A DNA stretch of 64,000 nt from Thermoanaerobaculum sp. (GTDB lineage: Bacteria > Acidobacteriota > Thermoanaerobaculia > Multivoradales > UBA5704), in NCBI GenBank assembly GCA_021154885.1, contig JAJKHS010000025.1, positions 20,001 through 84,000 of the forward strand. The letters run 5' to 3'. The notes under the pieces are model-generated. The model ran no database searches and had not been told where the DNA came from. It worked only from the letters and a program-made list of their open reading frames with translations. The translations under genes were made by a program, and so were the position numbers. Positions 1 through 64,000 of the stretch are shown one piece after another (positions within the stretch are counted from its first letter, which is position 1; each line of letters opens with the position of its first letter).

Positions 1-3000
1 CGCGCTCGCAGTCGATGGGCAGCGTCACCGCCGCGGGGGCCGCCGCCAGTTGCTCGCGCCAGTAGGCGAGCTGCGGCTCGAGCACCGCGGGGCCCAGACA
101 GCGGCGCTGCCACACCGCGTAGTCGGCGTACTGGACCGGCAACGGCCGCAGGGCCGCGGCCGGCCCGCCCGCGAGCTCCTGGTAGAGGGCCAGCAGGTCG
201 CGCAGGAACACTCCCAGCGACCAGCCGTCGGCGAGGATGTGCGGGGTGTGCACCACCAGCAGGTGCTCGTCCGCCGCGAGGCGCAGCAGGGTGGCGCGCA
301 GCAGCGGTCCGCGCTCAAGGTCGAACAGCCGGCGGGCGCCTTCATGCGCCAGCTCCGTCACGGTCTCCCACCGCACCCCGGCCGCCAACCCGTCGAGGTC
401 GACCACGGGCAGGGGGACGGCCGGCGCCGGGGGCGCGATGCGCTGCACCGGCTCGCCGGCCTCCAGGCCGAACGTGGTGCGCAGCCCCTCGTGCCGCTCC
501 ACCACCGCGCCCAGGCTGCGGGCCAGGGCGGCCGGCGAGAGGGGACCGCTCAGGACGAGGCCGATCTGCTCGTCGTAGAGCCGGCTCTCCGGCTCCATCT
601 GGTGGATCATCCAGAGCCGTTGCTGGGCGAGGGAGAGGGGCAGCGGCCCCTGCCGCGGCACCGGGGCGAGCGGCGGCAGCGCGGGGCCGCTCCCCCCGCG
701 GGCCGCGCGCTCGACCTCGCGCGCCAGGGCGGCGGGCGACGGCGCCGCGAAAAGCGCGGCGAGCGGCAGGTCGACCTGCCAGATCCCCCGCACCCGGGCG
801 AGCAGCCGCGTCGCCAGCAGCGAGTGGCCGCCGTGGGCGAAGAAGCTCTCGCCGGGGTCGAGCGCGGGAATCCCCAGGAGCTCGGCCATCAGCGCCGCCA
901 GCACCTCCGCCGCCGGCGAGCCCGCCGCCGATGCCGCCGTGGCCGGGTCCCCCCGGCGCGGCGCCAGGCGCGCCAGGGCGCGGCGGTCCACCTTGCCGTT
1001 GGGCGACAGCGGCAGCTCCTCCACGGCCACCAACGCCGACGGCACCATGGCCGGCGGCAGCCGGCGCTCCAGGAGCTCCCGCAGCTCCCCGTCGCCCAGC
1101 GGCGCCGCCCCGGCCGCGGCGACCAGGAAGGCGACCAGCCGGGGCTCGCCCTCCGCCCCCTCCGCGGTGAGGACGAGCGCCACGGCCTCGCGCACTCGCG
1201 GATGGGAGGCGAGCGCCGCCTCGATCTCCCCCAGCTCGATGCGCACCCCGCGCACCTTCACCTGGTGGTCGATGCGGCCGAGGTACTCGACGGCGCCGTC
1301 CGGGCGGTGGCGGGCGAGGTCGCCGGTGCGGTAGAGGCGCGCTCCCGGCTCTCCCTCTCCCTCCGCATCCGGCAGGAACTTCTCCGCCGTGAGATCGGGG
1401 CGCGCGAAATAGCCGCGGCCGACGTTCACCCCGCCGATGAAGAGCTCGCCGGGAGCGCCGATGGCGACCGGCCGCAGACGGCGGTCGAGCAGCCGGATCT
1501 GCGTGTTGGCGATCGGCCGGCCGATGGCGACGACCTCCGGGACGCCCGGGGCGACTGTGACGGAGGGGCCGCAGCTCCAGGACGTCACGTCGACCGCCGC
1601 CTCGGTCGGCCCGTAGAGGTTCTCCAGCGCGGCGGGCAGGCGCTCGCGGCAGAGCCGGGCGAGGCGCTCCGGCAGCGCCTCGCCGCTCGCCACGATCAGG
1701 CGCAGCGCGCCGCCGAGCCGCTCCACCCCGGGCTCCTCCAGGAACGCCTGCAGCATGGCGGGCACGAAGTGGGCGACGCTCACCCGCTCGCGGGCCAGCA
1801 GCTCCAGGAGATAGCGGCTGTCGCGGTGCCCGCCGGGCCGGGCGAGGACGAGCCGGGCGCCCGTCAGCAGCGGCCAGAAGAATTCCCAGACCGAGACGTC
1901 GAAGCTGAAGGGGGTCTTCTGCACCACCGTGTCCGCCGACGTGAGGCGGTAGGCCGCCTGCATCCAGAGCAGCCGGTTGCGGATGGCCCGGTGGTGCACC
2001 ATCGCCCCCTTGGGCCGGCCCGTGGAGCCCGAGGTGTAGATCATGTAGGCGAGCTGGGAGTCGTCAAAGACCTCCGCCTCCCCGGCCCCGCCCTCCCCGC
2101 CTTCCTCTTTGCAGCCGGGCTCGAGGTCGAGGCAGAGCACCCGCGGCAGGGCCGCGGGACAACGGGCGAGCAGGCGCGACTCCGAGAGCACCAGCGCCGG
2201 GCGGGAGTCCTCCAGCATGAAGGCCAGGCGCTCCAGCGGGTACTCGAGGTCGAGCGGCACGTAGGCCGCGCCGGCTTTCAGCGTGGCGAGCAGGGCCACC
2301 ACCAGCTCCACCGAGCGTTCGAGGGCGACGCCCACCAGGGTGTCCGGGCCGCAGCCGAGGGCCCGCAGCCGGGCGGCCAGGCCGTCGGTCCAGCGGTCGA
2401 GCCCGGCGTAGGTCAGAGTCCGCGCGCCGTCCGCCACCGCCACCGCGTGCGGCGAGCGCCGCGCCTGGCGGCGGAACAGGTGATGGAGGCCCGCGCCCGG
2501 CGCCGTATCGGCCACCGCCGTGTCGTTCCACTCGCCGCCGGCCTGCGCCGTCTCGGCCGCGGAGAGCAGGGGGAGGTCCGACAGCCGCCGCCCCGGCCCG
2601 GCGGCGGCCGCCGCGAGCAGGCGCTCCAGATGGCCGGCCAGCCGCGCCGCCGTCGCCGGGTCGAAGAGGTCGCTCGCGACCTGGAGCGCGCCGGCCAGGC
2701 GTCCCCCCACCTCGGCCAGGGTGAGCGCGAGGTCGAAGGCCGCGCTGCGCTCGGGGATGGCGACGGGCTCCAGGCACAGCCCGCCGAGGTCGAGCGGCGG
2801 TCCGGCCTGCCTGAGGGCGAAAGCCGCCACCGCCTCCTCCTCAGGGGAACGGGCGCGGTGCAGGGCGAACAGCACTTGGGCGAGGGGGAGCCGGCCGGGC
2901 TCGCGCTCGACCCGCAGCCGCTCGGCGAGCAGGAGGAAGGGGAAGCCGAGGTGGGCGAAGGCGCCGAGCGCCGTCCCCCGCACCCGGCCGACCAGCTCCG

Positions 3001-6000
3001 CGAAGGCGGGATCGCCCCCCAGGCCGGTGCGGAAGGGCACCGGATTGGCGAAGTAGCCGATCACCTGCAAGAGGTCGGGATCGCTCCTGCCCGCCTCGGC
3101 CGAGGCGACGAGCAGGTCCTCCTGCCCGCTGTAGCGGTGGAGCAGGGCCTGGAATGCCGCGAGCAGGACCATGAAGAGGGTCGCGCCCTGCTCCCGTGCC
3201 AGGCGCCGCAGCCCTTCCGCGGTCGCGGCGTCCAGGGCCAGGGGGGCGGCCGTGCCGCGGAAGCTCTGCACCCGCGGGCGGGGACGGTCGAGGGGAAGCT
3301 CGATTGTCCCGGACATCTCTGGAACGCCGGCCAGCCGCTCTCGCCAGTAGCGCTCCAGCCGCTCCCCTTCGGGGCCCTCCAGCCGCCTCCGCTCCCACGC
3401 CACGTAGTCGCCGTAGCGCAGGGCCAGGGGCGCCAGGGCCGCCGGCGGTCCCTCCGACTCCGCCCGGTAGAGGGCCGCGAGCTCCCGCGCCAGGACGCCC
3501 AGCGACGCGAAGTCGGCCACCAGATGGTGCACCACCACCACGAGCCAGGCGCCCGCCTCCTCCGTCCGCCGCAGGAGCGTGACCCGCCAGAGGGGCTCCG
3601 CCACGATGTCGAAGGGGCGGCAGGCCTCCCGTTCGAGGGCCGCGGCGACCTCCGCCGCGCTCCACCCCGAGGCGTCGACCACCGCGGGACGCGGCGCCCT
3701 GGCCTCGCCCTCCACCCGCTGGAACGGCTCGTCCGCTCCCTCGTGGCCCTCATGGAACGTCGTCGACAGGGCGGGGTGGCGGGCGGCGAGAGCGCGACAG
3801 GTGCGCTCCAGGGCCGCGGCGTCCAGCCCCGCTGCGACGCGGGCCGCCGCCACCAGGTGATACGCCGCGCTCGCGGGAGCCAGTTGGTGGAGGAACCAGA
3901 GGGCGCGTTGCCCGTGGGAGAGGGGGAATTCGGCCTGCGCCGCGGCAACGGGCCGCGGCCTGTCCGCCGCCGCTGCACTCCCGTTCTGGAGCTGATCCAG
4001 GACCTCGCCGGCGAGGGCCTCGAAGCTGGGCCGCTCCAGGATGCGGGCCAGCGACACCTCCACCCCGAGCGTCCGCTCCAGGCGCTGCGCGAGCTCGGCC
4101 GCGGCCAGCGAATCGAGGTCCGCGAGCCCGGCGCTCTCGGCGCGCACCACCGCCGCCGCCTGGTCGCGCAGGAAGGCGGCGAGCTGCGTCAGCGCTTCAT
4201 CTGAGGCCAGCGGAGCCAGCCGGGCCAGGGACTCCGGCCCCGCAGGCGCTTCTTCTTCCCGGGCTCCCCGGGCGAGGACCGGCAGCTCGTCCCGGAGGTA
4301 GAGCTCGCGACAGAGCTGGCGCTGCACCTTGCCGCTGGAGGTCTTGGGCAGCCCCCCGGGGCGGAGCAGGAGCAGAGCGTGGAGGGCGACCTCGTGCTCC
4401 GCCGCCAGAGCCCGGCGGACCTGGCGGGCGATCTCCTCGACCTGCTCGCCGGCGGGGTCCGCCGCGATCGCCAGGGCCGAGCGGCGGTCGACCTCCTGCG
4501 CCAGCACCAGGCGCTCCTCGTCCGCCACCTCGACCGAGAACGCCGCGCCGCCGTCCGGCACCAGGGCCGGGTGGGCCGCCTGCGCCGTCGCCTCCAGGTC
4601 CTGGGGGTAGCAGTTGCGGCCCCGCAGGATGATCAGCTCCTTGCGCCGCCCGGTCACGAAGAGGACGCCGCCCTGCAGGAATCCGAGGTCCCCCGTGCGC
4701 AGGAACGGGCCGGCCCCCGGTTCGTCCGCCAGGCGGGCGGCGAAGGTCCGCGCCGACTCCTCGGGCTGGTGCCAGTAACCCTGCGCCACGCTCGGACCCG
4801 CCACCCAGACCTCCCCCACGCGGCCGGGCGGCAGTCGCCGGCGCTCCTCGGGCTCGGCGATCACCACCTCGAGGTCCATGCCCGCCGCGCCGCAGCCGGC
4901 GAGCGCCAGCCGCGCGCCCGCGGCCCGCGGCTCCTCCGCCCAACCCCGGCCCAGGGCCGCCGCGTCGACCGTGGCGACCACGGGCTCGTCCTCGACGCGG
5001 GCGCCGGCCACGAACAGGGTGGACTCCGCCAGGCCGTAGCAGGGGAGGAACGACCGGCGCTCGAAGCCGCAGCCGGCGAACGCCGCGGCGAACCGCGCCA
5101 GGGTCGTCGGCCGCACCGTTTCCGAGCCGGTGAAGGCCACCCGCCAGCTCGACAGGTCCAGCCCGGAGCGCTCCGCCTCCCCCACCCGGCGCGCGCACAG
5201 CTCATACGCGAAGTTCGGCCCGCCGCTGGTCGTCGCCCGGTAGCGGCTGATCGCCTCCAGCCAGCGGCGCGGCCGCTGGAGGAAGCTCAAGGGGGAGAGG
5301 AGGACGCAGACCGCGCCGGTGTAGAGCGGCTGGAGGACGCCGCCGATCAGCCCCATGTCGTGGTAGAGAGGGAGCCAACTGACGATGACCGAGCTCTCGC
5401 TCTGGGCGAAGGCCCGGCGGATGACCTCCTCGTTGTGCAGCAGGTTGCCGTGGGTCACCACCACCCCCTTGGGCAGGGAGGTCGAGCCGGAGGTGTACTG
5501 GAGGAAGGCAGGGGTCTGCGCACCGGCGCCGGGGTCCCGCCAGTCGCCTTCGCCGGACTCCGCCGCATCCGTGGCGAGGACCGGCACCCCGGCGAGGCAG
5601 GGGACCGCCGCCGCCCAGGCCCGCACCTGGCCGGCGAGCGCCGCGCTGGTGAGGACGACCTCGGGCCGCGCGTCCGCGGCGATGGCCAGTAGCCGCGGCG
5701 AGCTCCGTCCCCGCGCCGGCGGGAACGCCGGCACCGCGATCCAGCCGCCGTAAAGGCAGCCGAAAAAGGCGGCGATGAATTCGACGCCCGCCGGGTAGAG
5801 CAGCAGGGCCCGCCCCCCTGGCCCGCCGCGGGCCTGGAGCCTCGCGCCCAGCCGGCGCGCACCTTCGTCCAGCTCTCCCGCCGTCAGGCTCTCCGCTTCC
5901 TCGCCCGTCGCGGCCAGGAAGCGATAGACCTTCCAGTCCGGGTTCTGCGTACCGTGCGAACGGAGCAACTCGACAAGAGTAGAGAACTGCCGTGGCAGTT

Positions 6001-6019
6001 GCAGACGAAAGCGGTCCAA
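1..6019 (-). CDS. Lipopeptide NRPS, N-terminal part: FAAL - ACP - C - A (serine-like code) - PCP - C (truncated at window edge)
   Basis: Own minus-strand translation (not in the ORF track, probably because it has no stop inside the window). FAAL motifs YTSGSTSLPKGVVVTHGNLLHNEE, WLPLYHDMGLIGGVLQPLYTG, SGGPNFAYELC, YGLAESTLFV, KTSSGKVQRQLCREL (about 4250-6019). Carrier domain GLADLDSLAAAELAQRLE (about 4030-4190). C domain VVHHLVADFASLG (about 3540). A domain YMIYTSGSTGRPKGAMVHHRA, NLYGPTEAAVDVTSW, LYRTGDLAR, PNGKVDRRAL (about 1000-2560). PCP FFAHGGHSLLATRLL (about 800-860). Second C domain VVHTPHILADGWSLG (about 240). Start is ambiguous: TTG at 6019, or in-frame ATG at 6187. Confidence 0.93.
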   Translation of the reverse strand, partial: MDRFRLQLPRQFSTLVELLRSHGTQNPDWKVYRFLAATGEEAESLTAGELDEGARRLGARLQARGGPGGRALLLYPAGVEFIAAFFGCLYGGWIAVPAFPPARGRSSPRLLAIAADARPEVVLTSAALAGQVRAWAAAVPCLAGVPVLATDAAESGEGDWRDPGAGAQTPAFLQYTSGSTSLPKGVVVTHGNLLHNEEVIRRAFAQSESSVIVSWLPLYHDMGLIGGVLQPLYTGAVCVLLSPLSFLQRPRRWLEAISRYRATTSGGPNFAYELCARRVGEAERSGLDLSSWRVAFTGSETVRPTTLARFAAAFAGCGFERRSFLPCYGLAESTLFVAGARVEDEPVVATVDAAALGRGWAEEPRAAGARLALAGCGAAGMDLEVVIAEPEERRRLPPGRVGEVWVAGPSVAQGYWHQPEESARTFAARLADEPGAGPFLRTGDLGFLQGGVLFVTGRRKELIILRGRNCYPQDLEATAQAAHPALVPDGGAAFSVEVADEERLVLAQEVDRRSALAIAADPAGEQVEEIARQVRRALAAEHEVALHALLLLRPGGLPKTSSGKVQRQLCRELYLRDELPVLARGAREEEAPAGPESLARLAPLASDEALTQLAAFLRDQAAAVVRAESAGLADLDSLAAAELAQRLERTLGVEVSLARILERPSFEALAGEVLDQLQNGSAAAADRPRPVAAAQAEFPLSHGQRALWFLHQLAPASAAYHLVAAARVAAGLDAAALERTCRALAARHPALSTTFHEGHEGADEPFQRVEGEARAPRPAVVDASGWSAAEVAAALEREACRPFDIVAEPLWRVTLLRRTEEAGAWLVVVVHHLVADFASLGVLARELAALYRAESEGPPAALAPLALRYGDYVAWERRRLEGPEGERLERYWRERLAGVPEMSGTIELPLDRPRPRVQSFRGTAAPLALDAATAEGLRRLAREQGATLFMVLLAAFQALLHRYSGQEDLLVASAEAGRSDPDLLQVIGYFANPVPFRTGLGGDPAFAELVGRVRGTALGAFAHLGFPFLLLAERLRVEREPGRLPLAQVLFALHRARSPEEEAVAAFALRQAGPPLDLGGLCLEPVAIPERSAAFDLALTLAEVGGRLAGALQVASDLFDPATAARLAGHLERLLAAAAAGPGRRLSDLPLLSAAETAQAGGEWNDTAVADTAPGAGLHHLFRRQARRSPHAVAVADGARTLTYAGLDRWTDGLAARLRALGCGPDTLVGVALERSVELVVALLATLKAGAAYVPLDLEYPLERLAFMLEDSRPALVLSESRLLARCPAALPRVLCLDLEPGCKEEGGEGGAGEAEVFDDSQLAYMIYTSGSTGRPKGAMVHHRAIRNRLLWMQAAYRLTSADTVVQKTPFSFDVSVWEFFWPLLTGARLVLARPGGHRDSRYLLELLARERVSVAHFVPAMLQAFLEEPGVERLGGALRLIVASGEALPERLARLCRERLPAALENLYGPTEAAVDVTSWSCGPSVTVAPGVPEVVAIGRPIANTQIRLLDRRLRPVAIGAPGELFIGGVNVGRGYFARPDLTAEKFLPDAEGEGEPGARLYRTGDLARHRPDGAVEYLGRIDHQVKVRGVRIELGEIEAALASHPRVREAVALVLTAEGAEGEPRLVAFLVAAAGAAPLGDGELRELLERRLPPAMVPSALVAVEELPLSPNGKVDRRALARLAPRRGDPATAASAAGSPAAEVLAALMAELLGIPALDPGESFFAHGGHSLLATRLLARVRGIWQVDLPLAALFAAPSPAALAREVERAARGGSGPALPPLAPVPRQGPLPLSLAQQRLWMIHQMEPESRLYDEQIGLVLSGPLSPAALARSLGAVVERHEGLRTTFGLEAGEPVQRIAPPAPAVPLPVVDLDGLAAGVRWETVTELAHEGARRLFDLERGPLLRATLLRLAADEHLLVVHTPHILADGWSLGVFLRDLLALYQELAGGPAAALRPLPVQYADYAVWQRRCLGPAVLEPQLAYWREQLAAAPAAVTLPIDCER

Positions 6020-6265
6020 AGTCAATCCAGTTTCAGAGCTTCCAACCAATGTGTTGGATTCAAATTCTAGCAGGGCCTGGTGGAAAGAACAATCCTCAGC
6101 AGGAGCTCTCAAGCCGGCGCCAGAAAGTCTGCAATTAAAGATTTTCAAATTCGTACCGCGCACGCTGACGCTGCTGATTCTCCGCATTGACAGACCTCAT
6201 TGGGAACGTTACCGTTGCTTCAGGTCCAGACTTCAGGTTCTGTCGGCAGGCTCAGGGTCGCTCAC

Positions 6266-6290
6266 CCAGGGTCCCCCCGTCAGACCCTGG
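6266..6290. promoter_or_regulatory. Perfect 8-bp inverted repeat CCAGGGTC-N9-GACCCTGG just upstream of sbnA
   Basis: Read directly; lies in the divergent NRPS/sbnA intergenic region about 21 nt before the TTG start. Confidence 0.4.
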
Positions 6291-6311
6291 AACGAACTGA
6301 GGGGGTGGAAT

Positions 6312-7334
6312 TTGCAATCTCAGCAAGTCCGAGAGAGCGTGCTCTCGGCGATTGGAAATACGCCTTTGGTGCGGCTCTCCCACTTCCTTGCGGACTCGAG
6401 CCTCCAGGTTTTTGCGAAGCTCGAGCTGCTCAATCCCGGCGGGAGCATCAAGGACCGGACCGCGGTGGCGATCCTCGAGGAGGCTTTTCGCAGCGGGGCG
6501 ATCGATTCGCGCTCGGTGATCGTCGAGTCGAGCTCCGGGAACATGGGGATCGGCCTGGCCCAGGCATGCCGGTATCACGGTCTGCGGTTCATCTGCGTCG
6601 TCGATCCCAAGACCGCCGCCCAGAACATCCAGATCCTGAGGACCTACGACGCCGAGATCGTGCAGGTGACCGAGCCCGACCCGGAGACGGGAGAGTTCCT
6701 GCAGGCGCGGATCGATCGCGTCAAAACGCTCCTCGGCCAGATCGAGAGCTCCTTCTGGCCCAATCAGTATGAGAACCTGAGCAACCCCGGCGCCCACTTC
6801 GAGACGACGATGCGCGAGATCGCCTCGGCCCTCGACGGGAAGATCGACTACCTCTTCGTGGCGACCAGCACCTGCGGCACCATCCGGGGCTGCGCGGAGC
6901 ATGTCCGGCACTACGGTCTGCGGACGAAGATCGTGGCGGTCGACGCCGTGGGCAGCCAGATCTTCAGCAACGTGCGGGCGAAGCGGATGATCCCGGGACT
7001 GGGAGCGGGCATCAAGCCCCCTCTCTGCCGGCCGTCGCTGATCGACGAGTGCGTCCACGTCGACGACGTCGACTGCGTCGCCGGTTGCCGCCGCCTCGTG
7101 CTGCGGGAGGCCATCCTGGCCGGCGGCTCGTCAGGAGGCGTCGTCGCCGCGCTGGAGAAGATGCAATCCCGCATTCCCCCCGGATCGGTCTGCGTGGTCG
7201 TCCTGCCCGACCGGGGAGAGCGTTATCTGGACACCGTCTACTCCGACGAGTGGGTGCACCGCCACTTCGGCAACGTCGAATACCGCTGGCACGCTGCCGG
7301 GGCCGACCTACCCGTCGAGGCGGCGGCATTGTAG
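6312..7334 (+). CDS. sbnA: SbnA-like N-(2-amino-2-carboxyethyl)-L-glutamate synthase (2,3-diaminopropionate biosynthesis), PLP fold type II
   Basis: SAIGNTPLVRL, LELLNPGGSIKDRTA, ESSSGNMGIGLA, CVVDPK, GGSSGGVVAAL, and the C-terminal LPDRGERYLDTVYSDEW typical of SbnA rather than CysK. Likely TTG start after a GAGGGGG ribosome-binding-like sequence. Confidence 0.85.
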   Translation: MQSQQVRESVLSAIGNTPLVRLSHFLADSSLQVFAKLELLNPGGSIKDRTAVAILEEAFRSGAIDSRSVIVESSSGNMGIGLAQACRYHGLRFICVVDPKTAAQNIQILRTYDAEIVQVTEPDPETGEFLQARIDRVKTLLGQIESSFWPNQYENLSNPGAHFETTMREIASALDGKIDYLFVATSTCGTIRGCAEHVRHYGLRTKIVAVDAVGSQIFSNVRAKRMIPGLGAGIKPPLCRPSLIDECVHVDDVDCVAGCRRLVLREAILAGGSSGGVVAALEKMQSRIPPGSVCVVVLPDRGERYLDTVYSDEWVHRHFGNVEYRWHAAGADLPVEAAAL

Positions 7335-7410
7335 CCAACAAATGCGCGACGGCTTGGGAAATCTCAATTTTGTCGAGAATGACCGGCAGAACCCGTCTGC
7401 AGCTACCAGC

Positions 7411-7610
7411 AGGACAAACGACGGACTTTCAGGACCGAGCTCCGAGTTTTCGGACCCAAGCTGGCGCCTAAGGACGAAAGACCAACTTTCAGGCCGTTCA
7501 ACGGCTTTTTCGGCTGTTCGGCGGCGCTTCAGGACACGGGTTGGCGTTTTAGGACCGAAGGCGGAGTTTCAGGACGGAAAATGGTGTTTCGGACTGAATC
7601 AGCATCCGGA
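7411..7610. repeat. Degenerate tandem array, about 10 units with an exact 20-nt period, core TTTYMGGAC followed by about 11 variable nt
   Basis: GGAC/GGCC/GGCT cores begin at 7412, 7432, 7452, 7472, 7492, 7512, 7532, 7552, 7572 (all +20), then 7591. T-rich tract precedes most cores. Confidence 0.85.
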
Positions 7611-7890
7611 TTCAGCTTTCCGGGTTTTCCCGTCTGTCAGGGCCCCGGCGAGCCCTTTGCCAGCTCTTCCCGGATGATACATCAGATCCTTCGCTCGCTG
7701 GCGCGAAAATGTCCTCGGAAATGTCCTCGGCAAAGTTCATAAGAGTCCACGCTCAAGGACACCGTTGCGATCCGGTGGGGCTCCCGACGGGTGAGCCGCC
7801 TCTGTGGCGACTTGCTGGCACGGGCTCTGCACAAGGTGGGCATGACTCGTTCCCGCGCAATGACGCCGGGGGCTTGGAGGTATATCTCTT

Positions 7891-8061
7891 ATGAATACGA
7901 AACGAACTGTCCCCGCGTTGCTGGTCCTCACCAGCCTATTGGGTCTTTGCATCACAGGTTGTTGCTGGGAACCTCACCGTCGCCACGGCCGTCGCCTTGA
8001 CAGCCTTGATCTGAAGGCCGGCGTTCCATCGGCGGCCCAGACGGAGGTGGCCGCCCCCTAG
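7891..8061 (+). CDS. Small lipoprotein (56 aa), MNTKRTVPALLVLTSLLGLCITGCCWEPHRRHGRRLDSLDLKAGVPSAAQTEVAAP
   Basis: Ribosome-binding sequence GGAGG about 15 nt upstream; hydrophobic signal peptide with LCITGC lipobox; terminator immediately downstream. Below the ORF-track length cutoff. Confidence 0.65.
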   Translation: MNTKRTVPALLVLTSLLGLCITGCCWEPHRRHGRRLDSLDLKAGVPSAAQTEVAAP

Positions 8062-8075
8062 ATGTCGCGTGCACC

Positions 8076-8103
8076 GCGGCCCGCTCCGGCGGGCCGCTGT
8101 TTT
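8076..8103 (+). terminator. Rho-independent terminator GCGGCCCGC-TCCG-GCGGGCCGC-TGTTTT
   Basis: Perfect 9-bp stem, 4-nt loop, T-rich tail, 14 nt after the lipoprotein stop. Confidence 0.75.
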
Positions 8104-8125
8104 CCGCGTGGTGAGAAAGGCCCTT

Positions 8126-9343
8126 TCAGGTGCGCGTTTCGTTCTGAGACGGCTCGAGCTCGAAGGACGTCCAGAGCAGCCATACGGATTGGCTCCAGAG
8201 ACTCGTCGCGATGAGGGCGGCGAGCGAGCCCGGCGGAATCCTGACCCGTTCGCGCATCCAGGGGTCTTCGAGCAAACGCCAACTGGCGGCGAGCATGGGC
8301 GGATAGATCAGATCGATGGCGGGGTGAGGATCGTTTTTCTTTTGCAGTTTGTCGGACCACAGGCTGAGGATTCGCACGTCGAGATGGCCGGGAGCGAGTC
8401 TCTGGAGGTTCGCCGTCACAATGGAGAAGAGATTCACGTCCACGGGATTTTCGAGCAGAAGAAGATGGGCGCCAAGAACGCCCTGCATGGGATCTTCCCA
8501 CTTGGCCATCAGCAGGCGTTCGGTCTGGTCATGCGGGAGAGCGGCCCGGCCTACACTCAAGTTGGCGCGCGCCTGTTCGGTGATGCGCGCGACTTTCCAA
8601 TCGGGCTTGTCAGCGCCGAGCCTGCACATGGTAACGCCGGCGTTGGCGAGATCAGGACGGACTTTGCGGGTGTGGACGCCGAATTCGCGGAGCGGGAGGA
8701 AGACGCAGGTCTCAAATCCCTTCTCGGTCCAGATGGGCATTTCGATGGCGCCGAGGTCGGCGAGTTGGACCCGCAGTCGATAAAAGCCGGGCGCGCAGGT
8801 AATGATGGCGGTGAGCGACTGGAGGTTGACGTCGGCGAAGCCTTTGATGTCCTCTCCAGCTTCGTTGATCAAGCTCATGGCGTCGACGAGATCCGCGGGA
8901 ACCTCGCTTCCCTGGATGCCGACGTAGAAAAACAGCTCGCTGCCGGTGCCGCTCCATTTTCTCTTGCGCGGCGTGGGACCGCGGCTCGCGCTCGCCTCAG
9001 GTGCCTTCTCTGCGGCGCCGCGCGTAATTCGGCGGCCCCTGCCGGTGGGGGTGCGAGCGGGCGTTGGGGATGGCGCGAGATCCTCGGGCGGCAGCGGCGA
9101 GGCGAGCTCGATCGGCGGACCCTCCACTTTGACGAGCTCCTGATTGAATACCTTGGACATCTCGACGACGTTGTTGCCAGCCTTGAACTTCAACTTGTAC
9201 AGGCCCGGCTCCAGGTCATCGGCGACCAGACCGCCGACCCCTTTCGCGACGCGGTTGTAGCCGCCATCAATGAGGAAGACTTCGTCGAAGGGGCTCGCGG
9301 CCTTCACTTCCAGACGTACCTTGCCGTCGAACAACTTAAACAT
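8126..9343 (-). CDS. Conserved-looking protein of unknown function, third gene of the hydrolase/caspase operon; predicted beta-rich N-terminal region
   Basis: MFKLFDGKVRLEVKAASPFDEVFLIDGGYNRVAKGVGG...; start ATG overlaps the caspase stop (ATGTTTAA). Confidence 0.75.
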   Translation of the reverse strand: MFKLFDGKVRLEVKAASPFDEVFLIDGGYNRVAKGVGGLVADDLEPGLYKLKFKAGNNVVEMSKVFNQELVKVEGPPIELASPLPPEDLAPSPTPARTPTGRGRRITRGAAEKAPEASASRGPTPRKRKWSGTGSELFFYVGIQGSEVPADLVDAMSLINEAGEDIKGFADVNLQSLTAIITCAPGFYRLRVQLADLGAIEMPIWTEKGFETCVFLPLREFGVHTRKVRPDLANAGVTMCRLGADKPDWKVARITEQARANLSVGRAALPHDQTERLLMAKWEDPMQGVLGAHLLLLENPVDVNLFSIVTANLQRLAPGHLDVRILSLWSDKLQKKNDPHPAIDLIYPPMLAASWRLLEDPWMRERVRIPPGSLAALIATSLWSQSVWLLWTSFELEPSQNETRT

Positions 9344-10364
9344 GGAGGTCCACCGCCTCTCCAAAAGCATCGAACTCGCTGGCGGATTGGCCGTCTGGAT
9401 TCATCAGGGCATAGTGACCCATGGGGAGCTCCAGCCGCCACGGGTTGGCACCGCCGGTGTTGGGTCTGAGCAGGTTCGGACTGCCGCCGAATATGCTGTA
9501 GCCGTTGCTGGCGGCCGCCGCAGGGGCTTGAAACTGCACGGTCACCGCGGTCAACTTCGTGGCGAGCCCTTCCGCCATGGCGAACTCATCTTTGGGAAGG
9601 AATTGCGGCTCGTCGAAGCCGGCGCCGATGGCATCGAGCTTCGGCTTGACGCGCTGGGTGAAGTAGTTGAGGACGTAGCGCGTGACGTCCGCCGTGTTCA
9701 GCCTGCCATCTGCGGTCACGGCGCCGCCGTCAAGGGCGCCCATCAGCGCCTGGGTGAAGTAGCCATGGACATCGCCGTTGGCCGCTTCGGCCTCGCGCGC
9801 CTTCTTTGCCCAGCGGGTGGCAAGACCGTAGAAACGCTTCACCTGGCCGCCGCGCACGTTGTGAACGGATTGCCAGGGCGCCTGACCCAGGGGGGCCCGG
9901 GGCATGTCGTCGCGGCAGCAATCCATGAAGAGCACGATCTCGTCGAAGTAGGCGGCGGCGGCAAACCAGTCAGCGTACTCGACAGCGTTGAGGTGGTGGC
10001 CGGTGGTGCCGAGGAGGAGGTCGGCGTTTGAGGCCAGCAGCGCGGAGGTGTTGAGATCCGGGCCGAAGCCGTGGCCGGCGAAGAAAAGGTAAAGGCGTTT
10101 GCCAATCCGGCTTTTCGAGCGGCCGATTCTGAGCAGGCGCTCGAAGGCGCGGTTGATGACCATGATGTCGGGTTGAGAATCGATGCTCTCGGCAGTGCCG
10201 GTAAATTGGGAGCCGAGAATGAGCGACGCGTTTTTGTCGGGGTTGACCAACTTGTTGGAGACGAGCCACTCATGGAACCAGGTGGCGTCGTTCTCCGGGC
10301 CCCGAAGGCTGGAGATTCCCGGATAGTTGTTGATACCGGCCGTAATGGCGTAGTTTTCGTCCAT
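9336..10364 (-). CDS. Caspase-like (peptidase C14/metacaspase-type) protease
   Basis: MDENYAITAGINNYPGISSLRGPENDATWF; catalytic His motif LYLFFAGHGF; catalytic Cys motif IVLFMDCCRDD. Confidence 0.85.
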   Translation of the reverse strand: MDENYAITAGINNYPGISSLRGPENDATWFHEWLVSNKLVNPDKNASLILGSQFTGTAESIDSQPDIMVINRAFERLLRIGRSKSRIGKRLYLFFAGHGFGPDLNTSALLASNADLLLGTTGHHLNAVEYADWFAAAAYFDEIVLFMDCCRDDMPRAPLGQAPWQSVHNVRGGQVKRFYGLATRWAKKAREAEAANGDVHGYFTQALMGALDGGAVTADGRLNTADVTRYVLNYFTQRVKPKLDAIGAGFDEPQFLPKDEFAMAEGLATKLTAVTVQFQAPAAAASNGYSIFGGSPNLLRPNTGGANPWRLELPMGHYALMNPDGQSASEFDAFGEAVDLHV

Positions 10365-10366
10365 GC

Positions 10367-11863
10367 TCACGACCACCCGTTCTTGAGGAGAAAGCGGATG
10401 CTGTCGATGGTGGCGCGCTTGGCGGGATCTTCGGTGTCGTCGAAACCACCGTGGGAGTCGGCGTTGGTTTCGCTTCCCGGGGCGCCGGTGTTGAGCGAGA
10501 ACACCATCTGTTTGGGGCCGCTCAGGAAGCCGCGCACGTCGGGGATGCCGGTCTGCGGGTTCTGGTAGGCCGGCGCGTCGGAGATGAAATAGCGTTCCAT
10601 GCCGAGGAGTGGCTTGTCCGCTTCGTCCTCCAGAACACCGGAGATGAAGTAGAGCAGCGAGTGCGGATAGAGAATCGGAATCAGGCGGTCCTTCTTTTCC
10701 AACTCGTCGAACATCGTGAACATGCGGATGTTGCGGATGTGGCTGGCGTTGTGGCGAACCGTGTCGGCGAAGAATTCGATCCGGCAGGCGGGGGCCATCA
10801 GCACGATGTCGAACTGGTAGTTTTTCGACAGGAAGCGATCGGCGTTGCGCAGCAGGTTGCAGACATACTCCGCGCCGGCGCTGTGCCCGATCAGGGTGAT
10901 GCGCGTCTTGTTGTCGGGGTCGACGCGCTGGATCTCTTCGAGAAACGCCGAGCCGCCGCAGAGCATGGTGTTATCTCCGAAGGCGTCGGCGGTGTCCTGC
11001 TTCATCAGACCCCAGATTTCGCGGCCCACGGCGCTGACGTAGAACTCGCGGAAGATTTCTTCGACGACCGTGGCGTGGAAGCCGTGATCGCGCTTGCGGG
11101 CGAATCGCGCGACGACTTTCGCGACGACGACGATGGCGCCCTTGATGAGCCGCGTACTGCCGAAGATGCCGCGCGTTCCCTCGGTGCCGGCCATCTTTTC
11201 GCGGCGGATGTCGGCGAGGACTTCGGGCGCCATCAGGGTGTGGCGCGAGCCGGCGACTTCGGCGCCGCGCGAGCGGGCCAACTGGTCCGCCGGTTCGACG
11301 CTGTTGGAGATCAATTGCACTTCGCCCATGAAGACCGGGTCGCCTTCCAGCAGGTCGCGCAACTGCTGCGCTTCAAGCTCGGTGAGGTCGGAAGTGGCGG
11401 CGCGGCGGTCTTCGGTCATTTCTTCCCAGTGCGCCTCGCCGGCCTTCATCTTTGCCGTTTCCTGTTCGACATGCGTGTCGTCGACCGGCGTTACCATCAC
11501 ACCGCGTTCGCCCACGGCCTGGAGTACTTTTCCACCGGCAAACTGCAGCGCGAGCAGCAGCAGTCTTTCGAAGAACTGCTCATTGGCAACCTCGGCAACG
11601 TTGTTGCGGATGGATTCGAGCAGACCGGACTCCCAGACGAAGAACACCGGATAGGCGACGTTGGTCTGGTGGTATTCGGGCAGCAGGCGTTCGGCCATGG
11701 CCATGGCCGAACTTTCAGAAACCAGGCCGCCGTGGAAGTGGACAGCCAGGTTTTTGGTGCCCTCCTGAACGAAGCTGTCGAAGAGTTGCCGAAGATCCGA
11801 CCGCGAGGTGGAGTCGAACCGGCCACTGCGCAAATTGACGAAATTCGCTGGCATGATTCCCAT
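10367..11863 (-). CDS. Alpha/beta-hydrolase (lipase/esterase-like)
   Basis: AVHFHGGLVSE (oxyanion-like region), nucleophile elbow ITLIGHSAGAEYV, downstream hydrolase-like segments; followed 2 nt later by the caspase start. Confidence 0.75.
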   Translation of the reverse strand: MGIMPANFVNLRSGRFDSTSRSDLRQLFDSFVQEGTKNLAVHFHGGLVSESSAMAMAERLLPEYHQTNVAYPVFFVWESGLLESIRNNVAEVANEQFFERLLLLALQFAGGKVLQAVGERGVMVTPVDDTHVEQETAKMKAGEAHWEEMTEDRRAATSDLTELEAQQLRDLLEGDPVFMGEVQLISNSVEPADQLARSRGAEVAGSRHTLMAPEVLADIRREKMAGTEGTRGIFGSTRLIKGAIVVVAKVVARFARKRDHGFHATVVEEIFREFYVSAVGREIWGLMKQDTADAFGDNTMLCGGSAFLEEIQRVDPDNKTRITLIGHSAGAEYVCNLLRNADRFLSKNYQFDIVLMAPACRIEFFADTVRHNASHIRNIRMFTMFDELEKKDRLIPILYPHSLLYFISGVLEDEADKPLLGMERYFISDAPAYQNPQTGIPDVRGFLSGPKQMVFSLNTGAPGSETNADSHGGFDDTEDPAKRATIDSIRFLLKNGWS

Positions 11864-11967
11864 GATAGTCGCCCCTTAGCATATGTATATCTCGGGTGCT
11901 GCCTGTTGGCTGATGGCGAGCCCAGCATACCGCAAGCAGGGTCCGCATTTCCAGACGGGCGCTTTTT

Positions 11968-13269
11968 CTATGGGCTCGGAGCCGCCGGCCGCGCCGGCCG
12001 CGCAGCGGAATGGTCCACCACGACCGCTCCACCTTTCATGACCCACACCACGCGGCGTGTCACGGCTTGGACGTCCGCCAACGGATCGCCGTCGACGGCG
12101 ACCAGGTCGGCGTAGTAGCCGGGGGCGAGGGCACCAAGGCTGTCGCCCTGGTTCAGCAGCGCTGCTCCCGTGGTGGTGGCGCTCGCCAGCGCCTGCGCCG
12201 GGGTCATGCCGGCTTCCACCAGGCGCTCCAATTCGCGGGCATTCTCCCCGAAGCCCGTGAAGACCGCGTCGGAGCCCATGGCGATCTTCACCTTGGCGCG
12301 AAGGGCACGGCGCACGGTCGCGAGGTTCCTTTGCACGTAGGCCTCGAGACGCTGGACGACCTGATCGTCGTAGCCGAATTCCTCGCGATGCGCGATGTAG
12401 TAGCGATTGTGCTCGACGGTCGGCACGTAGACCGTTCCACGGCGGGCCATCTCGGCCAGCGTCTCGTCGTCCATGTCCGTCGCGTGCTCGACGGAATCGG
12501 CTCCCGCGCGCACGGCGTCCCGGGCTCCGTCCGGACCATAGGAATGAATCGAGATCCGTTTGCCGGCCCGATGCGCCACGTCGACGGCGGCCTTCATCTC
12601 CTCGAACGAGAAGGTCTGAAAACCTGTCACGTCCTGGTCGCTGCCCGTCGAGCCGTACATCTTGATCCAATCCGCCCCCGCTCCGAGCTGCTGCCGCGCG
12701 ACGCGTTGCACCTCGGCGACGCCGTCGCACTGGCCCGGCTCCGGCGCCGCGCCGGCGCGCGGCGGAGCGTTGCTGATATGAAGCCCATAGCCTGCGACGA
12801 ACATCCTGGGACCGATCATCGCCCCGCGATGGATCAGGTCCCGCATCGCGATGTCCGTGTACTCCCACGATCCGAGGTCCCGCACGGTCGTGACTCCCGC
12901 TTCGAGCGTCTTCCGTGCGTTCTCCTGCGCCAGGAACACCGTCACCGCCGCGCCCAAGGTTCCCAACTGCGCCCAGGGCCGCGTGCCTGGCGATCGGTCC
13001 CAATAGAACGTCATGTGCGTGTGCACGTCGACGAGACCGGGGATGGCGGTGAGCGGACGGAGATCGATCAGCTTCGCCCCTGCCGGCACCGCCTTGTCCC
13101 CGGAGCCGACGTGATCGATGCGCTCGCCGTGAACGACGACCACCGCGTCCTGGACCACGCCGCCCCGGCCGTCGATCAGCCGGCCGAAGCGGACGGCTGT
13201 CGTATCTTGGGCGGCCGTGCCAGGAGCCGCAAGCGCGGCAAGCAGGACTGCCGACAGAAGTGCACGCAT
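11968..13269 (-). CDS. Secreted amidohydrolase family protein (imidazolonepropionase-like)
   Basis: Signal peptide MRALLSAVLLAALAAPGTAAQ; AIPGLVDVHTHMTF; TLEAGVTTVRDLGS; IHSYGPDGARDAVRAGADSVEHAT; AMGSDAVF. Confidence 0.88.
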   Translation of the reverse strand: MRALLSAVLLAALAAPGTAAQDTTAVRFGRLIDGRGGVVQDAVVVVHGERIDHVGSGDKAVPAGAKLIDLRPLTAIPGLVDVHTHMTFYWDRSPGTRPWAQLGTLGAAVTVFLAQENARKTLEAGVTTVRDLGSWEYTDIAMRDLIHRGAMIGPRMFVAGYGLHISNAPPRAGAAPEPGQCDGVAEVQRVARQQLGAGADWIKMYGSTGSDQDVTGFQTFSFEEMKAAVDVAHRAGKRISIHSYGPDGARDAVRAGADSVEHATDMDDETLAEMARRGTVYVPTVEHNRYYIAHREEFGYDDQVVQRLEAYVQRNLATVRRALRAKVKIAMGSDAVFTGFGENARELERLVEAGMTPAQALASATTTGAALLNQGDSLGALAPGYYADLVAVDGDPLADVQAVTRRVVWVMKGGAVVVDHSAARPARPAAPSP

Positions 13270-13307
13270 GGAGCTCTCCTTTCGTCGCCGAACTATCTCG
13301 AGGCTGT

Positions 13308-14195
13308 CTACTCGATCGCCTGGAAGAACCCCTCCGCCGTGAACACCCGGAACCATTCATGCAGCGCGGTGGCGAGGGCATCGTCGTCCAGGTCGCTGAC
13401 GGCGGCCGCGGCGGCGAGGGCCTCGGCCACGGTGGCGCCGGACTGGAGGGCGGCGAGGAGGGCGTGCTGGGGGAACGACAACGAGTAGCGGCGGACGACG
13501 AACTCGCGGCGGGTGATGGCCGTGTACTCGGGAGCGGGATCCGGAATGGGGATCTCCTCTCCCTCTTCCACCTGGCGCACCGCCGTGAAGTAGGCGTTCA
13601 CGGGATAGCGGGAGACCACCAGTCGCAGGCAGGGCACGGGCACCAGCCGGGCGCCGGCGAAGCGCTCGGCGGGGAAAGCCTGGAGAGCCTCGGGAGTCAG
13701 GAGGGTCTGGCCCTCGGTCCCCGGGCCGTCGAAGACCTTGGCGAGGGTCCACTCCAGGGAGGCAAGGTCGATGAGGAAGTCCGGCCAGCCCACCTCGCCC
13801 GGCGGCGGTCCGCCGTCCTCGGGGCCCGGCCGGGTCTCCTCCAGGAAGCGGGGGAAATTCTCCCCCAGCCGGTCCAGGGTGTAGCTGCGCGAGGGGTAGC
13901 GCTGCAGGTACTCGAAGGCGAAGCCGCTGAAGACCTCCTCGCCCACGGCCCCCTTCAGCACCGGGAAGCACTCGCCCACGCACTCCAGCAGACGGGCGTA
14001 GTAGGCGTTGGCGTAGATGCCGATGCGCTCGGCCGCCGTGAGGTTGCGGGAGCGCCGGACCACGGCCTCCAGGTCGCCACGGGTCAGCCGGATGAGCGCC
14101 TGCGCCGCCTCGGACTCCACGCCCCCCTCGACCCCCCCGGGGTGGGTGACCACGGCCTGGAACCATTGCTGCACCACGGCGAGCGACCGGCTCAC
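13308..14195 (-). CDS. DUF2063/HvfC-like DNA-binding-domain-annotated partner protein
   Basis: GTG start; [19 protein letters not shown]...[35 protein letters not shown]; adjacent to and slightly overlapping the MNIO gene. Confidence 0.8.
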
Positions 14196-15142
14196 TCGAC
14201 CTCCGGCTGGATGTGGTGCAGGGGATGGGGCACGCTCGCTCCACTCGCTCCAATCATTCCGGCCAGGATCAACTCGGGCTCGGGCTCCTCGGCGGCCGGC
14301 GGCGCCTTCGGCAGGTGCTCGCCCATGAACTGCCTGGCCTTGAGCACCTCCTCGTGGACCACGGGGAAGGGCGGGATGTTGGCATCCCACTCCAGGAGGG
14401 TCGATACGCCTCCGGTCAGCTCGTGGGCCGTGCGGTAGAGCTCCCAGACGGGATCGATCACGTGGTTGTCATGCGTGTCGATCAGGTGGGTGGTGTAGTT
14501 GCTGTGCCCCGCGAGGTGGAACTGGACGATGCGCTCGTGAGGGAGAGAGCGGATGAAGCGGTCGGGGTCCATGTCGTGGTTGAAGCTCGACACGTAGACG
14601 TTGTTGACGTCGAGCAGCAGGCCGCAGTCGGCCTCCTCGGCCATGCGGGTGACGAATTCCCACTCGTCCAGGGTCGAGTCCTGGAAGGTCACGTAGGAGC
14701 TGGGGTTCTCCAGCACGAACGGCCGCTCGAGGAAGTCCTGCAGCGTGCGGACGCGCTCCACCACGTGGCGGAGGGTCTGCTCGGTGAAGGGCACGGGGAG
14801 CAGATCGTGGGTGTTGCGGCCGAGGACGCCCGTCCAGCAGATGTGGTCGGAGATCCACTGGGCCTTGATCTCTTTCGCCAGCCGCTTGAGCTTGCCCAGG
14901 TACTCGAAGTCGAGGGGATCGGTCGAGCCGATGGAGAGCGACACCCCGTGCATGACGACGGGATAGCGCTCGGCGATCTGCTGCAGGACGTAGCGCGGCC
15001 GGCCCTGCGAGTCGATGTAGTTCTCGCTGATGATCTCGAACCAGTCCACCGCCGGCTGGTGCTTGAGGATGTGGTCGAAGTGGACGGACCGCAGGCCCAC
15101 TCCGAGGCCGAGGTTGTCGTGTCCGAGGCGGGGGGGTTTCAT
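14192..15142 (-). CDS. DUF692 multinuclear non-heme iron oxidative enzyme (MNIO; MbnB/HvfB/BufB-like)
   Basis: [84 protein letters not shown]. Confidence 0.9.
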
Positions 15143-15210
15143 ACGGCTCCTTCCTGGCAGAAGGGAGAACGGCGGCCCGGGCTGCATTGTTCCGGGGCCG
15201 CCTCAGCGCG

Positions 15211-15636
15211 TTACGAAGCGCTGCACGAAGCGGGGGCGGGGCCGAACTTCTTGCCGGCCTTCTTCATCGACGCCTCGTAGCTCGCCCGGGCCTTCTTCCA
15301 GCCGTCGCCCTTGATCGGCACCGCGCAGCTCCCCTTGCCCTTGCAGGAGTTGTCGCCGGTGCCGCCCTGGCCCTTGCAGTCGTTGGTGCCGGCGCAGCTA
15401 TGGGCCGCGGCGGTGGCGCACGAGCCCTGGCCCGCGCAGTCGTTCTTGCCGCCGGCGCCCTCGCCCTTGCAGGCATTGAGGCCGCAGCAGGCGTGAGCGT
15501 CCTTGGCCGCCTCCTTCTTCTCGTCCGCCGAAAGCAGGCGTCCGCCCAGCACCGAGCCGGCGACCACACCGCCGAAGGCGGCCAGGGCCAACTTGCCGAA
15601 ATCTCTCCGGCTGACGTCTTCGTCCAACTTCTTCAT
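15211..15636 (-). CDS. Tat-type signal peptide, Cys-rich precursor peptide (HvfA/bufferin-like RiPP substrate)
   Basis: Twin-arginine SRRDFGKLALAAFGG; repeated HACCGLNACKGEG / NDCAGQGSC / HSCAGTNDCKGQG / NSCKGKGSC; directly upstream of the MNIO gene. Confidence 0.8.
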   Translation of the reverse strand: MKKLDEDVSRRDFGKLALAAFGGVVAGSVLGGRLLSADEKKEAAKDAHACCGLNACKGEGAGGKNDCAGQGSCATAAAHSCAGTNDCKGQGGTGDNSCKGKGSCAVPIKGDGWKKARASYEASMKKAGKKFGPAPASCSAS

Positions 15637-15718
15637 GGTTCGGTCTCCTGTGAGGTCTCCGAAAATCGGGCCTTGAGTCTATACCCTCTAGTACGGGTGA
15701 CGAAGCCCAGCGGATCGG

Positions 15719-16147
15719 TCACCAGCTCATCCGGTACAGCATCCAATAAACGACGACGCCGGTGACCGACACGTAGAGCCAGATGGGCAGGGTCCAGCGG
15801 GCGATCCGCACGTGCCGGTCGAAGCGCCTCCGCCAAGCCCGCCAGACCGTGATGCCGGCGAGGATCGGCACCGCCGCGGCGAGGATCGTGTGGGTGATCA
15901 GGATGGCGAAGTAGACGGTCCGCGCCGTCCCCGTCCCCGGGAAGTGCTTGGATCCCACCTGCGCGTGGTAGATCAGGTAGGAGGTCAGGAAGAACGTCGA
16001 GCAGACGAGCGCCGCGATCATCACGTTGCGGTGGGCGATCGGCCGCCGCATCCGGATGAGCACGTAAGCCGTCACCAGGAGGACGGCGGAGGTGGCGTTG
16101 AGGGTGGCGTTGAGCGCCGGGAGGTCCTGGAGGGTGAGCATGAGCAT
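15719..16147 (-). CDS. DUF420 family membrane protein
   Basis: LPALNATLNATSAVLLVTAYVLIRMRRPIAHRNVMIAAL...LIYHAQVGSKHFPGTG; four predicted TM segments. Confidence 0.8.
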   Translation of the reverse strand: MLMLTLQDLPALNATLNATSAVLLVTAYVLIRMRRPIAHRNVMIAALVCSTFFLTSYLIYHAQVGSKHFPGTGTARTVYFAILITHTILAAAVPILAGITVWRAWRRRFDRHVRIARWTLPIWLYVSVTGVVVYWMLYRMSW

Positions 16148-16150
16148 CGG

Positions 16151-17836
<1,686 letters not shown>

Positions 17837-17950
17837 GGAGACGGTTCCTCGTAGATGGAGTTGCAGCAGCGGAAGACGACTGCCGGACCGCGGATTGTAG
17901 CGCAGTCGGGAACCCCACCCATCCTCCTAGGCGTTTACTTTTACCCTGAT

Positions 17951-18075
17951 GCTTAGGGTAGGGGCGGGTCTGGACGGCAGGTTGGGGGCTCGACCCGCCC
18001 TGGTGCGGACGACCTCGGCGCTGCAGGGCGGGTCGCGCCCCCTCCCAACCGTCCAGACCCGCCCCTACTCTAAGC
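17951..18075. repeat. ~125-bp palindromic element, copy 1 (arms about 50 nt)
   Basis: GCTTAGGGTAGGGGCGGGTCTGGACGG...CGACCCGCCCTG paired with CAGGGCGGGTCGCG...CCGTCCAGACCCGCCCCTACTCTAAGC. Confidence 0.9.
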
Positions 18076-18102
18076 AACATCGAACGCTATGGGTGTGGCC
18101 CC

Positions 18103-18318
18103 TCACCCCACCGCCCGCAGCCGCTCGGGCAGCGAGGCCAGGAACGGCCCGAGGTCGTCCGTGTCCGGCAGGGTGATCTCGAGCCTGCCCTTCTTCGTCC
18201 GGGCGACCTTCCCCTCCCCCTCCATCACCAGGGGGACCTGGAGGGCCTCGCGGTCGACGGGGATCTCGTCCGTCACCGCGAAGAGCTGGTTCATGATCCG
18301 CTGATCCACGATGCGCAT
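18103..18318 (-). CDS. Small hypothetical protein (71 aa)
   Basis: AGGAGG ribosome-binding sequence before ATG; MRIVDQRIMNQLFAVTDEIPVDREALQVPLVMEGEGKVARTKKGRLEITLPDTDDLGPFLASLPERLRAVG. Confidence 0.65.
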   Translation of the reverse strand: MRIVDQRIMNQLFAVTDEIPVDREALQVPLVMEGEGKVARTKKGRLEITLPDTDDLGPFLASLPERLRAVG

Positions 18319-18456
18319 GGCCGTACCTCCTCTTATCGACTCGAAGATATTAATGAATTTGCTTGTCACGCTTGGTGGTTGTGGGGCACCATGGCTGTAT
18401 CGACAACTTATCTCATCCGAGGTTCGCTTCGGCTTGAAGAAAGAGGAGGGAGACGA

Positions 18457-19026
18457 ATGAGAAACGCAGCGAGAGCTGTCCTCGGCCTGCTGGCGACCGC
18501 GCTGGCCCTGGCGCCGGCGATGGCCACGACCGCCGTGGAGCGCTCGGAGACCGACCTGATCCGGGAGTCCGCGATCATCGTCACCGGCCACTGCACCCAT
18601 CTGCAGAGCCAGTGGCTCGACCGCGACCTGGTGACGATCGCCACCATCTCGGTTTCCGAGGCGCTCAAGGGCCAGGCGGGAACCGAGGTGACGGTGGTCC
18701 TGCCGGGCGGGATCGACACCCACCGCCAGGTGCCCATCGCCATGACGTTCCCGGCCGCGCCGCAGATCTTTCACCAGGAGGACGTCCTCCTCTTCCTGAG
18801 GTCCGAGGACCGGGTGGCGAACGGCTACACCATCGTCGGCTTCTCGCAGGGCAAGTTCACCCTCGCCGACAACGGGCAGGGGCAGAAGGTGGCCAGCCAG
18901 AACCTCAGCGCGCTCAACCTGCAGGGCCGCACCGGTGCCGTCACCCGCGGCCGGGCCAAGACGCTGCTGCTGTCCGAGCTCCGGCAGAAGATCCAGGAAA
19001 CCCTTGCTGCCGAGAGGCCGCGGTGA
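18457..19026 (+). CDS. Secreted hypothetical protein
   Basis: GAGGAGG ribosome-binding sequence; signal peptide MRNAARAVLGLLATALALAPAMA. Confidence 0.75.
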   Translation: MRNAARAVLGLLATALALAPAMATTAVERSETDLIRESAIIVTGHCTHLQSQWLDRDLVTIATISVSEALKGQAGTEVTVVLPGGIDTHRQVPIAMTFPAAPQIFHQEDVLLFLRSEDRVANGYTIVGFSQGKFTLADNGQGQKVASQNLSALNLQGRTGAVTRGRAKTLLLSELRQKIQETLAAERPR

Positions 19027-19060
19027 GGCGGGTCCGTCCCGTCCGCGAGGAGATGAAGCC

Positions 19061-21007
19061 ATGCGCGTAAATTTTGCCAGGATCCTGCCTGCCGCCCTGC
19101 TGGTGGCCATCGCCGGCGTCGGCGCCTCCCCGGCCTTTGCCGGAGGAGCGCTCGAGACCATCGACCTCACCAATGCCCAGCCTTCCCCGATCCCGGGGCA
19201 GTTCACCGCCAAAGTCATCCGGATCTTCTGGGATCCCCGCTGCATCCCGGTCCAATTCCGCGTCAACGACACGTTGAACCCGATCCCCAACCCGCTCGGC
19301 GCGCCGTTTCTCACCGTGACGGGCGCCACCGCTGTCTTCCAGAAAGCATTCAACACGTGGAACTCCATCCCGACCTCGTACATCGACATGCGGGTCGTGG
19401 GCACGGTGAGCAATCCCGGTCTGCAGGGCTTCGACTTCGTCAACGAGCTGACCTTCCGCACCGACAGCAGCTTCGGCTTCATCGCCACCACCCCCTCCAT
19501 CTCCCTGCTGGCGGACAGCGTGCTGGTGGACGGCGAGGACATCGACGGCGACGGCGTCCCCGACGTCTCCAGCGCCATCACCACCTGCCAGTATGTGGGC
19601 GGCCACATCAAGTTCCCGGCCGGCTTCTACAAGGCGGGCACCATCCTGGATACCGACGTCCAGTTCAACACCAATCCCGACGGCTTCCGCTTCACCACGG
19701 CCGACGCCGACGTCGACACCAATCCCCGCTCGGTGGATCTCCAGGCCGTGGCCACCCACGAATTCGGCCACGCCCACGGCCTCTCCCACGTGCTCAACAA
19801 CCAGAAGAGCCCCACGGACGGCACCGCGACCACCATGTTCCCCTTCGTCGACACGCGCGACCCGGCCTCCGAGCTGGCGCAGCGCACCCTGGACAGCGAC
19901 GACATCGCCTGGAGCTCCTACTTCTATCCTGAAGGCTCGACGGCCTCCGGTCCGGCCGCGCTCCAGCCGGGGGACATTCCGTTCAAGTCGGTCTACGGCC
20001 TGATCACCGGCACGGTCACCCACGGCGTGCTCAACCAGCCCATCGCCGGCGCCAGTGTCTCCGCCACCAACCTGCTGACCGGCGAGCTGTTCACCAGCGG
20101 CTTCAGCGGCACCACCCAGGTCTCCTTCGACCCGGCGACCCAGAACATCTTCGTGGTCAGCCCGTCGTTCGACATCCTCGACGGCAAGTACGTCCTGCCG
20201 GTCAAGCTCGGCGCCTGGAAAGTCGGCGTCGAGGCCGTGGACGGCGAACCGGTGCCTTCGTTTTCGGTCAGCCTCACGGCGGAGATCGGGGACATCTTCG
20301 GTCAGCAGAATTTCAACGAGGGGTTCTGGGGCGGCCCGTTCGAGTCGGCGCACGAGGAGAATCCCGGCCTGGCTTTCCCCGTCATCTCGCTGCCAAACTT
20401 CACGGCGGCCAACGTCAACCTCGTCACCAACGACCAGATCAACGTCAACAACTTCGGCAGCCGCGACTTCGTAGGCTTCACCGGTGTACAGCCGGGCTTC
20501 TACTACGCCGTGCAGTTCCCCGCCAGCCAGCTCTCGGCCATCCATCCCGGGGGCGACCTCCTGATCCAGGAGGGGGCCTTCGAGATGTTCCCGCCCAGCG
20601 CCTCGGTCGTCCCAGTGTTCGCCGAGGCCACGCTGACCACCGGCACGGTGAGCGGCTCGACGGCCACTCTCGACCTCGCCCATCCGCTCGTCCGCCAGAC
20701 CGGCTTCGTCGGCCAGGACAGCGACTTCGCGCCGTTCTACTTCCCCGACCCCGAGGCGCTCGGCAAGCTGGTGCGCAAGAAGATCGCCAGGGGGGAAATC
20801 CAGAACCTCTTCCTGGTGCTGCGCCTGCCCACCACGTCGCCGTTCCCCGGCGTCTCGGGTCAGCCGACTTTCATCGGACTCGACGGCGGCAACGCCACCA
20901 ACGACGTGCCGATCTTCGGCCTCTCGTACACCTCCGCCGACGGCGTGACCTTCACCCGCAGCAACAGCTTCAACTTCCGGTTCTCGCTGATCGTCGCCAA
21001 GCCGTAA
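19061..21007 (+). CDS. Secreted matrixin-like (metzincin) zinc metalloprotease
   Basis: Signal peptide; zinc motif ATHEFGHAHGLSH (HExxHxxGxxH). Confidence 0.85.
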   Translation: MRVNFARILPAALLVAIAGVGASPAFAGGALETIDLTNAQPSPIPGQFTAKVIRIFWDPRCIPVQFRVNDTLNPIPNPLGAPFLTVTGATAVFQKAFNTWNSIPTSYIDMRVVGTVSNPGLQGFDFVNELTFRTDSSFGFIATTPSISLLADSVLVDGEDIDGDGVPDVSSAITTCQYVGGHIKFPAGFYKAGTILDTDVQFNTNPDGFRFTTADADVDTNPRSVDLQAVATHEFGHAHGLSHVLNNQKSPTDGTATTMFPFVDTRDPASELAQRTLDSDDIAWSSYFYPEGSTASGPAALQPGDIPFKSVYGLITGTVTHGVLNQPIAGASVSATNLLTGELFTSGFSGTTQVSFDPATQNIFVVSPSFDILDGKYVLPVKLGAWKVGVEAVDGEPVPSFSVSLTAEIGDIFGQQNFNEGFWGGPFESAHEENPGLAFPVISLPNFTAANVNLVTNDQINVNNFGSRDFVGFTGVQPGFYYAVQFPASQLSAIHPGGDLLIQEGAFEMFPPSASVVPVFAEATLTTGTVSGSTATLDLAHPLVRQTGFVGQDSDFAPFYFPDPEALGKLVRKKIARGEIQNLFLVLRLPTTSPFPGVSGQPTFIGLDGGNATNDVPIFGLSYTSADGVTFTRSNSFNFRFSLIVAKP

Positions 21008-21009
21008 GC

Positions 21010-21140
21010 CCTCACCCCCTACCCCCTCTCCCGCCCCCGCCCAACCCCCCACACCGGGAGAGGGGGACCTTGTTGGAGCGGTCTTGCCTTTCTCCCTCTT
21101 CTCCCGGGGAGGGGGGTGTGGAGGGGGCGGGAGAAGAGGG
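21010..21140. repeat. GC-rich intergenic element with CCCTCTCCCG.../CGGGAGAGGGGG and CTCTTCTCCC/GGGAGAAGAG inverted repeats
   Basis: Read directly between the metalloprotease and srkA genes. Confidence 0.6.
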
Positions 21141-21178
21141 CTGGGGTGATGAGGGCTTTTCTTTGCTACATTGGCTCC

Positions 21179-22258
21179 ATGACGGACCTCGTGGTGGCGC
21201 CAGAAACCGACCTCTTCCTCTCCCTCACGCCCGAGAAGGTGCTGGCGGCCGTCGAGGCCGGCGGCCTGCAGTGCAATCCCGTCTGCTACCCCCTGAACTC
21301 GTTCGAGAACCGGGTCTACGAGGTGGAGCTCGCAGACCGCACGCGGGTGGTGGCAAAGTTCTATCGCCCGGGCCGGTGGAGCGAGGAGCAGATCCTGGAG
21401 GAGCACCAGTTCCTGGCCGACCTCGCCGCCGAGGAGATCCCCGTCTGCACCGTGCGGCCCTTCCCCGGCGGCGGCAGCCTGCGCCGGGTGGAGGGTATTT
21501 TCTACAGCCTCTCGGACCGCCGGGGCGGGCGGGCGCCCGACGAGCTGAGCGACGAGACCGTCCGCCGGCTGGGCATGCTGGTGGGGCGGATGCACAACGT
21601 CGCCGTGCGGCGGCCGGCGCCTCACCGGCTGCGGCTCGACGCCGCCACCTACGTCCAGGAACCCGTGGCCTGGCTCGACGCCCACGATACCCTGCCGCGC
21701 CACCTGCGAAGCCGCTACTTCGACGCCGCGCTGGCCATCGCCGGGATCGCCGACCGGCGGCTGGCGGGGGTACCCGTCCACCGCCTCCACGGCGACCTCC
21801 ACCTCGGCAATCTCCTCTTCCGCGACGGGCTGCTGCACGTGCTCGACTTCGACGACATGGCGGTGGGTCCGGCGGTGCAGGACCTCTGGCTGGCCCTGCC
21901 CGGCCGCGACGCCTCCGCGCTCGCCCAGCGGGAGGTCTTCGTCGAAGGCTACGAGAGCTTTCGGGAATTCGACCGCTCGACCCTGGTCCTGATCGAGCCG
22001 CTGCGCGCCCTGCGCATCGTCCACTACGCCGCCTGGCTCGCCCGCCGCTGGCACGACCCGGCCTTCCCCGCGGCCTGGCCCCACTTCGGCACTCTGGATT
22101 ACTGGCAGCGGGAGACCGAGGACCTGGAGGAGCAGCTCGCGGTGCTGCGCGGCGAGGCATCCCCCGAGGAGGTCGAGGCGCGGACCACGGAGGCGGCCGC
22201 CCAGGAGGAGGAGACCACGCTCACCAACAAGGATTTCTTCTGGGATTGGGAGGGGTAG
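21179..22258 (+). CDS. srkA: SrkA/RdoA-type stress response kinase
   Basis: YPLNSFENRVYEVEL, FYRPGRWSEEQILEEHQFLADL, HRLHGDLHLGNLL, LHVLDFDDMAVGPAVQDLWL. Confidence 0.92.
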   Translation: MTDLVVAPETDLFLSLTPEKVLAAVEAGGLQCNPVCYPLNSFENRVYEVELADRTRVVAKFYRPGRWSEEQILEEHQFLADLAAEEIPVCTVRPFPGGGSLRRVEGIFYSLSDRRGGRAPDELSDETVRRLGMLVGRMHNVAVRRPAPHRLRLDAATYVQEPVAWLDAHDTLPRHLRSRYFDAALAIAGIADRRLAGVPVHRLHGDLHLGNLLFRDGLLHVLDFDDMAVGPAVQDLWLALPGRDASALAQREVFVEGYESFREFDRSTLVLIEPLRALRIVHYAAWLARRWHDPAFPAAWPHFGTLDYWQRETEDLEEQLAVLRGEASPEEVEARTTEAAAQEEETTLTNKDFFWDWEG

Positions 22259-22261
22259 GGA

Positions 22262-22315
22262 CCTCACACCCCTGCCCTCTTCTGAACAGGAGAGGGGCAG
22301 GGGTGAGGGTGGGAG
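22262..22315. terminator. Hairpin between convergent genes (CTCACACCCCTGCCCTCTTCTG / CAGGAGAGGGGCAGGGGTGAG)
   Basis: Inverted repeat between convergent srkA and the glycine-zipper gene. Confidence 0.5.
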
Positions 22316-22325
22316 GGTAGGGAAC

Positions 22326-22868
22326 CTACCGGTTATAGTTGCTGCCGGTGCCGGTGGTATCCGGGTGGGGCTTGCCGGTCACCTTGTCCTCGACGCGGTG
22401 CCAGGCGTCGCGGGTGGCGTTGCGGGCCTCGCTCCAGGTCTGGCGCGAGGCGCCCCGGGCGGTGTTCCAGCCGTGCTCCAGCTCGGGCTCCACGTCCTCG
22501 AAGCGGCGATCGGCGCCGTAGCGGGAGCGGGACTCCCAGCCGTACTTGTAGGCCGGCTGGTACTCGTCGTAGCTGCGACTGGCGTCCACGTACGGCCGCG
22601 AACGGTAGTTCTCGCGCCAGTAGGCGTCCTCCACCGTGGGGTTGACTCCCTCGGCGACGCCGTGGCCCACCAGGCCGCCGGCCACCGCGCCCACCGCCGC
22701 ACCCACCAGGGTGCCCACCGGGCCGCCCACCGCCGTGCCGACCGCAGCCCCCGTGGCCGCGCCAGCCGCCGCGCCGACGCCGCTGCCGACGGGATGTACC
22801 TTGTCGTGGCTCTGGTCACCCGTGTCCGGCTTGCCCGTGAAGTCGCTTCCCGTTTTGTTGTCCGCCAT
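22326..22868 (-). CDS. Glycine-zipper-containing hypothetical protein
   Basis: [47 protein letters not shown] followed by a charged aromatic-rich tail. Confidence 0.75.
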
Positions 22869-23022
22869 GATGAGTTCTCCTCTCGTGAGTGGGTTTCGGT
22901 CCAATGCTGACCGCGCCTTTGAGCGCACATCAGAAGGTGACTGCAAGGTCGGGGCCAACTGGGAGGTGTGCTAGCATCCGCGCCGCATTCCTGATCGAAA
23001 AGAAGCGGGCCACGGAGAAGCG

Positions 23023-24000
23023 ATGGAGATCTACGAGAACATCCTGGAAACCCTGGGGAACACTCCCCTGGTCAAGCTCGGCCGCTTCCACTCGGGGCCT
23101 GCCACGCTGGCGGCCAAGGTCGAGTTCTTCAATCCCGGCGGCAGCGTCAAAGACCGCATCGGCATCGCCATGATCGAAGCCGGCGAGAAGGCGGGGCTCC
23201 TCAAGCCCGGAGGCACGATCGTCGAGCCCACCTCCGGCAACACCGGCGTGGGCCTCGCCATGGCCGCCAACCTCAAGGGCTACAAGCTGGTCTGCGCCGC
23301 GCCCGACAAGATCCCCAAGGAGAAGATCGCCCTGCTCGAGGCCATGGGCGCCACGGTCCTCACCTGCCCGACGAACGTCGGCGCGGACGATCCGCGCTCC
23401 TACTACAAGGTCGCCGAACGCATCCGCGACGAGCAGGGGGCCTACCTCCCCTACCAGTATTACAACCAGGCCAACCCCGAGGCCCACTACCACTCCACCG
23501 GCCCCGAGATCTGGCGCCAGACCGCGGGCAAGGTCACCCACTGGGTGGCCGGCGTGGGCACCGGCGGCACCATCAGCGGCGCGGGCAAGTACCTCAAGGA
23601 GCAGAACCCGGCGGTGCAGGTGATCGGGGTGGACACCGTGGGGAGCGTCTACAAGTACTACTTCGAGCACCGGGAGCTGCCGCCCGCGGAGCAGATCCAC
23701 CAGTACCTCATCGACGGCATCGGCGAGGACTTCATGCCCGCGACCGTCTGGTGGGACTACCTCGACGGCATCGTCACCATCGACGACAACACGGCCTACA
23801 AGGCGACGATGGACCTCGCCCGCCACGAGTCGATCTTCACCGGCTCCTCCGGCGGCGCCGCCGCCTCGGGGGCGCGGCAGGTCGCCCAGTCCCTGGGCGC
23901 GGACGGCCTGGTGGTCACCCTCTTCCCCGACTCCGGCGAGCGCTATCTCTCCAAGCTCAACAGGACATGGCTGAAGGAGAAGGGCCTGCTGGATGATTGA
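23023..24000 (+). CDS. Cysteine synthase / cystathionine beta-synthase-type PLP enzyme
   Basis: ETLGNTPLVKLGRF, FFNPGGSVKDRIG, PTSGNTGVGLA, GVGTGGTISGAGKYLKE, GSSGGAAASG, LFPDSGERYLSK. Confidence 0.93.
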   Translation: MEIYENILETLGNTPLVKLGRFHSGPATLAAKVEFFNPGGSVKDRIGIAMIEAGEKAGLLKPGGTIVEPTSGNTGVGLAMAANLKGYKLVCAAPDKIPKEKIALLEAMGATVLTCPTNVGADDPRSYYKVAERIRDEQGAYLPYQYYNQANPEAHYHSTGPEIWRQTAGKVTHWVAGVGTGGTISGAGKYLKEQNPAVQVIGVDTVGSVYKYYFEHRELPPAEQIHQYLIDGIGEDFMPATVWWDYLDGIVTIDDNTAYKATMDLARHESIFTGSSGGAAASGARQVAQSLGADGLVVTLFPDSGERYLSKLNRTWLKEKGLLDD

Positions 24001-24012
24001 GAAAGGAGACCG

Positions 24013-24318
24013 ATGTACATCGCCATGAACCGCTTCCGCGTCAACGCCGGCCACGAGGACGTCTTCGAGGAGATGTGGCGCCGGCGCGACTCCTACCTCG
24101 ACCAAGTCCCCGGCTTCAAGACCTTCCGCCTGCTGCGCGGCGAGACCACGGACGGCACCACCCTCTTCGTCTCCCACTCCACCTGGGAATCCCGCGACGC
24201 CTTCGCCGCCTGGACCGAGTCCGAGGCCTTCCGCAAGGCCCACTCCGATGCCCGCTCGCCGCAGGGGACCCTCGCCGGGCATCCCGTGTTCGAGGGCTTC
24301 GAGGTGTTGCTGGAGTAG
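24013..24318 (+). CDS. ABM-fold (antibiotic biosynthesis monooxygenase/HmoA-like) protein
   Basis: MYIAMNRFRVNAGHEDVFEEMWRRRDSYLDQVPGFKTFRLLRG...FVSHSTWESRDAFAAW. Confidence 0.85.
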   Translation: MYIAMNRFRVNAGHEDVFEEMWRRRDSYLDQVPGFKTFRLLRGETTDGTTLFVSHSTWESRDAFAAWTESEAFRKAHSDARSPQGTLAGHPVFEGFEVLLE

Positions 24319-24328
24319 GATTTGCGGC

Positions 24329-25342
24329 ATGCGCGCGAACACCCTGCCTGCCGCCGTCCTCCTGGCCGTCCTCCTGTCGATCGCCCTCGCGAGCTGCGCC
24401 GGACCCGGAACGTCCCACCCGCCCGCCACCGTTAAATCCGCCCCGCAAGGCGAGGTGAGGACGGAGCCCCTCCCGCCTCTGGACCACGCCCCCCTGCTGC
24501 GGGCCAAGGCGGCGACCTACCTGTCGCCGGACGATCCCATTCTGGGGATCCAGATCGGCGACGATATGCGGGCCTATCCGCTCCGCATCCTGGACTGGCA
24601 CGCCGTGTCCAACGACAACGCCGGCGGCGTCCCCGTGGCCCTGGTCTGGTGCCGCCCCTGCGGCTCCGCCATGCTCTACCGGCGGGACACTCCCAAGGGC
24701 ACGCTCACCCTGGCGGCCTCCGGCATCTTTCGGGACGGCGACCAGCTCCTCCGGGACCGGGAGACCAAGACCCTCTGGAAGCAGCTCACGGGCGAGCCAG
24801 TGGAGGGCCCTCTGGCCGGCTCCGGCATCAAGCTCCAGCCGCTGCCCGTGGTGCTGACCACCTGGGGGAACTGGACCCGCATCCGGCCGGAGACCCGGGT
24901 GCTCGCGCTGGAGACCGGCGCCCGGAAGGACTACCCGCAAGGTGGCCGGCCGGCGGCGGACCTGCCGGAGACGTCGTCCCTCTATGGCCTGGTGGTGGAC
25001 GGCACGGCCAAGGCCTATCCTCTCGACAGCCTGAGCAGGACAGGGGTCGTCAACGACGAGATCGCCGGCCGGCCCGTGGTGGTCGTCTGGGAGCCCGGAG
25101 CCGACGCGAAGAACCGCACGGTCCGCGCCTACGAGCGGGGCGACCGCACCTTCTCCCGCTCCGAGCGGGCCTTCCTCGGGGCCCTCTTCCTGAACGACCA
25201 GAACGGCCGCCCCTGGCTCGTCGGCGAGGAGGCCCTGACCACGCCGGACGGCAAGAAACTCCCGCGCCTGCCGGGGTATCTCACCCACGGCTCGGGGTGG
25301 TACGCGGCCCATCCGCGGGCGTCAATCTGGGAGGCGAAGTAG
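24329..25342 (+). CDS. DUF3179 domain lipoprotein
   Basis: Lipobox LASCAG; DDMRAYPLRILDWHAVSND...LVWCRPCGSAMLYRRD; GVVNDEIAGRPVVVVWEPG. Confidence 0.85.
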   Translation: MRANTLPAAVLLAVLLSIALASCAGPGTSHPPATVKSAPQGEVRTEPLPPLDHAPLLRAKAATYLSPDDPILGIQIGDDMRAYPLRILDWHAVSNDNAGGVPVALVWCRPCGSAMLYRRDTPKGTLTLAASGIFRDGDQLLRDRETKTLWKQLTGEPVEGPLAGSGIKLQPLPVVLTTWGNWTRIRPETRVLALETGARKDYPQGGRPAADLPETSSLYGLVVDGTAKAYPLDSLSRTGVVNDEIAGRPVVVVWEPGADAKNRTVRAYERGDRTFSRSERAFLGALFLNDQNGRPWLVGEEALTTPDGKKLPRLPGYLTHGSGWYAAHPRASIWEAK

Positions 25343-25357
25343 ACGGCGAGTTGACTT

Positions 25358-25376
25358 GTAGCACCAGGAGTGCTAC
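25358..25376. promoter_or_regulatory. Operator-like inverted repeat GTAGCAC-N5-GTGCTAC
   Basis: Perfect 7-bp arms, between TTGACT (25351) and the start of the small RHH-like ORF. Confidence 0.55.
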
Positions 25377-25385
25377 CCATTGGCC

Positions 25386-25592
25386 ATGGCCAGAGAGCTT
25401 CCAAAGCAAATTGAACGCACCTACTCCGAGATGCTGCGCTTCCGGGTTACCCCGGAACACGCCGCATTGATCCGGGAGGCGGCAGAGAGCGCCGCCCGCC
25501 GCAAGGGAACAGGCGACCTTTCCGCCTGGGTCAGAGAGACGTTGGTGGCAGCGGCCCGCAAGGAGCTGAAGAGGAGCGAAGGGGAGGGATAG
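25386..25592 (+). CDS. Small RHH-like putative regulator (about 68 aa)
   Basis: MARELPKQIERTYSEMLRFRVTPEHAALIREAAESAARRKGTGDLSAWVRETLVAAARKELKRSEGEG; strand-helix-helix pattern; operator-like repeat immediately upstream. Confidence 0.6.
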   Translation: MARELPKQIERTYSEMLRFRVTPEHAALIREAAESAARRKGTGDLSAWVRETLVAAARKELKRSEGEG

Positions 25593-25659
25593 GACCGTCC
25601 GCGGGCCGGCAAGCCTTTTGCAGTCTCCCATCAGCCCCGCCGCCACGCTGCTCGTGGCG

Positions 25660-26607
25660 ATGGGGCTGACGATGCATCCGAAGACGCAGAATCTATGGCA
25701 CGTCCTCCGGGAGACGTTCGCGAACTGGAGCCAGCACGAGGCCTTCACGCGTAGCGCGGCCCTGGCCTATTTCTCCCTTTTTTCCCTGGCGCCGATCCTC
25801 ATCCTGGTGATCGCCGTCGCCGGCTGGGCGTTCGGGGCCAGCGCGGCGCGGGGGGAGGTGCAGAGGGAGCTCAGCCTCATCATGGGCTCCCAGGCCGCCG
25901 AGGTGGTGCAGCAGCTCGTGGCCGCCGTCGGCGCGAGGCCGCGCACCGGCCGCTTCGCCGCCATCCTCGGCACCGTCACCCTGCTGATCACCGCCACGGG
26001 GGTGCTGATCCAGCTCCAGGACACGCTCAACACGGTCTGGGAGGTGATCCCCAAGCCGGGCTTCTTCCTCAAGCGCCTGCTGCTCAAGCGGCTGCTCTGC
26101 TTCGGGCTGATCGTCAGCGTGGGCGGGCTGGTGCTGGCCTCGATCGCCGCCAGCGCCGGCCTCGCCATCCTGCAGAAGGTCCTGGAGTCGCGCCTGGAGA
26201 TCGGGTTGTCGAAGGTCCTCGGGTGGACCGACGTGACCCTCTCCTGGCTGCTGATGACGGCGGTGATCACCCTCATCTTCCGCTTCCTGCCGGACGTGGA
26301 GCTCAGTTGGCGCGACGTGGCCTGGGGTTCCGCCGTCACCTCGGTCCTCTTCCTCATCGGCAAGTACGCCATCGGCTTCTACCTGGGGCGGATCGGCATC
26401 ACCTCGACCTACGGCGCCGCCGGCTCGCTGATGCTGATCCTGCTCTGGGTCTACTACTCCTCCCTCATCTTCCTCCTGGGGGCGGAGTTCACGCGGGTCC
26501 ACTCCCGCCGCTACCGCGAGGGGATGGCCAAGGCGTCGCCGGGCGCCGTGCGCGCGGTCACTGTCACGGTGCCGCTCGAAGCGCCGCTCGAAGCGCCGCA
26601 GTCCTGA
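25660..26607 (+). CDS. YihY/virulence factor BrkB family membrane protein
   Basis: ALAYFSLFSLAPILILVIAVAGW; LQDTLNTVWEV; TYGAAGSLMLILLWVYYSSLIFLLGAEFTRV. Start uncertain (25618-25672). Confidence 0.9.
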   Translation: MGLTMHPKTQNLWHVLRETFANWSQHEAFTRSAALAYFSLFSLAPILILVIAVAGWAFGASAARGEVQRELSLIMGSQAAEVVQQLVAAVGARPRTGRFAAILGTVTLLITATGVLIQLQDTLNTVWEVIPKPGFFLKRLLLKRLLCFGLIVSVGGLVLASIAASAGLAILQKVLESRLEIGLSKVLGWTDVTLSWLLMTAVITLIFRFLPDVELSWRDVAWGSAVTSVLFLIGKYAIGFYLGRIGITSTYGAAGSLMLILLWVYYSSLIFLLGAEFTRVHSRRYREGMAKASPGAVRAVTVTVPLEAPLEAPQS

Positions 26608-26608
26608 C

Positions 26609-28354
26609 ATGCGCAAGCCCGCCCTCCTCCTGGCCCTCGGGCTCGCCTGCCTCGCCCCGGCGCTCCACGCCGCGGTGTTCGGGGCGAAGCCCAAGGTCAA
26701 AGTCGAGATCGAGGGGGTGTCGCGCAAGCTGGCGCAGAACATCCACTCGTCGCTGAGCCTGGAGCAGGCGGAGAAGGACGAGCTCGACGAGCCGCACATC
26801 CGCCGCCTCCACGCCGCGGCACCCGGCGAGATCGAGGAGGCCCTCCAGCCCTTCGGCTACTACCGGCCGCGCGTCCGCTCCGAGCTGCGCCAGGAGAAGG
26901 ACCAGTGGATCGCGCGCTACGAGGTGGACGCCGGGCCGCCGGTGAAAATCGCCAGCGTCGACCTGAAGATCGCCGGCGCCGGGGCGGACGACCCGCGGTT
27001 CCGAGAGGTCGCCGCCGCGTTCCCCCTGCGCCAGGGGGAGGTCCTCTACCACCCGGACTGGGAGAAGGGCAAGAAGGCCTTCGAGGACCTCGCGGCCGAG
27101 GAGGGCTACCTCGACGCCGCCTTCCAGGAGAACGAGGTACGGGTGAGCCTGGAGCGCTATCAGGCCGACGTCGTCCTGCATTACAACACCGGTCCCCGCT
27201 ACCGCTTCGGCGAGGTGCGCTTCCACCAGGACGTGCTCAACCCCGACCTGCTCAAGGGGTACGTGAAGTTCAAGCGCGGCGATCCCCTGGACGTCAACCG
27301 GGTGCTCGAGCTCCAGAGCGCCCTCTCCGACAGCCCCTACTGGGGGCGCGTCGAGGTGGTGACCCGGCAGGACGAGGCCCAGGGGCTGGAGGTGCCCGTC
27401 GACGTGAACCTGGCTCCCAGCAAGCCCATGCGCTTCTCGGGCGGCCTGGGCTACGGCACCGACACCGGCCCCCGCGCCCGCGGGGTCTGGGAGCTGCGGC
27501 GCCTCAACAGCCGGGGACACCGCGCCGAGGTCGACCTCACCGCCTCGGCCATCGAGCAGGGCTTCAAGACGAGCTACTTCATTCCGGGCGCTTATCCGCG
27601 TACCGACGTCCTCTCCCTGAACGCCGCCTACGACCGGCAGGACACCAACTCCAGCCGCAGCGACAGCGGCCTGCTGGGCACCACCCTCACCCAGTCGCGG
27701 CACGGCTGGCGCGAGGCGTACTCGCTCAATTTCCAGCGCGAGAAGTTCACCGTCGGCCTCGACAAGGGGACGTCGAACCTCCTGGTGCCCGGCGCGAGCC
27801 TCGAGCGGGTGAAGGCCGACGACCGGATCGACACCACCAACGGCTACCGCGCGCGCCTCTCGCTTCAGGGCGCCTCGCCGCTCTCCGACACCTCGTTCGT
27901 GCAGGGCGAGATCGACGCCAAGGTCATCCGCACCCTGGGCGACCGCAACCGGCTCATCGCCCGTACCCAGGTGGGCTACACCGACACCAACGACTTCCGC
28001 GCGCTGCCGCCGCGGTTCCGCTTCTTCGCCGGCGGCGACCAGAGCGTGCGGGGCTTCTCCTATCAGTCGCTGGGGCGCAAGGACGAGGCGGGCAACACCA
28101 TCGGCGGCGAGGCCCTGGTGGTGGGGAGCCTGGAGTACGAGCGCCGCTTCTTCGCGAAGTGGGGCGCCGCCGTCTTCTACGACACCGGCAACGCCTCGCA
28201 ATCCTTCAGCGGCCTGGGCACCCTCGCCCGCGGCGCCGGGTTCGGCGTGCGCTGGCGCTCGCCCATCGGCCCCATCCGTGCCGACGTGGCCTGGGCGCTC
28301 TCCGAGCCCGGCCATCCCATTCGTTTCCACTTGAATATTGGACCGGACCTGTGA
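26609..28354 (+). CDS. tamA: TamA-like outer membrane assembly factor (POTRA plus Omp85 barrel)
   Basis: Signal peptide, POTRA-like N-terminus, RFFAGGDQSVRGFSYQSLG and C-terminal GFGVRWRSPIGPIRADVAWAL; followed by tamB. Confidence 0.9.
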   Translation: MRKPALLLALGLACLAPALHAAVFGAKPKVKVEIEGVSRKLAQNIHSSLSLEQAEKDELDEPHIRRLHAAAPGEIEEALQPFGYYRPRVRSELRQEKDQWIARYEVDAGPPVKIASVDLKIAGAGADDPRFREVAAAFPLRQGEVLYHPDWEKGKKAFEDLAAEEGYLDAAFQENEVRVSLERYQADVVLHYNTGPRYRFGEVRFHQDVLNPDLLKGYVKFKRGDPLDVNRVLELQSALSDSPYWGRVEVVTRQDEAQGLEVPVDVNLAPSKPMRFSGGLGYGTDTGPRARGVWELRRLNSRGHRAEVDLTASAIEQGFKTSYFIPGAYPRTDVLSLNAAYDRQDTNSSRSDSGLLGTTLTQSRHGWREAYSLNFQREKFTVGLDKGTSNLLVPGASLERVKADDRIDTTNGYRARLSLQGASPLSDTSFVQGEIDAKVIRTLGDRNRLIARTQVGYTDTNDFRALPPRFRFFAGGDQSVRGFSYQSLGRKDEAGNTIGGEALVVGSLEYERRFFAKWGAAVFYDTGNASQSFSGLGTLARGAGFGVRWRSPIGPIRADVAWALSEPGHPIRFHLNIGPDL

Positions 28355-31300
28355 ACAGCCCCGAGATCCCCGCAACGCCATCCCCGGCCCCCGCGCCTCC
28401 TCCGCCCAAGAAGCGCCGCCGCGTCCTGCGCTGGACGCTCGGCCTGCTCCTCACCCTCGTCGTCCTGCTGATCCTCGTGGTCGCCGGGGCCTGGTATGCG
28501 GTCTCCACCGAGCGGGGGACCCGCGTTCTCCTCGGCCGCGTGGAGGGCATGCTCGGCGGCAAGCTGACGGTGGGCGCCCAGCGCGGCCCCCTCACCGGCC
28601 CGCTGGACCTGCGCGACGTCCATTACAAGACGGACACCCTGGACGCGCGCATCGCCCACGTCGCCCTGGCCTGGCACCTCGGCAAGCTGCGGAGCCGCCA
28701 GCTCGACGTCGAGAGCCTGCACGCCGAGGGCATCCGCATCGTCCTGCCGCCCACCAAGACGGACACCAGCAACGGCCGCCTGGTGGACATCCACCTGCCG
28801 GTCAACATCATCGTGCGCGACGCGTTGATCCGCGACGTCGAGATCCGCCACACGAGCCCGCCGGGGCAACCGGTCCAGCCTCCCTTCCGACTGGACCAGA
28901 TCGCCCTCGACGCCCAGAGCGAACGCCTGCGCGACGTCCTCCACGTGCACAGCCTGCGGGTGGACGGCCCCACCTTCCGGCTGCGGGCCGGCGGGGACGT
29001 GACACCTGTCGGCGACTACGCTCTGAACCTCCAGGCCGAGGCCACCTACAACGCGCCCCAGGTCCCGCCCGTCGTGGCCGTGGGGACGTTTCGCGGCAGC
29101 CTGGAGAAGCTCGGGGTGGACGTGCGCCTGAGCCGGCCGTTCGCGGCCGAGGTGAATGGCGACGTGCTCACCCCGATGCGCGAGGTGGGGCTCGACCTCG
29201 CCGCCCACGCGAAGAACGTGGAGACGAAGGCGATCAACCCCGCCTGGCCCGTCGCCCGGCTGGCGGAGGGGAACGTCAAGATCAAGGGCAAGCTCAACGA
29301 CTTCATCTCCGAGGGCAAGGTGGCCGGCTTCTACCAGGACCTGGGCTCCGGCGTCGCCACCTACCGGCTCGCCCGCCGCGGCACCGACTACTATTTCGAA
29401 TCCTTGAACGTGAAGGCCGCGAACGGCTCCGACCTGACGGCCAAGGGCACGGTCGGCACCGCCAAAAAGGAGCTGGACCTCGACGTGGTGGCCGACTGGC
29501 GCCGCCTCGCCTGGCCGCTCCAAGGCGCGCCGGTGGTGGTGAGCCGCCAGGGCGACGCCAAGCTCCGGGGGACGCTGGCCGACTACCGGGCGGACCTGAA
29601 CGCCGACCTCGCCGGCCCCGGCATCCCGCCGGGCCGCTGGGCCCTCTCCGGCCGCGGCGACCTGGAGAAGATGACCCTCCGCTCCCTTCAGGGTGACGTG
29701 CTGCGCGGCCGTCTCGCCGCCGTGGGCACCGTCGCCTGGAAGCCGCAGGTGGCCTGGCGCCTCAAGGTGAACGGCACCGACATCGATCCGAGCACCCTGT
29801 CCCCCCAGTTCCCGGGCCGCGTCAGCTTCGCCGCCACCAGCGACGGCACCCTGCGCAACGGCGGCCCCTACGGCCGGGTGGACGTGACGGACCTCGGCGG
29901 CAACCTCCACGGCAACCCCGTGGCCGGCGCCGTCCACCTCGAGCTGGCGGGCGACCGCTACGGCCTGCCGCGCCTCGACCTGCGCTCCGGCTCGGCCCGC
30001 CTCACCGCCGCCGGCAGCTTCTCCAAGACCGCCGGCAACCTCGACTGGCGGCTCGAAGCCCCCAACCTGGGCGAGGCCCTGGCGCAGGCCGCCGGCGCCG
30101 TCACCCTCCAGGGGAACGTCTCGGGACCGTGGAAGTCCCCCCACGTCCGCGCCCAGGGGACCGGCCAGTCGCTGGTCTACCAGACCTACAACGCCGCGAC
30201 CCTGGCCCTCAACGCCGACGTCGACCTGGCGAACCAGGGCCCGGTCCTCCTCGACTTGAACGCCACCAACGTCGGCGCCGGCGGCGGCCACTACGACTCC
30301 ATCGTCGTGAACGGCCAGGGAACCCAGCGCAGCCACACGGTGACCCTGGCCGTGCGGCAACAGACCGGGAGCCTCGACTTGGCGCTGGCCGGCGGCCTCC
30401 AAGGCACCACAACGTGGAACGGTCAGATCCAGCGCCTCGACCTGCGCAACCCGCAGACCGGAAACTGGTCGCTCGCCGGCCCGGCGGGCCTCACGGCCGG
30501 CACCACGGCCGCCGCCCTGCGCAACTTCTGCTGGACCTCCGGCAACGCGCGCCTCTGCGCCGACGGCCAGTGGAGCAAGGCCGGCCCGTGGAACGCTGCG
30601 GGGACGATCGCGGACCTGCCGTTCTCCCTCTTCAAGCCATTCCTGCCCCCCGACCTCGCGATCACGGGCGGCGTCAACGGCACCTTCCGCGGCCAGAGCG
30701 CGCCCAACGGCTTCGTCACCGCCAACGTCGACCTGCGGCCCGGTCCCGGAGAGGTGCGCTACCCCCTGAAGACGGGCGAGACGGCCCGCATCCGCTTCGA
30801 CCAGGGCGCGGTGACGCTGACTGCCGGCCAGGACGGCCTCGCCGGGCACGCGGTGCTCAACTTCCCGGACACCGGCAAGGTCGACGGCACCCTCCGCCTC
30901 CCCCAGTACAACGCCTTCGGCCTCCCCCTGAAGCAGCAGACCGTGGGCGGGCACGTCGTCGCCAACTTCACCAACCTCGGGCTGGTGGAGGCCTTCGTGC
31001 CCGACCTCGAGGACCCCAAGGGCACGCTGGACGCCGACCTCACCCTCGCCGGCACGGTGGCCGTGCCGAAGGCCGTGGGCGCCGTCCAGTTGCGGGGCGG
31101 CCAGGTGGACGTGCCACAGCTCAGCCTCCAGGTGCGGCAGATCGAGGTGGCGGCGAAGAGCGACGGCCAGGGGGTCCTCCAGGTCAACGGCTCGGCCGCG
31201 TCCGGCGGCGGCACGGTGACGATCGCGGGCGCCGTCCCCCTGGATCAGCGGCCGGCCGAGCTCACCGTCGAGGGCCGCCGCTTCCTCGCCTCCAATTCCA

Positions 31301-32316
31301 AGGAGGCGAAGGTGTTCGTCACCCCGCACCTGAAGATCGCCATGCAGTCTCCGCGGGTCGACGTCACCGGCGACGTGGACGTCCCCGAGGCCGCGATCGG
31401 CGAGCAGAAGAAGAAACGCGCCGCCATTCAGCCGTCCAAGGACGTCGTGATCGTCCCCCCCTCCGAGCAGCGGACGGCCGCCGTGGCCAATAAGAAGCTC
31501 CAGCTCTACGCCCGCGTGCGCGTCGTCCTGGGAGAGAAGGTGACGGTGGCCACCTCCGGCTTCACCGGCAAACCTTACGGCAGCCTCCTGGTCATCGAGC
31601 AGCCGGACAAGCCCACCACCGCCGTGGGCGAGCTCCAGATCGCGGATGGCGTCTACAAGGCTTACGGCCAGGACCTCACCCTCGACCACGGCCGGCTCCT
31701 CTTCGCCGGCGGTCCGGTCGACAACCCCGGGCTCGACCTCCAGGCCTACCGCACGGCCACGGACGGGACGGTCGCCGGCGTCATCGTCAAAGGCACCCTC
31801 AAGTCACCCCAGGCGACCCTCTACTCCACCCCTCCCATGGGCCAGAGCGACGCCCTCGCCTATCTCCTCCTGGGCCACCCTCTGAGCCAGAGCACGCCGC
31901 AGGAAGGGAGCCTGGTGGCCAACGCCGCGACCTCGCTGGGGCTGAAGGGCGGCAACCTGCTCGCCAAGAAGATCGCCTCCCGTTTCGGCCTGGAAGAGGC
32001 GCGCATCGAGAGCACGGGTGGACTCCAGGAGTCGTCGCTGGTGGTGGGCAAGTACCTATCTCCCCGCCTTTACGTGAACTACGGCATCGGCCTCTTCCAG
32101 CCCATCAGCACCTTCCGCATCCGCTACATCCTCGGCCGGACCTGGACCCTCCAGGCCGAGCAGGGCACGGGCACCTCGGCCGACTTCCTCTACGAGATCG
32201 AGCGCGGCAAGGGGCTGGCCACCCCCAAGCCCGGCCGCGGCGACCCGAAGCAGCCGGTGAAGCTGCCGCCGACGGACAACCAGACGGCGGGGACGGGCTC
32301 GAACGGGGGGGTGTAG
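28351..32316 (+). CDS. tamB: TamB-like translocation and assembly module protein (DUF490)
   Basis: GTGA overlap with tamA stop; N-terminal TM; AsmA-like repeats; C-terminal DALAYLLLGHPL...GLEEARIESTGG...YLSPRLYVNYGIGLFQPISTFRIRYIL. Confidence 0.92.
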   Translation: MNSPEIPATPSPAPAPPPPKKRRRVLRWTLGLLLTLVVLLILVVAGAWYAVSTERGTRVLLGRVEGMLGGKLTVGAQRGPLTGPLDLRDVHYKTDTLDARIAHVALAWHLGKLRSRQLDVESLHAEGIRIVLPPTKTDTSNGRLVDIHLPVNIIVRDALIRDVEIRHTSPPGQPVQPPFRLDQIALDAQSERLRDVLHVHSLRVDGPTFRLRAGGDVTPVGDYALNLQAEATYNAPQVPPVVAVGTFRGSLEKLGVDVRLSRPFAAEVNGDVLTPMREVGLDLAAHAKNVETKAINPAWPVARLAEGNVKIKGKLNDFISEGKVAGFYQDLGSGVATYRLARRGTDYYFESLNVKAANGSDLTAKGTVGTAKKELDLDVVADWRRLAWPLQGAPVVVSRQGDAKLRGTLADYRADLNADLAGPGIPPGRWALSGRGDLEKMTLRSLQGDVLRGRLAAVGTVAWKPQVAWRLKVNGTDIDPSTLSPQFPGRVSFAATSDGTLRNGGPYGRVDVTDLGGNLHGNPVAGAVHLELAGDRYGLPRLDLRSGSARLTAAGSFSKTAGNLDWRLEAPNLGEALAQAAGAVTLQGNVSGPWKSPHVRAQGTGQSLVYQTYNAATLALNADVDLANQGPVLLDLNATNVGAGGGHYDSIVVNGQGTQRSHTVTLAVRQQTGSLDLALAGGLQGTTTWNGQIQRLDLRNPQTGNWSLAGPAGLTAGTTAAALRNFCWTSGNARLCADGQWSKAGPWNAAGTIADLPFSLFKPFLPPDLAITGGVNGTFRGQSAPNGFVTANVDLRPGPGEVRYPLKTGETARIRFDQGAVTLTAGQDGLAGHAVLNFPDTGKVDGTLRLPQYNAFGLPLKQQTVGGHVVANFTNLGLVEAFVPDLEDPKGTLDADLTLAGTVAVPKAVGAVQLRGGQVDVPQLSLQVRQIEVAAKSDGQGVLQVNGSAASGGGTVTIAGAVPLDQRPAELTVEGRRFLASNSKEAKVFVTPHLKIAMQSPRVDVTGDVDVPEAAIGEQKKKRAAIQPSKDVVIVPPSEQRTAAVANKKLQLYARVRVVLGEKVTVATSGFTGKPYGSLLVIEQPDKPTTAVGELQIADGVYKAYGQDLTLDHGRLLFAGGPVDNPGLDLQAYRTATDGTVAGVIVKGTLKSPQATLYSTPPMGQSDALAYLLLGHPLSQSTPQEGSLVANAATSLGLKGGNLLAKKIASRFGLEEARIESTGGLQESSLVVGKYLSPRLYVNYGIGLFQPISTFRIRYILGRTWTLQAEQGTGTSADFLYEIERGKGLATPKPGRGDPKQPVKLPPTDNQTAGTGSNGGV

Positions 32317-32320
32317 AAAT

Positions 32321-32839
32321 TCAAACCCCCATCGCCGCGAGCCTTTCCGACATCCGCCTCACATGCGTCCCCCGCCAGTAGACCCTCCCGCAGGCGGGGC
32401 AGACGCGGAATTCGGTCTGGGTGCGGGCCACCCAGGGCGGAACGCGGGCGCGGGCGGCGTCCGGAGCGAGCGGCTCCAGCGGGGCGTTGCAGCGCAGGCA
32501 GCGGCCGAGGAGGCGGGCGGGGTCGGGGCGCAGGCCGAGGTCGTCCAGCACTTGGCGCACCTGCTCGTCCACCACGTCGGAGCGGATCAGCAGGTGATTG
32601 CGGGCGAGGCGGCGCTCGGTGAGGCGGCGGTCGCGGGTGAGGATCGTCCGCCCCTCGGCGTGGGCGCGCGCCACCAGCTCGGGATCCTCCAGTCCGGGAT
32701 CGTAGGCGGTGTCGAGGTCGAGGACGCGGAGCCAGCGGGCGAGGGCGCCCAGCATGGCGTCGGCGAAGAGCCTGGGGCTGGAGAGCGAAAAGCCCGGCGG
32801 ACGCCGGGCCTGGGAGTCGTCTTCAGGTTGGTAGCGCAT
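32321..32839 (-). CDS. Mut7-C RNAse (PIN-like) domain protein
   Basis: FADAMLGALARWLRVLDLDTAYD, ILTRDRRL, RCLRCNAPL, CPACGRVYWRGTHVRRM. Confidence 0.9.
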   Translation of the reverse strand: MRYQPEDDSQARRPPGFSLSSPRLFADAMLGALARWLRVLDLDTAYDPGLEDPELVARAHAEGRTILTRDRRLTERRLARNHLLIRSDVVDEQVRQVLDDLGLRPDPARLLGRCLRCNAPLEPLAPDAARARVPPWVARTQTEFRVCPACGRVYWRGTHVRRMSERLAAMGV

Positions 32840-32904
32840 ACGGGATTCGAACCCGTGTTACCGGCGTGAGAGGCCGGCGTCCTGGACCCCTAGACGAATG
32901 CGCC
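32829..32904 (-). tRNA. tRNA-Glu (CTC), CCA encoded
   Basis: GGCGCATTCGTCTAGGGGTCCAGGACGCCGGCCTCTCACGCCGGTAACACGGGTTCGAATCCCGTATGCGCTACCA; anticodon loop CTCTCAC, TPsiC arm GGTTCGAATCC. Confidence 0.95.
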
Positions 32905-33079
32905 ACATGTCCAATGAACCTGCCATCGGACCCGCGAAGGGTAACACAGACCGCAGGGTCAGACAACCCGGCGTGGGGGGAGCGTATTCCGCTTTGGACC
33001 GGGGCAGACACCCTTTTGTAGTAGGGTAGTCGATTCTCGGCGGACCGCCCGGCGGCGGCCCTCCGGAGGAGGCAAGCGT

Positions 33080-34753
<1,674 letters not shown>

Positions 34754-34763
34754 GGCGCGGCCT

Positions 34764-35250
34764 CTACGAGGACGTCTGCCACTCACCAAAGATCGAGCTG
34801 ATCAGGTTCTCGTCCACATAGAAATTCGTACCGCGCAAGCGCGCCAGAACTTCTGGGACGTCGACCAATCCTCTTTCGGCTGCTGTGCGAAGAATTCCCA
34901 ACGTGCCGGTCACTCGCAGACTCCGTCGGCGGGCCTCGGCTCGCCCTGAGAGCTCGTCAATCAGGAGCAGATCCGCTCCCAGGAGATGCGCGAGCGCAAT
35001 CGCCTCCCGCTCGCCGAGATCGAGCTCGTCGGTGACGAGATCGAGTTGGTCGGGAGGGACCGACTGAGCTCGAAACCCAGGCAGGAGGCTTGGAAATCCA
35101 ATCCCTCACAGGTTGGGGCGCCTTACTGGCGGTCAATTCCCAGAGAACGGCTTCAGGCACGATGACCTGACCGTAGAAGCGAGACAGAAGCTCCGTCTGC
35201 TCCAGAAGAATGAGGTAATGAAGTGGCCCGCTGTCCGCGACAACGATCAT
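34764..35250 (-). pseudogene. Frameshifted DUF3368/PIN-type toxin
   Basis: Frame A: MIVVADSGPLHYLILLEQTELLSRFYGQVIVPEAVLWELTASKAPQPVRDWISKPPAW. Frame B: PDQLDLVTDELDLGEREAIALAHLLGADLLLIDELSGRAEARRRSLRVTGTLGILRTAAERGLVDVPEVLARLRGTNFYVDENLI. Switch lies around 35045-35080. Confidence 0.8.
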
Positions 35251-35522
35251 CAGCCAGGAAGGATTCCGAGACTCCGGTGAGAGGCGAGATCTTCTTCCAG
35301 ATCGGCTTGCGTGTAGTGAAGTGGAACCTTGTGCTCCTTCAACAGCGCATGGACCTCGAACCGTGTCTCCAACCCGAGCAGGCGCCTGACCTGCGTCTCG
35401 GTCAAAGCGCCCGTCCTATAGCCCTCCACGGCAATAGTCTCCAGGGCGTGGCGCGACACGTTCCCCCACTGCCCTTGAAGGGATTCGGAGATGTCTTCCG
35501 GCAGGCTGATGGTGACCTCCAT
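35250..35522 (-). CDS. UPF0175 family antitoxin
   Basis: MEVTISLPEDISESLQGQWGNVSRHALETIAVEGYRTGALTETQVRRLLGLETRFEVHALLKEHKVPLHYTQADLEEDL; abuts the PIN pseudogene. Confidence 0.82.
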   Translation of the reverse strand: MEVTISLPEDISESLQGQWGNVSRHALETIAVEGYRTGALTETQVRRLLGLETRFEVHALLKEHKVPLHYTQADLEEDLASHRSLGILPG

Positions 35523-35640
35523 GGCGCGAGTCCTCGATCAGTTCGATTCTAGACTACATCAAGAAGGAGCCGGCGCGGGCCTAGTCGCTCTGTTCGGCGC
35601 CCCACGAGCGCCAACTCGCCGTCACGGTGAAAGAGGAGCG

Positions 35641-35973
35641 CTACGCCTCGGGAGTTGGCCCGGCGGTACCCGGACAAGCTGCGGATCGTCCACACACTAT
35701 CCCGGGAAGCCCGGGAAGCCCACGTGCAACGCCCCGCCTCCGGAGCGGCGGAAGTCCGCCACGGCCGTGTCAACGAGGCGCTGATCCGCGAATTCATCCC
35801 CGACCCCACCGCCGTCGAGGTCTACGCCTGCGGCCCGGGGTGGGAAAGTTCGAGCGCCAGGCGGCCAGAGAGAAGGGCGAAGAGCCCGCGCCCCGTTCCT
35901 GGAGACCACCCTCGAAGCCTTGGAGAGCCTCGGCGTGCCGGACGAAAGGATTCATCGGGAGAGCTACGGCTGA
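35641..35973 (+). pseudogene. Remnant of ferredoxin/FAD-dependent oxidoreductase C-terminal NAD-binding region
   Basis: ELARRYPDKLRIVHTLSREA...GRVNEALIREFIPDPTAVEVYACGPG, then in another frame PFLETTLEALESLGVPDERIHRESYG-stop. Confidence 0.65.
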
Positions 35974-36112
35974 GCCGGGGCGGCCCACGCCTCGCTTCGC
36001 TTGCGACACGACGCGGGTCCGCACGACAAGACCCGGGAACTGGACGACGCACGCTGGGAATTCCCTCCCGCCGATCCCGGTCTGCGCGACGGCGACCACG
36101 ATCCCTCCGCCG

Positions 36113-36322
36113 GGCTTCGCGAGGCGCCACACAAAAACGGCGGAGCGCATCATGGGCCTCGCCGATTGCGTCACAGGCTTCGCGAGGCGCATCATTCGCC
36201 CCGCGAAGCCCATCATTGGCTCGGCGAGCCCCGTGTCGCAATCCGCGAGGCCTGTGATGCGCCCGGCAAAACCCATGATGCGCCTCGCCAGGCGCGTGTC
36301 GCGCCTCGCGAGGCCTGTGAGA
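36113..36322. repeat. Degenerate tandem array, 10 units with an exact 21-nt period, palindromic core CCTCGCGAGG plus variable RTGAT/GTGTC-type segment
   Basis: Core positions 36119, 36140, 36161, 36182, 36203, 36224, 36245, 36266, 36287, 36308 (all +21). Confidence 0.9.
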
Positions 36323-36485
36323 GGGTGTTTGGAAAGTTCGCCTCCCAGGCGCAGGCGCTGCGCCGCCGGCCCGTTCGGCCCAACGGGCCGGGAGAGCTGA
36401 GCCCAGGGCTGAGGCCGCAGGCCGATGCCCTGGGTGGAGGCATGACAACGCGGTGCGGACTGAAAGCCGGGGACGCGGCGTCGCC

Positions 36486-39400
36486 TCAGTCGAACGCCTT
36501 TGGGAACTCGGGGCAGGGCTCCCTCTCCTGATAAGGCTCGGAGGGGATGTAGGCCCTCCACTCCTTTTCGGTGAGGTTGCGGCCGACGGCTTGGCAGGCG
36601 GTGGCGAGGAGCTTGTCGGTCCGCAGCTCCCAGCGGCGGAGACTGCCTCCAATCAGAGTCCACAAGCCATGCCCATCTCGTGTGAAGGCGACCCCTACAG
36701 CCCTTCCCGCTGTTAGCCTGACCGGCTTCGATTGTAGATCCTGAGGGTCCAGGCTCCAGATTGCTCCGGGGGAAGCCAGTCGATCCCCCTGGGGATTACT
36801 CGTAAGAAGAGAAGTATCGGCGCGCTGCACATCGAGCTCGGCTTCCCCATGCCCGCGCCTCCAGAGCCGGAGGCGATGGCCGAGTTGTCTAATAGTCAAC
36901 TCGCTAATAGCCAATCTGCCGTCCGGAAGGAAAGCGAGCGCCGAGACGGACTGACCGCTGGGTGCCGGAGCCTCCTGAGTATCGTGTGTTGCTGGGTTTC
37001 CGTTCAATTCGCGAAGATAGACAGCACCCTCACCGCCCGCTGTGGCGATCAGGTGCCCGTCATAGCTGAACGCGAGGGCGGTAACCGGCTTCGAATGATT
37101 CGTGAGATCTCGCGGCTCGTTTTGGGGATGCTGGAGGTCCCAAAGGCGGGACTCGCCGGCCTCATTACCCGTAGCGAGCCAGCGATCATCAGGACTGAAG
37201 GCTAGTACGGTCAGGGGGTGTGAATGTTGAGATTTGGCCGGGAACGATATTTGGAAGAGAACGGTACCGTTCTCGCGGAGCCGCCAGACAAGCGACCCTC
37301 CATCGGACGTTGCAGCCGCGAGCCAGCGTCCGTCAGGGCTGAAGGTCCAGAGACTCGTCGTCTTCTCTGAACCAGGTATGGGTTGGGCGCCGCGAGGGCC
37401 CCAAAGTCGCCTAACAGGGCTATCCAGGCTGAGCCGCCAACCGTCGAGTGACAATGCCTCCACATGTGAAACTGGAGGGGAAACTTTTGGCTCCAACTCG
37501 ACCAAGGTCGTGCCCCGGCCGACATCGAGGACCCTCGGCGGATCATTTCCCCCTTGCGTGATTAGCCATCGACCTCGTAAGGCGAGCACCCGGACGGGCC
37601 CTGCCTGAAAGTATGTTGTCGTCGTCATACTGATTTCTGGCGTCTTTAGATCAAAAAACCATATGCCGCCATCCACATCGCCGAAGACGCGCCTCCTCTC
37701 CGTGGGGTCATCGGTAGTAGTCACGATAGATGAAAGGCTTAAGAAGAATTGTCTCGGGGCAATATTGCTCATCTGGCAGCCTGCTAAAGTTACGTTTCCA
37801 GAGAGGAGGGGATCATCAAAGAGGTTCATTCCATCGGGATGACTCCAAACGCAATCCTCCAGATGGACCTGCAGATCCGGATCCTGGCCGGTCCTCAGTC
37901 TCCAAGCCTGGACGGAGCTCGTCGGTGAGGTCTTAATCCTCTGGGTTGGGCCAGAGTCCGTTGGTAAAGTTTCGACGATCCAATCCTGGACGGAGCTCGT
38001 TGCGACCAACCACTGGGAGTCCGAGCTGAAAGAGAGCTTGGCGACCGGCGAATCTTCTTTCCAGGAAATCTTACGAAATACCGAGCCGGTCCGGAGCGTC
38101 GACATGTCGCCAACCCCAAGGCTCCCTTTGTCGACCACAGCCAGAGAACGGCCGTCTGGGCTGAAAGCCATGGCTTCAGGATTGATGTCCAAGGTGGCGA
38201 CCTTCGGTGCAGAAGAAAGAGACAGGTCCCGGATGATCCAACGGGCCGCTTGACGGGTCAGTAGCCAGCGACCGTCCGGGCTGAAGGGATTGCTTTGGAC
38301 GAGCCAGTCCTCCTGTGACAATGGCTGCCGGCTCGGCTCATGATCTGTCCCCGAGCTCGTGTCGAAGAGGAGAGAAGGGCTGGCCTCAAAGGTGACGACG
38401 ACCTTCCGGCCTCCCGAGCTCACCGCGATCTGTTTCAGGTGGGAGCTCGATCTCAACTCTGCAACGCTGGCGGCCTTGACTGGCCCACCGTCAGTGAGAT
38501 GCCACAGCGAGATCGCGTCATCAGTGCCGGCCACAGCCAACCACTGGTGATCAGAGCTGAGGGACACGGCCCTTACCCGCCCTGTCGGCAGGGGCGCCCC
38601 ACTGAAGCCCATCAGGGCTAATCGAAGGGTTTCTTCAGCCACCGGCAGGTGTGGCTGTCCGGCTTTCTCGGCCCGGCGGACCGCCTCAATTGAGAGCAGG
38701 AGAGCGAGCGCCCGTTCTTTCACGGCTTGGACTTTCTCACCCAGCTGGGTAGCGATGGCGATACTCCGCCGATCCGCCAAGTCCTTGTACTGGTACAGGG
38801 CGACGCCAAAGGCGATCACGGCAGCCAGAGCCGTGGCTGCAGAGGCGATCGTCCATCTCTTCAGCCGCTTACGAGCCGAAAACTGCTCCTGGGCCCGCTG
38901 CTGCTCGGCGTCTGCCCGGCGCCGCTGTTCCTCTTCGAGAGCCCGGGCCTGGACCAACTCGCGTTGCGCCTTCTGGTCTTCCTGGGTGCGACTCGCGGCG
39001 AGGAATTCCTGCGCCTCCGGGCGCAACTCTCCCAGGTGGCTCCCGGCCCACTCCTCCGCCCGGGCCAGACGGGCTCCTGTATATAAGTAGGAAGGGTCGC
39101 GATCTTTTCCAGTCCACTCCGCCACCGCCTCGTCCAGCCGGCGGCGGGTCTGGAGAGATTCCCGGTCCTGCTCGATCCAGTCCTTGAGGCGCTTCCAGCC
39201 GGTGAGGAGGGCTTCGTGTGCCACCTCGACGGTGGGGCGCTTCTCGTCCCCCTCGGCTTCGGCGATCAGCAGGCGGGCCTCGGTGAGGCGAGCGACGACG
39301 CTTGCCATGGCCTTGCCCTCGGGCTCGGCCTCCGACGCCAGCTCGGCGAGGCCGAGGCGCCGCTTCGTGGCCCTCCCCTGATCGTCCACTTGGACCAGCT

Positions 39401-40775
39401 TCAGGAGGACCTGCCGGCAGGCCTCGCCCTCGGCCGTGGTGAGCTTCGCGTACACCTCCTCGGCGCGCGTTTCCAGGGCGCCGGTGACACCGTGGATCTC
39501 GTTGTAGGCGGTGGCGGTGAGCCGCCGGCCTTCGCGGTGCTGCCAGATCTGGAGGAGGGCGTATTCGAGGAGCGGCAGGCAGCCCGGCTGGGCCTCGACC
39601 TCTTTCAGGAGGAGCTCGGTCAGGCCGCCTTCCAGCTCGCAGCCGGCGAGGTAGGCCGGGCGCTCGATGGCGCTCCGCAGCTCGTCCCGGGTCATCGGCC
39701 TCACGAGGGTCTGCCGGTCGGAGACGGCCGGCGCCAGGTCCGGGTAGACGGCGCAACGGCCGTAGAAGTCCGCCCGCAGAGTGAGCACGACGACGGTGGG
39801 GCCGTCAGCCGCCATGGCGGCGTGGAGGAGATTGTCGATGAACGCCGTACGCTGAGCTTCATCGGAGCAGAGGGTGAAGACTTCCTCAAACTGGTCCACG
39901 AGCACGAGGAGGCGCCGGTCGGCCGGAGCCTGCGAGAGGGCGACCCGGGCATTGAGATGAAGCGCCCGCTTGTCGGCGGCGAGGTCCCGCAGCAGCTCGA
40001 AGACGGAGGGGAACCCGCCGAGCGCGGCCAGTTGCACTGCAAGAGTTTCCAGAGGCTTCTCGCCAGGTCTGAAGACGGTGGTGGGCCAGGAGTCGCTGCC
40101 CGCGATCTCGCCGCGCTTGACGGCGGCGAGCAGGCCGGCGCGGGCGAGCGAGGACTTGCCGCTGCCGGAAGGACCGAAGATGGCCAGGAAGCGGCTGGCG
40201 TTAGGGACCGGGCGGAGCTTGTCGAGGAGCCACTCGGTGAGGGCTTCGCGGCCAAAGAAGAATGGGGCATCGTCAACGTCGAAGACCTGAAGGCCGCGGT
40301 AAGGCTGGGCGCCTTCGGCCACGGCCTCGCCGGGGCCCGGTCCCGGTTGAACGCCGCGGATGCCTGAGATCAGGCGGTGCAGGACCTTCTCGTCGTCCAG
40401 GGTTTCCCGGAACTCGACCCAGCCGGCGTTGCGGAGGAAGGGTGGAAGACGGCTCGGCTCTCCCCGCATCGAGTGGGGGAGGAGGACCGGAATCACCCGG
40501 AAGCGCTCCTTTCCGGAGACCCGCCGCTCGATGGCCGTCCGCATCTCCTCGTTCTGCCAGGGGCCGGTGCCGCTCGGGCCGAGGCAGACGGCGCAGGTGA
40601 CACAGGATTCCAGAGCATCCTCGACCACCTTCTGCCAGGGCTCGCCTGGGATCAGATTCCAGATGTCGAGCCAGGGCTCGATCCCCTGCATCCGAAGGAT
40701 GCGAGCGAGCTCCTCCACCACCGGCTTGTCCGGCGTCGCGTGCGACAGGAAGACGTCGTACTTGGCTTTTTCCAA
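36486..40775 (-). CDS. TIR - STAND NTPase - TM - WD40 repeat protein (1429 aa)
   Basis: TIR: KYDVFLSHATPDKPVVEELARILRMQGIEPWLD. STAND: YRGLQVFDVDDAPFFFGREALTEWLLDKL, IFGPSGSGKSSLARAGLL, LLVLVDQFEEVFTL. Linker with TM WTIASAATALAAVIAFGVALY. C-terminal WD40 blades such as LAFSPDDRWLATGNEAGESRLWDLQ. Confidence 0.93.
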   Translation of the reverse strand: MEKAKYDVFLSHATPDKPVVEELARILRMQGIEPWLDIWNLIPGEPWQKVVEDALESCVTCAVCLGPSGTGPWQNEEMRTAIERRVSGKERFRVIPVLLPHSMRGEPSRLPPFLRNAGWVEFRETLDDEKVLHRLISGIRGVQPGPGPGEAVAEGAQPYRGLQVFDVDDAPFFFGREALTEWLLDKLRPVPNASRFLAIFGPSGSGKSSLARAGLLAAVKRGEIAGSDSWPTTVFRPGEKPLETLAVQLAALGGFPSVFELLRDLAADKRALHLNARVALSQAPADRRLLVLVDQFEEVFTLCSDEAQRTAFIDNLLHAAMAADGPTVVVLTLRADFYGRCAVYPDLAPAVSDRQTLVRPMTRDELRSAIERPAYLAGCELEGGLTELLLKEVEAQPGCLPLLEYALLQIWQHREGRRLTATAYNEIHGVTGALETRAEEVYAKLTTAEGEACRQVLLKLVQVDDQGRATKRRLGLAELASEAEPEGKAMASVVARLTEARLLIAEAEGDEKRPTVEVAHEALLTGWKRLKDWIEQDRESLQTRRRLDEAVAEWTGKDRDPSYLYTGARLARAEEWAGSHLGELRPEAQEFLAASRTQEDQKAQRELVQARALEEEQRRRADAEQQRAQEQFSARKRLKRWTIASAATALAAVIAFGVALYQYKDLADRRSIAIATQLGEKVQAVKERALALLLSIEAVRRAEKAGQPHLPVAEETLRLALMGFSGAPLPTGRVRAVSLSSDHQWLAVAGTDDAISLWHLTDGGPVKAASVAELRSSSHLKQIAVSSGGRKVVVTFEASPSLLFDTSSGTDHEPSRQPLSQEDWLVQSNPFSPDGRWLLTRQAARWIIRDLSLSSAPKVATLDINPEAMAFSPDGRSLAVVDKGSLGVGDMSTLRTGSVFRKISWKEDSPVAKLSFSSDSQWLVATSSVQDWIVETLPTDSGPTQRIKTSPTSSVQAWRLRTGQDPDLQVHLEDCVWSHPDGMNLFDDPLLSGNVTLAGCQMSNIAPRQFFLSLSSIVTTTDDPTERRRVFGDVDGGIWFFDLKTPEISMTTTTYFQAGPVRVLALRGRWLITQGGNDPPRVLDVGRGTTLVELEPKVSPPVSHVEALSLDGWRLSLDSPVRRLWGPRGAQPIPGSEKTTSLWTFSPDGRWLAAATSDGGSLVWRLRENGTVLFQISFPAKSQHSHPLTVLAFSPDDRWLATGNEAGESRLWDLQHPQNEPRDLTNHSKPVTALAFSYDGHLIATAGGEGAVYLRELNGNPATHDTQEAPAPSGQSVSALAFLPDGRLAISELTIRQLGHRLRLWRRGHGEAELDVQRADTSLLTSNPQGDRLASPGAIWSLDPQDLQSKPVRLTAGRAVGVAFTRDGHGLWTLIGGSLRRWELRTDKLLATACQAVGRNLTEKEWRAYIPSEPYQEREPCPEFPKAFD

Positions 40776-40856
40776 GGGAGGGCCCGTGCTCTTAGTTGCC
40801 CAAGCAGTGTTCCTATCCTATCATTAAGAAAATCCAGAATCCCAGGAAGGTTGTGC

Positions 40857-42230
40857 ATGCTCCGAGCTGTGCCTCTTGCGGTCCTTGTCCTCTGCGGTCT
40901 GGCCATCCTGCCGGCGAGGACTGGAGGTGCGACCGCGCCTCATCTCGCCGAATCCGGGGTCGACTTGGTCGAGGGGCTCGCGGCGCTCCAGGCCGGGCGA
41001 GATGCGGAAGCGGCCGACTGGTTCGCCGAGGCCGTGCGGCTCGATCCGGAGGCCGGCACGCCGCGGTACTGGCACGGGCTCGCCCTGCTGCGGCTGGGCC
41101 GTGCGGCAGAGGCTGCGGAGGAGCTGGCGGCGGGCCTCGCGGCGAAGCGTTCGCCGGACGTGGCGCGGGAGCGCGTGCTGGCCGACCTGGAGGCAGCCCG
41201 CAGGGCAGGGGCGGAGCCGGTGCGGTTGGAGCCGCCGGAGATCGAACCGGATGAGCGGCCCACGGACGACCGGGGGCTCTGGGAGGGGAACCTGGGGCTG
41301 GAAGCAGGGACTGACTCCAACCCCAACCTTCTCTCCAAGGAGCTGATCCTTCCCCGGCCCGGCGGTGGGCTCGTCCGCGGCGGGGAGGGGGATACCGGCG
41401 GCCTCCTTGGAGCGCGGATCGGGGTCTATCCCTTCCACGCCAGCACCGGCCCGAACGTGGGGGTGAGTCTGGAGGTGCGGCGGTCCTACCACCGGGACTT
41501 CGGTTATCTGGACCTCGGCACGGCGCGCGGCATGGTGGGGATCGCCTTCGGGCGCGATCCGCTGGGGTTCCTGGAGGGACCTCTTGGCACCGCCCGAGTG
41601 CCGTTCGGCACCGGCCGACTGTCCGCCCTGCTTCAGGTGGGCGGCTCGGACTACCGGCTGAATGGCGCCCCCTTTCTGCGGGTCTGGGAGGGAGCGGCTT
41701 CGCTCCTCTGCCAGGAGACGCCCGGCACGGCGACCCGGCTGGACCTCGCCGGCGCGAGCCGCGGGTTCTCGGGCAGCGGTCTGTCCGACGAGCAGCGGAG
41801 CGGGAGGGACCTTTCGCTCCAGGTGAGCCAGCTCCTCTACTTTTTTGGGCGGCGGGACCGCCTCTTTCGCCTGGGCGCCCTGGCGATGGACCGCCAGTCC
41901 CACCCGGCGTTCGCCGCCTCGCGGCTGGCGGGGAACGCCGGTCTGAAATGGCCCCTGGGCCTGCGCTGGAAGGTGGAGCTGGAAGGGGAGCTGCGCCGCG
42001 ACCGCTACCATGACCCGGAGTCCAACCTCTTCAATACGGCGGGGCCGCCACGGCGGGACACGCTACGGCGCGGGGCCCTGGCCGTGATCTGGGAGGCCAC
42101 GGACCGGCTGCGCTGGACGGCCCGGGGCGCCTTCGCCTCGCGCACCTCGAACGTCGATCTGGGAGACGCCCTCCCCGATCTGGGCTACCGCAGAGCGACC
42201 TTCACCCTCGGGATGGGCTGGATCTTCTGA
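40857..42230 (+). CDS. TPR-containing protein with C-terminal outer-membrane beta-barrel-like region
   Basis: Signal peptide; GLAALQAGRDAEAADWFAEAVRLDPEAGTPRYWHGLALLRLGRAAEAAEEL; terminal aromatic GMGWIF. Confidence 0.8.
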   Translation: MLRAVPLAVLVLCGLAILPARTGGATAPHLAESGVDLVEGLAALQAGRDAEAADWFAEAVRLDPEAGTPRYWHGLALLRLGRAAEAAEELAAGLAAKRSPDVARERVLADLEAARRAGAEPVRLEPPEIEPDERPTDDRGLWEGNLGLEAGTDSNPNLLSKELILPRPGGGLVRGGEGDTGGLLGARIGVYPFHASTGPNVGVSLEVRRSYHRDFGYLDLGTARGMVGIAFGRDPLGFLEGPLGTARVPFGTGRLSALLQVGGSDYRLNGAPFLRVWEGAASLLCQETPGTATRLDLAGASRGFSGSGLSDEQRSGRDLSLQVSQLLYFFGRRDRLFRLGALAMDRQSHPAFAASRLAGNAGLKWPLGLRWKVELEGELRRDRYHDPESNLFNTAGPPRRDTLRRGALAVIWEATDRLRWTARGAFASRTSNVDLGDALPDLGYRRATFTLGMGWIF

Positions 42231-42925
42231 TGGCTCCGAGGCTCCGCCGCCGAGGGTCCGCACTGCTGGCCCTCTGGATCCTGGCCGGGGCGCCGCTCCT
42301 GGCCGGGCCAGTCGGCGTCGCCCTTCGGGTCAATCCAAGGGTCGACGCGTATCTGGTGGGAAAAGAGATCCACGCTCTGCGCCGGAACGATCCCATCGAG
42401 CTCGGGCTGACGGTTCTGCTCCGCGATCCAATTTCCTCCCTGCTGGTGGGGTTCAACCTCGGCGGATGTGTGCCGGTAACGGCGAAGGGGGGGCTCAGCC
42501 ATCAGTTTACAGGCACCGCCACTCTCGACGGCCGGACCGAGGTGGACTTCGGTGATCCCAATGACCCCTCGGCGTCCAGGTTGCGGCTGGCTTTGGGGCG
42601 GCTTGCGGTGAAGCTCCTCCCCAACTCCGGCTGCCCTCCTCCTGAGACGCGAACTCCCCACGCCGTCATCCGCCCGCAGGGAACCGCTTTCCGGGTCCTG
42701 GTCGATGTGGTGGCAGGGACTTTCGTGGGCGTGGACGAGGGGAGCGTCCTGGTGCAGGCCGAGGCGGGCGGCGATCCCGTGGAGGTCCGGGCGGGCCAGT
42801 GGGTGGTGGTGCCGCCGCACGGCCTGGCCACCCGCCCGGCATCGCTCGGCAGCGTGGACATCCTGGACGACCCGCCCTTCCGGCTGCGCGACTTCACAAC
42901 CCAACCCCCGGGGCCTCCCCAATGA
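42230..42925 (+). CDS. FecR-like domain protein
   Basis: Signal peptide; HAVIRPQGTAFRVLVDVVAGTFVGVDEGSVLVQAEAGGDPVEVRAGQWVVV; abuts neighbours. Confidence 0.75.
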   Translation: MAPRLRRRGSALLALWILAGAPLLAGPVGVALRVNPRVDAYLVGKEIHALRRNDPIELGLTVLLRDPISSLLVGFNLGGCVPVTAKGGLSHQFTGTATLDGRTEVDFGDPNDPSASRLRLALGRLAVKLLPNSGCPPPETRTPHAVIRPQGTAFRVLVDVVAGTFVGVDEGSVLVQAEAGGDPVEVRAGQWVVVPPHGLATRPASLGSVDILDDPPFRLRDFTTQPPGPPQ

Positions 42926-45900
42926 ATATCGATGCTCCCGCGCGGAGGCTCTTCCGTCTCCTGTGCCTCGCAGGCACGGTCCTGGCGCTCGGGGTGCCGG
43001 GTCTCGTCGCCGCGTCCGAGACGATCGTTTGCGATGCGTCGGTGCTCCTCGCAAGCTCTCCCCACGGTGGCGCCCAACTGGGATGGTCGCTCAGTGCGAA
43101 CGGAGAATGGCTCGCGGCCGGCGCCAACCAGGACAACGGGAATGCCGGCTCGGTGGCTCTGTATCGGAATCCCCACCCGGGAGTGAGACCGGATCAGGAG
43201 ATCCGTCCGTCCGACCTCCAAACCGGCGACCAGTTCGGCTCCTCGGTCTCGCTCAGCGGCGACTGGCTGGCGGTCGGCGCTCCCGGAAAGACCAGGGGCT
43301 CCGGAGTGGTCTATCTGTTCCAGCTTGTGGGATCGAGCTGGGTTCAAAAGGAGCCCAGGCTGAGCGCCACCGATGCCGCAGGGGGAGCCCACTTCGGCGC
43401 GTCCGTCTCGCTCAGCGGCAAGACGCTCGTCGTCGGTGCCAGCGGCGACTCGGGCAGTGGGAGCTCCTCGGGCGCGGCCTACGTCTTCGAATTGCAAGAA
43501 GGAGGCTGGCAGCAGACGAAGAAGCTCCTTGCCAACGACGGCCGGCCCTTCGACGAATTTGGCTCTTCCGTGGCGATCGACGGAAACGAGATCGTGGTTG
43601 GCGCTCCTTTTGCCGACGAACTCCACGTGTTCAAAAACTTCGGAGCCGCCTACGTCTTCAAGCGAGACAGTACCGCAGGGGGTTGGGCCCCGGACGACAA
43701 AGACAAAAATAAAGGCAAGCTCACAGCCGCCGACACATTCCGAGGAGACAACATTCAGTTCGGCTCATCCGTCGCGATCCGAGGGAATCGAATCGTGGTC
43801 GGCGCCCCTGGGGACGACCTCCAAGGGACAGACTCCGGATCTGCCTACGTCTTCGAGCGGACGGACGCTGGCTGGAGCGGCAAACAGACTGTCCAGGATC
43901 TGAAGCCGCACGATCAGTTCGGTACGTCCGTCGCAATCGATGGCGACCGCGTGGTGGTCGGCGCCCGCTCCGACGGCGGAGGGGCGGGGGCGGCCTACCT
44001 CTTCGAGAGGCAGAGCGACGCGAGTTGGAAGCCTAAATTCAAGTTTCAGCACACGCCGGGCGGAGCCTTCGGTCAGTCTGTCGTGAGCCTCGGCGACCAA
44101 GTCTTCATGGGCGGCTTCCAGTACACAGTGGACACTGCGACCCATGCCGGAGCGGTCGCGACGTGTCCCCTCTCTCCCTCCACAGTGAAGCCAGCTCTGA
44201 CCTGCACGAAGACCGGTCCGGCGTCCGTAGAGACGGGTGGATCGGTGACCTACTCGATTCTGGTGACCAATACCGGAGGAGCGGCGGCGACCGGGGTGAC
44301 TCTCAAAGATCCGACGCCTACGGGCCTGACGTTCATCGGGGCTGACAAACCCTGCGACGGAGGTTTCCCGTGCTCTCTGGGTACGATCGGAGCCGGCATG
44401 TCTCTCCCTCCGGTGAAGGTGACCTTCCAGGTTGCTGAGGATTGCTTGGTGCCGAGCTCGATCACGAACTCAGCGACAGTTACAGGCGACGGATTGAATC
44501 CCCCCCCTTGCAGTGCCCCCACGACGACAGTCATCCGCCCGCCGAGAAAACCGGTTCTGGAGTGCGTAAAGCAGGAACGACCAGGCTCAGTGAGGGCAGG
44601 TGGCGTCGTCACTTACGACATCACTGTGAGCAACAACGGCGAATGCACGGCGGCAAACAATGTAAGCCTCTCCGATCCGACGCCAGCGGGTCTCATTTAT
44701 ATGAGCGGGCCCTGCGTTCAATCCCCTTGCAATCTGGGGACGATTGGCCCCGGCCAGTCTCAGACGGTTACGGTGAGCTTTAAGATACCCACCAATCCAG
44801 TGCCCCCCGTGTGCGCGGCTCCGACCTCGGCCACCAATATCGCCAAAGTGGTAGGGAGCAACGCGCCGGAGAAATCCTGCTCGATCACAACGGCTGTGCT
44901 TCCCGAAGCCGACCTCGGAGTCAACGTGAGCGCTCCCCAAGACGTGCCGGGAGGCAACAGCTTTCCAGTCGCCGTCGTGGTGACCAATGGCGGACCGCAG
45001 ACGGCACAAAGCGTGACGGTGGACGTCTCGATCACTGCTGCTGGCGTCATAGAGAGCTTCCCTGCCCAGTGCACACAGGTTGGCAGCCAGCCCGACCGCT
45101 TCACCTGTCTCCTCGGCGACATGAATTGTGGCGCCTCCAATCCACTCAATTTTTCGGTCCGCGCTCCGGCGTGCGTGAATTGTGCTGCCGGAGTACCGAT
45201 TGGAGTAACTGCCGAGGCAAAGTCACAGACCTTCGATCCGACCCTCCCGGACCTCGCCAAAGCTACGATCCAGGTGATCTGTCCTCCAACCGCCGCCGTC
45301 ACAATTACGAAAGTGGACAATCCGGACCCCGTGGTGCCAGGACAGGGGCTGGTCTACGACATCACGGTCAAGAACAACGGCGCCACGTCAGTTCCGGGCA
45401 ACGTGGTACTGGATGACTTCCCGCCCGAGCTAAGAAGTGTGCGCTGGTGCCGCGGCGCGGGGTGCACTCCTATCCTCCCGCCACCTCTCGAGGATACGGT
45501 GGATCTTGCCGCGGGAGAGGCTAAGTTCTATCGCCTGAGCGGGATTGTCCAGCCCATGTGCTCGGGCGTGCTCCACAACAAGGCCACGATCACCCCCCCA
45601 GCCGGCTTCTGTGACGATCCCTCCGACAACCAACACATCGAGGACACCCAGGTGGTCGCGAACGGCGTCCTCGCCTTCTGCGAGGGGATCAGCGGTCCGC
45701 TGCTGCAGTTCACCGCCATCACCAAGACTTTCCTGCTGCTCAACTGCGGACCGGCCAACCAGGCTGACAATCCGGGAGACGAGCTCACGGACACCCTGCC
45801 GCCCAGCCTGACGCTGACCGGCGCCAGCGCGACCAGCGGCGTCGCCTCCACCTCGGGCAACACGGCCACGTGGAACGGTGCCATTCCGGTGGGGGGAACG

Positions 45901-46167
45901 GTGACGATCAACATCACTGCAACGATCGTCGCGCCCGCCGGCACGAAGATCTGCAATCAAGCGACAATTGCCTTCGACGCAGACGGCGACGGGATCAACG
46001 AGTCGACCAGGTTCTCCGACGATCCCGACGAGCCGGGTCCGGCGGATCCCTGCTGCTTCACGGTGATCCCGCCAAATATACCGGCGATCTCCCCTATCGG
46101 TCTTGCCGCACTGGCCCTCCTCTTGGCCAGCCTCGCCCTGCTGCGGCTCAGGCGGCGATCCTCCTGA
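42922..46167 (+). CDS. Large secreted protein: FG-GAP-like repeats plus DUF11 repeats, C-terminal sorting-like TM
   Basis: Repeats GASVSLSGKTLVVGASGDSGSG, GSSVAIDGNEIVVGAPFAD, GTSVAIDGDRVVVGARSDGG; DUF11 TYSILVTNTGGAAATGVTLKDPTPTGLTFI; tail IPAISPIGLAALALLLASLALLRLRRRSS. Confidence 0.85.
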   Translation: MNIDAPARRLFRLLCLAGTVLALGVPGLVAASETIVCDASVLLASSPHGGAQLGWSLSANGEWLAAGANQDNGNAGSVALYRNPHPGVRPDQEIRPSDLQTGDQFGSSVSLSGDWLAVGAPGKTRGSGVVYLFQLVGSSWVQKEPRLSATDAAGGAHFGASVSLSGKTLVVGASGDSGSGSSSGAAYVFELQEGGWQQTKKLLANDGRPFDEFGSSVAIDGNEIVVGAPFADELHVFKNFGAAYVFKRDSTAGGWAPDDKDKNKGKLTAADTFRGDNIQFGSSVAIRGNRIVVGAPGDDLQGTDSGSAYVFERTDAGWSGKQTVQDLKPHDQFGTSVAIDGDRVVVGARSDGGGAGAAYLFERQSDASWKPKFKFQHTPGGAFGQSVVSLGDQVFMGGFQYTVDTATHAGAVATCPLSPSTVKPALTCTKTGPASVETGGSVTYSILVTNTGGAAATGVTLKDPTPTGLTFIGADKPCDGGFPCSLGTIGAGMSLPPVKVTFQVAEDCLVPSSITNSATVTGDGLNPPPCSAPTTTVIRPPRKPVLECVKQERPGSVRAGGVVTYDITVSNNGECTAANNVSLSDPTPAGLIYMSGPCVQSPCNLGTIGPGQSQTVTVSFKIPTNPVPPVCAAPTSATNIAKVVGSNAPEKSCSITTAVLPEADLGVNVSAPQDVPGGNSFPVAVVVTNGGPQTAQSVTVDVSITAAGVIESFPAQCTQVGSQPDRFTCLLGDMNCGASNPLNFSVRAPACVNCAAGVPIGVTAEAKSQTFDPTLPDLAKATIQVICPPTAAVTITKVDNPDPVVPGQGLVYDITVKNNGATSVPGNVVLDDFPPELRSVRWCRGAGCTPILPPPLEDTVDLAAGEAKFYRLSGIVQPMCSGVLHNKATITPPAGFCDDPSDNQHIEDTQVVANGVLAFCEGISGPLLQFTAITKTFLLLNCGPANQADNPGDELTDTLPPSLTLTGASATSGVASTSGNTATWNGAIPVGGTVTINITATIVAPAGTKICNQATIAFDADGDGINESTRFSDDPDEPGPADPCCFTVIPPNIPAISPIGLAALALLLASLALLRLRRRSS

Positions 46168-46197
46168 ACCAAGAGCTAGGGTTTGGAGAGGGTGCCC

Positions 46198-46599
46198 CTA
46201 CGCCCCGGTCTCCTTGAACACCACCCGCACACCGTCGGGGTCGTGGGTTTCGAAGATGAGGACGCCGTCGTCGTCCTTGCGCAGGCCGCCGGGGATGTTC
46301 CGTTCCCGGAACTGGATCTCTTCGAAGGCCTTCTGAGCGGAGGGGACCTCGAAGACGAGGCTCGCCTTGTTCTGCGGGCCGCGGGACTCGAAGCGCTCGT
46401 CGTAGTCGCGGCGCGGGTCTTCGCTGGCCGGGGGGCCGATGACTTCGAGGAGGGCCGCGCCGGCCTGGAAGACGGCGCCGCGAGCGTCCTCCCGCTCCCA
46501 ACTGTGGAGCCGCGGCAGCGCCAGGGCATCGCCATAGAATTTCAGCGCGCGATCGTAGAACATCGCGCGGACCACCACCCGAAACTGCCGGATCTCCAT
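46198..46599 (-). CDS. VOC/glyoxalase family protein
   Basis: MEIRQFRVVVRAMFYDRALKFYGDALALPRL...THDPDGVRVVFKE. Confidence 0.85.
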   Translation of the reverse strand: MEIRQFRVVVRAMFYDRALKFYGDALALPRLHSWEREDARGAVFQAGAALLEVIGPPASEDPRRDYDERFESRGPQNKASLVFEVPSAQKAFEEIQFRERNIPGGLRKDDDGVLIFETHDPDGVRVVFKETGA

Positions 46600-46724
46600 C
46601 GCGTTCCTCTCCTTGGCTCGACGTTCGACCGGCGCGGGGCCGGCGCCCCCCAGCATTTACCACACTCCGCGCGGGAGATCCAAAGGCGCTCTCCCACGGG
46701 CGCCCGGTGGTATCCTCTCCCGCT

Positions 46725-48386
46725 GTGAAAGACCGCCGTATCCGGGCCCTTCTCCCCTTCCTCTGTCTCCTTCTGCCCCTTCTGCCGATGCTCGTCGCGG
46801 CCCAGGGCGGGCCGGCGCAGACCCCCGCCGCGCCGCCGCCCGCGGCCCGTCCCTCGGTGGTGCTGGAGGGGCGCGAGATCAACGTTCCCGTCACTCTCGC
46901 CGGCAACGGGCCGATGTTCGGCCTCACCCCGCTGGCGGAAGCCCTGGGCGGCACTCTCTCCACCGACGTCTCGGGCGAGAGCGTGTCGCTGAAGATCGCC
47001 GACAAGGAGGTGGTGATCGGCCAGGGCAATGCCATCATCACCGTGGGCGACGCCATCGTCTCCCTCTCCCAGCCGCCGGTGCAGGGTGAGGGGGGCCTCC
47101 AGGTGCCCCTCGACTTCCTGCGCAAGACCTTCGGCGACCTGCTCGGCTACAGCTTCGACTGGCGGCCGGAGACGCAGCGGCTGACCATCGCCCGCCGGGG
47201 TACCCGCGAGCTGCCGGTCGCGCTCGACGTCGTCCACCTCCAGGGGATGACCACGATCGTGCTCCAGTTCCCGGAGGAGCCCCGCTACAAGGTCAACCGC
47301 CAGGGGAGCATCATCCAGGTGCAGATGCTGGCGGACCGCCTCACTCCCCCGGCGCCGAAGGAGATTCAGGACCCGCTGGTGCAGGGCGTCACCATCGATC
47401 CCGGGCAGATCCGCGTCCAGCTCGCCGAGGGGGCGCAGGCCGAGAGCTACGTGCTGGAGAAGCCGTTCCGGCTGGTGTTCGACGTCCACCGCACCTCCGA
47501 GGTGGAGGTGCCCACGTCGCCGTCCGCCCCCGCCGGCCGGCAGGCGGGCATCCATACCATCGTCATCGATCCCGGCCATGGCGGCACGGAGGTGGGGGCC
47601 ATCGGGCCCAGCGGCATCCAGGAGAAGGAGCTCACGCTCCAGCTCGCCCGCGAGCTGGAGGCGAAGCTCGCGCAGCGCCTGCCGGTGCGGGTGGTGCTCA
47701 CCCGCACGGAGGACGCCAACCTGCCGCTCGACATGCGTACGGCCATCGCCAACCAGAACAAGGCGGACCTCTTCGTCTCCATCCACCTGAATTCCTCGCT
47801 GGGCTCCGGGGCCTACGGCACGGAGACCTACTTCCTCAGCCCGCAGGCCACGGACACGCGGGCCTCGAGCTCCGCCGCCACCGAGAACCGGGCCGCGGCC
47901 GGCAGCGCTCCCGCCACCTCGGACGCCGCGAGCTCCGCGAATCCCGCAAACCCCGCAAACCCCGCAGACGACACGCAGGACCTCCAGCTCATCCTCTGGG
48001 ACCTGGCGCAGACCCACCACATGACCGAGAGCCAGCGCTTCGCCAACATGATCCAGGGCGAGCTGAACGAGATGCTGAAGCTCAAGGACCGGGGGGTCAA
48101 GCAGGCGCCCTTCCGCGTGCTGATGGGCGCCACCATGCCGGCCGTGCTGGTGGAGCTGGGCTTCATCAGCAATCCGGACGAGGAGAAGAAGCTCAAGGAC
48201 CCGGCCTACCGCGAGCAGCTCGTGGACGCCCTGTCGCGGGCCATCGCCCACTACAAGGCCCTGGTGGAGAATCAGCCGCAGAGTCAGCCGGCCGCTCCGG
48301 GCACCGCGCCGCAGGCCACTCCCCCGGCGGCCGGAACGCCGGCGCCGGCCGCCAAGCCGCCCGCGAAGGTGGGCCGACCCGCATGA
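46725..48386 (+). CDS. N-acetylmuramoyl-L-alanine amidase with N-terminal AMIN/copper-amine-oxidase-like region
   Basis: IHTIVIDPGHGGTEVGAIGPSGIQEKELTLQLARELEAKL, LFVSIHLNSS, VLVELGFISNPDEEKKL. GTG start near 46725. Confidence 0.9.
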   Translation: MKDRRIRALLPFLCLLLPLLPMLVAAQGGPAQTPAAPPPAARPSVVLEGREINVPVTLAGNGPMFGLTPLAEALGGTLSTDVSGESVSLKIADKEVVIGQGNAIITVGDAIVSLSQPPVQGEGGLQVPLDFLRKTFGDLLGYSFDWRPETQRLTIARRGTRELPVALDVVHLQGMTTIVLQFPEEPRYKVNRQGSIIQVQMLADRLTPPAPKEIQDPLVQGVTIDPGQIRVQLAEGAQAESYVLEKPFRLVFDVHRTSEVEVPTSPSAPAGRQAGIHTIVIDPGHGGTEVGAIGPSGIQEKELTLQLARELEAKLAQRLPVRVVLTRTEDANLPLDMRTAIANQNKADLFVSIHLNSSLGSGAYGTETYFLSPQATDTRASSSAATENRAAAGSAPATSDAASSANPANPANPADDTQDLQLILWDLAQTHHMTESQRFANMIQGELNEMLKLKDRGVKQAPFRVLMGATMPAVLVELGFISNPDEEKKLKDPAYREQLVDALSRAIAHYKALVENQPQSQPAAPGTAPQATPPAAGTPAPAAKPPAKVGRPA

Positions 48387-48940
48387 GCCGCCGGGCGGCG
48401 AGCTTCATCCTCGGTTTTGCGCTGGCGCTGCTCGTGGGTGGAGGGCTGTGGTGGTGGATCGCCGGCCGCAAAGAGAGTGGCCGAGGGCACGGGGCGGCGA
48501 GCGCGGCGGCCCAGGCCGGCCAGAAGGTGAGCTTCCAGCTCTTCTTCCCGGCCGACGGCGGGGCGATCAAGGCCGAGCCCCGGGACCTCCAGGTCCTCGA
48601 CGAGCCGAAGGACCGCATCCACAAGATCCTCGACGCGCTGCTCGTCGGCCCCAAGGCGGCCGGGCTGGTGCGCCCGTTCCCGGAAGGCGTGGTGGTGGGC
48701 GGCGTCCTGCTGGGCCGGGATGGCACGGCCTACGTCGACCTGCGCTGGCCGAATCACGAGGAGCCGCCGCCCGGCGGCTCGACGGAGGAGATCCAGCGGG
48801 TCTACAGCGTGGTGGACTCGGTGACCCTCAACATCCCCCAGGCCTCGCGGGTCGTGCTGCTGTGGAACGGCGTGCAGCGGGACACCTTCTCCGGCCACCT
48901 CGACCTCTCCCGTCCCCTGGTGCCGGACCGGTCGCGCTGA
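48383..48940 (+). CDS. GerMN domain protein
   Basis: TM anchor; [16 protein letters not shown]...[15 protein letters not shown]...[24 protein letters not shown]. Confidence 0.82.
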
Positions 48941-48956
48941 CTTTCCGGACCTCGGC

Positions 48957-49742
48957 ATGATCGACGCCATCGGGGTCTTCGACTCGGGAGTGGGCGGGCT
49001 GACCGTGGTCGCGGCCCTCCGCCGGCGGCTGCCGGAGGAGTCCATCCTCTATCTGGGGGACACGGCGCGGCTCCCCTACGGCAGCAAGTCGCCGGACACG
49101 GTGAAAGGCTACACCCGGCGGAACATCGAGTTCCTGACCGGCCGCGGCGTCAAGGCGGTGGTGATCGCCTGCAACACGGCTTCGGCCCTGGCGCTGCCCA
49201 GCCTGGAGATGCACGAGCTGCCTACCTGGGGGGTGATCGAGCCGGGGGCGCTCAAGGCGGCGAGGGTGAGCCGGGGCCGGGTGGGGGTGATCGCCACCGA
49301 GGCCACCGTGCGTTCGGACGCCTACCCCCGGGCCCTGCGTGCCCTCCGTCCCGAGCTGGAGATCGTGAGCCGGGCCTGCCCCCTCTTCGTCCCCTTGGTG
49401 GAGGAGGGGTGGCACGACGATTCCATTACCGAGGAGGTGGCGCGGCGCTACCTCGCCCCGCTGCTGGAGGCGGGCATCGACACCCTGGTCCTCGGCTGCA
49501 CCCACTACCCGCTGCTCGTCCCCGTGCTGCAGCGGGTGGCGGGCCCGGACGTCACCCTGGTCGACTCCGCCGAGGCCGTGGCCGAGATGGTGGCCGCCGG
49601 CCTTGCCGACCGTCACCTCGAATCCACCCACCCCGCCGTCCACGAGCTCTGCGTCACCGACTCCGGGGAGACGTTCCAGCGCATCGCCCGGCAGATCCTG
49701 CAGGACCCGGGGGTGGGGCTGGAGTGGGTGGAGGTGGTGTAG
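48957..49742 (+). CDS. murI: Glutamate racemase
   Basis: [65 protein letters not shown]. Confidence 0.95.
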
Positions 49743-49750
49743 CCGCGGGC

Positions 49751-50542
49751 TTACCGCACCGAGACCCCCACCCTCTCCTCCACCGAAACCGGCCCCGGCA
49801 CGGCCCCGAACCGCCTTTCGCGCCGGTGGAACTCCCGTACGGCCTCGGCGAGGTCGGCTCTCTCGAAGTCGGGCCACATGCGGTCGGTGAAGATCAGCTC
49901 GGCGTAGGCACATTCCCAGAGCAGGAAATCCGACAGCCGCTGCTCGCCGCCGGTGCGGATCAGCAGGTCGACGTCCGGCACCGGCCGGCCGTCGTGGGGC
50001 GGATCGGCGAGGAGCTGCGAGAAGGCCTCTCGCGAGAGCTCCCCCTGACCGTGGCAGCGCCCGGCGGCGCGGAGGATGGCGTCCCGCGCCGAGTAGTCGA
50101 CGGCGATGCGCAGCAGGAAGCGGTCCGCTCCCGCCCCCGCAGTCACCGCCTCGGCCTCCTCCACCACCCGCACCAGACCCGGCGAGAGCCGGTCCCGCCG
50201 GCCGATCACGGCAATGCGGATGCCGTTCTTCGCGCACTTGGCCGCCTCCGCCGTCAGATAGCTGCGGAAGAGGCGCATCAGGGCCCGCACCTCGGCGTCC
50301 GGCCGCCGCCAGTTGTCGGAGGAGAAGGCGAAGAGGGTCAGCGTGCCGATTCCCAGCTCGCCCGCGGCCTCGACCACCCGGCGGACCGCCTCGACGCCCG
50401 CCGCGTGACCCGCCGAGCGCGGCCGGCCCCGGGAGATCGCCCAGCGCCCGTTGCCGTCCATGATGATGGCCGCGTGCAGGCCGGGTCCGGCGAGTCCGGC
50501 GGGACCTGTCGCGGGAGGAGCGAGACGCAGCGGAGCGCTCAT
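49751..50542 (-). CDS. uppS: Isoprenyl transferase (undecaprenyl diphosphate synthase family)
   Basis: [79 protein letters not shown]. Confidence 0.95.
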
Positions 50543-51219
50543 CGCCGTCCCTCCCCGGCGTGGTCGAGCAGGGTGACCACCTTGGTGCGACCGCGCAGCC
50601 GGGCGACTTTCGGGGCGAGCCAATCCTCCCAAGTATCCCCAAGCCGCAGATCCGGCGCCCTGCCCAGCAGCGCCTTGACGCACCGGGCGTCCGCCGCGAT
50701 GACGGCGTGAGTGAGCGCCGTCTCCCCGCCGGGCTGCTTCAGCCGCGGGTCGGCCCCGGTGGCCAGCAGCTCCTCCACGATCTCCCCCTCACCCTGGGCC
50801 GCCGCCAGCATCAGGGGGGTGAGACCGTTCGGGGCCGCCGAGTCCGGCTCGGCTCCAGCCGAGAGGAGGGCGCGCACGCTCCCGAGCTGATTCTTGTGGA
50901 TGGCATGCATCAGCGGCGTCCAGCCGTTGGGACCCGAGTCCTGCTGATTGGGATCGACGCCGGCGTGCACCAGCTCCGCGATCGAGTCGGTCCGCCCGGT
51001 GCGCGACGCCCAGATCAGGGCTCCCAGCCTCTCGCTCCCCTGGACGCCGGGATACACCGCCAGCTCCCGCCGCAGCTCCTCCCGCGTGCCGCTGGCCGCC
51101 GCCACCGCCAGCGGGGTCTGGGGCCGCGCTCGCGGCAGCGAGCTCAGAATCCACAGCCCCACGGCCGCCAGCATGGCAAGCCCCAGGGCGAGAAAAGCCA
51201 GGACCCGGATGATCTTCAC
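50539..51219 (-). CDS. Ankyrin-repeat protein with N-terminal TM
   Basis: [93 protein letters not shown]. Confidence 0.9.
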
Positions 51220-51293
51220 GTCAGCACCCTCCTCGATCTCCTTCGATAAATTACTTTGCCCGACAAAGCATCAGGACACGAGAAGGCCCTGCT

Positions 51294-51689
51294 TCAGCCT
51301 TCCCGGGTGGCGTGGATGATCGCCTCCATGTGATCGAGGTAGCGCTCGAGGGCGCGGCGGCCGGGGCGGGTCAGCCGATACTCGGTCTTCGGCATCCGTC
51401 CCTCGAAATACTTCTCGCAGGCGATGTAGCCAGCCTCTTCCAGCTTGCGGGCGTGGACGCTCAGGTTGCCGTCCGTCGTCTTGAGCAGCTTCTTGAGGTC
51501 GTTGAAGCTCAGTTGATCGTTCACCGCCAGGGCGCTGACGATGCCGAGCCGCATCCGCTCGTGGATGAGGCGGTCGAGGTCCAGCGCCGTCTGGAGAGCG
51601 GGACCGGCGACGGTCATCTCGGCCTCCTCGTCTCCGAGGCCGCCGGCATGGCCGGCGCCGCCGTCCTCGTGCTTGAGCGCCCTAGCCAC
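51294..51689 (-). CDS. Winged-helix transcriptional regulator (MarR-like)
   Basis: [68 protein letters not shown]. Confidence 0.85.
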
Positions 51690-52296
51690 CGTGCCTCCAG
51701 GCGATGAACGCGCCGAAGATCAGATGCAGGCCGCCGAAGCCGGCTGCCATCAGGGCGCCCCCCCACGACGGGGGCGCCACCAGCGCCACCGCGCCCAGCG
51801 CCATGAAGCCGAGGCCCATCACCGGCACCGTGCGTACCGAGAAGGCGCCCCCCGTGACGACGCCTGTGCCGTAGAGCAGCAGCCACACCCCGGGCAGCAA
51901 GGCCACCATGCCGGAGACCAGCAGCACCGCCGTCAGCAGAGCGCCGGCGAAGAGCGGCGGCAGGAGGCCGAGGACGAACCGCCGGCCCGGCGCGGAGAAC
52001 AGGCTCACCTCCGCCCGGCGGGCCTTCCAGACGACGGCGCCGACGGTGATGAGGAAGGCCAGCAGGGCCTCCCCCAGCCAGGTGGCGAGCCACCCCGGAA
52101 AGCTCGCCTGGCGTGCCGCCAGGTACGCCGCCCCCAGTGCCGTAGCGCCCACAGCCATCTCCCCAAGGCCCGACACCGCCGTGAAGTACGCCGCCCCCTC
52201 CATGGTCTCGCGGATGAACCGCAAGTTGTCGATCGCCGTCAGATGCAGCGCGGGAGGAGGGACGAGGCGGGGGCGGGCAGGCTGAGGATTCGTCAC
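51682..52296 (-). CDS. Multi-TM membrane protein, probably cotranscribed with the winged-helix regulator
   Basis: Several hydrophobic segments; overlaps regulator start. Confidence 0.65.
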
Positions 52297-52349
52297 GGGA
52301 TTGACTTTACGCCGTGCGTTGGTGGTCGTCAAGCACTTTTTGGCGCAAA

Positions 52350-52555
52350 GTTGATCTCTCCCCCTCCCCAAGACCCTCATCACCCCGGCCCTCTTCTCCC
52401 ACCGCACTCCCCCCAACCGGGAGAAGAGGGAGAAAGACAAAACCGTCCGGCCGGGTTTCCTCTTGGAGAACAGCAAGAACCCTTCAGCCGCGTTCCCCTC
52501 TCCCGGCCGGAGGGAGGGCGGTGGGAGAGGGGACAGGGGTGAGGTTCTTGGGCGC
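52350..52555. repeat. Intergenic GC-rich inverted-repeat elements (CCCTCTTCTCCC/GGGAGAAGAGGG and CCCCTCTCCC/GGGAGAGGGG)
   Basis: Same motif family as at 21010-21140 and 22262-22315. Confidence 0.55.
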
Positions 52556-52567
52556 CGGGACGGACGC

Positions 52568-53011
52568 TTACGCCGTCCCCTCCACCCGCTTCTTCGCCAG
52601 GTTTGCCACCATCCCCACCATCCCCATCAGCCCCATGGACTTGCCCATGGAGAGCTCGCGGCCGAAGACCTTATAGACGATGTCGGTCGGCACCTCGGCC
52701 ACCTGCTCGAGGGGGGCGCCGGAGAGGGTGTCGTCGAGGATCACGGCCATGGCCTTGGCCGAGATCCCCTGCGGGTTCTCCACGGCGAAGTGGAAGTCGA
52801 GCGTGCCGTCCGGCCGCGGCTCGGGGAAGACGTAGGCCTCGGACTCGCAGGCCGGCACCTGGGCTTCTTCCGGGAAGGGCCGTTGCGCGAGCCGCGGCGG
52901 CACCTCCTCGAAACGGCCGGCGATGTCGATGAGGAGCTGGATCCGCTCCGTGCGGTCGGGAACCGACCCGAGCAGATCCAGGGTCTGCGTCAGCTTCTCC
53001 GGTACGGCCAT
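52568..53011 (-). CDS. sufE: SufE-like Fe-S metabolism protein
   Basis: LTQTLDLLGSVPDRTERIQLLIDIAGRFEEVPPRLAQRPFPEEAQVPACESEAYVF. Confidence 0.85.
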   Translation of the reverse strand: MAVPEKLTQTLDLLGSVPDRTERIQLLIDIAGRFEEVPPRLAQRPFPEEAQVPACESEAYVFPEPRPDGTLDFHFAVENPQGISAKAMAVILDDTLSGAPLEQVAEVPTDIVYKVFGRELSMGKSMGLMGMVGMVANLAKKRVEGTA

Positions 53012-53046
53012 GGCACGCTCGTCCTCCTCCTGGGGATCGTCCGGGA

Positions 53047-53961
53047 TCAGCGCTCGATGGGCACTCCTACCAGGTTCCCCCACTCCGTCCAGCTTCCATC
53101 ATAATTGCGGACCTGCTTGTAGCCCAGCAGGTGGGTGAGGACGAACCAGGTGTGGCTGCTCCGCTCGCCGATGCGGCAGTAGACGACGACGTCGTCGCCC
53201 GGCTTGAGACCCGCCTCCTGCTCATAGAGGGCGCGCAGCTCGTCGGCGCTCTTGAAGGTGCCGTTATCCGGGTTGATCGCCTTGGCCCAGGGGACGCTCT
53301 TGGCGCCGGGGATGTGGCCGCCGCGTAAGGCGCCCTCGTTGGGATAGTCCGGCATGTGGAGCTTCTCGCCCGAGTATTCGGCGGGGCTGCGCACGTCGAT
53401 CATCGGCTTCTTGGCGTTGGTGTGCTCCAGCACCTGGTCGCGGAAGGCGCGGATGCGCTTGTCGTCCCGCTCGGCGGCCACGTAGTCGCTGGGCGGATAG
53501 CTCGGCACGTCCTTGGTCAGCGGGCGCCCCTCGTTGAGCCACTTGATGCGGCCGCCGTCGACGATCTTCGCCTTGTCGTGCCCGAAGAGCTGGAACACCC
53601 AGTAGGCGTAGGTGGCCCACCAGTTGTTCTTGTCGCCATAGAAGACGACCGTCGTGTCCTTGGTGACGCCGATGCGCCGCATGAGCGCCTGGAAACCCTC
53701 CTTGCCCAGGTAGTCGCGCCGGACGGGATCGTTCAGGTCCCGCGTCCAGTCCACCTCGACGGCACCGGGGATATGCCCCGAGGGATACAACAGCGGGTCC
53801 TCGTTCGACTCGACGATGCGGACCTGCGGATCGTTCAGGTGATTCGCGACCCAGTCGGTCGAGACCAGCACGCCGGGATTTACGTAACCGCGGTTTTCGA
53901 TTTCGCTCACCTCAGTCTCCTTTCGCTCGGCTCGCTCCATATTTGTGACCAACTCTATCAT
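53047..53961 (-). CDS. Sulfurtransferase (tandem rhodanese)
   Basis: [75 protein letters not shown]. Start could be internal. Confidence 0.9.
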
Positions 53962-55229
53962 GATGGTTTTGGAGCGGAGAAGACCCCCTCATCCCCCCGG
54001 TCCTCTTCGGCCGCCGCCGGACGCGACTCCGGCGCCCTCTGCCGCGTGGTGAGGAAGCTCGTGCAGAGCATCAGCGCCGCCGCGGCCCAGAACGGGTAGC
54101 GGATGTCCACTTCGTAGATCGCGCCGGCGCAGACCGGTCCCACCAGCCGGGCCACCGAGCCGAAGGACTGCTGGACGCCCATGGTCTGCCCCATCTCCTC
54201 GCGTGAGGTGCGACGGGAGAGCAGGGCCGTGGTCGCAGGGAAGAGGAGGGCGGTCCCCACCGGCACCAGCAGAGTCACCACGGCCAACAGGCCGAAGCGC
54301 ACGCTGCCAGGCAGGTCCACCAGGGCCGGAAGCGGGATGCCCGCGAGCCCGAGCACCAGGGACAAGGCGCCCAACCGTGTCACGCCGACCTCTCCGAAAC
54401 GGCGGACGGCCGGTCCGAGCAGCACGGCGCGCATGACCAGGCCGATGGCGCCGATGTAGGTAAAAAAGAAGCCGATGGTCCGCACGGTGACGCCGTAGGC
54501 CGTTCCGAGATAGAGGGCGAGGATACCGTTCATTCCCATGAAGGCCATCATGGCAATGGTGTAGATCCAGATCAGGGAGCTCGCCGGCGACCGCGGATGC
54601 CGCAGCACGGCGAGCACCGATTGCAACAGGGGCCGGCGTTGCGGCTTGGGCGCGCCCTCGGCAGGGACGTCGCTCCGGCGCGACTCCGGCAACCAGAGCC
54701 AGGCCGAGATCACGTTGAGGGTGCAGAGGCCGGCCGCCACGAAGCCCGGTCCCCAGGGTCCGAGATGGGCGGCGAGGGAGCCCACCGCGCCACCGATCAT
54801 GACCCCGGCATTGGTGGCGGCGCTGATCCATCCCAATGCCTTGGCCCGCTCCTCCGGCGGCACCGAGTCGCTGACGTAGGCCTGCACCACCCCGGTCGTC
54901 CCCCCGCCCGCCCCCTGCACCAGCCGGAAGATGAAGAGCAGCCAGATGGTGTTGGCCAGGCCGAAGAGAGCGAAGGCGATGGCCGAGGAGGAGAGGCCGA
55001 CCAGCAGCGCGGGCCGGCGGCCGTAGCGGTCGGAGAAGCGGCCCCAGAGCGGCGCCGTGAGGAGCTGGGCGAAGAAGAAGGACGAGATGATGAGGGTGAT
55101 GACCACCGGCCGCGCCCCCAGTTGCTTGGCATAGAAGGGGAGGGTCGGCACCACCATGAGAAAGCCGATCATGTCCACGAAGACCGTGGCCATGAGGACC
55201 GAGAGCTGCTTGAGCGAGCTGGACTCCAT
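53958..55229 (-). CDS. MFS transporter (TetA-like)
   Basis: [87 protein letters not shown]. Confidence 0.92.
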
Positions 55230-55238
55230 GACTCTCTT

Positions 55239-56888
55239 TCAGCCTGCCTCTCCCTGCCCCCAGAGCAGGAAAGCCGCGGCGCTCGCGGTCATGAGGAGGA
55301 CGCCGTAGGCCGCCGCCATCCCCAGATCCTGCAGCCGCAGGCTGGAGAGGATCTCGATGGAGATGGGGCGGGTGTCGAAGGTATAGAGGACGATGGAGAC
55401 CACGAAGTCCCCCAGGGCGGTGATGAAGGCGAGGCCGGCGCCGGCGGCGAGAGCCGGGCGCAGCAGGGGGAGCGTCACCCGCCCGAGCCGGCGCCAGCGG
55501 CCGGCGCCCAGGGAGGCCGCCGCCTCTTCCAGCGATGGGTCGAGCTGGCGCAGCCCGGCGAGGGCCGCCCGGCCGGTAAGCGGCAGGTTGCGCACCAGGT
55601 AGGCCAGGGGCAGAATCCACGGCGTGCCGATGAGCACGAAGCGGCCGAGCCACGGCTGGTGGGCGCTGAAGGTGGTGGCCAGGGCCACGGCGAAGACGGT
55701 GCCGGGGACCGCCCAGGGCACGGCGATCAATCCCTCCAGGAGGCCTCCCATCCGGTCCCGGCGCGCCGCAGCGAAGCGGGCGGCGGCGAACCCCAGCCCC
55801 AGGGCCGCCACGGTCGCCACGGCCGCCATCCACAGCGAGTTGACCACCGGCCGCAGGCGCTCGGACTGCGAGACGAGCGATGTCCAGTTGCCGAAGTTGA
55901 GCACCGGCGGAAAGAACTGCGACGTCCAGGTGAAGGGCGGCACCAGCGAGACCAGGGCGAGAACGGCGTGGGGGAGCAGGAGGAAGATCGCCAGCAGCCA
56001 GCCGAAGAAGCCGGCGAGGCCCCGTGCCAGAGGGGTGCGCAGCCGCTTGCGGGCGGGCGCGATCCCCCGCACTCCGGTGCCCACGGCCGCGACCCGGTCC
56101 GCCCGCCGCATCGCCTGCAGCCCGAGGAGGGCGAGGAGGGCGAGCATCACCGTTTCGGCTTGGGCGAGGCCGAGCTCGCCGTTGAGCCTGGAGGCCACGA
56201 TCTGGGTGGTCATCACCCGGAAGCCGCCGCCGAAGAGGTAGGGCGCCGAGAAGGACGCCAGGGCCGTCATGAAGGTGAGGAGCGCGGCGCCTGCCAGGGC
56301 CGGCCGCAGCAGCGGCAGGGTGACCCGGAAGAGGGTGCGCCACCGGCTCGCCCCCAGCGAGGCCGCCGCTTCCAGCAGAGCCGCATCCAGGCGCGCCAGC
56401 CCCGCCCGGGTGAACAGGTAGAAGTAGACATACATCGAGTAGGCGTGCACCAGCAGGATGGCCCCCGGCCCCACCAGCCGCCACGGCGGCTGGGAGAGCC
56501 CCAGCGCCGCCTGCACGGCCCGCGAGGCGAAGCCGCTCTCGCCATAGAGAAAGAGGAAGGCGATGACACCCACCAGGGGAGGCAGCGCCACGGGCAGGGC
56601 GACGATGGCGCCCAGCACCCGCCGGCCCGGAAACTCCGTGCGCTCGAAAAGGAAGGCCAGGGGCACTCCCACCACCGCCGCCAGGATTACGGAGGCGGCG
56701 GAGATCCAGAGGCTCCGCCAGAGAGCCATCCACTCGTCCCGCCGGCTGAAGAACTCGCCGAACCAGCCGAGGGTCCACCGCCCCGGCCCGCCCAGCGCCT
56801 CGATCAGCGTCATGAGCAGGGGGTAGCCCACCAGCCAGGCCAGCAGGGCTGCGATGAGGAGGGCGGGGAGTAAGGTTGCTCTTTTCAC
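55239..56888 (-). CDS. ABC transporter permease, two fused permease domains (FbpB-like)
   Basis: Two EAAxxxGAxxWRxLxRVTLPLLRPAL motifs: EAAASLGASRWRTLFRVTLPLLRPAL and EAAASLGAGRWRRLGRVTLPLLRPAL. Confidence 0.92.
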   Translation of the reverse strand: MKRATLLPALLIAALLAWLVGYPLLMTLIEALGGPGRWTLGWFGEFFSRRDEWMALWRSLWISAASVILAAVVGVPLAFLFERTEFPGRRVLGAIVALPVALPPLVGVIAFLFLYGESGFASRAVQAALGLSQPPWRLVGPGAILLVHAYSMYVYFYLFTRAGLARLDAALLEAAASLGASRWRTLFRVTLPLLRPALAGAALLTFMTALASFSAPYLFGGGFRVMTTQIVASRLNGELGLAQAETVMLALLALLGLQAMRRADRVAAVGTGVRGIAPARKRLRTPLARGLAGFFGWLLAIFLLLPHAVLALVSLVPPFTWTSQFFPPVLNFGNWTSLVSQSERLRPVVNSLWMAAVATVAALGLGFAAARFAAARRDRMGGLLEGLIAVPWAVPGTVFAVALATTFSAHQPWLGRFVLIGTPWILPLAYLVRNLPLTGRAALAGLRQLDPSLEEAAASLGAGRWRRLGRVTLPLLRPALAAGAGLAFITALGDFVVSIVLYTFDTRPISIEILSSLRLQDLGMAAAYGVLLMTASAAAFLLWGQGEAG

Positions 56889-56946
56889 GGCCGTTCCCTT
56901 CTACTTCGTCTACGCTTGGGGGAACGTCAAGGTTCTGTAAATTCTC

Positions 56947-58074
56947 TCAATTGTCTCTCACTTGGTCTCTCGCCTGTTCTCTCATCTGCCGGAACAGCCG
57001 GGGTGCGGGACCTTGCGCATCGGGCGCCACCCGCACGGCGTCGCCCGTCGTGGCCGCGCCGGGCGGCGCCAGGACCTCCACCTCGCCGCCGGCGGCGAGC
57101 GCCACCTGATAGTAGGTCACCGGGCCGGCGTAGCGCCGCTCGGTCACCCGGCCGGCGAGCGCCCTGGGGTCTCCGGCGCCCACGAAGGTCAGCGACTCGG
57201 GGCGGACGACGAGGTCCACCTCCTCGCCCGGCCCGGCGCCCGCCAGCTCCGGGGCCGGCGCCGCGGACCAGCGGACCGGGCCTGCCGCCGCGCCGGTCGG
57301 TCCCGAGAGGGCCGGGTGGGGCACCCAGACGGCGCCGTCCCCTTCCAGCACGCACGGGAGCACGCTCGCCCGGCCCACGAACGTCGCCACGAACCGGGTG
57401 GCCGGCCGCTCGTAGAGGTCCTCGGGACTCCCCACTTGGTGCAGGACGCCGCCGTGCAGCACCGCCACCCGGTCGCCCAGGTGGAAGGCCTCCTCCTGCT
57501 CGTGGGTGACCAGCACGGTGGTGATCCCCACCCGCTGGATGGCCCGCTTGAGCTCGCGGCGGGTGCGCTCGCGCAGGGTGGGGTCGAGGTTGGAGAGGGG
57601 CTCGTCGAGCAGCAGGACGCGGGGCTCGGGCGCCAAGGCCCGGGCCAGGGCCACCCGCTGCTGCTGGCCGCCCGAGATCTCCCCCACCCGCCGCCCCGCG
57701 AAGCCGGGGAGCTCCACCAGGTTCAGGGCCTCGGCCACCCGCCGGGCGCTGTCCACCTTCCCAGCGACGCCGGCGAGGCCGAAGGCCACGTTCTCGCCCA
57801 CCGTGAGATGGGGGAAGAGGGCGTAGTGCTGGAAGACCATGCCGAAATGCCGGCGCTCGGGAGGCAGGGCGGTGACGTCCGCGCTCTCCACCCGGATGCG
57901 GCCGCGGTCCGGCGCCTCGAAGCCGGCGATCAGGCGCAGGGCCGTGGTCTTGCCGCTGCCCGAGGGGCCCAGCAGGGCGAGGATCTCACCCTTCGCCACC
58001 TCCAGCGACAGGCCGCGGAGAACGGTCTGGGCGCCGAAGCTCTTGTCGAGCTGCTCCAGGGAGAGGAAGGCCAC
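56947..58074 (-). CDS. ABC transporter ATP-binding protein (FbpC-like)
   Basis: LLGPSGSGKTTALRLIAGFE, GMVFQHYALFPHLTVGENVAFGL, ISGGQQQRVALARALAPEPRVLLLDEPLSNLD; TOBE-like C-terminus. Confidence 0.95.
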   Translation of the reverse strand: MAFLSLEQLDKSFGAQTVLRGLSLEVAKGEILALLGPSGSGKTTALRLIAGFEAPDRGRIRVESADVTALPPERRHFGMVFQHYALFPHLTVGENVAFGLAGVAGKVDSARRVAEALNLVELPGFAGRRVGEISGGQQQRVALARALAPEPRVLLLDEPLSNLDPTLRERTRRELKRAIQRVGITTVLVTHEQEEAFHLGDRVAVLHGGVLHQVGSPEDLYERPATRFVATFVGRASVLPCVLEGDGAVWVPHPALSGPTGAAAGPVRWSAAPAPELAGAGPGEEVDLVVRPESLTFVGAGDPRALAGRVTERRYAGPVTYYQVALAAGGEVEVLAPPGAATTGDAVRVAPDAQGPAPRLFRQMREQARDQVRDN

Positions 58075-58083
58075 GGGAAGGTC

Positions 58084-59115
58084 TCAATGGGCCGCGGCGC
58101 CGTGCCCGCGCACGGTGCGATCCCAGGTGGCCATCCACTGCTGGCCGTTCTTGACGATCAGGCCCCAGTCCACGTCGGCCGGCACCATCTCCTTCAAGAC
58201 CTCCTGTGCCCACTGCGGCAGCCGCTCCGGCGACAGGTCGGTGCGGGCCGGCAGGCGGAAGGCCTCGCGGGCCGCCAGCTCCTGCCCCTCGACGCTGCCC
58301 ACGAACTCGATGAACACCTTGGCCGTCTCCGGATGCTGAGCGTTCTTCACCAAGCCGATCGAGTCGTCGATCACCGGCGTGCCGCTCTTCGGGAAGTGGT
58401 AGCCCAGGGGGGCTCCCCGCTTCGCCTGCCAGAGCATGTCGGTGAGCTCCCAGACGGTGATCAGCCCCTCGGCGCGCTGGAGCTTCTCCATGAGCAGGGC
58501 GGGGTTCTGCACGTACTCCTTGGTCTGGCCGTCGAAGCGGCGCAGCCACTCCCAGCCGCGGTCAGGGGTCCCCGTCTCCTTGACCGAGCGGGCCAGGACC
58601 ATGCCGAAGAGGGTGCGCATGGTGCCGCTCGCCAGGGGGTCGCGGACCAGGATCTTCCCCTTCCAGCGCGGCTCGAGGAGGTCGTCCCAGTCCGCCGGCG
58701 CATCCTGGGGCGCCAGCTTCGCCGAGTTGTAGACCAGCACCGGGGCCGTGCGGTAGACCGCGAAGAAGAGGTTCCCGGGATCGCGGCTGCCCGCCGGAAT
58801 CGCGTCCGCCCACGTGGGCCGGTAGGGCGCCAGCAGCGCGGCACCGCGGATGAAGATGGTCTGCGGCCCGCCATACCAGACGTCGGCCTGCGGGTTGGCG
58901 CCCTCGGAGCGGATGCGGTCGTAGACCTCCTGCGAGCCCATGTCGAGCCAGCGGACGTCCACCTCCGGATGCTTCGCCTCGAAGGCCTTCTCCATCAGGG
59001 CCAGCAGGTCGCGCCCATGGGGGGAGTAGATCGTCAGGGGCTTGCGGCCGTCGCCGCAGCTCGCGGCGAGCAGGGCCAGCACGGCCGTCACGATCAGAGA
59101 GCGGAGTCGGTTCAT
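58084..59115 (-). CDS. ABC transporter extracellular solute-binding protein (family 1, FbpA-like)
   Basis: Lipobox LAASCGDGRKPLTIYSPHGRDLLALMEKAFEAKHPEVDVRWLDMGSQEVYDRIRSE. Confidence 0.92.
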   Translation of the reverse strand: MNRLRSLIVTAVLALLAASCGDGRKPLTIYSPHGRDLLALMEKAFEAKHPEVDVRWLDMGSQEVYDRIRSEGANPQADVWYGGPQTIFIRGAALLAPYRPTWADAIPAGSRDPGNLFFAVYRTAPVLVYNSAKLAPQDAPADWDDLLEPRWKGKILVRDPLASGTMRTLFGMVLARSVKETGTPDRGWEWLRRFDGQTKEYVQNPALLMEKLQRAEGLITVWELTDMLWQAKRGAPLGYHFPKSGTPVIDDSIGLVKNAQHPETAKVFIEFVGSVEGQELAAREAFRLPARTDLSPERLPQWAQEVLKEMVPADVDWGLIVKNGQQWMATWDRTVRGHGAAAH

Positions 59116-59127
59116 GAGTGAATCAGT

Positions 59128-61761
59128 CTATCCGCTTTTCGGTACGGCCTTCCCGAGAGCCAGCAGGTTGGCGAACAGCCGGTAGGCCCCGGGCACGCCG
59201 GCCGGGAGCTGGCGGAAGAGGGCGAGGCCGGTGTAGACGTAGACGCCCTTGCCGGTTTTCGCCACCAGCAGGCCGCCCTTGAGGTCCGGGGTGTCCGGGT
59301 CCTTCATCGACAGCAGCGGCATGTAGGCCGGGTCCCAGGTGTGGGCGAAGCTGAGCCCGCGCTCCTGCACCCACCCCTCCCAGTCCCCGGGCCCGATCTT
59401 GTTGGGCACGTTGAAGACCGGGCTTATCGAGTCGAGGATCTGCACGGCCGCCGTCTCGTCCGTCACCCGGTCGGGCGGCCGGGAGAGCTCGAGCGGGTAA
59501 GGGGCGAACTTGCCCTCGAAATAGCCGGTCTGCTGGTACTGGACGATCACCAACCCGCCGTTGCGGGCGTAGTCGAGCAGCCGGCGGTTGGCGCGCAGTA
59601 GGGCCGGATCGGTCTCGTAGGCGCGGCTGCCGATGACAATCGCGTCGTAGCGCCCGAGGTCCCCTGACTGGAGCTGCTCGGCCTCCAGCAGCTCGATTGG
59701 CACCCCGACCTGGCGCAGGAATTCGGGGACGCGGTCCGAGGCGCCCCGCACGTAGCCCACCCGCTTCAAGGCGGGCAGGCGCAGGTCGGCGGTCTGCACC
59801 GCCACCTCGGCCGGCACCGGCCGTGGGGTGGCGCGGATATGGGGATAGTCGATGACCGGCACGGCGACGTCGAACCGGCGGCCGTCGTCCAGCACCGCCG
59901 CGAGCTTCAGGCTGGCGCGGCCGGGTTTCAGCTCCTTCGGCGACTGGAGGACGAGCTCCAGGTCGAGCGGCTCGTTGGCGGCGGCCAGGGAGAAGACCTG
60001 CGGCGCGACGGTAATTCCAGCGGTATCGGCCCCGGCCTCCAGCCGGCCGTGCAGCGGAGACTTCGAGTGAGAGGTGAGCGTCACCTTGAGCCGGCGGGGC
60101 TCGCGGCTCTGGATGGGCCAGACCAGGATGCCGTCCGCCGCTGCCACCTCCACCTCCGGTACCACCCGTAGCGGCCGGCGCACCTCGCCGACCGACTGGT
60201 TGCGGTGCAGGTGGACCACCTCCCGCTCCAGGGTCACGGGCACGCTGTCGAGAGTGAAGCTGAAGCGGGCGGTGAGCGGCGGCGGGCCGAAGGGCAGGCC
60301 GCGCTCGGCGGCCGTGGCCGCGGACCAGTCGTAGAGGCTCCCCTGCATGGGCTTGCGAAGGAAGTAGGGGATTGTCGGCGGCGCCGAGGCCGGCACGGCG
60401 GGCTTGAGGTCCCAGGTGCCGAGGGCGCCCGGCGCCAGATCCTTGGCTTCTCCGGCGAAGGGCTGGCTGCCCCACTCCGGAGCCGGCACCAGCGCCACCG
60501 CCACGCCGACGAGAGCATGGGTGCCGTCGTTCCAGAGCGCGGCCTGCACGGGGAGCTCCGCTCCCGGCGTCAGCTCCTCCGGGTCGGTGGTGGTGGCGTC
60601 CACCGCCAGGTTCGCGGCGGCGGCGAGGCCGGCCGCGGCGATGGCGATCTTCTCGCCGATCAGCTCGCGCACGGGGCGGTCCTCCTCGGCAAGCGCGGAT
60701 TGCACCGTCTGAAGATCCTTCAGGATTTCGAGGAAGGCCGGCACGGCCGCGTCGAGATGCGCGGGATTGAGCGCTGCCCGCGCCCGCTCGGCCGCAGCCT
60801 GCGCCGCGTCCAGGCGCTCCTGGGCGCTCCTTCGGCGGCCGGCGTCGGCGACGGTCGCCGCGAGCGAGGAGAGGCGCGTGTCGATGCCGTCGAAGAGATC
60901 CTTGGCCTCCTTGCCCTGGCCCCCCTGCACCCAGGCGACCCGGGTCTGCTGCGGTCCCAGGCGCTGGATCTGCCCCATATCCTGCGAGCGGTGCTGACTG
61001 CGGCTCGCCATGGCGAGCTGGAACATCGACTTGCCCGCCAGCGGGTCGATGCCGCCGGTCGACAAGGTGATGGTGCTGGCGTTCGGGTCGAAGTAGGTCG
61101 AGCGGTAGAGGACTGCGGGCGTCCAGGGAGAGAGCCCTTCGGCCGTGAGCTGCGGCAGGGCCTGGGGATCGCCCGCCAGGGGGAAGGCCGCGTAGGCGGT
61201 CACCCCGGCGGCCTGATGCTGGCCGTGGTTGGGGTGGGGGACCCCAGGAAAGACGGAGACCACGACCTGCGGCCTGAAGCGCCGGATCACCCGCACGGCG
61301 TCATCCACCAGCACGTCCTTCGGCCAGAGGCGGAGGGTCTCGTCGAGCGAGCGGGTGTAGCCGAAGTCGAAGGCGCGGGCGAAGAACTGCCGGCCGCCAT
61401 CCACGGCGCGGGCGGCCAGCAGCTCGCGGCTGCGCAGCAAGCCCAGGCCCACCCCCAGCTCCGGGCCGATGACGTTCTGCCCCCCCTCGCCCCGGCTCAG
61501 GGAGAGGTAGGCCGCATCGCCCCCCATGCCCCGGGAGACGAGGGCGATCAGCGACGTGTCCTCGTCGTCCGGATGGGCGCCAATCACCAGCAGCCGCTTG
61601 TTCGTCGACAGCCTGGCGAGGGTGCGGTCGACCTCCGCCACGCCGCCCGTCGTCGCCGGCTCCAGCGGCGGGGGAGCGAGCTGCGCCGACGGCGCCGACG
61701 GCAGGAGCAGGGCCAGGAGGAGGAAGAGGGCGGAAACGGGTTTCGCGATTCGTCGCGTCAT
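59128..61761 (-). CDS. Secreted PIG-L family deacetylase
   Basis: LLVIGAHPDDEDTSLIALVSRGMGGDAAYLSLSRGEGGQNVIGPELG; signal peptide. Confidence 0.92.
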   Translation of the reverse strand: MTRRIAKPVSALFLLLALLLPSAPSAQLAPPPLEPATTGGVAEVDRTLARLSTNKRLLVIGAHPDDEDTSLIALVSRGMGGDAAYLSLSRGEGGQNVIGPELGVGLGLLRSRELLAARAVDGGRQFFARAFDFGYTRSLDETLRLWPKDVLVDDAVRVIRRFRPQVVVSVFPGVPHPNHGQHQAAGVTAYAAFPLAGDPQALPQLTAEGLSPWTPAVLYRSTYFDPNASTITLSTGGIDPLAGKSMFQLAMASRSQHRSQDMGQIQRLGPQQTRVAWVQGGQGKEAKDLFDGIDTRLSSLAATVADAGRRRSAQERLDAAQAAAERARAALNPAHLDAAVPAFLEILKDLQTVQSALAEEDRPVRELIGEKIAIAAAGLAAAANLAVDATTTDPEELTPGAELPVQAALWNDGTHALVGVAVALVPAPEWGSQPFAGEAKDLAPGALGTWDLKPAVPASAPPTIPYFLRKPMQGSLYDWSAATAAERGLPFGPPPLTARFSFTLDSVPVTLEREVVHLHRNQSVGEVRRPLRVVPEVEVAAADGILVWPIQSREPRRLKVTLTSHSKSPLHGRLEAGADTAGITVAPQVFSLAAANEPLDLELVLQSPKELKPGRASLKLAAVLDDGRRFDVAVPVIDYPHIRATPRPVPAEVAVQTADLRLPALKRVGYVRGASDRVPEFLRQVGVPIELLEAEQLQSGDLGRYDAIVIGSRAYETDPALLRANRRLLDYARNGGLVIVQYQQTGYFEGKFAPYPLELSRPPDRVTDETAAVQILDSISPVFNVPNKIGPGDWEGWVQERGLSFAHTWDPAYMPLLSMKDPDTPDLKGGLLVAKTGKGVYVYTGLALFRQLPAGVPGAYRLFANLLALGKAVPKSG

Positions 61762-61857
61762 ATCTTCAGGGCTCCGCTGAGGGTTCAGGCACCGCGGGAG
61801 TCTAGCAGGGGTTGCCGCGAGCCCACCTCACCCTCGGTCCCCATACGCGCTAACTTG

Positions 61858-61983
61858 GCTTAGGGTAGGGGCGGGTCTGGACGGGTGGTTGGGGGCGCGA
61901 CCCGCCCTGCCACGGCGAGATCGCCCTCCCCCAAGGCGGGTCGAGCCCCCAACCACCCGTCCAGACCCGCCCCTACCCTAAGC
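61858..61983. repeat. ~125-bp palindromic element, copy 2
   Basis: GCTTAGGGTAGGGGCGGGTCTGGACGGGTGGTTGGGGGCGCGACCCGCC ... GGCGGGTCGAGCCCCCAACCACCCGTCCAGACCCGCCCCTACCCTAAGC. Confidence 0.92.
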
Positions 61984-62182
61984 AGCGAGAAGGGCACACC
62001 ACTGCGAGTCTCATCATTCGTTCTAGACGCTTCCATCCCGTCTTCCGTAAACCTTTCAGAAGCGCACGAGAACGAGCAGCTTGGACCTCGGCGTCGGTAC
62101 GATCCAAGCGTGGAATCCTAGGCAGCCGCGCGCCGGAGACTCCGATCAAATTTTTGCGAGCGATCTCGCAGGAGAAACGATC

Positions 62183-63700
62183 ATGATGCGCAGAATTCTG
62201 AGGGTATTCACCACCGCGGCCGTCTCCCTGGCCGTGTGGGCAGCCGCGTCGGCCGTCCAGGCCGCGGTCTTCATCCCCACCAAGACCACCGACTCCGCCG
62301 GCGGCGCCTGCACGCCGCAGGACTGCTCGCTGCGCGAAGCCATCCTCGCCGCCAACCAGAACCCCGGCGACGACGTCATCCTCCTCCACGCCGGCACCTA
62401 CACCCTGACGATCCCCGGCACCGGCGAGGACCTCGGCGCCACGGGCGACCTGGACGTCCAGGGCAACCTCGTCCTGCTGGGCGACGGTGCCGTCAGCACC
62501 ATCATCGACGGCGGCGGCCTCGATCGTATCTTCCAGGTGCCCGACGGCGTGACGGTCGAGATCCGCGACGTCACCCTGCGCAACGGCAAGGCCCCGGGGC
62601 TCGGCGGCGCCATCCTCAACGCCGGCAGCCTGACGCTCCTGCGCAGCATCGTCACCGGCAACGCCAGCGTCGCGGGGCCGGAAGGACCAGGATTCGGCGG
62701 CGGCCTCTACTCCAACGGCAACCACGCCTCGCTGGCGATGACCCAGAGCGCGATCGCGAACAACAGCTCGCTGCGCGGCGGCGGCGGTCTGGCGGCCGGC
62801 GGCGCCGTGAACCTCGCCAACGTCACGGTCTCGAACAATCACGCCGACGCCGACTTCGGCGGCGGCCTCTATATCTACGGCACCGCCCACGCCACCATCA
62901 ACAACATCACAGTCGTGGAAAACAGCGCCCTCCGGGGCGGCGGCCTGCTGGTGGAGAACAACGCCTTCATCGGCATCGCGCCGGTGATCTCCAACTCCAT
63001 CATCGCCGGCAATATCGCAGGCTCCCAGCCCGACTGCTGGGGGCCGGTCGACTCCAGCTACAACTATATCGGCTCCGCCGACAGCGCCTGCCTCGGCCCC
63101 TCCGCGGCCAACCACGACCAGGTGAACTCGTCGATCCCCATCAAGATCGGCGGCCTGCAATTCGTCGGTGGGCCGACCCCGGTCCGCCCCCTGGGTCCTG
63201 GCAGTCCCGCGCTTGACAACGGCAACCCGGCGGCACCCGGCTCGGGTGGCCGCGCCTGCGAGGCCACCGACCAGCGCGGTGCCGCGCGACCGGGGATCCG
63301 GAACACGGGCACGCCTCTCTGCGATATCGGCGCCTACGAGGCGACCAGCGCCTGCGTAGCCGGCGGTAGCATCCTCTGCCTCTCCGCCAACCGCTTCCTG
63401 GTGACCGCCGCCTGGAAGACCGCCGCCGGTCTCACCGGCTCCGCCCAAGGGGTCGAGCTCACCCCGGACAGCGGCTACTTCTGGTTCTTCAGCCCGTCGA
63501 ACGTGGAGCTGACCCTCAAGGTGCTCAACGCCTGCAGCCTCAACAACCGGTTCTGGGTCTTCCTCAGCGGTCTGACCGATGTGGAGGTGACCGTCACGGT
63601 GACCGACACCAGGACGGGAACGGTCAAGATCTACACCAACCCCGAGGGACAGACGTTCAAGACCGTGCTGGACACCGGCGCCTTCGGCACCTGTCCGTGA
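62183..63700 (+). CDS. CSLREA-domain secreted right-handed beta-helix protein
   Basis: Signal peptide; DCSLREAILAANQNPGDDVILLHAGTYTLTIPG; beta-helix repeats; choice-of-anchor-like region. Confidence 0.88.
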   Translation: MMRRILRVFTTAAVSLAVWAAASAVQAAVFIPTKTTDSAGGACTPQDCSLREAILAANQNPGDDVILLHAGTYTLTIPGTGEDLGATGDLDVQGNLVLLGDGAVSTIIDGGGLDRIFQVPDGVTVEIRDVTLRNGKAPGLGGAILNAGSLTLLRSIVTGNASVAGPEGPGFGGGLYSNGNHASLAMTQSAIANNSSLRGGGGLAAGGAVNLANVTVSNNHADADFGGGLYIYGTAHATINNITVVENSALRGGGLLVENNAFIGIAPVISNSIIAGNIAGSQPDCWGPVDSSYNYIGSADSACLGPSAANHDQVNSSIPIKIGGLQFVGGPTPVRPLGPGSPALDNGNPAAPGSGGRACEATDQRGAARPGIRNTGTPLCDIGAYEATSACVAGGSILCLSANRFLVTAAWKTAAGLTGSAQGVELTPDSGYFWFFSPSNVELTLKVLNACSLNNRFWVFLSGLTDVEVTVTVTDTRTGTVKIYTNPEGQTFKTVLDTGAFGTCP

Positions 63701-63711
63701 CGGAGGATTGA

Positions 63712-63742
63712 CCCGCGACGGCGCTGCCGGAGCGGGTCTTTG
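63712..63742 (+). terminator. Probable Rho-independent terminator GACCCGC...GCGGGTC-TTTGCC
   Basis: 7-bp stem directly after the CSLREA gene stop, followed by a T-rich stretch. Confidence 0.55.
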
Positions 63743-64000
63743 CCTTTTCGGCGCGCCCCCGAAGAGCCAGAGCCTGGCACCGGCTCCTGGCTCCAGCGGC
63801 TGCGGCCGGTCGGCATCGACTCAGTCCGGCTCAGCTCAAGGTGAGTTTCTCTTTCTACATTGAAAAGCCCAGACCAGATCCCTGCACGTCCATCCATTAC
63901 CTGGATAGACCACGAGCGAAAATAGTTGTAAGACGCGAGCGAGTTTTTCCGTCTTTATAGGGTATGGCCAGAAAACTTCGCTTCATCCCCGACCCTCACA

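Follow-up and report, generated by a model that had tools for sequence, protein, structure and literature searches.

A 20-nt direct-repeat array from Thermoanaerobaculum sp. as a candidate set of iteron-like sites for an XRE-type HTH protein, within a wider class of intergenic arrays sharing a 20–21-nt period

Intergenic regions of bacteria commonly contain short tandem and palindromic repeats. In iteron systems, direct repeats lie adjacent to a gene for a DNA-binding protein, and the protein binds the repeats and serves in replication or partition. The 64,000-nt stretch of Thermoanaerobaculum sp. DNA analysed here (hereafter the window) contains an array of nine direct repeats whose family resembles the iteron arrays and the HTH-bound centromere arrays of the tubC and parC type: the spacing of the repeats is one or two helical turns, a gene for a DNA-binding protein is close by, and the units are degenerate with a conserved core. 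The focal array and its sister arrays in the same genome consist, as iterons do, of tandem repeats of about 17–22 bp in one orientation, and the array of one relative (G003) adds a preceding inverted block. A gene for a DNA-binding protein, putatively the cognate one, adjoins the arrays at the loci C133, C31, C405, C886 and G003 described below, and a remnant of such a gene is present in the window. Unlike the iteron and centromere arrays, the present arrays are chromosomal, occur in several copies per genome and lie 3' of a small XRE HTH gene, and binding is here a prediction. Inspection of the array neighbours that were read revealed metabolic, transport, GNAT and HTH genes and no Rep, ParA, ParM or TubZ gene. 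A literature search of incomplete coverage found no description of such arrays, and viral contigs gave no match to the array pattern. The reading preferred here, with a probability of about 0.42, is that the focal array is an HTH-linked direct-repeat array of iteron-like, helically phased candidate binding sites for an XRE HTH protein.

The nine units, with the consensus AGGACnnnnGACGGCGTTTC and a second unit type AGGCTGTTCGACGGCGTTTT, occupy positions 7411–7590 on the plus strand and start at 7411, 7431, 7451, 7471, 7491, 7511, 7531, 7551 and 7571, a step of exactly 20 nt. The original prediction had described about ten units with GGAC-type cores at this period. Nine of them are in register. 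The GGAC at 7591 follows the last core by 19 nt, and its unit scores −6.8 on the unit profile compared with 12 to 21 for the nine units, and therefore the array ends at 7590. The listed cores are literally GGAC in seven of the nine units, and those at 7491 and 7511 are GGCC and GGCT, belonging to the second unit type (AGGCTGTTCGACGGCGTTT). The identity at lag 20 is 0.517 over 7411–7610 compared with 0.256 ± 0.034 in 5000 Markov shuffles, none of which attains this value at a lag between 10 and 59 (maximum, 0.421), and the array is confirmed as real. Further identity peaks are found at lag 40 (0.45) and lag 60 (0.46). Profile hits cover 7411–7469, 7471–7529 and 7531–7590 with E values of 2e-12 to 4e-10. 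Over 35 units from four arrays, column information is highest at G2 and G3 (1.66 bits), followed by C/T5 (0.99 bits), G13–G14 (0.9–1.2 bits) and T17 (0.92 bits), and it is near zero to 0.4 bits in columns 6–12.

Three more arrays of the focal family are present in the 8.2-Mb assembly, at 12.65 kb of contig C82, 86.27 kb of C133 and 62.68 kb of C144. They were found over the whole assembly by a pattern of two cores and then by a sequence profile: 14 of the 15 two-core matches fall inside the four arrays, the mirrored control gives none, and three-unit profile hits have E values of 1.5e-7 to 1.4e-10. Like the nine units of the window, the sister arrays are tandem direct repeats on one strand; they align lengthwise with the window array and differ by gain or loss of whole units. 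The C133 array starts directly after the stop codon of a gene for an XRE-type HTH protein of 137–150 aa, which matches Pfam HTH_3 and HTH_26 above cut-off, and no intact HTH gene adjoins the C82, C144 and window arrays.

The focal array sits between convergent genes. On its left, an ORF at 6051–7334 on the plus strand encodes a pyridoxal-phosphate-dependent enzyme of the PALP family (Pfam PF00291, E 7e-63) and stops 76 nt before the array; on its right, an ORF at 8126–9370 on the minus strand, ending at 8126, has no Pfam family. Beyond 7590 the array runs into a hairpin at 7594–7615, CTGAATC(AGCATCCG)GATTCAG, recognised by direct reading and by alignment with the C133 module, in which the equivalent hairpin includes the stop codon of the HTH gene. 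The segment 7562–7676 (minus strand), which combines the array end with the degraded 3' part of a gene for an XRE-type HTH protein, was identified by blastn and tblastn and matches the junction between the C133 array and the 3' end of its HTH gene with 79% DNA identity over 116 columns (E 3e-23). Fifteen terminal codons are readable at 7615–7659 on the minus strand (QRARRGPDRRENPES compared with ERARRGPNGPENPES, 73% identical), and the frame is broken upstream. In view of this match and these readable codons, the window array would most simply be a solo, or stranded, copy that arose by duplication of an HTH-array module and no longer has the gene.

The HTH protein was searched in nine genomes including the source genome of the window (G000), and loci with E < 1e-14 were taken as closest. 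Five such loci were found in three species: C133 and C31 in G000, C405 and C886 in G002, and C49 in G003, with two HTH genes each at G000 C31 and G002 C886. At all five loci, no more than about 60 nt separate an HTH stop codon from an array of 20–21-nt period. The loci stem from one homology search seeded with the array-adjoining gene; more distant HTH paralogues in these genomes, for example C133:63675, often have no adjoining array. The gene order HTHa–array–HTHb is common to G000 C31 and G002 C886, whose proteins are clear counterparts by alignment and whose profiles for the 20-nt unit correspond when read on the same strand (permutation P 0.002). The C133 profile matches that of G003 C49 in register (P 0.014; P 0.005 for the window copy) and matches the inverted block of G003 C49 (P 0.001), and, once one column is deleted, it also matches G002 C405, whose units are 21 nt long, better than any of 300 shuffles. 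These permutation tests are column shuffles, and their P values carry no further correction. A GGAC/GTCC core is common to the arrays of all five loci; core and period are kept in the arrays of homologous modules, and the middle of the unit diverges. A search of 58 relatives with the focal-consensus pattern and a first profile (R1) run on relatives gave no arrays because the units are too diverged, and the relatives' arrays were recovered through the HTH link and a broader profile (R2). The array at G003 C49 (L099 1233–1413) consists of three inverted units and then four units and a partial fifth in the opposite orientation, arranged around CCGCTCGCCAGCGG, which would allow whole units to pair into a long hairpin.

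These observations lead to a plausible model of the module. An intact module would consist of a small XRE/Cro-type HTH gene of about 125–140 aa, with a conserved C-terminal helix region, and directly behind it an array of about 7–13 asymmetric units of 20 nt (once 21 nt) with a conserved (A/G)GGAC core. Each unit most likely provides a single site, for the cognate HTH protein or for a paralogue of it. With a step of 20–21 nt, the sites would all face about the same side of the helix. HTH molecules could then load next to one another, as happens on iterons, and once loaded they may serve the intergenic region as a local silencer, a roadblock or a tether. Binding, cooperativity and effects on genes are postulated here from the linkage to the HTH gene and from the shared core, strand and spacing, which are observed. 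Of the proposals made from the letters of the window, a multimeric protein-binding array whose sites are spaced by two helical turns is still the best reading and gains from the HTH linkage, with binding itself kept as a prediction.

The original prediction was based on one array and had named the lack of comparable arrays elsewhere in the genome or clade as a result that would speak against it. Comparable arrays are present both in the source genome and in relatives, and the focal family is one member of a wider, genome-wide class of intergenic arrays that share the 20–21-nt period and not the sequence. When the window and five contigs of the source genome (843 kb in all) were scanned for lags, 26 intergenic periodic places were detected, 22 of which have lags of 20, 21 or the doubles 40–42. 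The fundamental period is 20.0–21.0 in 20 of the 21 arrays examined, and six of these 20 arrays were already known before the contigs were picked. Twenty contig starts sampled blind (335 kb) contained six intergenic places, five of which belong to the class by lag and unit sequence; one of these five has a Fourier estimate of 15.0 despite a lag of 42 and 21-nt units. The total is 25 intergenic arrays in 1.18 Mb, or about 16 arrays per Mb when the six known beforehand are excluded, and extrapolation of this density gives slightly more than 100 per genome. Scanning of 600 kb from three other families of the order revealed no such arrays (25 compared with 0, P 5e-5; blind part alone, P 0.006); the gene caller performed poorly on one of these three genomes (G007), which inflates rather than shrinks its intergenic share. 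Coding repeats of the source genome have periods scattered over 12, 15, 21, 24, 39 and 54. Outside the arrays, lag 20 gives no residual signal, and lag 21 is confounded with the residual 3-nt coding periodicity of the masked sequence. Genes were called by a simple GC3 rule, so that single arrays may be misassigned, and C144:28305 and C144:223061 were omitted as doubtful.

The class arrays form about ten unrelated sequence families, several of which occur at two or more loci, and they are found in every type of gap next to genes of mixed, unrelated kinds. Since many arrays of the same period adjoin unrelated genes, the period alone does not require an HTH protein; it could be held by a number of different binding proteins or by a helical constraint that acts on duplicated DNA in general. 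A second class member lies in the window at 36138–36326 and consists of 21-nt palindromic units with the consensus CCGCGAGGCCCGTGATGCGCC (lag scan z 8.9; fundamental 21.0; dyad symmetry P < 0.0005), and its sequence family differs from that of the focal array. It is placed between two minus-strand genes and resembles the family of C144:306575 (GGCCTCGCGAAGCC). At about 29.1 kb of contig C190 of G003 (L218), an N run has apparent 21-nt repeats on both flanks, and so assembly gaps may conceal further arrays.

Besides the HTH-linked arrangement, satellite-like DNA without sequence-specific function has to be considered, in which tandem duplication builds and homogenises the arrays, copies scatter among intergenic sites, and the step comes from the duplication mechanism or from general DNA packing (helical phase) instead of a dedicated binding protein. 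This is possible, at appreciably less than even odds. The occurrence of about ten unrelated families with one period, the mixed kinds of adjoining genes and the higher-order repeats of four and six units at C82:55722 and C82:71011, as in eukaryotic satellites, are in agreement with it, and so is a rapid turnover of families, the 21-nt CAGC...GCTG family matching the source genome 263 times and not matching any of 12 relatives, among them two congeners. A single fixed unit length has no obvious reason under unselected duplication, however, and the adjoining array at all five closest HTH loci and the conservation of core and strand at homologous HTH loci of other species speak against it. A related view, which can be put forward only tentatively, is that the satellite DNA of this clade conserves a period of two helical turns and not sequence, with an estimated 100–150 intergenic arrays in this genome and many fast-evolving, species-specific families, some of which may have HTH proteins co-evolving with them, and with 20–21 bp perhaps imposed by a need of proteins or of chromosome packing for sites on a single helical face. 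That the focal array belongs to a coding region, with a super-repeat of 60 nt or 20 residues, is scarcely credible: a frame of 111 codons at 7342–7677 on the plus strand is open through the array, and the sister arrays also hold open frames, but conservation tracks the 20-nt unit in all three frames, and homologous arrays differ by whole 20-nt units, one of them having 21-nt units. The non-coding status originally assigned to the array is thus supported.

Arrays of RNA or DNA hairpins, serving in transcription ends, protection of mRNA 3' ends or absorption of supercoils between genes, are an unlikely alternative for the focal array on the structure tests. Most 21- and 41-nt arrays are indeed strongly palindromic, with RNA fold z scores of about −2 to −9.7 on both strands, compared with −0.4 ± 1.2 in 40 array-free gaps, and with dyad symmetry of the unit profile at P < 0.01; several arrays begin 16–31 nt from a stop codon, and 8 of 22 arrays lie in convergent gaps compared with 35 of 165 gaps, an excess that is not significant (P 0.09). 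The C82 and C144 arrays have fold z scores of only about −1.6 on one strand. The focal array, in contrast, has a fold z of about 0 on both strands, its family lacks dyad symmetry (P 0.15; P 0.58 for the C25 array alone), and the 20-nt direct arrays of the source genome have neither dyad symmetry (P 0.15–0.57) nor a fold signal. The HTH-linked 20-nt arrays, namely the focal family, C31, G002 C886 and G003, are asymmetric direct repeats. Because palindromic and asymmetric arrays belong to one class, the trait common to them is the period and not the structure. Two further suggestions of the original prediction find no backing here: a processed, structured RNA array does not agree with the absent fold signal, and the Rfam 15 covariance models gave no match in 5800–9500 at E up to 1; a curved-DNA element does not agree with an end-to-end ratio that lies within the shuffles, 14% of which are equally or more bent in a wedge model, or with the existence of GC-rich arrays of equal period without T-tracts. 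Very improbable as well is an origin from REP or REPIN-type elements that were moved by a Y1 (RAYT) transposase and expanded into tandem arrays. In its favour, 12 Y1_Tnp matches were found in the genome, the arrays lie dispersed outside genes and are palindromic in many families, and tandem clusters can form from REPINs in Pseudomonas (PMC3116915); against this, the Y1 genes are flanked by different palindromes of their own (GCCCGGGATTTCAATCCCGGGC, CCCAGGGCAACGCCCTGGG), none of five array-family motifs occurs at the six Y1 loci read, and the focal family is not palindromic.

In comparison with described repeat types, the present arrays share with REP, BIME and REPIN elements (PMC3733652, PMC3116915) short, dispersed extragenic units, many of them palindromic, species-specific families and the presence of Y1 transposases in the genome, but they are contiguous at a fixed step of 20–21 nt and fall into about ten unrelated families. 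Membership of the focal family among these elements was set aside for want of a palindromic unit, and the route through a RAYT-flanking palindrome was set aside on the palindromes and motifs of the six loci read out of 12. Y1 (RAYT-like) genes lie within inverted palindrome pairs, a typical REP layout unlike that of the arrays, at L292 1346/1961, L293 2112/2293 and L291 1093/1305, and L291 has an additional 21-nt array at about 2002. Bacterial minisatellites and VNTR loci are likewise intergenic, degenerate tandem repeats with higher-order repeats; the present arrays differ from them in being nearly all of one unit length whatever their sequence. The RNA sponges of the CsrB/RsmZ type, with repeated GGA, are alike in having a regular AGGA-type motif in a non-coding stretch, and unlike the focal array in that the latter has no fold signal and no Rfam match and lacks GGA in two of its nine units; a CsrB-type sponge was rejected since its GGA motifs belong in hairpin loops and neither strand has a fold signal. 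A CRISPR, with near-identical repeats of 23–50 nt and unique spacers, was also rejected, as the step is 20 nt, the units are degenerate and the variable part is about 7–8 nt.

That unrelated arrays nearly all have one two-turn unit length suggests a constraint on the spacing itself, and the idea that helical phasing is selected for in bacterial non-coding DNA can be tested concretely on it. An HTH-array module may represent a regulator or nucleoid protein of a new type, equipped with an array of binding sites that can expand, and the modules would provide a natural series for the co-evolution of a DNA-binding protein and a satellite.

A search for two cores 20 nt apart across 85,000 species found mostly short tandem repeats in Kribbella, Rhodopirellula, Agromyces, Acidimicrobiaceae, Novosphingobium and Streptomyces; because the search pattern itself dictates core and spacing, these matches are no evidence of relationship, and kinship with them was set aside. 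In Streptomyces aurantiacus (G061; L067, L068), the repeat GTCCGGCGTTTGAGGACGAG has 197 copies with up to 3 mismatches compared with 4 for the mirrored control, and copies are sometimes paired 23–24 nt apart; its core resembles that of the focal unit, but the search pattern contained that core. Arrays of 20-nt units are also found in unrelated phyla, in Rhodopirellula sp. JC639 (L069 675–779) with GTGGTGTTTCAGGCCTGTTC and in Kribbella jiaozuonensis (L066, L075) with CGGCTATCGCCGGGCGTTTC, where the array family occurs in about five places.
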